From NCBI GenBank assembly GCA_015490895.1, contig WFWY01000057.1, positions 1-54,504 of the forward strand: a DNA stretch of 54,504 nt. The letters run 5' to 3'. The position numbers and the translations under genes were made by a program. Positions 1 to 54,504 of this stretch are shown here, one piece after another. The notes beneath the pieces are model-generated. The model did not search any database. It was not told where the DNA came from and worked only from the letters and a program-made list of their open reading frames with translations. Source of the stretch: Thiotrichaceae bacterium (GTDB taxonomy: Bacteria > Pseudomonadota > Gammaproteobacteria > Thiotrichales > Thiotrichaceae). How positions within the stretch are numbered: position 1 is the first letter of the stretch; every line of letters begins with the position of its first letter.

Positions 1-63
1 AGCAGAAGCCGTGGTTGAGATAGCGAGAGTCGTTGCAAGAGCAAGCGTTGTTAATAATTTCAT
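1..63 (-). CDS. 5' end of an exported protein (partial)
   Basis: Reading the minus strand from the ATG at 63-61, the first 21 codons encode MKLLTTLALATTLAISTTAS plus A, a textbook Sec signal peptide: one Lys, a Leu/Ala/Thr hydrophobic core and an S-T-A-S-A cleavage site. A GGAG Shine-Dalgarno lies just upstream, and a strong promoter follows at 134-161. The rest of the gene is outside the window, so the mature protein cannot be named. The palindrome in its promoter suggests that it is regulated. Confidence 0.75.
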   Translation of the reverse strand, partial: MKLLTTLALATTLAISTTASA

Positions 64-133
64 GGTTATTCTCCGAGTTAATTTGAATACTGTGCTAATC
101 CGTTGTTGTGAACGCTTTATCAGCATGTGAATA

Positions 134-161
134 AGTATATAAGAATATTCTTATATGTCAA
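134..161 (-). promoter_or_regulatory. Sigma-70 type promoter with a 20-bp palindromic operator
   Basis: On the minus strand TTGACA (161-156) and TATACT (139-134) are separated by 16 bp, close to consensus. The spacer and the hexamer edges are occupied by the perfect palindrome ATATAAGAATATTCTTATAT (137-156). A repressor bound there would block RNA polymerase. AT-rich palindromes ending in ATAT resemble operators of ArsR/SmtB/BigR-type repressors, but that assignment is inference. The promoter drives the exported protein starting at 63. Confidence 0.7.
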
Positions 162-365
162 CCAGAATTTTTACTTTTAATTAAAGTGCCAGCTATTCCA
201 TCTTTCACATCAGTTTGTCCGTGATGGCTCTCTATTTATGCTGAATTCCTCCAAACAGACTACACTCTCCTTAATATTTATTAGCCGACACCTTCTTCTT
301 CGCTATACACTAAGTTCATATCAGAATTTCCTTAACAGGAAAAATCAATAAAGAGATTAAGCCCT

Positions 366-1256
366 ATGTTGAAACAGCTAGAAGTGTTCATGATTGCAGC
401 GGTATTCGTCCTCATCACTGCCATTATTATCATTATCTATACCATGCAGCGTGAGCAGGAGTTCAAGGCACATAGCAACAGCATCCAGAAATCCATTGTA
501 CACGGCGCTGCTTATGCCATTGATTTACAATTACGCAATAAACAGCGACATATTCGCCTTTTCATTGACGAATATGCTGCACTCATCGATCATCTAACCC
601 AGCATCCTGGTGATCAAAAAACAGCCGATGATATAAAGAATCGCTTGCAACAACGCTTCCCTGATTTTTTTACCTATACCATTACCACACAGGAAGGCAA
701 ACCCATACTGGAAAATATTGATGCCCTCGTCGGTGATGCCTGCAAGGCCGATCTCAACAATTTCGCCAATACCGTTAAAAACAAAAATAGCAAAATACAA
801 AACCGGGTCTTTATTCACCCCCAGCCTTTCCATTATCACTATGACATTATGGCTCCTCTGACAGGCAAAGGCTCTGCCATGCGTATCTTCTTTAGCAGTT
901 TCTATCTACAGGAGATCATGGACATTCTGAAAACACATGCTATCCCGGGGCAAAACCTGATGCTGGTGAGACAATCAAATCCGAACCTTATTGAAGTTAC
1001 ACCGGAAGGGGCACGTGACAAGCTATCACGCAATACTCAATTAAGTACCGACGAGTATCGGCGCATTCGGTTCTATGAAAACATTCCGGGAACAGATTGG
1101 CAACTTGTCAATTTACCCGATGAGAGTTTTGAAAAAGAGTACCGCTATGGGCTATGGATGGAAGCTATCGTTATTTTAACGGTAGTAACACTTGCATTAA
1201 TTTTGCTCGTTGTTACTTTGACCAGGCTTTCACAAAGAAAAGTGACTCGACCGTAA
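366..1256 (+). CDS. Membrane protein with extracytoplasmic sensor-like domain, no output domain
   Basis: The 296-residue protein has a membrane segment at about residues 8-27, a long hydrophilic region of about 230 residues and a second membrane segment at about 262-285, followed by a short basic tail. This is the topology of the periplasmic sensor half of a chemoreceptor, diguanylate cyclase or histidine kinase (Cache-like), yet translation stops soon after the second helix and no HAMP, kinase, GGDEF or EAL domain follows. The stretch reading EVTPEGARDKLSR and the terminal part reading IPGTDWQLVNLPDESF are typical of Cache domains, in which a G-T-x-W motif near the membrane is common. It stands alone, with gene-free DNA on both sides. 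The Cache assignment is inference from topology and the GTDW motif. Partner proteins may sit elsewhere. Confidence 0.7.
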   Translation: MLKQLEVFMIAAVFVLITAIIIIIYTMQREQEFKAHSNSIQKSIVHGAAYAIDLQLRNKQRHIRLFIDEYAALIDHLTQHPGDQKTADDIKNRLQQRFPDFFTYTITTQEGKPILENIDALVGDACKADLNNFANTVKNKNSKIQNRVFIHPQPFHYHYDIMAPLTGKGSAMRIFFSSFYLQEIMDILKTHAIPGQNLMLVRQSNPNLIEVTPEGARDKLSRNTQLSTDEYRRIRFYENIPGTDWQLVNLPDESFEKEYRYGLWMEAIVILTVVTLALILLVVTLTRLSQRKVTRP

Positions 1257-1257
1257 T

Positions 1258-1397
1258 AGCTCAGATTGCCCCCTGTTTTAATCAAACGCAAGGCAAAAGC
1301 GCACAATTTATAAGTCAGTATAAATAAGCACTTTCAAGACTACCCCGTCCTGCTTTTGCTTCTCACCTACTGGGAAAAACAGGGGGTGATCTGAGCT
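1258..1397. repeat. 140-bp segment bounded by 22-bp inverted repeats
   Basis: The arm at 1258-1279 (AGCTCAGAT..CCCCCTGTTTT) is matched in reverse complement at 1375-1397 with two mismatches, around a spacer of about 95 bp. It begins one base after the stop codon of the preceding gene. It could be a non-autonomous transposable element or a long-range hairpin. I see no clear target-site duplication and no T tract typical of a terminator. No second copy was noticed in the window. Confidence 0.5.
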
Positions 1398-1949
1398 GTT
1401 ATACTCAATTTTGGTACTCCACAAGCACAAAGCTATTCCCGCTCTGCTATATAGCAACTGGTCGCTATAATCAACACAACTGGCAGCACTTCCAGATTAT
1501 TGCTGAAACCGGAGCCATTTTACGGTAAAGTTCCGACTTTGATTTTTTATACACTCCCAGCTGACTCCCTGATTTGTATCTTTTGCCTCATAAGTAGCGA
1601 GGTGAATACAAAGAGCGAGTCATATGGGCTATCGAGGAAGCCCTGGTTTCATTGCTTCCTTAAACCTGAACCGGTCACCTTATTATAGAAGTCACAGATT
1701 CAGGTTAATACAGGATGCGACCTTTATACGAAAGATACGACAGATAAAAAAGGCTTAAATTTCCCTGTTTTGTCCAAAAGCAACTCGTTGAGTAATCACT
1801 TTTCAGAAAAGTGCAGGCTCACTATTCTCAGCCAATAGCTCCACTATTTGCTCGCTTTTTAGACAACCTGAAAATTTACTCTTTTTTCTCGCCCTCTTCT
1901 CGTACAAAGATTTCTAAATTATTACCGATTTTCAGATTGGAGAACACAT
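1398..1949. other. Gene-free region upstream of rpe
   Basis: No convincing gene was found. The short open frames here show no Shine-Dalgarno and no recognisable protein. A perfect 17-bp dyad CACTTTTCAGAAAAGTG lies at 1797-1813, about 140 bp upstream of the rpe start codon. It is a possible protein-binding site or small hairpin of unknown role. Confidence 0.4.
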
Positions 1950-2648
1950 ATGGCTCGTCAAGCAGACTTTATTGCACCTTCTATTCTTTCCGCAGATTTT
2001 GCCCGTTTGGGTGAGGAAGTGGATAATGTACTGGCATCCGGTGCCGATATTGTACATTTTGATGTTATGGATAATCATTACGTCCCCAATTTGACCATTG
2101 GGCCTTTAGTCTGTGATGCCTTACGTTCACATGGTGTCACTGCGGATATTGACGTACATTTAATGGTAAAACCAGTAGACCGTATTATTCCCGATTTTGC
2201 CAAAGCAGGTGCTACCTATATCACTTTCCATCCAGAAGCTTCCGAGCATGTTGATCGCACTTTGGGAATGATCCGTGAACTGGGCTGTAAATCGGGTCTC
2301 GTCTTTAACCCGGCCACCCCTCTTTCTATCCTTGAATATGTCATGGACAAAGTTGATATGATCCTGTTGATGTCGGTTAATCCTGGCTTTGGCGGGCAAA
2401 GTTTTATTCCTTCATCACTGACCAAGCTGGCACAGGCACGTAAAATGATCGATGAATCCGGATATGATATCCGGCTTGAAATTGATGGCGGCGTAAAGGC
2501 AAATAATATCAGGGAAATTAAAGAAGCCGGTGCAGATACTTTTGTTGCAGGCTCAGCGATATTCGGTGCCAAAGATGACAATGATGAGCACGTTTATAAT
2601 ACGATTATCAATGAGTTCCGTTCAGAACTCGCAGCGGCTAACGTATAA
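1950..2648 (+). CDS. rpe: Ribulose-phosphate 3-epimerase
   Basis: Interconverts D-ribulose 5-phosphate and D-xylulose 5-phosphate in the pentose phosphate and Calvin cycles (cytoplasm, TIM barrel, divalent metal). The 232 residues match the usual length. The metal and catalytic signature is intact: [12 protein letters not shown] at 36-47 (His36, Asp38), His70 in DVHLMVKP, the phosphate loop NPGFGGQSF near 144-152, and Asp179 in EIDGGV. The start is set by a TGGAGA ribosome site six bases upstream of the ATG. gph follows after three bases, the rpe-gph pairing common in proteobacteria, in which Gph removes 2-phosphoglycolate. Confidence 0.97.
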
Positions 2649-2651
2649 CAG

Positions 2652-3329
2652 ATGGCTACTTTTTCACCTGCTATGGTACTCATTGATGTCGATGGCACAC
2701 TGGTTGATAGTGTTCCGGATCTGGCCTATTGCGTGGATGAGATGCTCATCCGGCTCGATATGCAGCCCCATGGTGAAGCCGCTGTGCGTAACTGGGTCGG
2801 CAACGGTGTTGTACGACTGGTTGAACGCGGCCTGACCAACGACCTTGACGGTCATCCTGACCCTGAGCTCTTCAACAAGGCTATGCCTATCTTCAACGAA
2901 CTTTATTCTGTACACCATTCAGACCGTAGTACCCTGTACCCTGGGGTCGAAGAAGGGCTGGAATTCCTGCAACAAAACAACAAAATCAGGATGGGGTGCG
3001 TCACAAACAAGGCCGAGCAGTTCACCATTCCCATTCTGCGTAACCTGGGGATACATGATAAGTTCGATACAATAATCTGTGGAGATACACTGGAAAAGAA
3101 AAAACCTGACCCCATGCCTTTACTGCATGCATCCACCCAACTGGGTGTCTCGCCGGAAGCGTCACTCATGCTGGGAGATTCAAAATCAGATGTCAAGGCA
3201 GCTCGTGCCGCAGGTTTTTCCATTATCTGCATGTCCTATGGCTACAATCACGGCGAAGATATTCGCCGCTACAACCCTGATGCCGTGATAGACTCTATGG
3301 CTGAATTACCTGACTTACTTGATATTTAA
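2652..3329 (+). CDS. gph: Phosphoglycolate phosphatase
   Basis: HAD-superfamily phosphatase of 225 residues that hydrolyses 2-phosphoglycolate to glycolate, a by-product of RuBisCO oxygenation or of DNA 3'-end repair. Motif I is IDVDGTLVDS, with nucleophile Asp12 and acid/base Asp14. Motif II is the VTNKAEQ segment, and motifs III/IV are the Lys in KKKPDP and GDSKSD. A helical cap domain lies between residues of about 20 and 90. It starts three bases after the rpe stop and is surely co-transcribed with it. Decayed MITE-like sequence follows the stop codon. HAD proteins vary in substrate. The name rests on the pairing with rpe and on overall form. Confidence 0.93.
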   Translation: MATFSPAMVLIDVDGTLVDSVPDLAYCVDEMLIRLDMQPHGEAAVRNWVGNGVVRLVERGLTNDLDGHPDPELFNKAMPIFNELYSVHHSDRSTLYPGVEEGLEFLQQNNKIRMGCVTNKAEQFTIPILRNLGIHDKFDTIICGDTLEKKKPDPMPLLHASTQLGVSPEASLMLGDSKSDVKAARAAGFSIICMSYGYNHGEDIRRYNPDAVIDSMAELPDLLDI

Positions 3330-3392
3330 AATGATGAACCAGCTCAATACTTGTCGATGGCGAGTGGATTAGAATAGCCCTTTGTACTTAAA

Positions 3393-3473
3393 GGAGACTC
3401 TGAGCAAGTCAGGCTCGTTTTTCTGAGGCCAGAATCCACCAGAAATTCCGACCAGACTTATTTCAGAAGCTCC
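3393..3473. repeat. Internally deleted MITE-like element (81 bp)
   Basis: The left end GGAGACTCTGAGCAAGTC and the right end GACTTATTTCAGAAGCTCC (read inward) are diverged versions of the termini of the 159-bp elements at 18330, 36058 and 44009. The central part is lost. It lies between gph and trpE. Confidence 0.7.
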
Positions 3474-3547
3474 GTAAAAGACAATATCTGGAACTCCCTT
3501 TGTTGTCTGAAACCGGGGTTAGCTTATTTTATTCCGGGGTTACTGAA

Positions 3548-3588
3548 GGAAACTCTGATCAAGTCCCGATCGTTTGCCTGAGGCTCCT
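3548..3588. repeat. Minimal MITE remnant (41 bp)
   Basis: Contains one terminus (GGAAACTCTGATCAAGTC followed by CCGATCGTTTGCC) running directly into a GAGGCTCCT end. It is therefore a nearly complete deletion of the interior of the same dispersed element. It lies in the leader region of trpE, 44 bp before the chosen start. Confidence 0.65.
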
Positions 3589-3631
3589 AAAGAGTAACAC
3601 CAAAAAATATTACGTTATAAGCAGGTTTTCT

Positions 3632-5119
3632 ATGGATATTTCCACATTTCAGGCCTATATAAATCAGGGGTATAACCGTGTTCCTCTGGTACATGAAATC
3701 TATGCTGACCTGGACACTCCTCTCAGTGTCTACCTTAAACTGGCTAATGCTCCCAGCTCTTATTTATTCGAGTCTGTTCAGGGTGGTGAAAAATGGGGAC
3801 AATATTCTATTATCGGTCTACCCTGTCGCACGGAAATTCGCATCTCGGGAAAAACCGTTACACTACGCAAAGATCAACAAATAGTATCCTCCGAAACGGT
3901 TGATGACCCCCTACAGTGGATTGAGGATTATCAGAGCTGTATTCGTGTTCCTGAAATCGAAGGCCTGCCTCGCTTTATTGGTGGCCTGGTAGGGTATTTT
4001 GGCTATGAAACCATCCGTTACATTGAACCCAGACTCGCCCGCAGAGCAGAAAAACCCGATACGATTGAGACACCTGATATTCTTCTGATGCTATCCGAGG
4101 AAGTCGTCATTTTTGACAACCTGAGCAATAAACTGTTTCTGATTGTACTGGCTCCCAAAGGAGGTTATGAACTGGCCCAGGCACGCCTGCATACACTTGA
4201 ACAAGCCATGCGTTGCCCTGTAGATCACTACTTACCTGTGCAGAATGCCGCTCAAATTTCAGAAGAAGATTTCACCTCCGGCTTTACTGAGAAAGGTTTC
4301 AAACAGGCTATTGATAGAGCAAAAGACTACATTAGGGCTGGTGATATCATGCAAGTTGTTCTCTCCCAGCGTTTAAGTGTCCCTTATTCTGCTCCCCCAC
4401 TGGATTTATACCGCGCCCTGCGAAGCGTCAACCCTTCTCCCTATATGTATTACCTCGACCTGGGTGAATTCCAGATTGTTGGTTCCTCACCGGAAATACT
4501 GGTACGCCTTGAAGAACAAACTGTCACCGTACGCCCTATAGCGGGCACACGCAAACGGGGCACTACCTCCCAACGTGACAAAGAACTCGAAAATGAGTTA
4601 CTCAACGACCCAAAAGAACTGGCGGAACATCTCATGCTGATTGACCTGGGACGCAATGATGCCGGACGTATCAGCAAAATCGGCACAGTCAGACTGACCG
4701 ATAAAATGGCTATCGAACGCTATTCCCATGTCATGCATATTGTTTCCAACGTCGTTGGAAAACTAAAGCCGGGGCTTTCCGCCATTGATGTCCTTAAAGC
4801 AACGTTCCCGGCGGGTACTGTCAGCGGCGCTCCCAAAATCCGTGCTATGGAAATTATTGACGAATTGGAGCCGGTAAAACGGGGAATTTACTCCGGTGCT
4901 GTTGGTTATCTCTCCTGGAATGGCAACATGGATACAGCCATTGCCATACGCACCGCAGTCATCAAGGATGAGAGCTTGCATATTCAGGCTGGTGCGGGAG
5001 TTGTCTATGACTCTATACCAGAGCTGGAATGGAAAGAGACCATGAACAAAGGCCGTGCCATTTTCAGGGCAGCCAGTCTTGCAGCAGCAGGATTAAATGG
5101 CTCACTTAAGCATCGCTAG
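3632..5119 (+). CDS. trpE: Anthranilate synthase component I
   Basis: Catalyses chorismate plus ammonia to anthranilate, the first committed step of tryptophan synthesis, with TrpG supplying ammonia. I start at the ATG at 3632 (495 residues, MDISTFQAY). An upstream in-frame extension to 3500 runs through MITE-derived DNA and is not credible. The N-terminal domain holds the FES segment (LFESVQGG), equivalent to the LLES feedback site for tryptophan. The C-terminal chorismate-binding domain has [53 protein letters not shown] and [10 protein letters not shown], all intact. The TAG stop lies inside the AGGAGG ribosome site of trpG, implying coupled translation. trpDC are not downstream. Confidence 0.97.
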
Positions 5120-5131
5120 GAGGTGACAGGA

Positions 5132-5713
<582 letters not shown>

Positions 5714-6208
5714 ATGTTATCAGCTCCCCCCATGTACAGACGACTAGCTGGCATGCTCTATGATTTCCTCATTGGTGGTGCAGTAGCCAGTATCATGGCA
5801 ACTATCATCATTGGCATCCTGATGTTAAAAGATGTCACCGTCCCTGCTAACAGTCTATTGTCCTACAGTATTTTTGCACTGGAGCTCTTTGTCGGTTTCT
5901 TCTACTTTCAGTGGTTCATCCTGCATAAGGGCCAAAGCCTGGGAATGCAGGTATGGAAAATAAAGATCACCGATATCCATGGTAACGCTGTCACCTATCC
6001 ACGCATAGCCATCCGCTACTTATCGCTCACAGGCCTGATGCTTGCTGGTTTTCTGACTGGCTACAAGGTATTATCTTATTCAAGCACTGCTTCTATTGGC
6101 ATCGCGCTTCTGTTTCTGCTGACTTCCCTGCTTTGGAGCTACACCAACAAGCGAAAGCAGGCATTACATGAAGTCCTTTCAAGCACCCGACTCCTTGACT
6201 GCCGATGA
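5714..6208 (+). CDS. RDD family membrane protein
   Basis: A 164-residue protein with about four hydrophobic segments (residues of roughly 12-34, 41-63, 103-121 and 126-142). RDD signatures are visible: RRLAGMLYDFLI near the N-terminus and GQSLGMQVWKIKITDIHG before the second half. Related RDD proteins occur as uncharacterised inner-membrane proteins, some proposed as ion transporters. The function here is unknown. It starts at the base after the trpG stop and overlaps the following gene by four bases (ATGA), so it belongs to the trpEG transcript although trpDC would be expected here in many gammaproteobacteria. Confidence 0.85.
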   Translation: MLSAPPMYRRLAGMLYDFLIGGAVASIMATIIIGILMLKDVTVPANSLLSYSIFALELFVGFFYFQWFILHKGQSLGMQVWKIKITDIHGNAVTYPRIAIRYLSLTGLMLAGFLTGYKVLSYSSTASIGIALLFLLTSLLWSYTNKRKQALHEVLSSTRLLDCR

Positions 6209-6573
6209 AATTTACCGAAGACCTCTCAACACAAGCATTAAACCTGATCACCGGGATTGAACCGGGTTGTATTATCGTACAAGGCAAGAAAATAAATTCT
6301 GCACACATTATTGCACCTGATGCCATTGTTAACTGGACAATCACAAGCTTTGCTGAACTTGCTGCAAAAAACCTTCAGCCTATCACTACTCTTCAACCCG
6401 AAGTGATTATTCTGGGAACTGGAGACGAACACATCATTCCACAAAAAAAGCTTTTAAAAGCACTCATTGAAACAGGTGTGGGGTTTGAAATTATGGCTAC
6501 CTCTGCGGCGTGCAGAACATATAATATACTGGCAGCAGAAGGCAGGAGGGCAGTAGCCGCACTCGTGATATGA
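6205..6573 (+). CDS. Mth938-like domain (DUF498) protein
   Basis: A 122-residue cytoplasmic protein with the pattern of the Mth938/NDUFAF3 family: a central PEVIILGTGDEHIIPQK segment followed by ETGVGFEIMATSAACRTYNIL and a GRRAVAALVI C-terminus. The human relative NDUFAF3 is a complex I assembly factor. Bacterial members are uncharacterised. The ATG overlaps the TGA of the RDD gene by four bases, so translation is probably coupled. It closes the trpE-trpG-RDD-Mth938 run. A hairpin (AACTATACT paired with AGTATAGTT, 6581-6618) follows but lacks a T tract. Confidence 0.85.
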   Translation: MKFTEDLSTQALNLITGIEPGCIIVQGKKINSAHIIAPDAIVNWTITSFAELAAKNLQPITTLQPEVIILGTGDEHIIPQKKLLKALIETGVGFEIMATSAACRTYNILAAEGRRAVAALVI

Positions 6574-6749
6574 AAAAGGCAACTATACTTCAACTTACAA
6601 ATTACGCTGAGTATAGTTAAATGTATTGAACCCGGAACTTTCAGATGGGCACTTCAAAATATCACTAACTAATTGATAAAATAGAAATAAAAGGCTATTT
6701 TAATTTCCACTCTATAAACCGAGCAACTGAAGGTTCCTGATTGAGAAGA

Positions 6750-6762
6750 AAACCTCCGGTTT
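6750..6762 (-). terminator. Possible weak terminator of rpoS
   Basis: Read on the minus strand, AAACC-GGA-GGTTT followed by TCTT overlaps and follows the rpoS stop codon. The stem is only five pairs long, so the call is tentative. Confidence 0.3.
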
Positions 6763-7681
6763 ATTCCCCCAAAAGATTTTCACCACTGAACCCCTGATTT
6801 TCCAGTATCCGCCGGAGTTTTTTCAGGGCATCCATCTGTATTTGACGCACCCGCTCCCGGGTTAAATCTAGTTCGTTACCTACCTGCTCCAGTGTTGAAC
6901 AGTCATGTCCCAGCAGGCCAAAACGACGGATAATGACTTCCTTGTGCTTGGCAGCAAGCTGATTTAGCCAATGGTCTACAGATGATGTAATGTCTTCGTC
7001 CTCAAGGCTGGCACGAGGATCCGGTGTGGTTTTTTCAGAAACAAAATCAATCAAGCTACTAGAACCATCATTACTGTTCTTGATCGGCGTATCCAGTGAA
7101 CCTGTTTGCTCATTATAATCCAGCAGCCGGTTTAACTGCTCCACGGACTTGCCCATTCTCTCTGCAATTTCCGGAATAGTTGGCTCTCTACCGTATTCCT
7201 GAGTAAGCTCTCTGGAGTGTTTTATATAAGAACTGAGCTCTTTGTTAATATGAATCGGCAAGCGAATCGTACGTGTCTGATTCATCAGGGCACGTTCAAT
7301 ATTTTGCCTTATCCACCAGGTTGCATACGTTGAAAAACGAAACCCTCTTTCCGGATCAAACTTTTCCACTGCGTGAATTAAACCAAGATTCCCCTCTTCA
7401 ATCAGATCAGGTAACAACAAACCTCTTCCAATGTAACGCCTTGCAATCTTGACCACCAGGCGCAAGTTACAAACAATCATTTTTTTGCGGGCTTCTTCAT
7501 TACCTTCTATAGCCAGACGACCATAATAGACCTCTTCTTCAGGTGTCAGTAGAGGGGAAAACTCAATCTCTTTAAGGTATAACTGCATGGCATCCAGCCC
7601 ACGAGAGTCTATTCTTCTGGGGATTACTCCCTTTTTAACCGAGTTTTTTTTATCTGAATTATTATTAAGAGGCATGGACAT
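6761..7681 (-). CDS. rpoS: RNA polymerase sigma factor RpoS
   Basis: Sigma-70 family factor for stationary phase and the general stress response, 306 residues (E. coli about 330). Region 1.2 (DAMQLYLKEIEFSPLLTPEE), region 2 (NLRLVVKIARRYIGRGLLL, then DLIEEGNLGLIHAVEKFD and FSTYATWWIRQNIERAL), region 3 (TIRLPIHINKEL) and region 4 (RFGLLGHDCSTLEQVGNEL, then LTRERVRQIQ) are all present. The wording, especially the IRLPIHI and FGL blocks, fits RpoS better than RpoD or RpoH. The first ATG follows an AGAGAAC ribosome site. nlpD is not the upstream neighbour. Instead about 750 bp of gene-free DNA lies upstream, room for a regulated leader. Confidence 0.93.
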   Translation of the reverse strand: MSMPLNNNSDKKNSVKKGVIPRRIDSRGLDAMQLYLKEIEFSPLLTPEEEVYYGRLAIEGNEEARKKMIVCNLRLVVKIARRYIGRGLLLPDLIEEGNLGLIHAVEKFDPERGFRFSTYATWWIRQNIERALMNQTRTIRLPIHINKELSSYIKHSRELTQEYGREPTIPEIAERMGKSVEQLNRLLDYNEQTGSLDTPIKNSNDGSSSLIDFVSEKTTPDPRASLEDEDITSSVDHWLNQLAAKHKEVIIRRFGLLGHDCSTLEQVGNELDLTRERVRQIQMDALKKLRRILENQGFSGENLLGE

Positions 7682-8428
7682 ATTCGTTCTCTACAGGAAG
7701 GGATTGAACGGACTAGATAACGGTATAAGTCTTATATTGCTACTGCACATCATGTAAATCCATGGCTACTTTCATAGCTCCTTGACATCCTTGTTTTTTG
7801 CCAAATATGCCGTAGACTTTTGAATAATAGAAATGCCACCCGTATTTTTTATAGCAATTACTTTGTGGGTTGAGACATTATGTATTAATCATAAAAACCA
7901 GCCTTGCAACTGAGCTGCAATGATAACATATCACCACATAAGCTACAAAAGCTCTCTTTTTTTGCAGGTTATTAATTACCTGAACTCATATCATATTCAC
8001 TACAGCACCGTGAATAAGAGATTCATTTATCACAGGCCTAAAACTTCTGTTCAATAAAGAATCAAACCAGAACTTAGTTAAAATTCCGTATCAGGAGCCT
8101 GTCTCTTATCTCGCTATCAACATTGAAACGCGAACTCAAGTAGTAGCCATCCTGTCGACTCATATCACCATGCACAGTAACGCATCATAGAATAGGTGTA
8201 TAGTCGTCATATGACAAACTAACGGTGCGTGTAGATAAAAGGGCTATCTCTGCATTGTCATATTTGACAAGGACACTATCGGGATGCACAGCATTACAAA
8301 AAGTTATTCTAGAAGCCTGTCAGACTTGACCGTTTGAAACGAAAATTCGTGAGAGCGAATTTAATGGGCGTATCAGGTGATCGCTATCCACGGATTTGCA
8401 GCCAAACAGCATTAAGCCCGACAAGCTC
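7682..8428. other. Long gene-free region upstream of rpoS, with dyads
   Basis: No gene was recognised in about 750 bp. Two related dyads are visible: GTCATATGAC (8206-8215) and TTGTCATATTTGACAA (8255-8270), sharing GTCATAT, about 40 bp apart. A hairpin AAATTCG-TGAGAG-CGAATTT lies at 8343-8362. AGGAGCCTGTC (8093-8103) and AGAAGCCTGTC (8309-8319) resemble motifs found at several gene ends elsewhere in the window. The region probably holds the rpoS promoter and leader, but I cannot place the transcription start. Confidence 0.4.
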
Positions 8429-8773
8429 CTAGCGTGGCTTACCATATTTCTTGAATAACGAGTTCATGTATTGCTTGAATTGCGACACTGTCATCTGGCC
8501 TTTATTTGTAATAAATTCCTTGCGATCCTGTGGGGATAATTGACCGTTGAACCATCGCTTCCAGGCATTCTTTCGAGCGACTTCACTCCTGGACTCTTTA
8601 AGTAACTGCTGCTGCTTTGTCTCACTGTACCCATTCCAGTGACTGGCATGAACCTTTAGAACATCTCTTTGAATAGGGCTTAAGACTTTCCACGATACAG
8701 GAGAAGCAACCGCCACCTGAACGGCTAATAGAAAACTTGCCACGCCAAGAACTGGCGTTTTAGATGTAAACAT
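8429..8773 (-). CDS. Exported DUF3106-like protein
   Basis: A 114-residue protein with a signal peptide (residues 1-23, cleavage after AVA-S). The mature part is rich in Trp, Gln, Lys and Arg with the DUF3106 pattern: WKVLSPIQRDVL, HWNGYSETKQQQLL, and KRWFNGQLSPQDRKEF. DUF3106 proteins are short periplasmic proteins of unknown function, often encoded beside an ECF sigma factor and a DUF3619 membrane protein, exactly as here. A strong AAGGAG ribosome site supports the start. It is separated by 167 bp from the upstream membrane protein gene. The binding target is unknown. The repeated W/Q/R pattern resembles CpxP-like chaperone sensors, which is speculation. Confidence 0.75.
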   Translation of the reverse strand: MFTSKTPVLGVASFLLAVQVAVASPVSWKVLSPIQRDVLKVHASHWNGYSETKQQQLLKESRSEVARKNAWKRWFNGQLSPQDRKEFITNKGQMTVSQFKQYMNSLFKKYGKPR

Positions 8774-8851
8774 AATAACACTCCTTGTTATTTAAGTTAT
8801 TCCCCCCGTCTGCAAACCGAAAACTATCGGCATAAACTAAAATGAAGCCTT

Positions 8852-8872
8852 CAATGGCAATGGCAATGGCAA
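8852..8872. repeat. Short tandem repeat, 6-bp unit
   Basis: CAATGG-type hexamer units (AATGGC repeated three times plus a partial unit) lie in the gap upstream of the DUF3106-like gene, about 80 bp before its start. Copy-number change here could alter spacing in the leader, but there is no evidence of variation. Confidence 0.6.
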
Positions 8873-8940
8873 TATCAAACTAAACTATCAAGTTTTTCTC
8901 TGAAACCTGACTCCACTCGTCAAAAATGTATCTGGCAAGT

Positions 8941-9330
8941 CTAACCGTATTGCTCATATAACCAATTATAAATTTCAATTTCTTCCTTGGTATCCTCAGA
9001 AGACTCCACTGTTCTGACCTTACCATTGTCAATCAGATTCGGAGTAGAGTGCCCCCTTAGGTCGGCGTGAATAGTCTTTTTACCAGAGTAATGGTGTGTA
9101 GAAGACAGTGTGAAGACAAAAGCGAGCACTAATGCCCCCCCCAATGCGACACCTCGAGCCAATGAGTACCGGTGATCCTTGAAGGTGCTACTCAGCAAAC
9201 CTTTGTCGATGGCGTGGAACCTTGCCTGGGTCAGCCTGCTTTGAACCGGAAAATCCAGTGTCTCAAGCTGATGATCCAGCGCTTTTTTCACTTCAGAGAG
9301 CAGGACTTCATTCTCGTGTGGCTTATTCAT
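8941..9330 (-). CDS. Single-pass membrane protein, DUF3619-like, probable anti-sigma factor
   Basis: The 129-residue protein has a cytoplasmic N-terminal helix-rich part (residues 1-55, with LTQARFHAIDKGL), one membrane helix at about 60-78 (ALGGALVLAFVFTLS) and an acidic C-terminal tail (EDTKEEIEIYNWLYEQYG). I start at the ATG at 9330, preceded by GAGGAG; an in-frame extension to 9375 overlaps the upstream sigma gene region and has no ribosome site. The layout and location directly behind an ECF sigma gene match the DUF3619 family, whose members are thought to bind the sigma factor. Anti-sigma function is inference. Confidence 0.75.
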   Translation of the reverse strand: MNKPHENEVLLSEVKKALDHQLETLDFPVQSRLTQARFHAIDKGLLSSTFKDHRYSLARGVALGGALVLAFVFTLSSTHHYSGKKTIHADLRGHSTPNLIDNGKVRTVESSEDTKEEIEIYNWLYEQYG

Positions 9331-9380
9331 AATCTCCTCTGCCTGATCGTTTCTCAGCACAACAATAATAATCAAGTCCC

Positions 9381-9914
9381 TTAAAACACCAGGCCAACAT
9401 ATGGCTTCTCAAGCTCTTCACGCAATCGATGTACGGCTCTTGAGTAATGTGTCTTTACACTACCCTCTGAGCATCTCATAATTTTAGCCGTCTCTGCCAC
9501 ACTAAACCCTTCCCATAAACGCAGTGTCAGGGCTTGTTGTTGGCGCAGGGGAAGACGTTCTACAGCAGCTAGCATATCCGTTGTTTCCTGCTCACCAATC
9601 AGTGTCCGACCCGGCTCACGACAAGAAACCTGAGCAACGCCATCCTCAATATTAAAACGATCACTTCCCGGTTTGTGGTTGAAAAACACCCTCCATCGGT
9701 TGCGTACACTTTCCCTTCGATACCAATCATTGATTTTGTTGTGCAAAATACGGTAAAAATATTTCGGCCAGTCATCTTTATGCAAATGCGAGTATTTTTG
9801 CACCAGTTTAAACATCGCATCCTGAACAATATCCAGTGCCTCTTCCTCCTGACTGGTAGCAAACCGCGCCACAATAAACGCACGCTTCTCCACACTTCTC
9901 AAGAAGGTATCCAT
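9381..9914 (-). CDS. ECF-type RNA polymerase sigma factor
   Basis: A 177-residue group IV sigma factor. Region 2 runs from about residue 8 to 75 (FIVARFATSQEEEALDIVQD, then FYRILHNKINDWYRR). Region 4 is at about 115-165 (LPLRQQQALTLRLWEGFSVA and RCSEGSVKTHYSRAVHRLRE), including the helix-turn-helix. No region 3 is present, as expected. The adjacent DUF3619-like and DUF3106-like genes form a trio known from other proteobacteria. Presumably the membrane protein holds the sigma factor until a periplasmic signal arrives. The inducing signal is unknown. Confidence 0.9.
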   Translation of the reverse strand: MDTFLRSVEKRAFIVARFATSQEEEALDIVQDAMFKLVQKYSHLHKDDWPKYFYRILHNKINDWYRRESVRNRWRVFFNHKPGSDRFNIEDGVAQVSCREPGRTLIGEQETTDMLAAVERLPLRQQQALTLRLWEGFSVAETAKIMRCSEGSVKTHYSRAVHRLREELEKPYVGLVF

Positions 9915-10317
9915 ATCTGCTGTAGAATTCAGAATCAGCTCCTTAGCCCCTGAAACATTGGCTAGTATAAATGATAACCAGCCTGTTAATTTCTGTTTCT
10001 GGTAATTAGATTGCTGTGATTATAGTCAACAGCTGAATTAATTCTAGAGCAAATATGTCCATATTTTATGCATCTTGCACGATTTCCCGGCCTGTATTGC
10101 AACAACAAAGACCAATTATCCTCTTTTACACCAGTTCTGACGCTTTCTCCAATCTTACGTTGACAGTAACTGCGTTATTATTGAGACTTTGTAAAAACCT
10201 GAACTACTTTGAAGCAAGCCCTGATCATCGTCGCTATTTTTCTTCCCGATAGCATGTAATTTATTCTGCTATTATCCTATTATAGAGAGCAGTAACCGCA
10301 ACCACAGAGGATTTCCC
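9915..10317. other. Gene-free divergent region
   Basis: About 400 bp between the ECF sigma gene (minus) and the metallopeptidase gene (plus). It should contain both promoters. The one open frame of 65 codons has no ribosome site and no recognisable product. I see no convincing repeat or RNA. Confidence 0.35.
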
Positions 10318-11178
10318 ATGCGCTGGAGAGACAAACGCAGAAGCAGCAATATTGAAGACAGAAGAGGTCGACGGGGGCCACGCGGACGTAAGCGAATGGG
10401 GGGTGGCCTTATGCTACTCATCATTCTGGGGCTTTTTCTTCTAATGGGTAAAAACCCTCTTAACCTGCTTGGTCTCGGTGGCGGCTCCGTCCCATCACCC
10501 TATGAATCTACTACCAGCTCCTTACCAGGTAGTGCCCAAAAAGATGAGAATGCCGAGTTTGTTTCCGTCATTCTCGCCAGTACTGAAGATGCCTGGGGTA
10601 CTGTTTTCAAAAGAGCTGGCTATCAGTACAAAGCCCCCAAACTTGTACTTTTTAACGACACTGTCAGCTCAGCTTGCGGCATGACTTCAGCAGCTACCGG
10701 CCCTTTCTACTGCCCTGGTGACCATAAGGTCTATATTGATCTTGGCTTTTTCCGAGAACTTAATCGCATGGGAGCAACGGGTGATTTCGCACGAGCCTAT
10801 GTTATTGCACATGAAGTTGGTCATCATATCCAGAATTTGCAGGGAATCTCTATGAAAATTCAGGAGTTACAACGCCGTGTTAGCAAACGCCAGGCCAACA
10901 GGTTATCCACCCTGACAGAGCTTCAGGCAGATTGCTATGCGGGCATCTGGATTAATAATTACGAAAAACAGGCTGATATACTGGAGCGGGGTGACATCGA
11001 AGAAGGGATACGCGCAGCTGCGAGCATTGGCGATGACCGTATGCAGCGCAATGCCGGACAACGCATTAACCCAGACGCTTTCACACATGGTTCCTCACGA
11101 GAACGTGCACAATGGTTTAAAATTGGCATGAAATACGGCAGCCTGAAAAAGTGTGATACTTTCAGTACTGTACGCTAA
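10318..11178 (+). CDS. ypfJ: YpfJ-type neutral zinc metallopeptidase
   Basis: A 286-residue membrane-anchored predicted zinc protease of the KPN_02809/YpfJ family. The N-terminus is very basic (RDKRRSSNIEDRRGRRGPRG), followed by one hydrophobic segment at about 30-44 and a Gly/Ser-rich linker. The catalytic motif HEVGHH is at 165-170 (zinc His165 and His169, Glu166), and the downstream ELQADCYAGIW supplies the likely third ligand Glu. Length and order match E. coli YpfJ (287). The physiological substrate is unknown in the family. An AGAGGA ribosome site precedes the ATG. The gene appears monocistronic. Confidence 0.9.
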   Translation: MRWRDKRRSSNIEDRRGRRGPRGRKRMGGGLMLLIILGLFLLMGKNPLNLLGLGGGSVPSPYESTTSSLPGSAQKDENAEFVSVILASTEDAWGTVFKRAGYQYKAPKLVLFNDTVSSACGMTSAATGPFYCPGDHKVYIDLGFFRELNRMGATGDFARAYVIAHEVGHHIQNLQGISMKIQELQRRVSKRQANRLSTLTELQADCYAGIWINNYEKQADILERGDIEEGIRAAASIGDDRMQRNAGQRINPDAFTHGSSRERAQWFKIGMKYGSLKKCDTFSTVR

Positions 11179-11227
11179 CCGTTCTGCCTGGCAAAAGTCA
11201 TGCAGGCGTCAATCTACACCTATCCCA

Positions 11228-11337
11228 AGGAGGCTCCCGATCAAGTTCCAATCGTTTTTCTGAGGCTGAAATATCGGCATTTTTAACGATAGCTATAAAA
11301 GTTAGCCATCGCTATTTGACGATTTTAACAACCTCAG
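11228..11337. repeat. Diverged MITE-like element fragment
   Basis: AAGGAGGCTCCCGATCAAGT and the following ATCGTTTTTCTGAGGCTGAA, with an internal GCTATAAAAGTTAGCCATC segment, match the A-type element at 36058 in order, but the right end has decayed. It lies between two convergent genes. Confidence 0.65.
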
Positions 11338-11383
11338 CTTATGTGTTACTCATGGGATTTGCAGCAATCTAAGCCTTCTATTC

Positions 11384-11980
11384 TCAGACAACAGCCTCCT
11401 GACGCTTCAAAAAAGGGCTACTGCGCGGAAAGTGTGCGCTGAGAAAGTCCATCTGGTCAGCCAGAATAGACTTGCCCTTGAGAAATATATATTCCGCATA
11501 AGTTGGCTGGAATGGCACCGCAATTAAGCGCATATGCGCCTCTTCTGGCGTTCTACCACCTTTCATATTATTGCATCGCTTACACGCTGCGACAACATTA
11601 GTCCAGACATCCTTGCCTCCCTTGACGACTGGAATCACGTGGTCTCTGGATAACTGGTGATCAGCAAAGTGCTCACCGCAATACATACACAAATTACCAT
11701 CACGACGAAACAGTGTTGGGTTATTTAATGCCGGAACAAAGCCATTATGTAATTGATGATGTGAGCCGTGGGTAGCAATAATGCTTGATACTTCAATCAC
11801 ACTTTGTTCACCCGTAAGTGCATTAAAACCACCATGCAAGGTTAGTACTGGGGTTCCACAACTATAGGCAACCTGCTCACCGTAATAGAGTTTAACTGCC
11901 AACTGGTAATGTATCCACTCCAGAGGCATACCGCTAACATCAGTACGAAGTATGGGTTGTGAAAGTGCTTGCGTTTGCAT
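11384..11980 (-). CDS. HNH endonuclease family protein
   Basis: A 198-residue protein with an unconserved-looking N-terminal domain (1-85) and a C-terminal HNH domain: NLCMYCGEHF (first Cys pair), LSRDHVIPVVKGG (catalytic DH) and VAACKRCNNMKGGRTPEEA (second Cys pair and HNH Asn). This form, with the KGG and NNMKGGRTPEEA blocks, is widespread as a stand-alone chromosomal gene in gammaproteobacteria and is not obviously part of a mobile intron or restriction system. No methylase is nearby. An AGGAAA ribosome site precedes the ATG. Its last codons overlap an AGGAGGCTGT motif (11391-11400, minus strand) shared with other gene ends here. Confidence 0.85.
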   Translation of the reverse strand: MQTQALSQPILRTDVSGMPLEWIHYQLAVKLYYGEQVAYSCGTPVLTLHGGFNALTGEQSVIEVSSIIATHGSHHQLHNGFVPALNNPTLFRRDGNLCMYCGEHFADHQLSRDHVIPVVKGGKDVWTNVVAACKRCNNMKGGRTPEEAHMRLIAVPFQPTYAEYIFLKGKSILADQMDFLSAHFPRSSPFLKRQEAVV

Positions 11981-12003
11981 AGTGTTTCCTGATAACCGTT
12001 CTG

Positions 12004-12816
12004 TTACTCATTTTCTTCATTACGCTTATTTATTATTTGCAGGCTACCTCCTGGTTCCATCCGCAGGTCAAATGTGTATTTCACCTGCAAATCTGACCGC
12101 CCCAGAACCAGTAAAGGCTTGATAGCGATAATACCCAGCTCAATTAAGTGTTTTTCCTGCTTTATATCGCTGGATTGTACCGTTAGTTTTACTTTCCCGA
12201 GAATAGTTTCATCACCCGTCATATCTGCAATATCACGGGCCTCCATCTGCCGCCAAACCGTACCAGACAGGTGACTTAATAACGCTGGAGCCTCTACCTC
12301 AATCACACTTGTTCCCTCTGGTAATAAGCGATGAGTCAAAAAAGAGGTGACACTGGTTCCCAGTACACCATAGACAATTTCCCGGATGGTATAAATCTTC
12401 CTGTTTTTTAGTATATAGCGATTTAAGGTGACAGGGTTAGTCGAACCGAAGGTCGCTTCTTCCTCGTTAATGGTCAGCTTTATTTTTCCAGGGTCAAGCC
12501 CAAAAGCGGATAAATCTTTACCCTCAGGGTTATAGGTCGCAATGACAGGTTCCTGCAAAACTGTCAGTAACAACTTGATCCGTTCGCTATTCACCGGCGC
12601 AAAACCTGGCTCTAGCAACTGCCATTCATTTTGCTGTCTCTGTATATGTATATCCGCCTTGCCCATACGTTGTATGCGAATATCACTGGCCTGGTAGGCC
12701 GCAGTCACAAACAGGGGCTGCGTGCTATTGCCCGGTTTTGGTTGATACCCGATCACAAGTACCAGCACTACAACCACCAGTAACAAAATCAGATTCAGCC
12801 AGAAGCGCCTCGACAT
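12004..12816 (-). CDS. DUF4340 domain protein of a Gld-like ABC locus
   Basis: A 270-residue protein with one N-terminal membrane anchor (residues 5-23, LNLILLLVVVVLVLVIGYQ) and an external beta-rich domain. The DUF4340 pattern is visible: RIQRMGKADIHIQRQQNEWQ near residue 55, FGLDPGKIKLTI, a FGSTNPVTLNRYI block and REIVYGVLGTSVTSF. It is the last gene of a four-gene minus-strand operon (ATPase, permease, GldG-like protein, this protein). Its ATG is four bases after the preceding stop, with a GGAGG ribosome site inside that gene's end. The role is likely with the membrane complex. The transported substrate is unknown. Confidence 0.85.
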   Translation of the reverse strand: MSRRFWLNLILLLVVVVLVLVIGYQPKPGNSTQPLFVTAAYQASDIRIQRMGKADIHIQRQQNEWQLLEPGFAPVNSERIKLLLTVLQEPVIATYNPEGKDLSAFGLDPGKIKLTINEEEATFGSTNPVTLNRYILKNRKIYTIREIVYGVLGTSVTSFLTHRLLPEGTSVIEVEAPALLSHLSGTVWRQMEARDIADMTGDETILGKVKLTVQSSDIKQEKHLIELGIIAIKPLLVLGRSDLQVKYTFDLRMEPGGSLQIINKRNEENE

Positions 12817-12820
12817 AAAG

Positions 12821-14215
12821 TCATCGCCTCCTGCGCTGGTACCAGATGATAATACCGGTTAAAACAAGCAACAAGGGAAGTATAATCAAAAATACAAGCC
12901 CCAGGCTGTAAAGCCATACCGGCTTCAAGTCCAGCCGTGTATCCGGTGCTCCTATTGTTTTGATAGCAATCAGTTCATCATCCTCAACCAGCCAGTTAAA
13001 AATCGCCATCGACAGATCCAGGTTTCCAACCTGCCCAATAAAAGCATTGAGCATGAAGTCACTATCCCCGACCACCACAATTCTTTGCTCCTTGCTCTGT
13101 TTTTTCTCATCCTCTGTCCCCCTGGGGGGCAACGAACGCGTTATGGAAACACCAACCGGTAAAGGGCCAGGTTTGTCACCTGAATCCTCTTCAAAGCGCA
13201 CATCCCCTTTCAACTCATCAACTTCCAGCCAGCTGGTTGGCAAGCTCAACAGAAAATCTTCATAGTGCCATTTGCTTTCCTGGCTCTCATCCCGATTAAT
13301 GGATGTCGCAAATGGAAACAGGGTTTGCAATTCCATGTCTTTACTAATTTCAGCATTGTTATAATCCACCACAGGGATCACTGCCGGGTGCTTAATCCCC
13401 AGTAACTCCCGCAGTTGCTCATTAGCATCCACTAAAGTCCCATCGTCAATTAGCAAACCCAGTTCAGCTTCAATCGGCTCAAGACCATGCAAGGAACCCG
13501 GCTCATGCAACCACAGTAAATTCCCCCCTTGCTCTATATAACGCTGAAGTATGGCCACTTCCCCGGGTAACAGGTCTTTCTGTGGAGAAGCAACCACCAG
13601 CAGGTGGGTATTGTCAGGTAGTTTTTGCGTCCTTACCAGATGATGAGGTTGTATCACAAATCCCCGTCTTTTTAGCATATTAGTCAACTGAGACATACCG
13701 GTAGACTGCGTACCAAATGGATTACGCTCTTCATGACCCTCCAGGAATACGACTTGCTTGTCTTCACGTCGAGACAAGCGCTGCAACGTAGTCGCCAGCA
13801 CACTCTCAGCAAGTGACTCAACCACCTCGGAGCGATCTCCCAGCTGCACCAGCACCTGCCCCTGGTATTGAATACCGTCTTGTTTTGCGCGCTGTGGATA
13901 CAGTTCGGGATTGACAATCTCAAGCGAGATATCTTTTTTGAACTTTTGATATTTAGCAATACGTTTTCTGATCTCAGTATGCATTGCGGGATCATCAGGC
14001 ACATAAACAACGAAGGACAAGGGTTGGTGCGATGTTGTTTTCAGTAGTTGCTGCGTGGCAGGGGTCAGTGTATTCCGGTTGCCAAATGTCCAGTCAGCCT
14101 CATATTGATAAGTCTGGGCAACATAGCCCAGCATCCCGATCACGCCGACAAACAAAATATAGAAAATGCCATCCAGCAACCCTATTTTCAGGTGTGAGCT
14201 TTTACTCATTTTCAT
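12821..14215 (-). CDS. GldG-like ABC-associated extracytoplasmic protein
   Basis: A 464-residue protein with an N-terminal membrane helix (about 13-33), a large external part resembling the ABC-type uncharacterised transport system / GldG family, and a C-terminal helix (about 438-460) before an RRRR tail. Recognisable stretches are RNTLTPATQQLLKTT near the N-terminus, VVFLEGHEERNP, and RIVVVGDSDFMLNAFIG followed by NLDLSMAIFNWLVEDD, all hallmarks of this family. It begins nine bases after the permease gene. In Bacteroidetes the relative GldG serves gliding. In proteobacteria the same trio occurs without gliding, and its cargo is not known. Confidence 0.87.
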   Translation of the reverse strand: MKMSKSSHLKIGLLDGIFYILFVGVIGMLGYVAQTYQYEADWTFGNRNTLTPATQQLLKTTSHQPLSFVVYVPDDPAMHTEIRKRIAKYQKFKKDISLEIVNPELYPQRAKQDGIQYQGQVLVQLGDRSEVVESLAESVLATTLQRLSRREDKQVVFLEGHEERNPFGTQSTGMSQLTNMLKRRGFVIQPHHLVRTQKLPDNTHLLVVASPQKDLLPGEVAILQRYIEQGGNLLWLHEPGSLHGLEPIEAELGLLIDDGTLVDANEQLRELLGIKHPAVIPVVDYNNAEISKDMELQTLFPFATSINRDESQESKWHYEDFLLSLPTSWLEVDELKGDVRFEEDSGDKPGPLPVGVSITRSLPPRGTEDEKKQSKEQRIVVVGDSDFMLNAFIGQVGNLDLSMAIFNWLVEDDELIAIKTIGAPDTRLDLKPVWLYSLGLVFLIILPLLLVLTGIIIWYQRRRR

Positions 14216-14224
14216 CGTCTGACG

Positions 14225-14986
14225 CTACCTCTGTAAACTTTCATTGTCCAGTTTCCGAATAGTAAGCCCTAAAAAACCTCCAATAAACAACAGGTAGTAA
14301 ATCACATCACCACTTTGAAACAAGCCCTGTAAAAAGGAAAGAAAGTGCCCAAAATGTGAGATATATACGAAGAGCTCACTACCATTAGATTGTGACTTTC
14401 CCGAGATATAGAGCACCACCAGAAACAATAAGAAACCAAAGCTGGCAACCGCTGCGATAATGGGCTGACGCGTCAACGATGAAATGAATATTCCTGCCGC
14501 TGCGAAAGAAGCCAACAAAAGAACCAGCCCCAATAGCGAGGCCAGGATTTTACCAATATCCAACGAGGTTCCCAACTGCAGAGAAAACGGCATGAGTGAA
14601 ATCATTGCTACCATCAAAAGGATAAACCCCATTAACCCCAGATATTTACCCAAAACGATTTCCGTCACGGAAACAGGTGAGGATCGTAACAGGGTAAACG
14701 TACCATTCATACGCTCTTCAGCAAAGGTACGCATAGTCAAGATCGGCATCACTGCTAACATAATCATACCTGCCCACAGATATACAGCACTCACAACCGT
14801 GTCAGTAACCCCCTGCACATTATCCATGCCTGCAGTTTGTGGCTGTATCACCTCAATAAACTCCTGAACGAGTACCAGAAAAATCAAACCCAATACAAAC
14901 TGCATCACAGCCAGGATGCTCCACGCCAGAGGGGAACGAAACAAACGTCGAAATTCTGTTTTCGCTATTGACAATGCCATACTCAC
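14225..14986 (-). CDS. ABC transporter permease, GldF/ABC-2 type
   Basis: A 253-residue inner-membrane protein with about six membrane segments, typical of ABC-2 permeases (for example residues 19-39, 64-85, 113-135, 145-170 and 176-195). The segment TMRTFAEERMNGTFTLLRSS with PVSVTEIVLGKYLG is the conserved coupling region of this subfamily. The GTG start overlaps the ATPase gene's stop by four bases (GTGA). An ATG two codons later is the alternative. It would pair with the ATPase encoded immediately upstream. Confidence 0.9.
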   Translation of the reverse strand: MSMALSIAKTEFRRLFRSPLAWSILAVMQFVLGLIFLVLVQEFIEVIQPQTAGMDNVQGVTDTVVSAVYLWAGMIMLAVMPILTMRTFAEERMNGTFTLLRSSPVSVTEIVLGKYLGLMGFILLMVAMISLMPFSLQLGTSLDIGKILASLLGLVLLLASFAAAGIFISSLTRQPIIAAVASFGFLLFLVVLYISGKSQSNGSELFVYISHFGHFLSFLQGLFQSGDVIYYLLFIGGFLGLTIRKLDNESLQR

Positions 14987-15918
14987 GTAACTTGTCCCTC
15001 CTCATGCACAATGGATAAAAAGATACTTTCAAGGCTGGTCGTTTGTGGAATCAGCTGTGTGATTTTCCACTGCTCTGCAAAAGCGAGTTTACACAGGGTG
15101 TCAGCAATGTTCCCCCCCTGATAGGAAACTCTATATTCCCCCTTGCCCGTATTTTCTACCATGGTCACACCCGGTAAGCTTTCCAGCTTGTGACTGTCAA
15201 TGGCTGTTTCAAAACCCACTAGAAAAACAGGGTCTGCATGTCGCTGTTCCAAACCAGCGAGTGCGTCTTCAAACGCAGTTTTTCCCTGCGTCATAATCTG
15301 AACTCGATCACAGACCATTTTAACTTCTGGCAAAATATGTGTTGACAGAATCACACCGTGATCTTCACCAAGTTCGCGAATCAGCTTGCGAATTTCTTTA
15401 ATCTGCAAGGGGTCCAAACCCACTGTCGGCTCATCCAGAATAACAACAGAGGGTTGATGCAATATTGCCTGTGCTATACCTGTGCGCTGCTGAAACCCCT
15501 TTGACAGGTTACCAATTAAACGTGTGGCAACATCAGTAAGATCACAACGCTGCAAGGCAAAATCCATTGCAACTCTGGCCTGTTTAGCTTGCAAACCATG
15601 CAAGGTTGCACAATAGCGTAAATATTCCAGCACCGTCATATCCAGATAAAGTGGTGGCTTTTCTGGCAGATATCCGATGTGACGTTTTGCTTCACGTGGT
15701 TCATCCAGCAAGTCAACCCCTGCGATCATTATCTGTCCGGTACCCGGCGCAATATTACCCGTCAACATTTGCATTGTCGTTGACTTGCCCGCTCCATTGG
15801 GGCCCAGCAAACCCAGCACCTGCCCCTGTCGTAAACAAATAGAGACACCATCTACCGCATGATGTCTGCCATAATGACGATGCAGGTTCTCAGCCAGAAC
15901 CAGAACATCCTGTGTCAT
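14983..15918 (-). CDS. ABC transporter ATP-binding protein, GldA-like
   Basis: A 311-residue ATPase. Walker A is GPNGAGKST (about residue 38), the Q-loop lies in GYLPEKPPLY, the signature is LSKGFQQRTGIAQ, Walker B is VVILDEPTVGLDP and the switch His is in STHILPEV. A C-terminal extension of about 90 residues is usual for this subfamily. It is the first gene of the four-gene operon, with an AGGGG ribosome site before its ATG. A small dyad lies upstream at 15944. Confidence 0.92.
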   Translation of the reverse strand: MTQDVLVLAENLHRHYGRHHAVDGVSICLRQGQVLGLLGPNGAGKSTTMQMLTGNIAPGTGQIMIAGVDLLDEPREAKRHIGYLPEKPPLYLDMTVLEYLRYCATLHGLQAKQARVAMDFALQRCDLTDVATRLIGNLSKGFQQRTGIAQAILHQPSVVILDEPTVGLDPLQIKEIRKLIRELGEDHGVILSTHILPEVKMVCDRVQIMTQGKTAFEDALAGLEQRHADPVFLVGFETAIDSHKLESLPGVTMVENTGKGEYRVSYQGGNIADTLCKLAFAEQWKITQLIPQTTSLESIFLSIVHEEGQVT

Positions 15919-15943
15919 ACAAACCCCTAATTACTTGTCATTT

Positions 15944-15958
15944 AATGTGTGCCACATT
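15944..15958. promoter_or_regulatory. Dyad upstream of the ABC operon
   Basis: AATGTG-TGC-CACATT lies 26-40 bp before the ATG of the ATPase gene, in the place of a promoter or leader. Possible operator. No regulator is identified. Confidence 0.3.
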
Positions 15959-16072
15959 ATACGCATAGATACTCAAAAATCAGTTATTTCTATAGAAAAC
16001 GCATAGAAAGCCATAACTCGTTTTCCCCTATCACCGAGATCTCACTGACTATTTTTCGAACTATTGTTCTCA

Positions 16073-16232
16073 GGAACCTCTGATTAAGTCTGAGTGGAAT
16101 TTCTCGATTGATAGAATTGTTCAGTTTTTGCTTAAAAATGGAGCTAATCGTCATTCTATCAGGGAGATCTTTAAGCAAAAAATGGACGATTCCAACTTCG
16201 AGAAAACCGCTCACGACTTGATTAGAGGTTCC
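16073..16232. repeat. MITE-like palindromic element, subfamily B (160 bp)
   Basis: Termini GGAACCTCTGATTAAGTC and GGAACCTCTAATCAAGTC (inverted) match with two differences. Pairing continues inward through TTTCTCGA and TTTTTGCTTAAA on both arms, so the element is an imperfect palindrome over nearly its whole length. It is flanked by TCA on both sides (16070-16072 and 16233-16235), consistent with a short target duplication. It holds no transposase. Open frames crossing it are accidental. Confidence 0.85.
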
Positions 16233-16497
16233 TCAACAAACCGGAAAAGCACTATTGTAAAAGTTGCTCTAACTCAAAAAAGCGCAAGGAAATGTACTTT
16301 TGCAATAAGATTATCTGTCGATCTACTGATATTTTACTATAATGGCAACCGTCGTAATGCTCAGGCTACCTGTAATCATCCTGAGTCTGTGCCTTCAATA
16401 CGGATAACAGAGGATATATCGGTTTAATATGGAATTTTTAAAATCCCTGGGCTTAGTGAGCTACGGATTACGCTGAATAGTTACATGAGAACTTCAA

Positions 16498-16657
16498 GGA
16501 GGCTCTGATTAAGTGTGGGTGGAATTTCTCGATTGATAGAATTGTTCAGTTTTTGCTTAAAAATGGAGCTAATCGTCATTCTATTAGAGAGATTTTTAAG
16601 CAAAAAATGGGCAATTCTAGCTTCGCGAAAACCGCTCACGACTTATTCAGAGTCTCC
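16498..16657. repeat. MITE-like palindromic element, subfamily B, second copy (160 bp)
   Basis: Same orientation as, and mostly identical to, the copy at 16073, 265 bp further on. Termini are GGAGGCTCTGATTAAGTG and, inverted, GGAGACTCTGAATAAGTC. Flanks TCAA and TTAA are similar but not identical. It lies about 120 bp before the rfaH-like start. Confidence 0.85.
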
Positions 16658-16780
16658 TTAATACCAGCGAATATTCTTAAATTCATATAAATCAATGCCT
16701 CATTGCCATCCGCCATATGTTCGAACGAAGGCCTAACAAATAAAGCGCCTCAAATAATAATTAACACAAGAGACTTAATC

Positions 16781-17299
16781 ATGGAAGACAAAGACCAAAA
16801 GCACTGGTGGCTAGTCATCACAAAAACCCGCCAGGAAGAGCTGGCCGAACACAACCTGAATAATCAGGGCTATGTTACTTATCGACCACTCGCCAAGCGG
16901 CTGAGAAAATACCGAGGCAAAATGAAAACCAGAATAGAGTCTTTGTTCCCTGGCTATCTTTTTATCCACCTGGATCAATTGAATGATAACTGGAGTCCAA
17001 TCCGGTCCACTTATGGTGTTAACCGAATTCTTAGTTTTGGCAATAAACCCGCCAGAGTGCCTGACGCCATCATCACTACCCTAAAGAAGGAAGAAGACGC
17101 GCTTGCTGAAAAAGCCATTGACCTTGATCGTTACAAGAAGGGAGACCTGGTCATTGTCAACCAGGAGGGTGCCTATAAAGGAATGCAAGGTGTTTTCCAG
17201 TGTTATGATGGCGAAGAACGCACCCAAATCCTGTTAAACATACTCCAGCAGGAAGCTGTTTTAACCATTCCACCTGGAGAAATCAGTACTATCGGCTAG
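16781..17299 (+). CDS. rfaH: RfaH-like transcription antitermination protein
   Basis: NusG-paralogue of 172 residues starting at MEDKDQKHWW (an in-frame extension to 16703 lacks support). The NusG N-terminal domain spans about 8-105: WWLVITKTRQEELAEHNL, GYVTYRPLAKR, and the RfaH-like SLFPGYLFIHL and GVNRILSFGNKPARVPDAII. The C-terminal KOW segment is at 118-170 (YKKGDLVIVNQEGAYKGMQG). RfaH-type proteins are recruited at ops sites in long surface-polysaccharide operons. The neighbours (Wza-like lipoprotein, O-antigen-ligase-like protein) fit such a dedicated role. Its TAG stop is part of an inverted repeat shared with the convergent wza-like gene. Confidence 0.88.
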   Translation: MEDKDQKHWWLVITKTRQEELAEHNLNNQGYVTYRPLAKRLRKYRGKMKTRIESLFPGYLFIHLDQLNDNWSPIRSTYGVNRILSFGNKPARVPDAIITTLKKEEDALAEKAIDLDRYKKGDLVIVNQEGAYKGMQGVFQCYDGEERTQILLNILQQEAVLTIPPGEISTIG

Positions 17300-17329
17300 G
17301 AGGCTTCCTATTTTCGGACAGGCTCCTAG
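17296..17329. terminator. Hairpin carrying both stop codons of two convergent genes
   Basis: CTAGGAGGCT (17296-17305) pairs with AGGCTCCTAG (17320-17329), nine of ten bases, around a 14-base loop. The TAG of rfaH (17297-17299) and the TAG of the convergent export gene (17328-17326) lie at symmetric positions in the two arms. It could act as a bidirectional terminator. The same TAGGAG-type end occurs after other genes in the window. Confidence 0.6.
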
Positions 17330-18075
17330 AAGCTGAACGGAGAAATCAATCCCCTTGTGACATTCACGACTCTGCCTATCCATAGGCGGGAACCTGACTC
17401 ATGAACGATAACCTGATCCTTACCCTGAATGTAGGGATCACGCATCTTGCCTTCCCGTATCGCTTTCAAGTTCAAATGATAGGCTTTAAAGTGTCCATTG
17501 TCTTTAGGTCTGAACAATACTACTCGAGCAGGGTCAGCCAGGTCTGAAAGACCACCCGCCATTGCCACCGCCTGGGAGACAGTTGTTGCACTTTTCAGCG
17601 GAAAAACACCGGCCTTTTTGACCCGTCCGCCTACAGTAACTTCCTTGCTGGTTTGCTCTTCCACAAACACACTCACCTGAGGGTTTTGCAAATATGTTTG
17701 TGATAGTTTTTGCGCCAGTTTTTTCTCAAGCTGCTGTTGGGTCAAACCTGCAACAGACATAACACCAATCAAAGGCAAAGAAATACGACCGTTCTGGTCA
17801 ACACGTGTTTTTCCTGATAATTCATCGACGCGAAACACATTAATGGATATCAGATCATTGGGAGAAATCTTGTAAGCTCCTTCTGCTGTAGGTGAATAAT
17901 TGAGTTCAGATAAACTGGAGAAAACCTTCTTCCCATCCAGATCACCGCTCGCTTCAGCACCAGAAGCGGATGCCGGGTCATCAGTCATTGACCCTGAGCT
18001 GCTACATCCTGATATGGCACTCATCAGGCCAAGCACCACAAGCGTTAAAAAATTAATATGACACTTCTTCTTCAT
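17326..18075 (-). CDS. Wza-like polysaccharide export lipoprotein
   Basis: A 249-residue periplasmic/outer-membrane lipoprotein. The signal peptide ends in the lipobox ISGC (Cys24). The polysaccharide-export domain begins at about residue 65 (YKISPNDLISINVFRVDELS, then TRVDQNGRISLPLIGVMSVA). An SLBB segment follows (EVTVGGRVKKAGVFPLKSAT and VSQAVAMAGGLSDLA). It lacks the long C-terminal helix of E. coli Wza (379 residues), so it is a short export protein. No Wzc-type kinase is adjacent. It is convergent with rfaH and divergent from the TPR/ligase pair, with about 750 bp between. Confidence 0.88.
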   Translation of the reverse strand: MKKKCHINFLTLVVLGLMSAISGCSSSGSMTDDPASASGAEASGDLDGKKVFSSLSELNYSPTAEGAYKISPNDLISINVFRVDELSGKTRVDQNGRISLPLIGVMSVAGLTQQQLEKKLAQKLSQTYLQNPQVSVFVEEQTSKEVTVGGRVKKAGVFPLKSATTVSQAVAMAGGLSDLADPARVVLFRPKDNGHFKAYHLNLKAIREGKMRDPYIQGKDQVIVHESGSRLWIGRVVNVTRGLISPFSF

Positions 18076-18198
18076 TATCGTTGTACCTTCATGTGAATTA
18101 AAACCTGTCTTAAGGTTTGGGGTATTTTAGAGACCTTTGCAGAGAAAAGAAAACCAGGGGAAAAGCGTGTTATCGTCCATATTTCACCTAAAAAGCAA

Positions 18199-18247
18199 GT
18201 GGTAGCTGAGTTGAGCGAGCTTGTACTTTTTTAAAAAGTGACAACTC
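18199..18247 (+). promoter_or_regulatory. JUMPStart-like motif followed by nested dyads (tentative)
   Basis: AGTGGTAGCTGAG resembles the TGGTAGCTG part of JUMPStart leaders that recruit RfaH. GAGTTG (18208-18213) pairs with CAACTC (18242-18247) around an inner ACTTTTT-T-AAAAAGT palindrome (18225-18239). The core ops GGCGGTAGC is not present as an exact match, so this is suggestive only. It lies on the strand that reads towards the TPR and ligase genes. Confidence 0.25.
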
Positions 18248-18329
18248 AACCATGTGCTTGTTTTTATAAAAAACATAGAAGATTCAAGCTTATTGTCCGT
18301 CCTGTCTTTCGTGTACAAGGTCTCATTAG

Positions 18330-18488
18330 GGAGCCTCTGATTAAGTCCGGTCGAATTTCCTGTGAGATGAAAGTCGTCAGTTTTTTGATAGAAAAGTTAG
18401 CAATAGTCATTCTATTGGTCACTTTTACAGCGAAAAAATAGCGCTATTTCAGCCTCAGGAAAACGATCGGGACTTGATCAGAGTCTCC
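18330..18488. repeat. MITE-like palindromic element, subfamily A (159 bp)
   Basis: Termini GGAGCCTCTGATTAAGTC and, inverted, GGAGACTCTGATCAAGTC. The interior includes TTGATAGAAAAGTTAGCAAT and GCGAAAAAATAGCG. The element is flanked on each side by ATTAG (18325-18329 and 18489-18493), a clean direct repeat consistent with insertion. It has no coding capacity. Confidence 0.87.
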
Positions 18489-18493
18489 ATTAG

Positions 18494-18824
18494 TAATTAT
18501 CTAACAATATCATCTTTTTGGGAGGCTACAACCCTACACCATACATCAATGGGTAAAGAAACACGATATACTGCGCCGTCGAGTATTACTTATGCTGACA
18601 TTCGCATCCTGCGCCCTCCATTAGGCCTATTTCAGTGAATAACCAAATAACCCCAGGAAACACCCTTTTATTTTCCATAGAACCAGGATCTTGTTTGTGG
18701 GTATAATACTGCAGATTTTATACTTTCAATACACTTAAATTGCAAGTTAAAAACATGGGGCAACCTCTCTTACCTGTGCAAGAAAAAAATTTTCAAACAT
18801 AAATCAGATACCTACCAAGAAAGA
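18494..18824. other. Gene-free leader of the TPR/ligase pair
   Basis: About 330 bp with no gene. A good -10-like TATAAT lies at 18702-18707, without a clear -35 partner at the right distance. It is probably the promoter and leader of the downstream pair. Confidence 0.35.
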
Positions 18825-20135
18825 ATGATTAAATCACTTCTCATAAAAACAACAGCTGTTGTCATAGGGCTGTTATTGCTGATTCGCCTTTTGAATATTA
18901 GCACAGGTATTCCCGTGTCCCTGTTAACAAAACCCTACCCGGAGCTTGAAACATTCCTCCAGACTGTCAAGGTCAACCCTCAACATGCTTATGCTCACGA
19001 GCAAATCGCCTGGCATGCATACAAAAGCAATGACAACGAAACCGCAAAAAAACATGCTATTACTGCTCTTGCCAATAACCCGTCGGATGGCCTGGCAATG
19101 GCCATACTTATCACCGTTTATGACCGTGAAAATAACCCTGAGCGTGCCCGTGAAGCAGCACAACTCGCTGCACACCTGTGGCCAGCACACGACATTTCCA
19201 TGTGGATAGTGGCAGATTTCTGGATGAAAAACAATAATGTAAACAAAGCCATGAGCGCATGGAACATTATCCTTACCCAGCAGCCTCAGGGTGAAAAATT
19301 TACGTCTTCTGCTGCTGCCAGGCACCTGTTCCCCCTGCTTAACACCATCGCCCAGCATGAAAATTCCACCCAACTTTTTCAGCCCTATCATGCACAACCA
19401 CCGGCCTGGTGGGATGCATTTTTTCAATTCATGGTCGAACAGCCCAATAACCTTGAAGCCGTAGAGCGTTTTTACCAGCAAGCTCGACTCAATGGACATG
19501 CGACAACAGCCAACAAAAAACGTTATCTGTCCAGCCTCATCCAGGAAAACCAGTGGACAAAAGCCTACAAGGTATGGAAGGACAGCCTGTCTACAGAAGA
19601 CGCAACACTTGCAGCATTGATTTATGACGGTAGCTTTGAAGGTAAGTATATTAATGATGACTTTAACTGGATACTAGCCAATATGGATCGTGTCCAGGTT
19701 TATTTCGACACCTACAGCCGAGCCGATGGCAACAGAAGTTTACGGGTTGCTTTCAATACCTGGGTCGACGTGTACTGGAGCTATATTCGCCAGTATCTTG
19801 TATTACCCCCGGGCAACTATACCCTCTCGTTTCAGACCAGAGCCAATCTGGATTCACTCAAAGGGCTTAAATGGAGACTGGGCTGTTACCAAAACAGAGA
19901 AGACGGCAAAGAGCATATAACCACGCTAGCAGATAGCAGTGCCATAAGTGGAGATTTTGACTGGAAAGAAGAGCGATTCAGTTTCACCGTTCCTGACTCC
20001 CCTGACTGTGAAGCACAAAAGCTTTTCCTTATTTCTGCAGGAGATACACTTATAGAAAACCGTCTGCGGGGAAACATCTGGTTTGATAACTTCAAGATTA
20101 TCCCGATGAAGCCGGATCAGGAGACAGATCAATAA
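18825..20135 (+). CDS. Membrane-anchored TPR-like protein of a polysaccharide locus
   Basis: A 436-residue protein with an N-terminal membrane helix (about 7-27, a signal anchor), a helical tetratricopeptide-like region from about 40 to 260 (for example AYAHEQIAWHAYKSNDNETA and PERAREAAQLAAHLWPAH), and a beta-rich C-terminal domain from about 268 on (SFEGKYINDDFNWIL, YVLPPGNYTLSF-like segment, NIWFDNFKI) resembling carbohydrate-binding sandwich folds. It overlaps the O-antigen-ligase-like gene by one base (TAATG). Such TPR plus lectin-like proteins accompany Wzy/ligase enzymes and may guide chain assembly, but this is inference. A specific family name was not recognised. Confidence 0.75.
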   Translation: MIKSLLIKTTAVVIGLLLLIRLLNISTGIPVSLLTKPYPELETFLQTVKVNPQHAYAHEQIAWHAYKSNDNETAKKHAITALANNPSDGLAMAILITVYDRENNPERAREAAQLAAHLWPAHDISMWIVADFWMKNNNVNKAMSAWNIILTQQPQGEKFTSSAAARHLFPLLNTIAQHENSTQLFQPYHAQPPAWWDAFFQFMVEQPNNLEAVERFYQQARLNGHATTANKKRYLSSLIQENQWTKAYKVWKDSLSTEDATLAALIYDGSFEGKYINDDFNWILANMDRVQVYFDTYSRADGNRSLRVAFNTWVDVYWSYIRQYLVLPPGNYTLSFQTRANLDSLKGLKWRLGCYQNREDGKEHITTLADSSAISGDFDWKEERFSFTVPDSPDCEAQKLFLISAGDTLIENRLRGNIWFDNFKIIPMKPDQETDQ

Positions 20136-21490
20136 TGTATTTCGTTAAACATTATCTACTGACAACACTCACTATTATTCTTTTAGTCAGCTTTCCCTTT
20201 ATGGGCGGTACTGAAATATTAACAACCGCCCCCGTGGTACAAGCGCTGTCTATTGTCCTGTTAGTTACTTTTTTCCTGCTTCAACAGCGTTACGACTTTA
20301 TCAGCAAAGCCACCTGGCTCATGATCCTGTTTATTGTGATCACTCCCCTACTGTATCTTGTTCCAATACCGGCCGAATTATGGGATACATTGCCGGGGCG
20401 GCAGATTTATTCACAGGTGCATGATTGGCTTCTGATCGAACAACCTCACACCCCAATCCATAAAGCACTATCACTTATCCCTTACCGAACAGAACACGCC
20501 TTTTTCGCTGTACTTCCCCCTGTTGCAATTTTCCTGACCGTTGCAGCACTTCCGGCACACCAGAAACAGTTCATTATTTATTGTATTCTTGGATTAGCAG
20601 CAGCAGAAGCCAGCCTCGCGGTTATTCAGTTTAGCAGCAACAATCCTTTCTTTTATTTTGGAATTCCGATACTAAAGCAGGGTATCGCTCTGGGAACTTA
20701 TCCCAACCCCGATCACTTTGTCCTGTTAATGGAAATATCCATCCCGCTGGTCATTTCCTTATTTTCCCATGAGTTACAGCATGGGAAAAAACGCAAGGAC
20801 GATGGTTCTCTTTCCATGATGCTCTATGTGATTTATACCCTTTTATTAGTGTTATTTATCAGCGCTGCTTTCTTCTCCGGCTCCCGAGCAGGCATCCCTC
20901 TTGCCTTGCTAAGTGCCTTTTTGGCATATAGTGTCTTTTTGCGAAACAGTGCCAGCAAACATTCCCTTTTCTACGTCGCATTTATACTTATCGTAATAAT
21001 TGGACTGCTCTCTTTTCTCAACCTGACTCCCGTGATCAATCGTTTTCTGGTCAACAATCCTTTTGTTGATGGGCGCTGGGTGATCTTTTCCAACACTCTG
21101 GAAGGAATACGCGCGTTTTTCCCTGTCGGTAGTGGGCCAGGAACATTCCCTGATATCTATCGTATTTTTCAACCTGCTGATCAAACCGGCTTTATCAATC
21201 ACGCTCATAATGATTACCTGGAATTGCTTTTTGAAACAGGCCTGCCAGGTGTTGTTTTCATAACAATATTTTTATATATAAGCATCACAACCTGGCGCAG
21301 GATCAAAAGAATACGTGTTCGCAAAATTCATTATCTACGTATTGGCTCTGGTATTAGTATTTTGGTCATGCTCTTGCATTCTATCCTGGAATTTAATATG
21401 CACGATGTTACCAATATCCTGATCTTTGCCGTATTAGCTGCTGTCTTTTTGAACACACTTCCTTTTCAGCAACGAATGCGTGAAAAATAA
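20135..21490 (+). CDS. O-antigen ligase / Wzy_C-like membrane protein
   Basis: A 451-residue polytopic protein with about eleven membrane segments. The Wzy_C (O-antigen ligase family) region is clear: FSGSRAGIPLALLSAFLAY, the large external loop with RWVIFSNTLEGIRAFFPVGS and GPGTFPDIYR, and the hallmark HAHNDYLELLFETGLPGVV. Members join polysaccharide units to lipid A core, to proteins or to each other. Without neighbouring glycosyltransferases I cannot say which. It is coupled to the TPR protein by a one-base overlap. With the Wza-like lipoprotein and RfaH it forms a reduced surface-polysaccharide cluster. Confidence 0.88.
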   Translation: MYFVKHYLLTTLTIILLVSFPFMGGTEILTTAPVVQALSIVLLVTFFLLQQRYDFISKATWLMILFIVITPLLYLVPIPAELWDTLPGRQIYSQVHDWLLIEQPHTPIHKALSLIPYRTEHAFFAVLPPVAIFLTVAALPAHQKQFIIYCILGLAAAEASLAVIQFSSNNPFFYFGIPILKQGIALGTYPNPDHFVLLMEISIPLVISLFSHELQHGKKRKDDGSLSMMLYVIYTLLLVLFISAAFFSGSRAGIPLALLSAFLAYSVFLRNSASKHSLFYVAFILIVIIGLLSFLNLTPVINRFLVNNPFVDGRWVIFSNTLEGIRAFFPVGSGPGTFPDIYRIFQPADQTGFINHAHNDYLELLFETGLPGVVFITIFLYISITTWRRIKRIRVRKIHYLRIGSGISILVMLLHSILEFNMHDVTNILIFAVLAAVFLNTLPFQQRMREK

Positions 21491-21701
21491 TCTTAAAAAA
21501 CAATCTGAAAGCTCCCGCTATAAAAGAAGATACTTACGATTATAATCTATATTAATAAAAGAGATTAATTTTACTTCTATTAAGATTCAATTCAGCTTCA
21601 TGTGGTATAAATTAACCAAATCTATGACCACAAACAATAATAACAGGATGGTGGCTAGGGCTAAGGCTAATAAAAAGCCGAAATAACAGACTGGGGAAAT
21701 A

Positions 21702-22007
21702 ATGGACATTTCAAAGATTTTTTTGTCATGCAGCAGGGCTTCTATTGCTGCCATATTGCTTGCAGGGCTAGTAACAGGCTCAGTTACCGCATCACCAACC
21801 AATACAACGCGCTCAGTTGAAGTACACAAGGCAGACCCAAACAGGCCTGCTACAAGGCTTGAGATTATCACCGCCGTAAAAAAAGCATACCCTGGGCGTA
21901 TACTTTCGATTAGAAAAAGTTACAAAGCCTTTGGTGTCGATTGCCATACTGTAAAATTGATCGATAAAAAAGGAGAGCTATTGTCGATCAATGTCAACTG
22001 TGACTAA
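21702..22007 (+). CDS. Small exported PepSY-like protein
   Basis: A 101-residue protein with a signal peptide (about 1-30, cleavage near VTASP) and a mature region of about 70 residues with the PepSY pattern: RLEIITAVKKAYPGRILSIR, then KAFGVDCHTVKLIDKKGELL and SINVNC. Two Cys residues (in VDCHT and VNCD) could form a disulfide. A GGGGAA ribosome site precedes the ATG. The strand-overlapping open frame on the minus strand is not supported. Small PepSY proteins often sit beside two-component systems, as here (response regulator 400 bp downstream), and may be targets or modulators of them. Confidence 0.7.
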   Translation: MDISKIFLSCSRASIAAILLAGLVTGSVTASPTNTTRSVEVHKADPNRPATRLEIITAVKKAYPGRILSIRKSYKAFGVDCHTVKLIDKKGELLSINVNCD

Positions 22008-22413
22008 ACCGCGACTCTAAACAAACCGAGTGTCTACAATACAAACGACAATCCTTACTGAAAAGTGTATTGGGACATGGATGAGACAAGGCACGCATCC
22101 TGTTGGATATTAATCTTGTAATGCTTGCTGCTGCTTTCATGCCGGGTTTATAGAGCAACTCTTGCCAGGAGGCTGCCCATTACCTGAATCCATGGCTGCA
22201 AGGCAAATTCAGATATCTGTTAAAATGGGGCAGATACTACCTCGAAATAACGGCATCCTTTTTTAATATGGATATGCTTATTTATCTTGCACGACAAGAT
22301 AAAAAATTGCTATGGTATGCACCATCCAGACACCCATAAATTATTGCTAGAAGAACTCGTTACCTCTGGGGCTAAAGGGGTGTGTCTCTTACCTATTATT
22401 GCTGACTAAAAAA
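22008..22413. other. Gene-free region before the response regulator
   Basis: About 400 bp. An AGGAGGCTGCCC motif (22166-22177) resembles motifs at gene ends elsewhere. Two tiny open frames (22268-22339, 23 codons; 22317-22409, 30 codons) end just before the response-regulator start but have no good ribosome site. I do not call them genes. The promoter of the two-component pair should lie here. Confidence 0.35.
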
Positions 22414-23100
22414 ATGAGAATATTAATAATCGAAGACGATAGCGACATTCGTGAACAGGTCAAAGAAGAGCTTAAAAAAACAGGCTTTGTCGTGGATACC
22501 GCTGCAGATGGAAAAATGGGGTTGCACTATGCATTAGACTACCCCATTGATGTCGCCATTATCGACCTGGGTTTACCTGAAATTGATGGCATTGATATTA
22601 TCAAAAACGTACGCGCCAAAGGGCTGGATTACCCCATCCTCATTCTTACCGCCCGTAGTCGCTGGCAAAGCAAGGTGGAGGGTCTGGAAGCAGGCGCCGA
22701 TGACTATGTTGAAAAACCTTTTCATGCAGAAGAATTACTTGCCCGTGTCCGCGCACTCCTACGCCGAACAGGTCGCTGGGCCGCTTCTGAAATGACCTGT
22801 GGCCCCGTCCGCCTGAATACCTCGGAACAACGTGTTTTCCTGCATGATGAAGAAATTATCCTGACTGCCTACGAATACAAGGTCATCGAACATCTCATGC
22901 TACATGCGGGCAAAGTTATCTCAAAATCAGAATTGACCGAAAAAATGTATGATGATGATTCAGACCGTGATTCCAACGTTATCGAAGTTTTTATTCGTCG
23001 CCTGCGTATCAAGCTGGATCCCAATAACTCACTGAAACCCATAGAAACATTACGTGGGCGTGGTTACCGTTTCACTCTACCTAGAATCAATACTGCATGA
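22414..23100 (+). CDS. PhoP-like response regulator
   Basis: OmpR/PhoP-class regulator of 228 residues. Receiver domain 1-115: MRILIIEDDSDI acidic pocket, phospho-acceptor Asp51 in IIDLGLPEIDG, the switch Thr in ILTAR and Lys in EKPFHAEELLAR. Winged-helix domain about 130-225 (LTAYEYKVIEHLM, then SNVIEVFIRRLRIKLDP and ETLRGRGYRF). I start at the ATG at 22414. The TTG at 22399 is a weaker choice. Wording such as AIIDLGLPEIDGIDII and SRWQSKVEGLEAGADDYV is strikingly close to PhoP. It overlaps the kinase gene by four bases (ATGA). Confidence 0.92.
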   Translation: MRILIIEDDSDIREQVKEELKKTGFVVDTAADGKMGLHYALDYPIDVAIIDLGLPEIDGIDIIKNVRAKGLDYPILILTARSRWQSKVEGLEAGADDYVEKPFHAEELLARVRALLRRTGRWAASEMTCGPVRLNTSEQRVFLHDEEIILTAYEYKVIEHLMLHAGKVISKSELTEKMYDDDSDRDSNVIEVFIRRLRIKLDPNNSLKPIETLRGRGYRFTLPRINTA

Positions 23101-24527
23101 ATTCACTGCGTGCCCGGCAGCTCGTAAGCTCTTTCGCAATCATCATGGGCAGTATTTTCATTTTGGGTCTTATACTCTCCATGTTCATCTCAAACCGTGA
23201 ACTGGAAAATGAACATACCAAACTCAAGGATATTGGTTTTGACTTACTAGGCTATTTCAGTTTTGAAAAGGGCAATTTTACCATCGACACTGAGCTGGAA
23301 GAGCAGTTAAACAAACTCTTCACAGATGCAGGGTTTAGTGACTCTGTTGAAAATACGGCAGCCTATATACAGGACACTAATACCAAAATCATTCACTGGC
23401 ATAGCCTTGACCCCTTTGTAAACCTGAAAAATATATCTTATACAAAAAAGGATATGGAAAGAACCCTTTACACCTATCCTATTTCTGCTGAGCCTGGCGA
23501 AGATATTATCAAGAGACTCAAACCCGTTAACCTTGATCCAGACCTGGAAAATGACAGGAATATACAGCATATCGTTTATTCATATGGCTTCCAGCATTCC
23601 CCCTATGGACGCTACCAGCTGGTGATTGCCAAATCGGCCAATACGCTTTTCTCAGGCGAGCGTGACATGGTCACGCATCTGATTCTCCTTTTCAGTGCAT
23701 CTGCATTACTGGTTTTACTGGCACAACTCGCCACCAGTTACTGGGTTATCGCACCAATCAAGGATTTTGAGGAAGAAATCAAACGCCTGGAATCTGGTGA
23801 CCAGGAAAGTATCGTCAACCCCTACCCGGATGAACTCAACCCTATCAAAGGCACCATCAATGCCCTGGTTCAATATGAAGTGGGTCAAAAAAGGCGCTAC
23901 CGTGATGCACTGGATGATCTGGCTCATAGTTTAAAAACCCCCCTCTCGGCCATTCAGGGCTATATCGACCAGGAAGGGAACAACCCCGACCGTAGCCCCT
24001 CCATAGAAGGTGTTTCCAGCCAGCTGGAGAGAATGAATGACATCATCTCGTACCAGTTAAGGCGAGCTGTCGTTACCAATCACCACGCCATGATTACCCC
24101 CCATCCACTCAGACCCGTGCTGATACGCCTCAGAGATTCACTACTAAAGGTATACCACACCAAAAATTTCACTCTTGATATTAAAGTTGAAAGTGATGTA
24201 AAAGTACGCATGGATAACGACGACATTCTGGAACTATTCGGCAACCTGCTGAACAATGCCTGCCGTTTCTGTGAAAAACTGGTTGAAGTGAATGTGCAAC
24301 CCGATGGAAACTTCCTGATTGTTAATATTGATGATGACGGCATGGGCTTCCCGGATAACAACCCTTCCAAATTACTCAAGCGGGGTATTCGGGCCGACAG
24401 CCAAACAGAAGGGCAAGGTATCGGCCTGGCAGTTTGTACAGAAATTGTCGAAGCGGCAGGTGGCACCATTGAGCTGCTGGTCTCGCCACAAGTCGGTGCC
24501 AGAGTAAGAGTTCGCCTACCCGTCTGA
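23097..24527 (+). CDS. PhoQ-like sensor histidine kinase
   Basis: A 476-residue kinase with membrane helices at about 12-33 and 195-217, a periplasmic sensor of about 160 residues, a HAMP-like linker and the phosphorylated His at about residue 277 in DLAHSLKTPLSAIQG, the PhoQ-type dimerisation motif. The ATPase has LFGNLLNNACRFC (N box), DDDGMGFPDN (G1) and GQGIGLAVCTEIVEAAGGTI (G2). PhoQ senses Mg2+, antimicrobial peptides and acid pH. Whether this one does is not visible. The stop codon TGA (24525-24527) lies inside the end of the adjacent MITE, so the last residues may be set by that insertion. Confidence 0.92.
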   Translation: MNSLRARQLVSSFAIIMGSIFILGLILSMFISNRELENEHTKLKDIGFDLLGYFSFEKGNFTIDTELEEQLNKLFTDAGFSDSVENTAAYIQDTNTKIIHWHSLDPFVNLKNISYTKKDMERTLYTYPISAEPGEDIIKRLKPVNLDPDLENDRNIQHIVYSYGFQHSPYGRYQLVIAKSANTLFSGERDMVTHLILLFSASALLVLLAQLATSYWVIAPIKDFEEEIKRLESGDQESIVNPYPDELNPIKGTINALVQYEVGQKRRYRDALDDLAHSLKTPLSAIQGYIDQEGNNPDRSPSIEGVSSQLERMNDIISYQLRRAVVTNHHAMITPHPLRPVLIRLRDSLLKVYHTKNFTLDIKVESDVKVRMDNDDILELFGNLLNNACRFCEKLVEVNVQPDGNFLIVNIDDDGMGFPDNNPSKLLKRGIRADSQTEGQGIGLAVCTEIVEAAGGTIELLVSPQVGARVRVRLPV

Positions 24528-24678
24528 ACAAGTCATGACTCGTTTCTCTGAGACTAGAACCCGCCAGGCTTTCGCTATAAAAACGACCAATAGTAACGGC
24601 TATTGCTAACTTTTCTATCAAAAAGCTGACAAATTTCATCTCACAGGAAATTCGACCGGACTTAATCAAGAGGCGCTT
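24523..24678. repeat. MITE-like palindromic element, subfamily A, diverged copy
   Basis: It carries TCTGAACAAGTC at the left end, an interior with TTCGCTATAAAAACGACC, then TATTGCTAACTTTTCTATCA and the right end CAGGAAATTCGACCGGACTT, collinear with the A copy at 36058. The outermost bases are lost. The left end overlaps the kinase gene and contains its stop codon. mutS begins 35 bp after the right end. Confidence 0.8.
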
Positions 24679-24712
24679 CATTTAAGCGTATCAATCTGCT
24701 ACATTCTGCTGC

Positions 24713-27280
24713 ATGTCAATCAGCAAACACACGCCCATGATGCAACAATATTTACGCATCAAGGCTGAATATCCCGACACCCTGATGTTCTATCGCATGG
24801 GGGACTTCTACGAACTCTTTTTTGACGATGCCAAACGTGCAGCAGCCTTGCTGGACATCACACTCACCGCCAGAGGCAAATCTGACGGTGAAGCTATCCC
24901 CATGGCCGGTGTCCCTCACCATTCAGCCGAACAATACCTGTCCCGGTTGCTCAAGCTGGGAGAAGCCGTTGTCATTTGTGAACAGATCGGTGACCCGGCA
25001 ACCAGCAAAGGTCCAGTAGAACGCAAAATTAGCCGCGTTCTCACACCAGGCACCGTCACCGATGATTTTCTGCTGACCGAGCGCAAGGACAACCTGCTTA
25101 CGGCCATCGCCGAAAACAACCAGCAGTACGGTCTCGCCAGCATTGATATAAGCAGTGGACGCTTTGTGATACAGAACCTCCCTGATCACAATGAGCTTGG
25201 TAGCGAAATTGAACGCCTGCAACCTTCCGAAATCCTGTATGAAGAAGACAAGAAACCCGACTTGCCAGATAACTACACACTCACACCACGAGCACCCTGG
25301 CACTTTGATCTGGACACAGCACAGCAACTCCTGCTAAAACAACTCCAGACCCGGAGCCTCTCCGGCTACGGCTGTGACGACATGCCACTGGCACTAATCG
25401 CCGCTGGTGTCCTGCTGGGCTATGTCAATGAAACGCAACGAACCACACTGCCCCATATCAACAACCTGCAAGTAGAGCGTAGCGAAGAAGGTATTTTTCT
25501 GGATGCAGCCACCCGCCGCAATCTGGAACTGGAGCACAGCCTCACCGGCGAGCACAGCAATACCCTTATCTCCATTCTCGACAGCACCGTCACCAGCATG
25601 GGCGGCCGCATGTTACGCCGCTGGCTCAACAAGCCCCTGCGAGATCAGGCAACGCTGCGTCATCGACACCAGGCAACCGGCACCCTTATCGACCAGTACC
25701 GTTACGAAAACCTGCAAACAACACTACGCTCTATTGGTGACATTGAGCGTATCAGCTCCCGCATCTCTATTGGCTCTGCACGCCCACGGGATCTATCAAC
25801 ACTGCGCCAGTCCCTGCAAACCATCCCGATCATTCTTGAGCAGCTACAACCACTTGCCAACCCACATATTCAACAACTACACCAGGCCATCAACCCACAC
25901 ACTGAAGTCCGCGACCTGCTTGAACGAGCCATTATCGAAAATCCCCCTGTTCTGATTCGAGACGGTGGCGTCATCGCGCCCGGCTATGATAGCAAGCTGG
26001 ATGAATTACGCGCCTTGCGTGAAAACTCGGAAAACTATTTACTGGAACTGGAAACCCGGGAAAAACAACGCACCGGCATACAAAACCTCAAGGTTGCCTA
26101 TAACCGGGTACACGGATATTACATCGAAATACCACGCACACAGTCCGATGTCGTTCCCGCCGATTATATTCGCCGACAAACTCTCAAGGCGGTAGAACGC
26201 TTTATTATCCCCGAACTAAAAAAATTCGAAGACAAGGTTCTTTCCTCCAAAGAGCGTTCACTGGCACGTGAAAAAAGCCTCTACGAAGCCCTGCTACAAA
26301 CACTGACAGAGGATGTACCTGCACTACGCCACAGCGCACAGCAACTCGCAGAGGTGGACATCCTTGCCAGCTTTGCCGAACGAGCAGTACGCCTCAATTA
26401 CACCGCACCTGAATTTACCGACCAACCCGGATTAAGCATCCAGGGAGGACGCCACCCCGTCGTTGAACAAACACTGGACACACCATTCATCCCCAACGAT
26501 GTCAACCTGCATAACGAACGCCGCATGTTGATTATTACCGGCCCCAATATGGGCGGGAAATCTACCTATATGCGACAAATCATTATTATTGCACTGATGG
26601 CCTCTATTGGCTCGCATGTGCCTGCCGACAGTGCAACCATTGGCCCCATTGACCGTATCTTTACCCGTATCGGTGCACACGATGATCTCAGCACAGGGCG
26701 CTCAACGTTTATGGTCGAAATGACTGAAGCCGCCAACATTCTCAATAATGCCACTGCCAACAGCCTGGTCTTGATGGATGAAATTGGCCGTGGCACCAGT
26801 ACCTTCGACGGTTTGTCACTGGCCTGGGCATTTGCTGAACACCTGGTCAACCAGACACGCTCCTTTACGCTTTTTGCCACCCATTATTTTGAACTCACCC
26901 AGCTCGATGAGCTGAACCAGTACGTCTACAACGTTCACATTAATGTGGCAGAACACGCTGACAGTATCGTCTTTTTACATACTGTTAAAGAAGGCCCGGC
27001 GAACCAGAGTTACGGCTTGCAAGTTGCCCAGCTCGCTGGCGTTCCCAAGGCAGTCATCAGGGAAGCACGCAAACGGCTCCGTCTACTGGAAAAGACAGCA
27101 CATCATGAACCCGTAACAGGAGAAACACTGCCGCTCGCACTTGGCTTTCCAGAGGAAACCGACACCTCCGCCACCGCACTCAAAAAAGCAGTAAGCGCTA
27201 TAGACCCGGATGACCTCACTCCCAGAAAGGCTCTGGAAACACTGTATCAGTTAAAACGCATAGCCACTGATAAAGGCTGA
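24713..27280 (+). CDS. mutS: DNA mismatch repair protein MutS
   Basis: Recognises mispaired and looped bases and recruits MutL. The 855 residues match E. coli (853). Mismatch-recognition domain I contains the Phe-x-Glu motif in [12 protein letters not shown] (near residues 32-43). The connector, lever ([11 protein letters not shown]) and clamp domains follow. The ATPase has Walker [14 protein letters not shown] (about 615), [14 protein letters not shown], Walker [16 protein letters not shown], and the conserved His in ATHYFELT. The C-terminal dimer tail is present. No strong ribosome site precedes the ATG. The gene is isolated, with a MITE upstream and tRNA-Arg downstream. Confidence 0.98.
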
Positions 27281-27419
27281 AGCGGTAATCAAGAAACTGA
27301 TACAGTAATCGTGACACGCGCAAAAAACACCTCCATAGCTCTTAAATCCATACAATCCCCAAAAACTGCTATAAGACTAACGACAAATTAGTTAGAATCT
27401 GCCCTGAAAAATAACTTGC

Positions 27420-27496
<77 letters not shown>

Positions 27497-27507
27497 ACCT
27501 GACAGCA

Positions 27508-30500
27508 TTATCCCGCGGCGTTTTCCGGGTTGAATTTAAACTGCGATGCCAACCGGCTTACCCCCAAACCACTTTTCTTCTCAACCCTGATCTGAATGGG
27601 AATACGCTCCTTCATGGCTTCAACATGCGAAATAACACCAATCATTTTGCCACTTGCGTTAAGACTGTCCAGTGCATCCAGTGCAATATCCAGTGTCTCG
27701 CTATCCAGCGTACCAAACCCTTCATCCAGAAACAGTGAATCAATACTGACCTTGTGACTGACCAGATCTGAAAGTGCCAGAGCCAGTGCCAGACTCACCA
27801 GAAAACTTTCACCACCCGAAAGGGTTCGGGTATCCCGTACTGTATCTGCCTGCCAGGTATCCAGCACCTGTAGCTCCAGCGCTTCACCAGGTTTTCTCTG
27901 AAGCTGATAGCGCCCGTGCAAACGATTCAGGTGCTGGTTGGAGAGTGCAACAAGATGCTCCAGCGTCAGCCCCTGTGCAAATTTTCTAAATCGGGCGCCA
28001 TCCGCGGAACCAATCAGACTGTTTAAATAACTCCAGTCATCATAGTCACGCTGCTGCAATACCCGCTCTTTCAATAGTGCCTGGTGCTGTACTTTACGCT
28101 GCTGGTCTGTTTTCAGTATTTGAGCCAGTTTACCCTGACTCTTATGCAGGGTTTTCAATGCTTCCTGTAGCTCTTTACTTTTTTGATCCAGGGCAGGCAG
28201 ATCCAGCACACCGGAACCCTGTCCTGGCAAAAGTGCAGACTGCCCCTCCTGCTGTTTCCGCATCACTGACAACTGTTTTTCTTGCTGCTGCAGGCGAGTT
28301 TGCACCTGTTGTAACTGCTCATCAAGTGTCGCTTTTAACTGGCTTAATCGCTGCAACTCCTCATCATCCAATAACGCTGCCTGAAAAGCGGCCTGATCAC
28401 TAAAGGGGCTTTGTTGTAATGCATCCTGCCAACGACGCTCACTCTGTGCTACCTGTTTTTCCAGCGTCTGTAACTGCCGCTGCTGTTGTCTCAGCTCTCC
28501 CTGTATTTGCTGCGCCTGTTGTTGATGCTGAGCCAGGGTCAGCTGTGCCTGTTCCAGTTGCTGCCTTGCAACAGCTGATTGCTGCCGTAGCGTAGCACGT
28601 ACTTCAGCAACCTTTTGCTTGCCAAACAGAGCTTCTCGCATCTGTTGTTTTTCCTGCAGGGAACGCTCAAGTAACTGCTGTTCAATCTCATCTTGCTTAT
28701 ACTGATCCTGTAACGACTGCTGACGGGTAAGTAAATCCTGCAAAGACAGCTGCAACGTCGTGAGTTTTTCTGCGGTCTTCACCAACAAGACTTGCTGCTG
28801 TTGACAGGTTTGCCATTCCTGCTCACGTTGTGCCAACCATGGCGCATAATTTTCCGGCTCGGGAGCAGGCAAACCTATACCGGCTATTTCTTCTTCAAGG
28901 TATTGATTAATTTTTTCTATTTCCCTTTTATTTTTCTGCACTTCCAGATCCCGTTGCTGCATCTCCTGCATGTGTCCGGATTGTTCCTTTTCCAGCATTT
29001 GCAGTCTGTGTTGCTGCTTTTCCAGGGATTGCTGTAACACCTGGAGCTGCTCTTTTTGTTGCTGTATTTCACGCTGTGAACGGGTCAGTAATTCCCGCTG
29101 CTGTTCCTTCTCATGCAACTGATGTTGTAACTGTTCGCTATAGGCCAGCACTGCTTTCTTTTTATCTATTCGCAGAGCCTGACCATCTGCTAACTGTTGA
29201 CGCCCGGCATCCCATTGCTGCTGGCAATCTTGCAGGGAGGACTGTAGTTGCCGAACCTGTTGCCCTGCCAACGCCAGCAGTGTGCTGTGCTGTGCCACCT
29301 GTTCGGCCTGTTGCTGTTTCTGCAACAGTAACGCTTCCTGTGCCTCTCGAGCCTCTGCCAGGCGTCGTCGCGTAATCGAGATATCCAGCTGCTGATAACG
29401 CTGTACAGCAGGGTGATCCGTTGCGCCACACAAGGGACAGGGCTGATTCTTTTGTAACTGTGCACGCTGCTCATCCAGAGCAACGATGTGTTGCTCCTGC
29501 TCCAGTAACTTTTCTATATCCTGAATCTGTTGTTGCTGACGTTGATAGTGCTTTTCAGATTGCTCAAGTTCTTTTTTCGCTTGTTCCAGCAAGGGCCGAT
29601 TCCGCTGGATATCAGCCTGCTGTTGTTGCAGTTGCTGGCTTAAGTCAGCATACTGGTCGGCCCATTGCAGCAGCTGTGAACAGCCTGCATGCTGCTGCTG
29701 AAGCTGCTGGATTGTTGTATTCATTGCCTCCAGCTGAACCCCTGAAAACGCCTGCTCAAAGGTCTGCTGCCTATCCAGCCATTGTGCCTTCTGTTGCTGC
29801 AACGCCTCACTGCCAGCCTGTATTTCATGCTGTCGTATCTGGTGTTGCGTAGCCAGTTGCTGCAACTGTTGCTGCTGTCGTTTGCTGGCGACTTCTGCCT
29901 GTACCAATGCTTGTTTTCGTTCGGCCAGCTGATGCAACTTTTCTTTCCACAAAGGCAGGTATTCACCCAGCTTTTCCTGCGCTGCATGGGTGTGTAGATA
30001 CCGTTCGGCCTGTGTCCTGCTCTCTTTGAGCTCAGTCATTGCTTTGTTCAGCGCTTTTTGTTGATGGCTTAGCTCTGCCAGTTCAACTGCATGCGCTCTC
30101 AGCTGTGCGGCCTTGTCCTGCTGTTGTTGCTGCAAAGTTTGCTGCTGTTGATCCAGAGGAATAATCTGTTCAACAATGAGGGACTCGGTACGCTCCTGCT
30201 CCGACTGAGCCTGCTCCCAGGCCAGCTGTGCCTGTTGTAGCTGCTGCCGAAGCGGTGCTTGTGCTGCCTCCAGGGCTGTCGCCGCTGTTTTCAACTCAGC
30301 CAGCGAAGAAACCATCTCTGCCTGTTGCTGTTGATGCTGGTTACAGGCTTCAAACGGATAACGCAAACGCTCTGCCGGCTCGCTCAGTTTGAGCTTTTCC
30401 AGCGCTTCACTTTCTTTATGTATGTTTATGTGAATTGTATTTAATAAATCGTTTGAACTTGCTTTTTCTTTCTCGAGTTCCTGTATTCGTTGCTGCCGTT

Positions 30501-31233
30501 GCAGCTCGGCAGTGACCGCATGAAGTGTCTCTTGCAGCTCGTTTTCGGTACTCTTTAGTTGCTGTTGTTGCTGCTTGTACTCCTCAATTTCCTCTGGTGA
30601 CAATAATTCATACCCTTCAGTACGGGCTTGCAAATGATCCCGCTTGTCCTTTTCCTCTTTGTAACGCTGATAAACCTGCTGCGAGATCTGCCCATAAATT
30701 TCCGTACCCGTGACTTCTTCCAGCAATTCGGCGCGCTCATTGGGTTTGGCGTTCAGGAATGCGGCAAAACCACCTTGTGCCAATAGCATTGATTTTGTGA
30801 ATCGTGCAAAGTCCAGGCCAGTGATAGCCGCCACTTCACTTTCTTTATCACGGATTTTTTCAGCCAGAATCTTGCCTTGCAGCGTACTTAACTCAACCCG
30901 GGGTGGCTGCAACTTGCCGTCGGGTTTGTTCCTGGCACGACGCTGACTCCAGAAAGCTCGATAGCCTTTACCCCTGACTTCAAATTCCACTTCTGCCAGG
31001 CACTCCCCGGTATGCCGGGTCATTATCTGGTTGTGCGTCGGCGACACATTCATACGCGGTGTCTGGTGATAAAGCGCCAGACAAATAGCATCCAGAATAG
31101 AGGTTTTCCCAGCGCCGGTAGGCCCGGTAATCGCAAACAGTCCCGTGCTGCCAAACGGTTCTGCGGTAAAGTCAATCTTCCATTCACCTCGCAGTGAATT
31201 AATATTCCTGAAACGCAGACTGAGTATCTTCAT
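27508..31233 (-). CDS. sbcC: Nuclease SbcCD subunit C (Rad50-like)
   Basis: SMC-like ATPase partner of SbcD that cleaves DNA hairpins and blocked ends. 1241 residues (E. coli 1048). Walker [10 protein letters not shown] is at about residue 37. Two very long Gln-rich coiled coils flank the zinc hook CPLCG at about residue 600. The C-terminal lobe has the signature [17 protein letters not shown] and Walker [13 protein letters not shown]. The arms contain many QQQQ runs encoded by CAG/CAA, so the DNA reads CTG/TTG-rich on the plus strand. It is translated with sbcD through a four-base overlap. The additional 190 residues are in the coiled coil and suggest longer arms. Confidence 0.96.
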
Positions 31234-32495
31234 GCTGTGTTGCCTTCGCTTTTGCTTGTGTCAAGGGAGTCTACCAGGCGCTTGAAGTGCTGCCTGAGCC
31301 TTTCAGCACGTGCGACTTCGGCTTCACTTTCCCAGCTTTCCTGCTGCAAACGGCGCTCGAAGACTTCATCTACATCCAGTTCATGCAAGCTTTCCTGGGC
31401 ATCAGATACCAAACCTTGCAGGCTGTTTTTTCTTTCTCGACGGATGCGTAGCACTTCCACAGGCAGTGTTGCTATCATCTGTTCTATACGTTGCTGCAAG
31501 TCTCCCAGATAATCCTGATGCGTTACGACAATTTCCAGCCAGGTGCTCTGAGGGACACTGTCCTGGGTGGCCATCTCCTCAAAACCCTGTAAGGTTTTCT
31601 CAATGCTGTCCAGATCCCCCCTGATCACTTGCATGGCCTGGTATACAGGTATCACCAGAGGCTCTACCCGTATCAGATGATTATCATCAAATTCCACCAG
31701 CAGAACGGATTTCTCTTGCCCGGTTTCATCAAAACTCAATGCTATCGGCGAGCCGCTATAACGTATATGCTCACTTTTACCAACTTGCTGGGAGCGATGA
31801 ATATGGCCCAATGCAATATAGTCTGCCGCAGGAAAAGCACTGGCAGGAAAGGCATCCAGTGTACCAATATAAATCTCCCGCACAGAATCAGACGCACTAG
31901 CTCCCACCGTGGTTAGATGCCCCGTCGCGATAATCGGTATCTTTCGGTACTGTCTGGACAGGCTGTCACGATATTGCTGTGCCAGGGAAAACACCGTTGC
32001 ATAGTGTTCTGCAATGGCGTCTTGCAGTTTCTGTTGCTTGTCCTGGCTGCTTTGTCCGGCCTGACTGATCATCACATCACGTGGACGAATGAAAGGAATT
32101 GCACACACCAGGGCAGCAGGATTCTGGTGTCTGTCACGCAATAATAGAACCTGTTCCTCACAGGCTGACATCACCGCAGGAATCACATGGGCATTCAGGC
32201 AGGCCAGCAACTCCCTGGACTCATCCAGAGTTGCCACAGAATCATGATTGCCGCCCAGCACCACCAGCTGACATCCATACTGCTGCAGCGCCACAACAAA
32301 ACGATTGTAGATTTCACGGGCATAACTGGGTGGTGAGCCGGTATCGAAAATATCACCCGCGACGATCACCGCATCGACTTGTTGCTGATCTACCTGCTGT
32401 AATAACCAGTCAAGAAACGCCTTATGTTCAGCAGCCCGGCTCTTGCCCATAAAGTTCTGACCCAGATGCCAGTCGGATGTATGAATAATTCGCAT
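31230..32495 (-). CDS. sbcD: Nuclease SbcCD subunit D (Mre11-like)
   Basis: Metallophosphoesterase nuclease of 421 residues. The five phosphodiesterase motifs are present: HTSDWHLGQ (motif I, residues 5-13), [12 protein letters not shown] (II), GGNHDS (III), ATGHLTT (IV) and ALGHIHRSQ (V). The C-terminal SbcD domain of about 100 residues binds the SbcC coiled-coil root. The ATG of sbcC overlaps its TGA (31230-31233). The pair handles palindromic DNA, which is of interest since this genome carries many long imperfect palindromes (the MITE-like elements here). Confidence 0.96.
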
Positions 32496-32539
32496 ATCAC
32501 GTAGTGTATAAGAGCTGGATTTTCGGTGCCAGAAGTTAC

Positions 32540-32582
32540 GGAACTCCTGAATAAGTCGTGAGCGATTTTTTCGAAGTCAGGA
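32540..32582. repeat. MITE end fragment, subfamily B
   Basis: GGAACTCCTGAATAAGTC followed by GTGAGCGATTTTTTCGAA matches in inverted form the right terminus of B-type elements (CGCTCACGACTTATTCAGAG). It runs into AGGAGCCTGTCG, another motif found near gene ends. It lies between the divergent sbcD and proS genes. Confidence 0.65.
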
Positions 32583-32691
32583 GCCTGTCGAACCTCTATT
32601 AATTCACTGCAAATATTCATTCACCGCAAAGACTCGGGTATACTCTGCGACCACTTCATTCTCGTTTTAATCATCACGGCTCAATACAATT

Positions 32692-34404
32692 ATGCGTACT
32701 TCCCGGTTTCCCTTGTCCACACTTCGCGAGACACCTGCTGATGCTGAAATCATTAGTCATCAGCTCATGCTAAAAGCTGGCCTGATCAGGCGCTTGTCAT
32801 CTGGCCTGTATACCTGGATGCCACTGGGTTTACGAGTACTTCGCAAGGTCGAAACAATTGTGCGTGAAGAAATGAACCGTGCCCAGGCTATAGAACTCCT
32901 CATGCCAACCATCCAGCCAGCCGAATTATGGCAGGAGTCTGGTCGCTGGGAACAATACGGGGCGGAACTACTGCGTGTAAAAGATCGCCACAACAGAGAC
33001 TACTGCTATGGCCCCACACATGAAGAAATCATTACCGATTATGCCCGCAAGGATCTGACCAGTTATAAGCAACTTCCTGTTAACTATTACCAGATCCAGA
33101 CCAAGTTTCGCGATGAAGTGCGCCCCCGTTTTGGTGTCATGCGGGCGCGGGAATTTTTAATGAAGGATGCCTACTCCTTCCACCTGACGCAGGAATCCTT
33201 GCAGGAAACCTACGCTGCCATGTATGACACCTACCGTGCTATCTTTACCCGTCTGGGACTCAGTTTCCGTGCCGTCGAAGCCGATACCGGCTCAATCGGT
33301 GGCAATGACTCACATGAGTTTCATGTGCTGGCAGATTCGGGAGAGGATGCGATTGCCTTCTCGGATAGCTCGGATTACGCCGCCAATATCGAAAAGGCCA
33401 CCGCCGTTGCACCGACTACTCCCCGACCCGCCCCCCGTGCCGGCATGAAGACCGTAGAGACACCTGGTGTTAAATCCATTGAAGAGGTTGCCGGGTTTCT
33501 GAATGTCACACCTGATCAGGTTATTAAAACACTCTTTGTACTGGGCGAAAACGATGATGTGATTGCACTACTAATACGCGGTGATCATGAGCTCAATGAA
33601 ATCAAGGCTGAAAAAATCAAGGGTGTTGCCAGCCCGCTTACGTTTGCTTCTGACGAACACATTATGGAAATCGTTGGCTGTCGTGCCGGCTCACTCGGCC
33701 CTTTGGGTCTACCCATCAAGGTAATTGCCGACCATGCCACTGCGGTGATGGCAGATTTTGTATGTGGCGCCAACAAGGAAGACAGGCACCTGATCAATGC
33801 CAACTGGATACGTGATATTCCCGAGCCGGTATTTGCCGATATCCGTAATGTGGTTGATGGCGACCCAAGCCCGGATGGCAAGGGTACATTATCCATTGTG
33901 CGCGGTATTGAAGTCGGACATATTTTTCAACTGGGCACTAAATACTCTGAAGCCATGCAGGCGACCGTACTGAATGAAAATGGCAAGGATCAGGTCATGA
34001 CCATGGGTTGCTATGGTATTGGTGTCTCCCGGATCGTCGCTGCCACTATTGAACAGAACCACGATGATAGCGGGATTATCTGGCCACCGGCGATTGCACC
34101 TTTTGAGCTGGCACTGGTACCTGTGAACTACCATAAATCCGAGATCGTCAAGGCTCGGACTGATCAGCTTTATGATGAGCTGTTACAAGCCGGTTATAAC
34201 GTCCTGCTGGATGATCGCAATATGCGACCAGGCGCCATGTTTGCCGACCTTGAGCTGATCGGTATTCCACACCGCCTGGTTATTTCCGAGCGCGGCCTGG
34301 CAAAAGATGAATTTGAATATAAAGCCCGAACCGGCACAGAAGCTGAAAGTATCCCGCTTGATAAGGTTCTTGAGAAGATTAAAGCGCTTCTGGCTTCAAA
34401 ATAA
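32692..34404 (+). CDS. proS: Prolyl-tRNA synthetase, bacterial type
   Basis: Class II aminoacyl-tRNA synthetase charging tRNA-Pro. 570 residues (E. coli 572). Class II motif 1 is around residues 60-75 ([20 protein letters not shown]). Motif 2 is around 130-145 ([19 protein letters not shown]), and motif 3 is [17 protein letters not shown] near 440. The YbaK-like editing domain is inserted at about 230-390 (for example [20 protein letters not shown]), so mischarged Ala-tRNA can be cleared. The C-terminal anticodon-binding domain ([10 protein letters not shown] and onward) is complete. Monocistronic in appearance. purH follows 57 bp later. Confidence 0.98.
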
Positions 34405-34461
34405 CACTGTAGGGGTCACTACAATAGACTGTTATCAATTTCGTTTTAAACAGGAAAAATT

Positions 34462-36045
34462 ATGACTACCACCACACGTCCCGTCACCCGAGCCCTGATC
34501 AGTGTTTCTGATAAGACAGGGGTTATTGAGCTGGCAAAAACCCTGCATGCCAGGAATATTGAAATTCTCTCCACTGGCGGCACCGCCAAACTGCTGGCAA
34601 ACAATAATATTCCCGTCGTAGAAGTCTCGGATTATACCGGCTTCCCTGAGATGATGGATGGTCGCGTAAAAACCCTGCATCCCAAAATTCATGGCGGTAT
34701 TTTAGGCAGGCGCGGTACAGATGATGCAATCATGGCTGAGCATAACATCCCGCCCATTGACCTGATTATCGTTAACCTGTATCCCTTTGAAGCCACCGTT
34801 GCCCAGGCAGACTGCACACTGGAAGATGCGATTGAGAATATTGATATCGGTGGCCCCACCATGGTACGCGCCAGTGCCAAAAACCACGCTAACGTCGGTA
34901 TTATTGTAGACCCGGCCGATTATACCCGGCTGGAGCAGGAACTCGCAGAGCATCAAAACACCCTGAGCCATATATTTCGTTTTGATATGGCCGTAAAAGC
35001 ATTTGAACACACAGCACACTATGATGGCATGATTGCCAACTATCTGGGCAAGCGCGTCGATGTAGAATCCGGGCAGGATGAAAACCGTTTCTCCCGCACT
35101 TTCAATCAGCAGTTTATCAAAACACCGATCCAGATGCGCTATGGTGAAAACCCTCATCAAAGTGCCGCTTTTTACATCGAACATAACATTCATGAAGCCA
35201 GTATCTCCACTGCCACCCAGTTACAGGGCAAGGATCTGTCGTATAATAATATTGCCGATACCGATGCCGCTCTGGAATGTGTCAAACAATTTACTGACAA
35301 GCCCGCCTGTGTCATTGTTAAACATGCCAATCCCTGTGGTGTCGCGTATGGAAATACTCTGCGGGACGCCTACCAGCGTGCCTTTGAAACAGACCCGGAG
35401 TCCGCTTTCGGTGGCATCATCGCCTTGAATCAGGAGCTGGACGGTGAAACCGCACAAACCATTATCGACCAGCAGTTTGTCGAGGTCATCATTGCACCAC
35501 GTGTATCTGATGCTGCCATTGAAGCTGTCAGCAGCAAAAAAAATGTGCGTCTGTTAGCCTGTGGTGATTTTTCCGAAGCACAGCAACGGCTGGACTACAA
35601 GCGCGTCAATGGCGGCTTGCTGGTACAGGATGCAGATCTGCTGCTTACCAGCGAACTGACGGTTGTGACAGAACGTCAACCCTCAGAAGAAGAAATGCGT
35701 GATCTGTTATTTGGCTGGAAGATAGCCAAGTTCGTTAAATCCAATGCCATTGTTTATACACGCAATGAAATGACTATTGGCGTAGGTGCCGGACAAATGA
35801 GCCGTATTAATTCAGCCCGTATCGCGGGTATTAAAGCCGAACATGCCGGGCTGGTAGTTAAAGGCTCAACCATGGCCTCGGATGCTTTCTTCCCCTTCAG
35901 GGATGGTATTGACCAGGCCGCTGAAGCAGGTATTCGTGCAGTTATCCAGCCCGGTGGCTCCATGCGGGACAATGAAGTCATTGAAGCGGCTAATGAACAC
36001 AATATGGCGATGGTACTAACGGGAATGCGCCACTTCAGGCACTAA
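34462..36045 (+). CDS. purH: Bifunctional AICAR transformylase / IMP cyclohydrolase
   Basis: Catalyses the last two steps of IMP synthesis. 527 residues (E. coli 529). The N-terminal cyclohydrolase domain (about 1-195) has [29 protein letters not shown] and [20 protein letters not shown]. The C-terminal transformylase has [14 protein letters not shown], the catalytic Lys-His in [43 protein letters not shown] and the terminal [11 protein letters not shown] segment. An AGGA ribosome site precedes the ATG. purD, which often follows, is absent. A MITE inserts 12 bp after the stop. Confidence 0.98.
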
Positions 36046-36057
36046 CGAGGCTGTAAA

Positions 36058-36216
36058 GGAGACTCTGATCAAGTCCCAGTCGTTTTCCTGAGGCTGAAAT
36101 ATCGCCATTTTTTCGCTATAAAAGTGACCCATAGAATGACTATTGCTAACTTTTCTATCAAAAAACTGACGAATTTCATCTCACAGGAAATTCGACCGGA
36201 CTTAATCAGAGGCTCC
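36058..36216. repeat. MITE-like palindromic element, subfamily A (159 bp)
   Basis: One of the best-preserved A copies: GGAGACTCTGATCAAGTC at the left, GGAGCCTCTGATTAAGTC inverted at the right, and TTTCGCTATAAAAGTGACC and GCTAACTTTTCTATC inside. TAAA occurs on both sides (36054-36057 and 36217-36220) as a probable target duplication. It is the mirror orientation of the copy at 18330. Confidence 0.88.
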
Positions 36217-36401
36217 TAAAGAAACCTTTGGAAGGGCCTAAAAGTTTGGTTCAAAATGCGAAGGTTGGTTTGAAGGCTATCGCAGCACCAGCCTGCAAGC
36301 CACCCTGAGTATCAATTCTCCCTACCCATGGGAGACAGTAATCAGAAGCTCCTTATCGTGCATGAAACAACTTCACCGGAACTTGTTCAGCCTGTATTCA
36401 T

Positions 36402-36424
36402 TTTTGTCGAATAGTTAGACAAAA
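36402..36424. promoter_or_regulatory. Inverted repeat upstream of the TSUP gene
   Basis: TTTTGTC (36402-36408), nine bases, then GACAAAA (36418-36424), 55 bp before the ATG. A -10-like TATACT lies at 36443-36448. It is a plausible operator just upstream of the promoter. No regulator is known. Confidence 0.4.
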
Positions 36425-36479
36425 TAAATCCCAGAAATGGTCTATACTCTGCCGCAAACTTATACATGGAAATCAGGAT

Positions 36480-37322
36480 ATGGATATCAGCAGTATACTG
36501 CTCCTTCTCGTCTGGGGAGCGCTCGTGGGACTTGTGTTTTCTTCTATTGGCGCAGCTGGAGGAATTTTAGCCTCCTTTGGGCTCATTACTGTTATTGGTG
36601 TTACAGATCCCAATAGTGTTAAACCCATGGCACAGCTGCTTGCACTGGCCACTGCTCTCGTTTTCATACCGGGTTACTTCAAACGCAAGGCCTGGGTGTT
36701 ACCCATCGGTCTCATGCTCAGTGCAGGTGGTATTGTTGGTGCACTGGTCGGCAGCACCCTCTCCAGGCATTATCTCTCGGATATGAGTACTTTCAAACCC
36801 TTATTTGGCCTATTGGCCTTTCTCGTCGCTGTCCAGATTGGCTGGAAACTCTACAAAGAGCGCAAAGAAGGCAAATCCATTACCTGTTTTTGCCAGGAGG
36901 GGGTAAAAAATATAACTGTCAATGAAAAAAATATTTTGTTTGACTATGCAGGAAAAACTTATCGCTGCAACCCCTGGTCTCCCTGGGTCGCCGGTTTCGG
37001 TATCGCAGTGATTGCCTCTATTTTTGGCGTGGGTGGTGGTTTTTTGCTGGTTCCCTATCTGGCATCTATTCTGGGTATTCCCATGTTTATCATCCCTGCA
37101 ACCGCTGCGCTGGCAGTTTTTATCAGTGGCAGTATTTCCGTCGCCAACTATTTACGCATGGGGTCTGAAATTGATGTCCCTATCCTGGCCACGCTGATTA
37201 TTGGTGGAATTGTAGGTGCCAGGCTGGGCCCCAAACTCAACCAGATTATGAAGGAAAGCTGGTTGCAGGCATCACTGGCCAGCATCGTTGCCGTTATTGG
37301 TACAAAATATTTGCTGAGCTAG
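36480..37322 (+). CDS. TSUP family permease (TauE/SafE type)
   Basis: A 280-residue membrane protein with about eight membrane segments in two pseudo-repeats. The first is GALVGLVFSSIGAAGGILAS. The second is GFGIAVIASIFGVGGGFLLV, the paired signature of the TSUP (TauE/SafE) family, members of which export sulfite, sulfoacetate or related sulfur anions. Between them lies a cytoplasmic loop with two Cys (ITCFCQEG) of possible regulatory interest. It is monocistronic, with its own upstream inverted repeat, and stops at a TAG directly followed by the GAGGCTGTC motif. The substrate is not visible; sulfite or thiosulfate would suit the DsrE-rich locus downstream. Confidence 0.88.
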   Translation: MDISSILLLLVWGALVGLVFSSIGAAGGILASFGLITVIGVTDPNSVKPMAQLLALATALVFIPGYFKRKAWVLPIGLMLSAGGIVGALVGSTLSRHYLSDMSTFKPLFGLLAFLVAVQIGWKLYKERKEGKSITCFCQEGVKNITVNEKNILFDYAGKTYRCNPWSPWVAGFGIAVIASIFGVGGGFLLVPYLASILGIPMFIIPATAALAVFISGSISVANYLRMGSEIDVPILATLIIGGIVGARLGPKLNQIMKESWLQASLASIVAVIGTKYLLS

Positions 37323-37391
37323 GAGGCTGTCTGAGGACTAAGAAGCTAATGCAAATCCCTGTTTCTGGACAAGCCCAGGGCATCAGGTTTA

Positions 37392-37865
37392 TCAACTGTT
37401 AGCCGTTGCCAAACCCGTATTAAAGGAGTGTCCCTGCTTATGAATATATCCAGCCCATTTATATAAAAACCGGTTGAGACGCCAGCGGCAGAGCAAGACA
37501 CTATCGACTTCTTTCTCCCAGGCACGCAACACGAGACCTCCAACATGACAGCGCCGACTAATCACTTCAGCCTGACGCGAGTCATGGTAAATTCTAACCT
37601 TTAAATCAGGACGACGGCAGGCATCAGGCTCGCCCTCGAAGATATAAGTCAGCAAAATCGTCGTTGTATGCCGTGTTTGCTCGACAACATTAAGTGAGAC
37701 TGGAACACCACCGGGAAGATTGGAGATAACTTCGCCCGATAGTCGCCGAATATCTCCACAAAGCAAACGAAGGCGTATATAATTCGCTTCGTACATTTGC
37801 ATCAGATCTGCAAAGGAATGAGGTCTTGGCGTGTAAATTCTTGATTGCTTTTCTGTTATAACCAT
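37392..37865 (-). CDS. DUF1249 family protein (YqiB-like)
   Basis: A protein of 157 residues when started at the ATG at 37865. A TTG at 37898 would add eleven residues, and neither has a clear ribosome site. The DUF1249 pattern is plain: FADLMQMYEANYIRLRLL near the N-terminus, SLNVVEQTRHTTTILLTY centrally, and DLKVRIYHDSRQAEVIS followed by KEVDSVLLCRWRLNRFLYKW. The function of YqiB is unknown, though in enterobacteria it is encoded with nudF and cpdA. Those genes are not here. It lies between a TSUP gene and pgm with opposite orientation. Confidence 0.85.
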   Translation of the reverse strand: MVITEKQSRIYTPRPHSFADLMQMYEANYIRLRLLCGDIRRLSGEVISNLPGGVPVSLNVVEQTRHTTTILLTYIFEGEPDACRRPDLKVRIYHDSRQAEVISRRCHVGGLVLRAWEKEVDSVLLCRWRLNRFLYKWAGYIHKQGHSFNTGLATANS

Positions 37866-37904
37866 AGGGTAAATTCTAGCACAGCACCTTGCGCCCAAAC
37901 ATGA

Positions 37905-39578
<1,674 letters not shown>

Positions 39579-39794
39579 AAATCATGCTGTCTGGATCTAT
39601 TTTGCCGATAACGCGTAATGATCCAGCACATTGAGAGAATTTAATTTACAATTTTGACAAATATCTCTACTATACCGCCGAATTTTAACCAAATAGATAC
39701 TGTTTTTCAGTACTACAATAAGTAAACTGATTCATCATCGCAATAAAGAATAATAATAGCGCGATATTTAACCCCGGGCCTTAAGGAGTCATAC

Positions 39795-40253
39795 ATGACC
39801 ACAAACAAAGACAATGTAACACCAATTGTCCGTAAATCTGCACTTCCTGTTGAGGGAATCGAACCCTATATCCCCAAAGAGGGAGAGGAGTACATGAATG
39901 AAGATCAAATCAAACACTTTCAAGATATATTAACCCGCTGGAGAGATTCACTTATCAAGGAAGTTGACCGCACGGTTGACCATTTAAAATCCGAGGTCAA
40001 GAACCTTTCCGACCCATCGGATCGCGCGACACAGGAAGAAGAATTTGCGCTGGAATTGCGTACCCGTGACAGAGAGCGTTTATTAATTAGAAAAATCGAA
40101 AAAACACTGGCACTCACTGAAACAGATGAGTACGGCTACTGTCAGGCCTGTGGTATAGAAATCGGTCTGCAACGACTGGAAGCACGTCCTACTGCAGAAT
40201 ACTGCATTGACTGTAAAACCACCCAGGAGATAAAGGAAAGGCAAATGGCCTGA
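39795..40253 (+). CDS. dksA: RNA polymerase-binding factor DksA
   Basis: Works with ppGpp on RNA polymerase in the stringent response. 152 residues (E. coli 151). The coiled-coil tip lies around residues 60-90 with the tip acidic pair (VKNLSDPSDRATQEEEFALE, including the conserved D-x-x-D-x-A motif). The zinc finger is CQACG ... CIDC, the four-Cys form. A strong AAGGAG ribosome site precedes the ATG, and an excellent terminator follows. Confidence 0.97.
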   Translation: MTTNKDNVTPIVRKSALPVEGIEPYIPKEGEEYMNEDQIKHFQDILTRWRDSLIKEVDRTVDHLKSEVKNLSDPSDRATQEEEFALELRTRDRERLLIRKIEKTLALTETDEYGYCQACGIEIGLQRLEARPTAEYCIDCKTTQEIKERQMA

Positions 40254-40272
40254 TACATACCACTCTTGGCAC

Positions 40273-40302
40273 AAAAAAAGGAGCCAACAGGCTCCTTTTT
40301 TT
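40273..40302 (+). terminator. Rho-independent terminator of dksA
   Basis: AAAAAAAGGAGCC-AACA-GGCTCCTTTTTTT is a perfect stem with a four-base loop and a T tract, 20 bp after the dksA stop. It is symmetric and could work in both directions. Confidence 0.95.
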
Positions 40303-40661
40303 GTGCCTGCATGCCAGGCAACGACACATGCCATCAACAGGCAGACCAGCACACCTATTCATTCAGCACCTCTTATCCCTGCCGATGAACCAGTCACCTG
40401 AAAGCTATTTTCAAACAGGAAAAATCTGCTTTTTTGATCTATTTTTAGCACTGAGGCGTTATTAATACTCATACTCCAACAAGCATCTACCACCAATAAC
40501 GACTCAATGAGTCAGTAACTTGCTCAAATTATTCACCAGCTTGTAAGACTTGAGTCTATTCAGCACTCTCTGAACAAACTGGCACGATGGGCACATATCT
40601 AAAGAGGTAAAGCCACCTGCTTTGATACAGGATTATAGAAAATTGCAACCAGGGTGTCATT
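40303..40661. other. Gene-free region upstream of the amidase/fadE pair
   Basis: About 360 bp with no gene. A GACTC-AAT-GAGTC dyad lies at 40501-40513. It presumably contains the promoter for the downstream amidase and fadE genes. Confidence 0.4.
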
Positions 40662-41555
40662 ATGCTCAACAGCGTTACTAACTGGCTATGGGAACACATC
40701 GTTACCTGGTTAAATACCGAATCAGAACCAGGATCTGTCGTTGATATCTTTGACTTCGACCAGCTTCTGACGGACGCACGTCCAGCAGATGTGATTCTGG
40801 TTGAGGGGCGATCACATGTTAGCGAAGTGATCAAGGTAGTGACTCTTTCACCCTGGACACATGTCGCATTGATGATTGGCTCGCTCAACCATCTTTCCAA
40901 CCCTCGTGTACGTAAAAAAGTCAGCGCGTTTTATCAGGGAGATCCCGACGAACCACTCGTTGTTGAATCACTCCTCGGCTACGGTACAGTAGTAAACCCT
41001 CTCAAATCCTACCGAGGGCAACATCTACGGGTATGCAGAGCCATCAATTTGAGTGCCAAAGACCGTGAAAAAGTTGCCGCTTTCGCGGTTGAGCATTTAG
41101 GCATGGATTATGACGTGCGCCAGTTACTGGATCTCGCCAGACTGATGTTTCCTTATGGTATCCTGCCCAGAAAATGGCGTTCCACGCTGTTTGAACACAA
41201 TGCTGGCAAGCCCACACAAATTGTTTGTTCTAGTATGATTGCACGCTGTTTTCAGCATGTACAGTATCCGATTTTGCCGATCATACGTACTGATAAGAAC
41301 GATGTCATACGCTTTTACAAACGTAGTTTTCGTTTATTTGTTCCGGCAGATTTTGATTACTCACCCTTTTTTAATGTGATCAAATATCCGTCCCGGCAAT
41401 ATATTCGAAAAATTGCGGCAAACAATTTGCCCTGGTGTGATTTGCCACCTCCGGACAAGGCCGGGAAGAAAGCGACCGACGGCAAAAAGAGTGCCCCATT
41501 ACCCCGTTTCTCGTTTAGTCGTATTAAACATCAAATGACAACGGCAAGGAGGTAG
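40662..41555 (+). CDS. YiiX/NlpC-P60-like permuted papain-fold protein
   Basis: A 297-residue protein of the permuted papain-like (YiiX/'lipo-like') group. The catalytic His is in WTHVALMIG (about residue 68). The acidic residue is in VVESLLGYGTVV, and the nucleophile Cys in QIVCSSMIARCF (about 190), the circularly permuted order typical of the group. The N-terminal 50 residues are non-globular in look. Related proteins cleave amide bonds in peptidoglycan or lipids, or bind lipids. The substrate is unknown here. The gene ends in AGGAGGTAG, which is also the fadE ribosome site, so it is translationally coupled to fadE. Confidence 0.8.
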   Translation: MLNSVTNWLWEHIVTWLNTESEPGSVVDIFDFDQLLTDARPADVILVEGRSHVSEVIKVVTLSPWTHVALMIGSLNHLSNPRVRKKVSAFYQGDPDEPLVVESLLGYGTVVNPLKSYRGQHLRVCRAINLSAKDREKVAAFAVEHLGMDYDVRQLLDLARLMFPYGILPRKWRSTLFEHNAGKPTQIVCSSMIARCFQHVQYPILPIIRTDKNDVIRFYKRSFRLFVPADFDYSPFFNVIKYPSRQYIRKIAANNLPWCDLPPPDKAGKKATDGKKSAPLPRFSFSRIKHQMTTARR

Positions 41556-41561
41556 ATCATC

Positions 41562-43961
41562 ATGAGCTGGTTCATACTTCTGATCGTTCTCATTGGCATC
41601 CTTGGATACCTGAGACTTCCCTTGCAAAAAGCCAACCTGATCATCATCGCCTGGCTGGTACTGGTACCAGTAACCGGCAACCTGTCCACAGGAATATGGC
41701 TACTCTGGCTAACGGTACTGTTATTACTGACATTGATCAACTGGTCAGCATTGCGTCACAAACTCATCAGTCGTCCGGTCATGAGTCTGCTATCTCATAA
41801 CCTGCCCTCAGTCTCCAGGACAGAGCAGGAAGCACTGGATAGCGGCGATGTCTGGTGGGATGCTGAGCTGTTTTCCGGCAAACCAGACTGGGGTCGTCTA
41901 TACGGCCTTGCCACGCATCGTTTAAGTGATGAAGAACAAGCCTTTCTGGATGGCCCGGTCGAACAGCTCTGTGAAATGATTGATGACTGGAAGATCACCC
42001 ACGAATGGCTGGATCTGCCTGAAGATATCTGGGCCTTTATTAAAAAAGAACGCTTCTGGGGGATGATTATTCCCAGGCGTTATGGCGGCCTTGAATTTTC
42101 TGCACTGGCACACTCTGAAGTGATTATGAAACTCTCCAGCCGGAGTATCGCCGTCGCTGTCACCGTGATGGTGCCTAATTCACTTGGCCCCGGACAATTA
42201 TTACTAAAGTATGGCTCTGAATCTGCAAAGAACTATTATCTTCCCCGGCTGGCACGAGGAGAGGAAATCCCCTGCTTTGCCCTGACCGGGCCGGAGGCTG
42301 GCAGCGATGCAAGCGCCATTCCTGATACCGGTCGTGTATGCCGGGCTGATTTTGACGGCAAACAGAATGTCCTGGGTATCCGGCTTAACTGGGAAAAGCG
42401 CTATATTACCCTGGCACCTGTCGCCAGCTTGCTCGGCCTGGCCTTCCATCTGTATGATCCGGAACAACTCCTGGGTGAGGAAAAAGATATCGGAATTACA
42501 CTCGCCCTGATTCCCACATCAACCCCCGGTATTGAGATAGGCCGTCGCCACTTCCCGCTGAACTCCCCCTTTCAGAACGGCCCGACCACTGGCAAGGATG
42601 TTTTTATCCCTATGGACTGGGTTATTGGTGGGCAACAACAAGTTGGTAAGGGCTGGCAAATGCTGCTGGAATGCCTGGGAGAAGGCCGGGGAATTTCCTT
42701 ACCTTCACTATCGGTTGGTGCTGTCAAGATGGCAAGCCGGGTAACGGGCGCCTATAGCCGGGTACGTAAACAGTTTGGCTTGCCTATCGGCAGATTCGAG
42801 GGTGTTGAAGAACCCCTCGCTCGTATTCTCGGCAATACCTACATCATGGATGCCGGTCGCAAACTCACCCTGACTGCACTGGATCAGGGGCGCAGTCCCG
42901 CTGTTATCACTGCCCTGCTCAAATACCAGCTCACTGAGCGGATGCGTCGGGTCATTAACGATGCCATGGATATTCAGGGCGGCTCCGGGATTTGCATGGG
43001 GCCATCAAACTATCTTGCTCGTGGCTATCAGGCTTTACCCATCGCCATTACCGTTGAGGGCGCCAATATTTTGACACGTTCACTTATTGTTTTTGGTCAG
43101 GGTGCTGTTCGCTGCCATCCGTATTTACTCAAGGAGATGAAAGCCGTACAGAACAAAGACCTGCAAGCCTTTGACCAGGCACTGTTAGGGCATATGGGGT
43201 TTATGGTCAGCAATCTCATGCGTAGTCTCTGGTTCGGTTTGACCAATGGCATTTTTGAAGCTTGCGGCACACCCGCCACCCGCTGCTATTGCCGACATCT
43301 GACGCGCCTGAGCGCGAATTTTGCACTCATTACAGACTATACCCTGTTAACCCTGGGCGGTACTTTTAAACGCAAGGAGCGATTATCCGGTCGTCTCGCC
43401 GATGTTCTGTCCAACCTGTATTTATGCTCAGCGGTGCTCAAACATTATGAGGAACAGGGTGCGCCCGCTGCGGATAAGCCACTCCTGGACTATGCAGCCT
43501 TGCTGACCATTCATCGTGCCCAGCAAGCCATGCTGGCTGCACTGCATAATCTGCCCTTACCCTGGCTTGCAAAAACCCTGCGCTTCCTGATGTTTCCTTT
43601 TGGCAAACCCTTCGCCCCACCCCAGGATGCTCTGATACATCAAGTTGCCAAAATGGCACTGGAACCATCAGCCAGCAGAGATCGACTAACAGAAGGGATC
43701 TATACCAATGAAGAAGCCGATCACCCGCTAGGGCGTATTGAATACGCCCTGCTACAGGCCATAAAAGCTGAACCGGCTGAGAAAAAACTTCGTGCACTGG
43801 TCAAGGCCGGCAAGGTTGAAGGGCTAACCCAGCAGACACAAACACAGGATGCTCTGGACAAGAAGCTGGTTAGCGATACTGAAGCACAGTTGTTATTCAA
43901 CGCCTGGTCCGCCATGCGTAAGGCGGTGCAAGTAGATGCGTTTGCACCTGAGGCATTATGA
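41562..43961 (+). CDS. fadE: Acyl-CoA dehydrogenase, FadE type
   Basis: Flavoenzyme for the first oxidation of fatty-acid beta-oxidation. 799 residues (E. coli FadE 814). The N-terminal membrane part has two to three hydrophobic segments (about 2-20, 25-42 and 45-60). The acyl-CoA dehydrogenase core has RYGGLEFSALAHSEVIMKLS, CFALTGPEAGSDA, KRYITLAPVASLLGLA and PIGRFEGVEEPLARILG. The FadE-specific DUF1974 C-terminal domain runs from about 515 to the end. The start is fixed by an AAGGAGG ribosome site in the previous gene. With fadI/fadJ downstream it forms a fatty-acid degradation locus. Confidence 0.95.
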   Translation: MSWFILLIVLIGILGYLRLPLQKANLIIIAWLVLVPVTGNLSTGIWLLWLTVLLLLTLINWSALRHKLISRPVMSLLSHNLPSVSRTEQEALDSGDVWWDAELFSGKPDWGRLYGLATHRLSDEEQAFLDGPVEQLCEMIDDWKITHEWLDLPEDIWAFIKKERFWGMIIPRRYGGLEFSALAHSEVIMKLSSRSIAVAVTVMVPNSLGPGQLLLKYGSESAKNYYLPRLARGEEIPCFALTGPEAGSDASAIPDTGRVCRADFDGKQNVLGIRLNWEKRYITLAPVASLLGLAFHLYDPEQLLGEEKDIGITLALIPTSTPGIEIGRRHFPLNSPFQNGPTTGKDVFIPMDWVIGGQQQVGKGWQMLLECLGEGRGISLPSLSVGAVKMASRVTGAYSRVRKQFGLPIGRFEGVEEPLARILGNTYIMDAGRKLTLTALDQGRSPAVITALLKYQLTERMRRVINDAMDIQGGSGICMGPSNYLARGYQALPIAITVEGANILTRSLIVFGQGAVRCHPYLLKEMKAVQNKDLQAFDQALLGHMGFMVSNLMRSLWFGLTNGIFEACGTPATRCYCRHLTRLSANFALITDYTLLTLGGTFKRKERLSGRLADVLSNLYLCSAVLKHYEEQGAPAADKPLLDYAALLTIHRAQQAMLAALHNLPLPWLAKTLRFLMFPFGKPFAPPQDALIHQVAKMALEPSASRDRLTEGIYTNEEADHPLGRIEYALLQAIKAEPAEKKLRALVKAGKVEGLTQQTQTQDALDKKLVSDTEAQLLFNAWSAMRKAVQVDAFAPEAL

Positions 43962-44008
43962 ATACAATACGCAAGCGGAGCGAGCTGTTACTACCAGACA
44001 TACATTAA

Positions 44009-44167
44009 AGAGCCTCTGATTAAGTCCGGTCGAATTTCCTGTGAGATGAAATTCGTCAGTTTTTGCTTAAAAATGGCGCTAATAGTCACTCTGTTAGGGA
44101 GATTTTTAGGCAAAAAATGGGGGATTCTAGCTTCGAAAAAACCGCTCACGACTTATTCAGAGGTTCC
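44009..44167. repeat. Chimeric MITE-like element (A left arm, B right arm; 159 bp)
   Basis: The left terminus AGAGCCTCTGATTAAGTC and the following TCCTGTGAGATGAAATTC are the A subfamily, while from GTTTTTGCTTAAAAATGG onward, including CTAGCTTCGAAAAAACCGC and the right end, it is the B subfamily. TTAA flanks both ends (44005-44008 and 44168-44171). It is therefore an intact insertion of a recombinant element, placed between fadE and fadI. Confidence 0.85.
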
Positions 44168-44264
44168 TTAAGCTCGCAGATTAATACTATACTCTTCAGA
44201 GCGATCTGAAGCACTTACACAACACCCTGAACGGATGACGAAACAATAAGGCAAGGAAATTATA

Positions 44265-45554
44265 ATGACCCAGACACGTCCGGTTTATCTGGTAGATGGC
44301 GCACGTACCCCCTTTCTCAAGGCACGTGGCCGCCCGGGCTCTTTTCACGCCGCCGATCTGGCAATTCACGCCAGCAAACTATTATTACTACGCCAGCCCT
44401 TCGCGGAAACGGCCTTTGATGAAGTCATTTTTGGGTGTGTTTCACCTGCTGCCGACGAAGCCAATATTGCCCGAATTATTGCCCTGCGCCTGGGATGTGG
44501 TGAAAAAACACCGGCTTTTACTGTACAACGCAACTGTGCATCCGGACTTAATGCGGTAGATGAAGCCTGCCGTCATATCGCACATGGCTACTCTGATCTT
44601 ATCCTCGCCGGTGGCGTCGAGGCCATGAGCCATACCCCACTCCTGTTCCGGGAAAGCATGGTGAACTGGCTGGCAGACTGGAATAGCGCCAAAAACTTGC
44701 AACAAAAAATCCGCCACCTGCTGGCACTCAGACCTTCACATTTTGCTCCAGTGATTGCATTGCTACGCGGCTTGCGGGACCCGGTCGTCGGTATGGACAT
44801 GGGGCAAACCGCAGAGGAAATCGCTTACCGTTTTCAGATCAGCCGTGAACAGATGGATACCTATGCCGTACAAAGCCACCAACGGCTTGCACAGGCCATC
44901 AAGCAAGGCTGGCACTCGGAAGTCGTGCCACTTTATACACCCTCTGAAGAAGTATTGGACAGCGATGATGGCTTGCGTGCCGACAGCTCCATCGAAAAGC
45001 TCGCCACACTGCGTCCCGTCTTTGATAAACCCGCAGGAAATGTCACCGCAGGTAACAGTGCCCAGATAACTGATGGTGCCGCCTGCCTGATTGTAGCCAG
45101 CGAAATGGCCGTCGAACGTTACCAGCTGCCAGTATTGGCCCGGTTGTTCCCTGCACAATGGGCGGGCGTCAATCCTGCACAAATGGGACTGGGGCCGGTT
45201 CATGCGATTGCCAAAACACTGGTTGAGCATCAGTTGCCACTATCTGCTATTGACTACTGGGAAATCAATGAAGCCTTTGCTGCACAAGTACTAGCCTGCC
45301 TAAAAGCGCTGAATGACGATACCTACTGCAAGGAGGAAGTTGGACTGAAACAGGCGCTGGGAGAAATTAACCCTCAACACTTGAATATTGATGGCGGTGC
45401 GATTAGCCAGGGGCATCCTGTCGGAGCCAGTGGTGCCCGAATTGTGTTACACCTGAGTACCATCCTGCACCGGCAGCAAGCTCAAAAAGGCATTGCCAGT
45501 TTGTGTATTGGCGGTGGTCAGGGGGGCGCCATGCTAATAGAGAGAGCATCCTGA
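44265..45554 (+). CDS. fadI: Acetyl-CoA C-acyltransferase (thiolase)
   Basis: Thiolytic cleavage of 3-ketoacyl-CoA, the last beta-oxidation step. 429 residues, in the length range of FadI (436). The acyl-accepting Cys91 is in RNCASGLNAVDEA, the second motif NGGAISQ-type reads IDGGAISQGHPVGASGARI, and the C-terminal catalytic Cys is in SLCIGGGQGGAMLIE. An AAGGAAA ribosome site precedes the ATG. Its TGA overlaps the ATG of the multifunctional fadJ-like gene by one base, the same gene order as the anaerobic fadIJ pair of E. coli. Confidence 0.93.
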   Translation: MTQTRPVYLVDGARTPFLKARGRPGSFHAADLAIHASKLLLLRQPFAETAFDEVIFGCVSPAADEANIARIIALRLGCGEKTPAFTVQRNCASGLNAVDEACRHIAHGYSDLILAGGVEAMSHTPLLFRESMVNWLADWNSAKNLQQKIRHLLALRPSHFAPVIALLRGLRDPVVGMDMGQTAEEIAYRFQISREQMDTYAVQSHQRLAQAIKQGWHSEVVPLYTPSEEVLDSDDGLRADSSIEKLATLRPVFDKPAGNVTAGNSAQITDGAACLIVASEMAVERYQLPVLARLFPAQWAGVNPAQMGLGPVHAIAKTLVEHQLPLSAIDYWEINEAFAAQVLACLKALNDDTYCKEEVGLKQALGEINPQHLNIDGGAISQGHPVGASGARIVLHLSTILHRQQAQKGIASLCIGGGQGGAMLIERAS

Positions 45555-47545
45555 TGATGGAGTATCAACACCTGTCCCTGTACAAGGATAGCCAGAATAT
45601 TGCCTGGCTCGCGCTGGATGTCCAGGGAAAACCTGCCAATATTCTCATGCCTGAAGTGCTGGAAGAAATCCAGATTGCCTGTCGTGAACTCAAGCATCTG
45701 GCCGCGAAAGGACTGGTTATCTTCTCCACCAAGATCAATGGCTTTATCGCCGGTGCAGATATTGAGCGTTTCAAGGGTAGCAAAGACGCACAAAGTAATA
45801 TCGAACGGGCAAAAGCCTATATTGAGCTGGGTCAACGTACCTGTGAGGTAGTTGAAAACCTGAATATTACCAGTGTTGCCCTGATTGACGGCTTTTGCAT
45901 GGGCGGGGGAACCGAGCTGGCTCTGGCCTGCGACTACCGCATTGCCAGTGACAGCCCCAAAACCCGAATCAGCCTGCCCGAAATCAAACTGGGAATCCAC
46001 CCCGGCTTTGGTGGTACTGTACGCTCCATTCAGCGCATGGGAGTACTCAAGGCCATGCCCATGATGTTAACAGGGCGCGCCTATAATGGGCGCTCTGCCC
46101 TGAAAGCAGGGCTGGTAGACTACACGGTGCCATTGCGTCAGCTGAAGCATACCGCCTCCTTTGTCATCCGGCACCAGCCACCTGTAGCCTCCGTCCCCTT
46201 CTTCACCCGGCTGCTGGAAAAGAAACCTCTGCGCGCCCTCGTCGCCATGCAGATGCGTAAACAGGTAGCACAAAAAGCCAGACCAGAACATTACCCTGCC
46301 CCTTATGCACTCATTGATTTATGGGAAAAACACGGCGGTAATCCTGGAGCCATGTATTCCCACGAAGCACGCTCGGTTTCCCGGTTAATCCTGACTGAAA
46401 CAGCACAAAATCTGGTACGCGTCTTCTTTCTGCAATCCCGCTTAAAGGGGCTGGGAAAACCGTCGCAACTGACACTACAACACGTTCATGTTGTTGGTGC
46501 GGGTATCATGGGCACTGATATCGCAACCTGGTGTGCTGCCAGGGGTTTTAAGGTCACCTTGCAGGACACGCAAAATGTCAGCCTGGCAAAAGCACAGCAA
46601 CGCGCGCGCAAAAACCTGCAACGCCAATTCAAGAAAGACCGCAAAAGTGTTCGTGATGCCCTGGATCGCATAATCCCTGACAGTGAGGACGCAGGCATTG
46701 CCAAAGCCGATGTTATTATCGAGGCCATCTATGAGGATCTAGCTGCCAAGCAGGCTGTCTTTCAATCCATAGAAAAAAGATCTCGCCCCGATGCCCTGCT
46801 GGCCACGAATACCTCCAGCATCCCTCTGGCAGATATAGCACAAGCCTTGCAAGCACCCGAGCGACTTATCGGCCTGCACTTCTTTAATCCCGTCTTTAAG
46901 ATGCCCCTGGTCGAGGTAGTATATGAACGCTCATTGGGTAACAATGAACAGCTCAGCGAACAGGTCGCTAAAGGAACTGCCTTCGCCAGACACATAAAAA
47001 AACTTCCGTTGCCCGTAAAAAGTAGCCCTGGCTTTCTCATCAACCGCATCCTTATGCCCTACTTGCTGGAAGCTATAACATTACATCAACAAGGTGTTTC
47101 AGCCACTGTCATTGACCAGGCTGCCAAAGATTTTGGAATGCCCATGGGACCACTGGAACTGGCAGATACGGTGGGACTGGATATCTGCCTGGATGTCGGC
47201 AAAATTATTTCCAGAGCCCTGGACATCCCGTTACCGGATGGTTTGCAGGAGATTGTCAGTGCCAATCAGCTGGGAAAAAAATCCGGGCAAGGTTTTTACC
47301 TCTATAAAAAAGGAAAACCGGTCAAGCCAGCGCTGCAACCCAGACAGGTGAAAAGCTGGACAGGAGACCCACAGCATATTCAACAACGACTCATACAAAA
47401 ATTACTTGATGAGGCTCAAAAATGTCTGGATGAGGGTATTGTAGAGGATGCTGATTTACTGGATGCCGGAGTCATTTTCGGGACAGGCTTTGCACCCTTT
47501 CGGGGTGGGCCTATGCACTCTATGGCGCGAACAACTTCTACCTGA
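45554..47545 (+). CDS. fadJ: FadJ-like multifunctional enoyl-CoA hydratase / 3-hydroxyacyl-CoA dehydrogenase, short C-terminus
   Basis: The 663 residues comprise an N-terminal enoyl-CoA hydratase/isomerase (GFIAGADIERF oxyanion region, GGGTELALACDYRIA and LGIHPGFGGTVRS) and a C-terminal dehydrogenase (NAD loop VVGAGIMGTDIATWCAA, TNTSSIPLADIA, LHFFNPVFKMPLVE and PVKSSPGFLINRIL). FadJ proteins usually run about 50 residues past the GFxPFxGGP block. Here translation stops 10 residues after GFAPFRGGP, reading MHSMARTTST then TGA. An element-like GGGAGGCTG lies soon after the stop, so the 3' end was probably lost. A start two codons away (ATG at 45557) is possible; the overlap with fadI favours the first. 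Activity may be reduced. Confidence 0.9.
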   Translation: MMEYQHLSLYKDSQNIAWLALDVQGKPANILMPEVLEEIQIACRELKHLAAKGLVIFSTKINGFIAGADIERFKGSKDAQSNIERAKAYIELGQRTCEVVENLNITSVALIDGFCMGGGTELALACDYRIASDSPKTRISLPEIKLGIHPGFGGTVRSIQRMGVLKAMPMMLTGRAYNGRSALKAGLVDYTVPLRQLKHTASFVIRHQPPVASVPFFTRLLEKKPLRALVAMQMRKQVAQKARPEHYPAPYALIDLWEKHGGNPGAMYSHEARSVSRLILTETAQNLVRVFFLQSRLKGLGKPSQLTLQHVHVVGAGIMGTDIATWCAARGFKVTLQDTQNVSLAKAQQRARKNLQRQFKKDRKSVRDALDRIIPDSEDAGIAKADVIIEAIYEDLAAKQAVFQSIEKRSRPDALLATNTSSIPLADIAQALQAPERLIGLHFFNPVFKMPLVEVVYERSLGNNEQLSEQVAKGTAFARHIKKLPLPVKSSPGFLINRILMPYLLEAITLHQQGVSATVIDQAAKDFGMPMGPLELADTVGLDICLDVGKIISRALDIPLPDGLQEIVSANQLGKKSGQGFYLYKKGKPVKPALQPRQVKSWTGDPQHIQQRLIQKLLDEAQKCLDEGIVEDADLLDAGVIFGTGFAPFRGGPMHSMARTTST

Positions 47546-47600
47546 TATCAAGAGCTCCTGGGAGGCTGCGAGAGCTAAGAATTCCAGTCTATTCAGACAA

Positions 47601-47632
47601 AAAAATAGACAGCACAATGGCTGTCTATTTTT
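47601..47632 (+). terminator. Rho-independent terminator after fadJ
   Basis: AAAAATAGACAGC (47601-47613) pairs with GCTGTCTATTTTT (47620-47632) around a six-base loop, with T tracts on both strands. It may serve both fadJ and the convergent FecR-like gene. Confidence 0.9.
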
Positions 47633-47731
47633 GTAAGGTCTGGCAGGCTTGATGGCTTGCCTTCTCCGGCTGTAGCAAAACATGGGCACAAAAAACCCAG
47701 CTGTTAAGAAGCTCCTTAGGTTAACTCACTA

Positions 47732-48250
47732 TCAGGGGCTTACCGCAGCATTACTTGCGCTACTTCCACCACCGCTTTTAGCAACAACGCCTGCGGCACC
47801 AGCAGCACCGGCAAGAGGCAACCATGATGAACCCAGCAAAGGCGCTGATGCACTCGCCAGTTTCACTTTACAGGCGGAGCATTGTGCTTCAGCCAGGTTG
47901 GGATCAATACGCTGAATTTTGTAAGATTTGGTTGACAGAGCCTTCAAATCAGAGGCTTTGGCAAGTGTTGCCGGGGCACAAGGCGAGCTTTTGGAAACGG
48001 TTATCTCCCTGGCAGCTTCCACATTGCTGACACAGGTATCAAACTTTACCTGTACCTTACCATTTTTCATGGATCGCACAATGTCGCCTTCTTCAAGAAC
48101 CATGCCTCGCTGTGCAACATATTTATAGCCAGCCCGCTCAACAACCGCATCACCATTTAAAGAAATAATTTGTGCAACTTTTGCCTGTGCTCCCGTTGCA
48201 ACTGCAAGCAGCGCGATAGCAACACTGGTCTGGTAGATTTTTCGCATCAT
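47732..48250 (-). CDS. Exported FecR-domain-like protein
   Basis: A 172-residue protein with a signal peptide (about 1-23, TGAQA/KVAQ). Residues 24-85 have the FecR-type beta pattern: KVAQIISLNGDAVVERAGYK then LEEGDIVRSMKNGKVQVKF. The following part has three Cys pairs or singles (DTCVSN, SSPCAP, AQCSACK). The C-terminus is Gly/Ser/Ala-rich (SGGGSSASNA). FecR domains occur in envelope and surface proteins and in anti-sigma-like sensors. With no partner nearby the role is unclear. An AAGGAAGGG ribosome site precedes the start. A Met two codons in (ATG at 48247) is an alternative. Confidence 0.75.
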   Translation of the reverse strand: MMRKIYQTSVAIALLAVATGAQAKVAQIISLNGDAVVERAGYKYVAQRGMVLEEGDIVRSMKNGKVQVKFDTCVSNVEAAREITVSKSSPCAPATLAKASDLKALSTKSYKIQRIDPNLAEAQCSACKVKLASASAPLLGSSWLPLAGAAGAAGVVAKSGGGSSASNAAVSP

Positions 48251-48557
48251 AATAGAGCCCTTCCTTCAAGGATTAAATAATTAGATTAACAAGTCATGTA
48301 AATATATACCAACTTATTGTTTTATGTGGGTATTGTATACTGTCTCAATGTAAGTGTGCCCAAAATTACCCTGTTTTTCTGCAGACAGGCCACGAAGATG
48401 GAAGCACTATCCAATACACCAATAAATACTTAATATGACTAACATTGCCCCATGTTAGTACTTTCCTCGAATGACTTCAACTATTTACCTGAATGACAGA
48501 TGAAAAAACATGATATACGGTTCATACACATCATTTATAGCGTCTATGGCATCACTT

Positions 48558-48600
48558 GTAGAGGCTCCTCAAGGAAGCTCTGATCAAGTCGTGAGCGGAG
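48558..48600. repeat. MITE end fragments, head to tail
   Basis: A GAGGCTCC end is followed by TCAA and then GGAAGCTCTGATCAAGTC with GTGAGCGG. It looks like two element ends abutting at a TYAA target. It forms the false N-terminus of the open frame containing the hemolysin III remnant. Confidence 0.6.
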
Positions 48601-48603
48601 GTG

Positions 48604-48758
48604 TTTGGTTAGCTATTGGAGGGACACTCTATACAACCGGTGTTATCTTTTTTGTGCTGGATTATCGACTAAAACATGCTCATGGAATTTGGCACTTGTT
48701 TGTTATAGGCGGTAGCGCGAGTCATTATGGCTCTATTGTTGCTTATGTCATTGCGTAG
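48604..48758 (+). pseudogene. Hemolysin III (YqfA-type) C-terminal remnant
   Basis: The final 52 codons match the conserved end of hemolysin III family membrane proteins: AIGGTLYTTGVIFFVLDYRL and HAHGIWHLFVIGGSASHYGS, then IVAYVIA and a stop. The family is normally about 200 residues with seven helices, and the upstream 150 residues are missing, replaced by MITE-derived sequence. The open frame beginning at 48510 is thus a fusion of repeat and gene end, not a functional gene. Any expression would be of two membrane helices only. Confidence 0.75.
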
Positions 48759-48847
48759 GTTTTCTTTCGATCATCAAAAAAGCCAGGCTCTGGTTTACCC
48801 CGCTCCTCACTTTTCCTGTCCTGTTCAAATGTTGCAACCTTCACACC

Positions 48848-49843
48848 TTATTCTTGCAACAATTCGGCCTCCATTGATAAATAAACCTGGTAAGCATTGG
48901 TACGGTTCGCTTCAGCAAAGGCTGGCAGGTCTTTAAATTCAGACCAGTCTGTTGCAGCATAGACTTCATCAAAGGGGGTGAAATCATCCACTGCGGCTCC
49001 CATTGTTGTTCGCAGATAAGCCAGATACTTTCGAGTAAGCGCGATAGTTTCGGATGGTTTGGTAGAGGCCGGGCCATGTCCCGGGATGAGGGCTGCCAAA
49101 CCACTGGTTTCGAGATGGGTTAATGTTTCCAGCCAGTTTTTGGAGTCAGCACTGCCGACGTAAGGTACTCGTCCTTCAAAGATGATATCACCCGAGAAGA
49201 GGACTTTATCGTTCTCAACCAGCATGGTGAGATCGCCTGAAGAATGCGCTCTTCCCAAATAGTTTATAACAAAGGTAAGACCGCCGAGTGTAAAGGTGGT
49301 CGATTGGGAGATGGTCACATCAGGCAATACCAGGTGGGTTCGTTCGTTAACCCAGGGGTCAAGCGAAAAACGGCGCTCTTCCAGGCGTTCTTTGGCGGCA
49401 TCTGACCTGATATATTCTTGTGCACCAAGCGGTGCAATAATTTCAGCACCGAGTTCTTCAAAAGCTTGTATGCCGTAAATATGATCCGCATGGTAATGGC
49501 TGATCACGAGTTTTTTGATGGGTTTGCTGGTGATTTTCCGTATGTTGTGGATCAGTTTATGCCCGAGAGAGGGGGAGCCGAGTGCATCAAAAACCACAAC
49601 GCCCTCTTTGGTAACCACAAAGCCGGAATTTGAAACAAACCCTTCGTTGTCAGTAGCCATACCGGCCTTGCCACCGACAAAATAAACGTGCTCAGTAATC
49701 TTTTGCACATTCATGTCAACGGTGACAGGAGGGTAAGCCTTCTCTTTTTCTTTTGAAGATTCAGCTAAAGCACTACTGCCCAGTGCTATGATGATGCATA
49801 GAACCATAATGCCAAAAACGTTTGCTTTATTGCATATAGGCAT
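48848..49843 (-). CDS. Exported metallo-beta-lactamase-fold hydrolase, SoxH-like
   Basis: A 331-residue protein from the ATG at 49843, preceded by GAGGAA, overlapping the end of the DsrE-like gene by 17 bp. An ATG at 49855 is the alternative. It has a signal peptide (about 1-28, SSALA). The MBL core has VFDALGSPSLG near the first strand, the zinc motif HYHADHIYG (about residue 120), LGRAHSSGDL and VLFSGDIIFEGRVP, and the final His in IPGHGP. The form is that of the SoxH/quinoprotein-relay hydrolase group, some of which lie in sulfur-oxidation clusters. It is the last gene of the DsrE/porin/DsrE/MBL array. The substrate is unknown; a per- or polysulfide thioester would fit. Confidence 0.85.
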   Translation of the reverse strand: MPICNKANVFGIMVLCIIIALGSSALAESSKEKEKAYPPVTVDMNVQKITEHVYFVGGKAGMATDNEGFVSNSGFVVTKEGVVVFDALGSPSLGHKLIHNIRKITSKPIKKLVISHYHADHIYGIQAFEELGAEIIAPLGAQEYIRSDAAKERLEERRFSLDPWVNERTHLVLPDVTISQSTTFTLGGLTFVINYLGRAHSSGDLTMLVENDKVLFSGDIIFEGRVPYVGSADSKNWLETLTHLETSGLAALIPGHGPASTKPSETIALTRKYLAYLRTTMGAAVDDFTPFDEVYAATDWSEFKDLPAFAEANRTNAYQVYLSMEAELLQE

Positions 49844-50324
49844 GATTTTCCTCATATTGAAGTCGAATAATTTCAGCATCACCCATGGGAACCATTTCAA
49901 CGAACCCGTGAATGTCTCCAGGCTTGTAACCCTTTCCTTCAGCCGCTATTTTACACATTTTAATTTTCAGGGTCTCGCTTTCAACCAGGCTTTGAGCACG
50001 TTGCATCAAGGCTTTATATCTGGAATGGTTTTTAATAGCGAAAAAATGAATTTCGGGGCCATGTAAAACCAGTACAATGGATTGCTCAAAAGGGTCAGCA
50101 CCCGTAATTTTGCTGAGGTAACTGGCTCGATCCAGTACGCTAACCAGTTTCTCAACCGTTCCTACATTCACATCGTAAACGACCTTTTGGGGCTTATATC
50201 GGGTAGCTGTAACGGTAGCACCTCCCCAGGGAGCCGATACTGTTTTCTCAGCCCATGCTACAGGAGTGAGTGTATTGATAAAAATGCCGCTAACAAGCAG
50301 CAAAAAGAGGGGTTTGATATTCAT
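49827..50324 (-). CDS. Exported DsrE-like protein
   Basis: A 165-residue protein with a signal peptide (about 1-25, AWA/EK). The start is the ATG at 50324 with GAGGA upstream. An open frame extends further but has no ribosome site. The mature domain has the DsrE-like order: KVVYDVNVGTVEKLVSVLD, then SIVLVLHGPEIHFF, a helix with RAQSLVESE and a strand IKMC carrying Cys124, the position of the persulfide-carrying Cys in DsrE/TusD proteins. It differs from the other DsrE-like protein (51897) in length and in its long C-terminus. Periplasmic sulfur relay is the family role by inference. Confidence 0.8.
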   Translation of the reverse strand: MNIKPLFLLLVSGIFINTLTPVAWAEKTVSAPWGGATVTATRYKPQKVVYDVNVGTVEKLVSVLDRASYLSKITGADPFEQSIVLVLHGPEIHFFAIKNHSRYKALMQRAQSLVESETLKIKMCKIAAEGKGYKPGDIHGFVEMVPMGDAEIIRLQYEENHAYMQ

Positions 50325-50521
50325 GTTATCGTCCTCGGTTAAGTCAGCTGTGAAACGGTGTTCATCGTGATCCAGTCTGTAAAACAAGTATAGGAAAGAG
50401 TGTGGTCAAGCGTAATCGTAATTAAAAAGGGGAGCCAAACCCATTTCCAGAGAGGATTGAAATGAGCCTGACTCCGATACCGCTCGTTTGAACCAGAATT
50501 GACCACTACGAGGCCATACTA

Positions 50522-50541
50522 AGGAGCCTGATCAGAGGCTA
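50522..50541. repeat. Short MITE-end hairpin at the porin 3' end
   Basis: AGGAGCCTGATCAGAGGCTA is a near-palindrome made of MITE-terminal motifs. The porin TAG (50541-50539) is its final bases on the minus strand. It may act as a weak hairpin after the porin gene. Confidence 0.5.
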
Positions 50542-51858
50542 AAAGACATGGAGAACCTGAAACGTCAGCTTGTCATCCATACCATCCAGAATTTGATTGG
50601 GCACCGCCGTAGCAGGCAGGTTGGGCGCTTCAGCATTGCGAAATTCATAATTGGCAATGAGGCGCGTGCGTTTACTGAAGAAATACTGTGCGCCCAGTGC
50701 CAATGTGTCAAACTGACGTTCAAGTGCCGGGTTTCCTTTGGTGCCACGATTCAATGTGTCATAACGTAGCCCCAACTCCACTTTGGGTGCCACCTTGTAG
50801 CCGACATCAATATGCCATCCATCGGCTTCATTAGTGGTCAGATAATTGAGCGAAGAAACAGCACCGGCATTGGGTCCCACCGTGGCAACAGCACCAGGGA
50901 TAGCACCGCCATCGGATCCGTTAAAAATCATACCATCGGCTTTCACATATTCGGCAGCCGCCCGGTATTTTCCTTTACGATAGGTAGTACCTACACCATA
51001 CCGGGTGCGGTCAAATTCCTGTTTCCCAGCGACACCATTGGCAAAGTTAAGTGTACGCTTGCCATCAATATACCAGGCATAGGTTTTGAAACCCTGCCGG
51101 CGTGCTCCCCGCCCACCGAATACTTTTTCAGTAGAAAGAAGCAAATAGATATCCTTGTTGTCGTCATTATCACCCCGGTTGATACCATTACCATTTCCCA
51201 CCATAACCGCATAGGTAAATTCCCTGTCGCCTTTTTTGAAAGTGTTATGTGCCTGAATACCCACATCACGAAAAGCACCGACAGCACCATTAAGCCCGTT
51301 GGCAAAACCGGGGCGTGAACCATCTTCATCCGTAAAACGCTCCAGTAATAGCTGATTCGCTGCGTTGGTAAAGTTATTCCAGTCAAATGTGTGAATGGCT
51401 TTTTGTGCCTCATTGCCCTGAGGGGTTTTAAACTGGCCAATCCGGATATGCATGCCAGGAATATAATTCAGCGTGACACTGGCGTCGGTAAGCTGTGCGC
51501 CGCCCTTACGGGTAATACCATTATTACCAAACTCTGACAGGAAAAAGTAATTAATGCGGTTGTAATCAAATTGACCACGTATACCTAGCCGGGCGCGACG
51601 AATATCGAAAGTATTACTCGTACTGTTATCCGGCCCAATCTGGTTAAAGACAGCTTCCTGACCTGCCCAGGGGCCTGCCTGAATGTTAGTACCATCCGTA
51701 CGTGCATATTCGGGCTGCAAAAATCCCCATATTCGCATGGCTTTCTCTTTTTTCACGGCCTCCAGACCCTGCAAGGAAGGCCAGTCCACGGCAAGTGCCT
51801 GACTGCCAAATAGCATCAATAGTGAACTGCCAATGACAGTTGTAAGTTGAGTTCTCAT
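50539..51858 (-). CDS. OprO/OprP-like outer-membrane porin
   Basis: A 439-residue outer-membrane beta-barrel with signal peptide (about 1-23, SQALAVD). The start is the ATG at 51858 behind a perfect AGGAGG. OprO/P (phosphate-selective porin) family traits: RIWGFLQPEYARTDG, IRRARLGIRGQFDYNRINY, MHIRIGQFKTPQGNEAQ, a barrel with alternating aromatic strands and a terminal Phe (VLHVF). In Pseudomonas such porins pass phosphate or polyphosphate. Many relatives carry other anions. The setting between two exported DsrE-like genes suggests sulfur-anion uptake, which is inference. The stop codon is inside the repeat at 50522. Confidence 0.88.
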   Translation of the reverse strand: MRTQLTTVIGSSLLMLFGSQALAVDWPSLQGLEAVKKEKAMRIWGFLQPEYARTDGTNIQAGPWAGQEAVFNQIGPDNSTSNTFDIRRARLGIRGQFDYNRINYFFLSEFGNNGITRKGGAQLTDASVTLNYIPGMHIRIGQFKTPQGNEAQKAIHTFDWNNFTNAANQLLLERFTDEDGSRPGFANGLNGAVGAFRDVGIQAHNTFKKGDREFTYAVMVGNGNGINRGDNDDNKDIYLLLSTEKVFGGRGARRQGFKTYAWYIDGKRTLNFANGVAGKQEFDRTRYGVGTTYRKGKYRAAAEYVKADGMIFNGSDGGAIPGAVATVGPNAGAVSSLNYLTTNEADGWHIDVGYKVAPKVELGLRYDTLNRGTKGNPALERQFDTLALGAQYFFSKRTRLIANYEFRNAEAPNLPATAVPNQILDGMDDKLTFQVLHVF

Positions 51859-51896
51859 GGTTTCCTCCTGGTGGAACATTGGTGTGAGAGCGAGTG

Positions 51897-52334
51897 TTAT
51901 GGCTTGATCAAAATGTAACCTTTTTCAACAAGATCAATAATGCGTACAACACCTGCGGGTACTTTTTTTGCTTCGGAATGAATAACCGGTTCTTTGCCGG
52001 TTTTTCTCTTGATCGCTGCGATAGTATTCATGCAGGCACTAAACTTGACCCCACTGGATGCGAGACTTGAAACACGGGGTGAAGTGATTTCGTTATTGGC
52101 AAAGATAGATTTAAGACCGGGGCCAAAAGCCACAATTTCGATCGCTACCTTGTCCGGGCCATAGAACTTTTGCAGATTATTGGCAACATTGAGTACCAGG
52201 TTCTGCCGACTGGCATCACTGATCTGTAAGACCACATGTTTTTCGGCAAAGTCGTCATCTGCCTGTAGTGAGAAACTACCAAGTAATATCAGAATAAAGG
52301 TAAAAGGAATGAGTAGCCGCTTGAAATTTTGCAT
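51897..52334 (-). CDS. Exported DsrE/DsrF-like protein
   Basis: A 145-residue protein from the ATG at 52334 (AGGAGA upstream), with a signal peptide (about 1-25, SLQADDD). The mature part has the classic form: HVVLQISDASRQNLVLNVAN (strand and helix), AIEIVAFGPGLKSIF, a helix with VSSLASSG, strand VKFSACMNT with Cys101, and a VPAGVVRIIDLVEKGYILI C-terminus. Cys101 is at the persulfide site of the DsrE family. It is the first gene of the minus-strand array, 220 bp from the divergent sigma factor gene. The C-terminal form closely resembles the sensor domain of that gene's anti-sigma partner. Confidence 0.88.
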   Translation of the reverse strand: MQNFKRLLIPFTFILILLGSFSLQADDDFAEKHVVLQISDASRQNLVLNVANNLQKFYGPDKVAIEIVAFGPGLKSIFANNEITSPRVSSLASSGVKFSACMNTIAAIKRKTGKEPVIHSEAKKVPAGVVRIIDLVEKGYILIKP

Positions 52335-52443
52335 GTTGTTTCTCCTGCTGTAATAAGGTGAACGGATTAAGATGAAAGGAAAGAGGGACATCATTCTTCT
52401 CAAAACTTCTTTAGAACCTGTAGATGCAGCAGGTAAAGAAAAC

Positions 52444-52462
52444 ATTCCAAATTTTTTGGAAT
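52444..52462. promoter_or_regulatory. Perfect inverted repeat in the divergent sigma/DsrE promoter region
   Basis: ATTCCAAA-TTT-TTTGGAAT (52444-52462) lies between the divergent DsrE-like gene and the sigma factor gene. Each arm reads TTTGGAAT outward, a GGAA-containing element in both directions as expected for an ECF -35 site. A T run follows on the plus strand, so a weak terminator is an alternative reading. Confidence 0.45.
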
Positions 52463-52553
52463 ATTTTTTACCCATGAACCATCCTTACAGGGCTGGCACC
52501 ATTTACAGCTTTCACCCAATGCCAGAAAAAATACCTTGCAGGAGACAGAGACA

Positions 52554-53147
52554 ATGCTTAATTTTTTTCGCTCAAGAATGCTTGACAAGCCGTTGGCGGA
52601 ACTGAGGCCGCGCCTGTACCGGCTCGCCGTCTCCTGGTGTGGTGATGCAATGCTTGCAGATGATCTGGTACAAACCACCTTAAACAAGGCACTCTTGAAA
52701 CAGGAACAGCTGAAAGATTTTTCACATATGGAAGCATGGTTATTTAAAATCATGCATAACTGCTGGATGGAATATCTGCGTACCCAAAAGCCTGCGCTGG
52801 ATATTGATGATGTTAATTTAATGAATGATACATCACCTGAAAAACATTATACTGAACAGCAGGTTGTTGACAGAGTGCGAGATGCGATTGCCCTGTTGCC
52901 ATTACTGCAAAGACAAGTTCTGACCCTGGTTGACCTGGAGTCTTGTAGCTACGAACAGGTTGCCATGATTCTGGATATTCCACCCGGCACAGTAATGAGC
53001 CGCTTAAGTCGCGCCAGGGCATTGCTGAAAAAACGTTTAACAGGGTTAGGTGTCAACGGACTGGCCACCAGGGGTGGAAATACCCAGGATACTTCCAGAC
53101 TCACAACAACCCAGAATACGATTAGTCATCTCAGGAGGGTTAAATAA
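52554..53147 (+). CDS. ECF-type RNA polymerase sigma factor
   Basis: A 197-residue group IV sigma factor starting at the ATG at 52554 with GGAG upstream. Region 2 spans about 13-80 (RLYRLAVSWCGDAMLADDLV and QTTLNKALLKQ, then MEAWLFKIMHNCWMEYLR). Region 4 spans about 105-160 (IALLPLLQRQVLTLVDLESC, SYEQVAMILDIPPGTVMSRL and SRARALLKKRL). The C-terminus extends to about 40 residues beyond, of low complexity. Its last codons AGGAGGGTTAAATAA contain the ribosome site of the anti-sigma gene, which begins two bases after the stop. It is predicted to drive its own operon and the divergent DsrE/porin genes. Confidence 0.92.
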   Translation: MLNFFRSRMLDKPLAELRPRLYRLAVSWCGDAMLADDLVQTTLNKALLKQEQLKDFSHMEAWLFKIMHNCWMEYLRTQKPALDIDDVNLMNDTSPEKHYTEQQVVDRVRDAIALLPLLQRQVLTLVDLESCSYEQVAMILDIPPGTVMSRLSRARALLKKRLTGLGVNGLATRGGNTQDTSRLTTTQNTISHLRRVK

Positions 53148-53148
53148 T

Positions 53149-53892
53149 ATGAACAATGAACAAAGAACTACCTTGGATATGCTCCATGCACTCGCTGATG
53201 GGCAACTAGAAGCCCGGCAGCGCGAGAAGATACTCGCATTATTGGAAAGCAGTGCTGAACTCAGGGGTGAAATGTGTGATATCTATCGTGTGAAAGATTT
53301 AGTGCAAACAGCGTACCCCCTGAATGAATTCCAGAAAAACGCGGCTACTCGCGTTGCTTTTAATCGTCGTGCTTTTGCAAAAGTTGCCTCTTATCTGCTG
53401 GCTTTTGCGTTGACTTTTGCCACAGGTTATCTGGTACGGGATAGTGGCCTTTTAAGCGGCAAAATTGGGGCTAACAACAATCAGTATGAATATAGTAATG
53501 TACAGGGGAGTTTCCTCGGCAACACAACTGTTCAGGATAACAAGGCCATTGTCTTTTTAAGTTCCTCCGAGCCAGAGAAATTTGAAGCAGCCTTGCAAAA
53601 AGCGGAATCACTCGCAAAGCAGTACAGTCAAAATAATGGCAAGGTTTATGTTGTAACCAGTGCCCGGGGCATTGATTTGTTGCGTCTGCAAACATCCCCA
53701 CATAAACTGAGAATTAAATCACTGAGCAACCTTTACCCCTCTTTGCACTTTGTGGCGTGTAATAATTCGCTCTACCAGTTTAAACAGGCTGGAAAATCTG
53801 TCGAATTAATTGACGGAGCGGAAGTGGCTCCTTCTGCAGTGGAATTCGTTGTCAAGCACTTACAGCAGGGCTGGCGCTATATCGCTATCTAG
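53149..53892 (+). CDS. Transmembrane anti-sigma factor with C-terminal DsrE-like sensor domain
   Basis: A 247-residue protein (ATG at 53149 behind AGGAGG). The N-terminus (1-60) has the anti-sigma pattern TTLDMLHALADGQLEARQRE and LRGEMCDIYRVKDLVQTAYP. No HxxxCxxC zinc site is present. One membrane helix is at about 77-96. The periplasmic part from about 132 on is DsrE-like: AIVFLSSSEPEKFEAALQKA, KVYVVTSARGIDLLRL, strand LHFVACNNS with Cys204, and VAPSAVEFVVKHLQQGWRYI at the end. Order and spacing match the secreted DsrE-like protein at 51897, including the Cys. The likely role is to bind the adjacent sigma factor and release it when sulfur or thiol state modifies the domain. The stop TAG is followed by GAGCTTGTCC. 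Confidence 0.82.
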   Translation: MNNEQRTTLDMLHALADGQLEARQREKILALLESSAELRGEMCDIYRVKDLVQTAYPLNEFQKNAATRVAFNRRAFAKVASYLLAFALTFATGYLVRDSGLLSGKIGANNNQYEYSNVQGSFLGNTTVQDNKAIVFLSSSEPEKFEAALQKAESLAKQYSQNNGKVYVVTSARGIDLLRLQTSPHKLRIKSLSNLYPSLHFVACNNSLYQFKQAGKSVELIDGAEVAPSAVEFVVKHLQQGWRYIAI

Positions 53893-53979
53893 GAGCTTGT
53901 CCGAAAACTCGAAAAATTAGAATTTCGATCAATATTCAATATTGAACTCTTCCAGATCGGACAGTTAGTCGATGTACGT

Positions 53980-54504
53980 TTTCTAAGCTGCCTGTGTGGC
54001 AGTGAACTTCAATAGAATCGGCTTTGAAAGAGGCTTTAATTTCTAAGCTGCCTGTGCGGCAGTGAACAGATCCTCTAGATGTTGCTACTAAATTTGCAGT
54101 TTCTAAGCTGCCTGTGCGGCAGTGAACACAAGCGGCTGTCATCGCTGGAACGCCAGCTTTTTCTAAGCTGCCTGTGCGGCAGTGAACCCCTAACCATTAT
54201 TGAAGGCGCATTAATGACATTTCTAAGCTGCCTGTGTGGCAGTGAACCCGCACCTTTAAATGCCCTGCACGCTGTTAATTTTCTAAGCTGCCTGTGTGGC
54301 AGTGAACGGGAAATAGAAAAAAATCTGGTGTTGAATCATTTTCTAAGCTGCCTGTGTGGCAGTGAACAAAATAAAATATTTCCGATGGACTCAAATCCGT
54401 TTCTAAGCTGCCTGTGTGGCAGTGAACAGTAAATCCTGGGAGACATGAACAAGTATCCTTTTCTAAGCTGCCTGTGTGGCAGTGAACTTGGGTTCGACAT
54501 GAGC
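53980..54504 (-). CRISPR. Type I-F CRISPR array, truncated at the window edge
   Basis: Nine 28-bp repeats start every 60 bp from 53980 to 54460, with eight complete 32-bp spacers and a partial ninth (54488-54504). On the plus strand the repeats begin TTTCTAAGCTGCC and end GGCAGTGAAC. The reverse complement is the type I-F repeat, whose crRNA handle would be CUUAGAAA, so the array is transcribed from the minus strand and the leader lies beyond the window. The end at 53980 is therefore leader-distal. Repeats at 54040, 54100 and 54160 read TGTGCGG, and the others read TGTGTGG. No cas genes are visible. Confidence 0.96.

Follow-up and report, generated by a model that had tools for sequence, protein, structure and literature searches.

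The window analyzed here, the entire 54,504-nucleotide contig C57 (WFWY01000057.1) of a 2.78-Mb Thiotrichaceae assembly, encodes near its end an ECF sigma factor and a membrane-anchored anti-sigma factor (P0001), divided by a 219-bp gap from divergently oriented genes for two exported DsrE-like proteins (P0002 and P0003), an OprO/P-type porin and a SoxH-related hydrolase (Table 1). The original prediction, made from the letters of the sequence, had placed all of these genes correctly. The divergent set it described is present, with the hydrolase scoring below the cut-off of its best-matching family and P0003 recognizable as DsrE-like by the family profile alone; the start of the hydrolase gene overlaps the end of the P0003 gene. 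The sigma factor clearly belongs to the ECF type (Sigma70_r4_2, E=4e-15; r2, E=3e-10), with region 2 (PF04542) and region 4 (PF08281) above cut-off, neither region 1.1 nor region 3, and a score of 73.5 bits against TIGR02937 (cut-off 42.9). Two further sigma-70 region 2 matches in the window (7268-7477 and 9708-9872, both on the minus strand; 77 and 32 bits) belong to other sigma factors with no relation to this pair. A CRISPR array begins ~90 bp past the anti-sigma stop codon (53980-54487), comprising nine copies of TTTCTAAGCTGCCTGTGYGGCAGTGAAC at 60-nt spacing and interrupted by the contig end; the repeat resembles those of type I-F.

Table 1. Features of the locus, in window coordinates.
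Feature	Position	Strand	Remarks
SoxH-related metallo-beta-lactamase-fold hydrolase, exported	48848-49855	-	best NCBIfam TIGR04559, 182 bits (cut-off 280)
Second exported DsrE-like protein P0003, diverged	49827-50324	-	family HMM 22.9 bits; hhalign 96%
OprO/P-type porin	50539-51858	-	PF07396, E=2e-9
Exported DsrE-fold protein P0002, 145 aa	51897-52334	-	signal peptide; Cys101; 1l1s E=5e-6; model Z 19.1 to 1l1s
ECF promoter-like site to DsrE/porin operon	52423-52449	-	TGGAATG-N15-GCATC; inverted copy at 27/42 loci
ECF promoter-like site to sigma/anti-sigma operon	52457-52483	+	TGGAATA-N15-CCATC; same place at 39/42 loci
ECF sigma factor, 197 aa	52554-53147	+	stop 1 base ahead of the anti-sigma ATG
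Anti-sigma factor P0001, 247 aa	53149-53892	+	cytoplasmic N-terminus, one TM helix, periplasmic DsrE-fold domain
DsrE-fold periplasmic domain, residues 131-247	53539-53889	+	AlphaFold2 and structure comparison
Cys204 codon (TGT)	53758-53760	+	invariant, normally the sole periplasmic cysteine

Anti-sigma factor and its periplasmic domain

The single membrane helix that had been claimed for the anti-sigma factor corresponds to one hydrophobic stretch at about residues 78-96. Its N-terminus (about residues 1-70) was helical in the structure model (helices 3-16, 22-34, and 36-55), and the lysine/arginine charge bias indicated an N-in orientation in 39 of 42 relatives. These traits, together with co-encoding with an ECF sigma factor, are those of class I membrane anti-sigma factors. 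Profiles of known anti-sigma domains matched weakly (zf-HC2, E=0.18; the MucA and RseA N-termini, E=0.3-0.4), and the Hx3Cx2C zinc motif was absent. Judging from its architecture and the co-transcription of the two genes, the N-terminus probably sequesters the sigma factor. One-helix class I anti-sigma factors, RseA and MucA among them, likewise combine an N-terminal anti-sigma region, one transmembrane helix and a C-terminal sensory domain, but their periplasmic domains are different, and DsrE goes unmentioned in the text of the class I survey (PMC7406223).

Residues 131-247 were modeled by AlphaFold2 with a pLDDT of 82-92 and the order E-H-E-H-H-E-H-E-H-E, which is identical in P0002 and bears out the strand-by-strand likeness of the two proteins proposed earlier. 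In structure comparison (VIA), the anti-sigma domain reached Z scores of 14.8 to MTH1491 (1l1s), 11.1 to DsrE (2hy5_A), and 10.6 to TusD (2d1p_A). Both the sensor-domain and P0002 models matched MTH1491, ST0148, YchN, TusD, and the DsrEFH chains clearly above unrelated folds, with Z ranging from 14.8 to 10.6 for the former and from 19.1 to 12.5 for the latter. Single-sequence searches were less telling: Pfam DsrE stayed below threshold for P0001 (18.6 bits, residues 133-245) and P0002 (14 bits; cut-off 22.7), the NCBIfam DsrE model (TIGR03012) matched neither protein, and pairwise BLASTP between the two was insignificant (E=0.23). Family profiles, however, joined them firmly, as the anti-sigma family aligned to the exported DsrE family in hhalign with 99.0% probability (E=5e-18), and a profile built from an alignment of 19 anti-sigma relatives found MTH1491 at E=1e-18 and ST0148 (2pd2) at E=1e-7, with the cysteine aligned and also kept in 1l1s and 2pd2. 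P0003 was not matched by the anti-sigma profile and was found solely with the profile of the exported DsrE family. Together, the family profiles and the two structure models exclude a chance resemblance or a mispredicted fold.

On these profiles, the sensor domain is assigned to the MTH1491-like branch of the DsrE fold superfamily. DsrE of DsrEFH and TusD of TusBCD share its fold but are cytoplasmic sulfur relays, and canonical DsrE/TusD matched the sensor domain by profile at an hhalign probability of 0.2%, so that the domain is joined to them only through the fold and sequence gives no support to its membership of DsrE/TusD proper. The expected DsrE fold for residues 132-247 was thus recovered, although the nearest solved relatives proved to be MTH1491, ST0148, and E. 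coli YchN (1jx7), which are also nearest to P0002 and, unlike the sensor domain, are stand-alone proteins of unassigned function without an anti-sigma fusion.

Cys204 lies at the end of the third strand, at the strand-helix junction and in the same place as Cys101 of P0002. The proposed pairing of these two residues stood, since Cys204 was invariant in 43/43 anti-sigma factors and the aligned cysteine was present in 29/29 exported DsrE sequences. In 41 of 42 anti-sigma factors, it was the sole periplasmic cysteine; this argues against an intramolecular disulfide and favours modification of a single cysteine or a mixed bond with a partner. The argument that DsrE proteins normally carry sulfur on this residue is borrowed from DsrE/TusD, whereas the domain belongs with the MTH1491-like proteins; a search for sulfur-binding data on that branch found none. 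DsrE-Cys78 binds sulfur, with DsrEFH forming a hexamer (PMC3397948), and tetrathionate serves DsrE3A as a source of thiosulfonate (PMC4175335). The DsrE protein encoded in the source genome has its cysteine in a similar strand-then-helix sequence context, as far as a weak alignment can tell.

Promoter-like motif, distribution, and sox genes

The divergent gap contains an ECF promoter-like motif facing both ways (TGGAATA-N15-SCATC), its two -35 boxes standing back to back (ATTCCA-AATTTTT-TGGAAT, 52444-52462); nothing convincing was seen there of a standard sigma-70 promoter. Across the compared loci, GGAAT-N16-18-CRTC preceded the sigma gene in 39/42 cases and was directed in inverted copy to the divergent gene in 27/42, with 0 matches in 25 kb of reversed-sequence controls. 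A scan of the whole source genome (2.8 Mb) with the strict motif returned three matches, at the sigma operon, at the DsrE/porin operon and ~76 bp 5' of a third gene for an exported DsrE protein, which lies on a different contig and is of the type found behind the anti-sigma gene at other loci; the reversed control gave a single match, so the background is about one. A loosened motif matched the genome no more often than the reversed control (10 times each), and eight further loose matches all lay within ORFs, for which reason the strict form alone was used for the regulon. At locus L248 (6169-10312, contig C108), the third exported DsrE gene is situated 3 kb from a gene for a second metallo-hydrolase, which shares 39% identity with the SoxH-like protein encoded in the window.

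Where the anti-sigma factor was present, genes of the P0002 type carried the motif in 22 of 27 genomes, and where it was absent in 0/3, whereas other exported DsrE paralogues carried it in 2/20 and 0/20 cases, which rules out every exported DsrE gene being a target. This distribution predicts a small regulon consisting of the putative switch itself, exported DsrE proteins and the porin, and Sox genes in some lineages. The published sulfur-regime transcriptomes consulted yielded nothing usable on these genes.

With the anti-sigma alignment as query, matches were obtained in 98 of 369 gammaproteobacterial genomes, and the full-length fusion was present in at least about 67 (a hand count from a table and therefore a lower bound), that is, in about one in five of those sampled. 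Close matches to the anti-sigma factor were obtained in assemblies bearing the names Sedimenticola, Thiolapillus, and Thiotrichaceae, and occurrence inside the genus of the source organism was patchy. Among 339 sampled genomes of the phylum, full-length fusions were confined to the same class, with DsrE-plus-helix matches in a few others. Four frames outside the class (G575:C99:31685, G608:C118:54333, G624:C1:2172240, and G695:C7:668424), of 176-230 amino acids, matched only the TM-plus-DsrE part of the anti-sigma profile; they may represent DsrE proteins anchored in the membrane or anti-sigma factors that have diverged. In the domain tree, one well-supported branch split the anti-sigma domains from the exported DsrE proteins, which makes a single origin of the fusion compatible with the tree.

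The anticipated synteny of sigma factor, anti-sigma factor, DsrE protein and porin was conserved and recurred across families. Among 48 loci compared, the sigma family was found in 41, the porin family in 24, and exported DsrE genes numbered 28; the commonest layout across families placed a porin-DsrE pair divergent from the ECF-anti-sigma pair. Another DsrE type stood immediately 3' of the anti-sigma gene in seven of the 48 loci, and some loci had no adjoining DsrE gene. In one Thiotrichaceae genome (L012, 368-5011), genes judged by eye to be ExbB-, ExbD-, TonB-, and TonB-dependent receptor-like took the place of the porin next to the gene for the exported DsrE protein, which indicates a variable outer-membrane partner.

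The association with sulfur proved stronger than the original prediction could tell. Of the 67 genomes with the fusion, 65 encoded SoxB, versus 85 of 302 without it (Fisher p about 1e-27); when genomes were collapsed to families, the only handling of phylogeny applied to this association, the figures were 40/41 versus 37/~137. The association spans ~40 families. Since 85 SoxB genomes lacked the fusion, it is not required for Sox. In one related genus, soxB was the divergent gene in all 12 of the 12 genomes with a close fusion homologue, these genes being 80-100% identical to an 869-bit SoxB, and the motif faced soxB in the three such relatives inspected. The motif also stood directly 5' of soxX in one further genome, and a soxA-soxB or soxX-soxY...soxB-dsrE cluster lay within ~7 kb of the sigma/anti-sigma pair in two other families. 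Sox genes stand beside the pair or under its motif in three lineages. The divergent gene at locus L104 was rejected as a SoxB gene (172 bits; cut-off 550). The source genome encodes SoxB (706 bits) and DsrE/TusD, which makes the organism a candidate sulfur oxidizer; its soxB has no strict motif copy, so Sox is no obvious direct target there. In a genome without the fusion (L244, 4291-6888), an exported DsrE gene is located directly upstream of soxB, an arrangement that shows a DsrE-Sox link independent of the sigma/anti-sigma pair.

Interpretation as a probable periplasmic sulfur switch

We infer that the locus probably encodes an autoregulated ECF sigma/anti-sigma switch reading the periplasmic sulfur state, in which Cys204 would be loaded with sulfur and the sigma factor set free. 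The idea of a DsrE-fold anti-sigma sensor giving a sulfur readout is supported as regards fold, cysteine, synteny, and an ECF system with predicted DsrE-fold targets; sulfur carried on Cys204, its effect on sigma binding and the compound sensed form the conjectural part of it. The cytoplasmic N-terminus of the anti-sigma factor would hold the sigma factor at the inner membrane, with the DsrE-fold domain and its single invariant cysteine presumably lying in the periplasm. There, Cys204 would be converted to a persulfide or thiosulfonate, either by reduced sulfur compounds or by exported DsrE-fold partners that had acquired sulfur from these, and this modification would release the sigma factor through a conformational change or proteolysis. 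The freed sigma factor would transcribe the sigma/anti-sigma operon and the divergent operon for the exported DsrE protein and porin, provided that the promoter-like sites are active, as well as another exported DsrE gene elsewhere and, in some relatives, a soxB or soxXY...B operon. Sulfur would then act as an inducer.

Because DsrEFH alone is unable to accept sulfur from small thiols, an attractive variant is that the exported DsrE proteins deliver it; as these proteins are predicted targets themselves, such delivery would close a feedback loop. A broader proposal, which we put forward tentatively, is that an anti-sigma factor acquired a sulfur-carrier fold as its periplasmic sensor. The Sox-type sulfur load might then be read via transfer from the exported DsrE-fold targets to the lone cysteine, and the response might adjust outer-membrane uptake, the DsrE relay proteins and, in several lineages, sox genes; this would amount to a widespread form of transmembrane sulfur signalling.

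The alternative that fares best, though we consider it unlikely, is that the sensor responds to its partners rather than to small sulfur compounds: the anti-sigma DsrE domain would mix with the exported DsrE proteins, which would carry the sulfur and act as a co-regulator or feedback brake. The predicted targets are indeed relatives of the sensor domain, mostly its neighbours or under the same motif, and known DsrE-fold relatives are multimeric, as the DsrEFH hexamer exemplifies; however, the sensor domains and the exported proteins fall on separate branches, and a DsrE gene is missing beside the anti-sigma gene at some loci. It is more doubtful still that Cys204 serves a general thiol or oxidant sensor, being oxidized or drawn into a mixed disulfide under envelope redox stress in organisms whose sulfur-oxidizing habitat is incidental. 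A lone cysteine could react to many electrophiles, but the near-perfect co-occurrence with SoxB and the local sox targets tell against such generality, as does the single cysteine against a periplasmic disulfide within the protein. A purely structural Cys204 in a degenerate DsrE fold, a mere proteolysis handle for an RseA-like envelope stress response, would suit the one-helix topology, the N-in charge bias, and the weak N-terminal match to MucA and RseA, yet is very improbable given a cysteine absolutely invariant at the strand-helix junction of sensor and exported proteins alike and predicted targets that are sulfur-linked rather than chaperones or proteases.

The preferred reading, a switch responding to periplasmic sulfur, has partial precedents. 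ECF control of sulfur metabolism is known from the ECF26 factors RpoE1/RpoE4 of Sinorhizobium meliloti, which respond to sulfite-generating metabolism and drive sorT (PMC3511301). That system also combines an ECF factor with a co-transcribed anti-sigma factor, autoregulation and a small regulon for sulfur-compound oxidation, and it is activated by thiosulfate or taurine metabolism, the likely signal being sulfite of presumed intracellular origin (PMC3511301). Its anti-sigma factors, however, are assigned to COG5662, with no DsrE domain mentioned, and its targets are sulfite dehydrogenase genes (PMC3511301), whereas the system of the window has a DsrE-fold domain and DsrE, porin or sox genes as neighbours. 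Regulation of Sox by sulfane sulfur is likewise established in Hyphomicrobium denitrificans, where SoxR and sHdrR control sox genes; these are cytoplasmic ArsR-type repressors to which the membrane protein SoxT1B passes the signal (PMC10451225, PMC11582611), whereas the candidate sensor described here faces the periplasm. No description of a DsrE-fold anti-sigma factor or sensor was found in the open-access literature searched, in keeping with the original prediction, which had known of no such system; in that literature, the DsrE-fold anti-sigma sensor is so far undescribed.

How sulfur oxidizers perceive sulfur whose first processing takes place outside the cytoplasm has been described as poorly understood (PMC11582611). 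The regulators treated in that work are cytoplasmic and receive their signal from a membrane protein, whereas here a DsrE-type fold with an invariant cysteine is predicted on the periplasmic side. For experiments, the system is conveniently compact, with a single cysteine, a single promoter motif, and few genes in the predicted regulon. If the proposed mechanism is true, the cell could read sulfur before it enters the cytoplasm.
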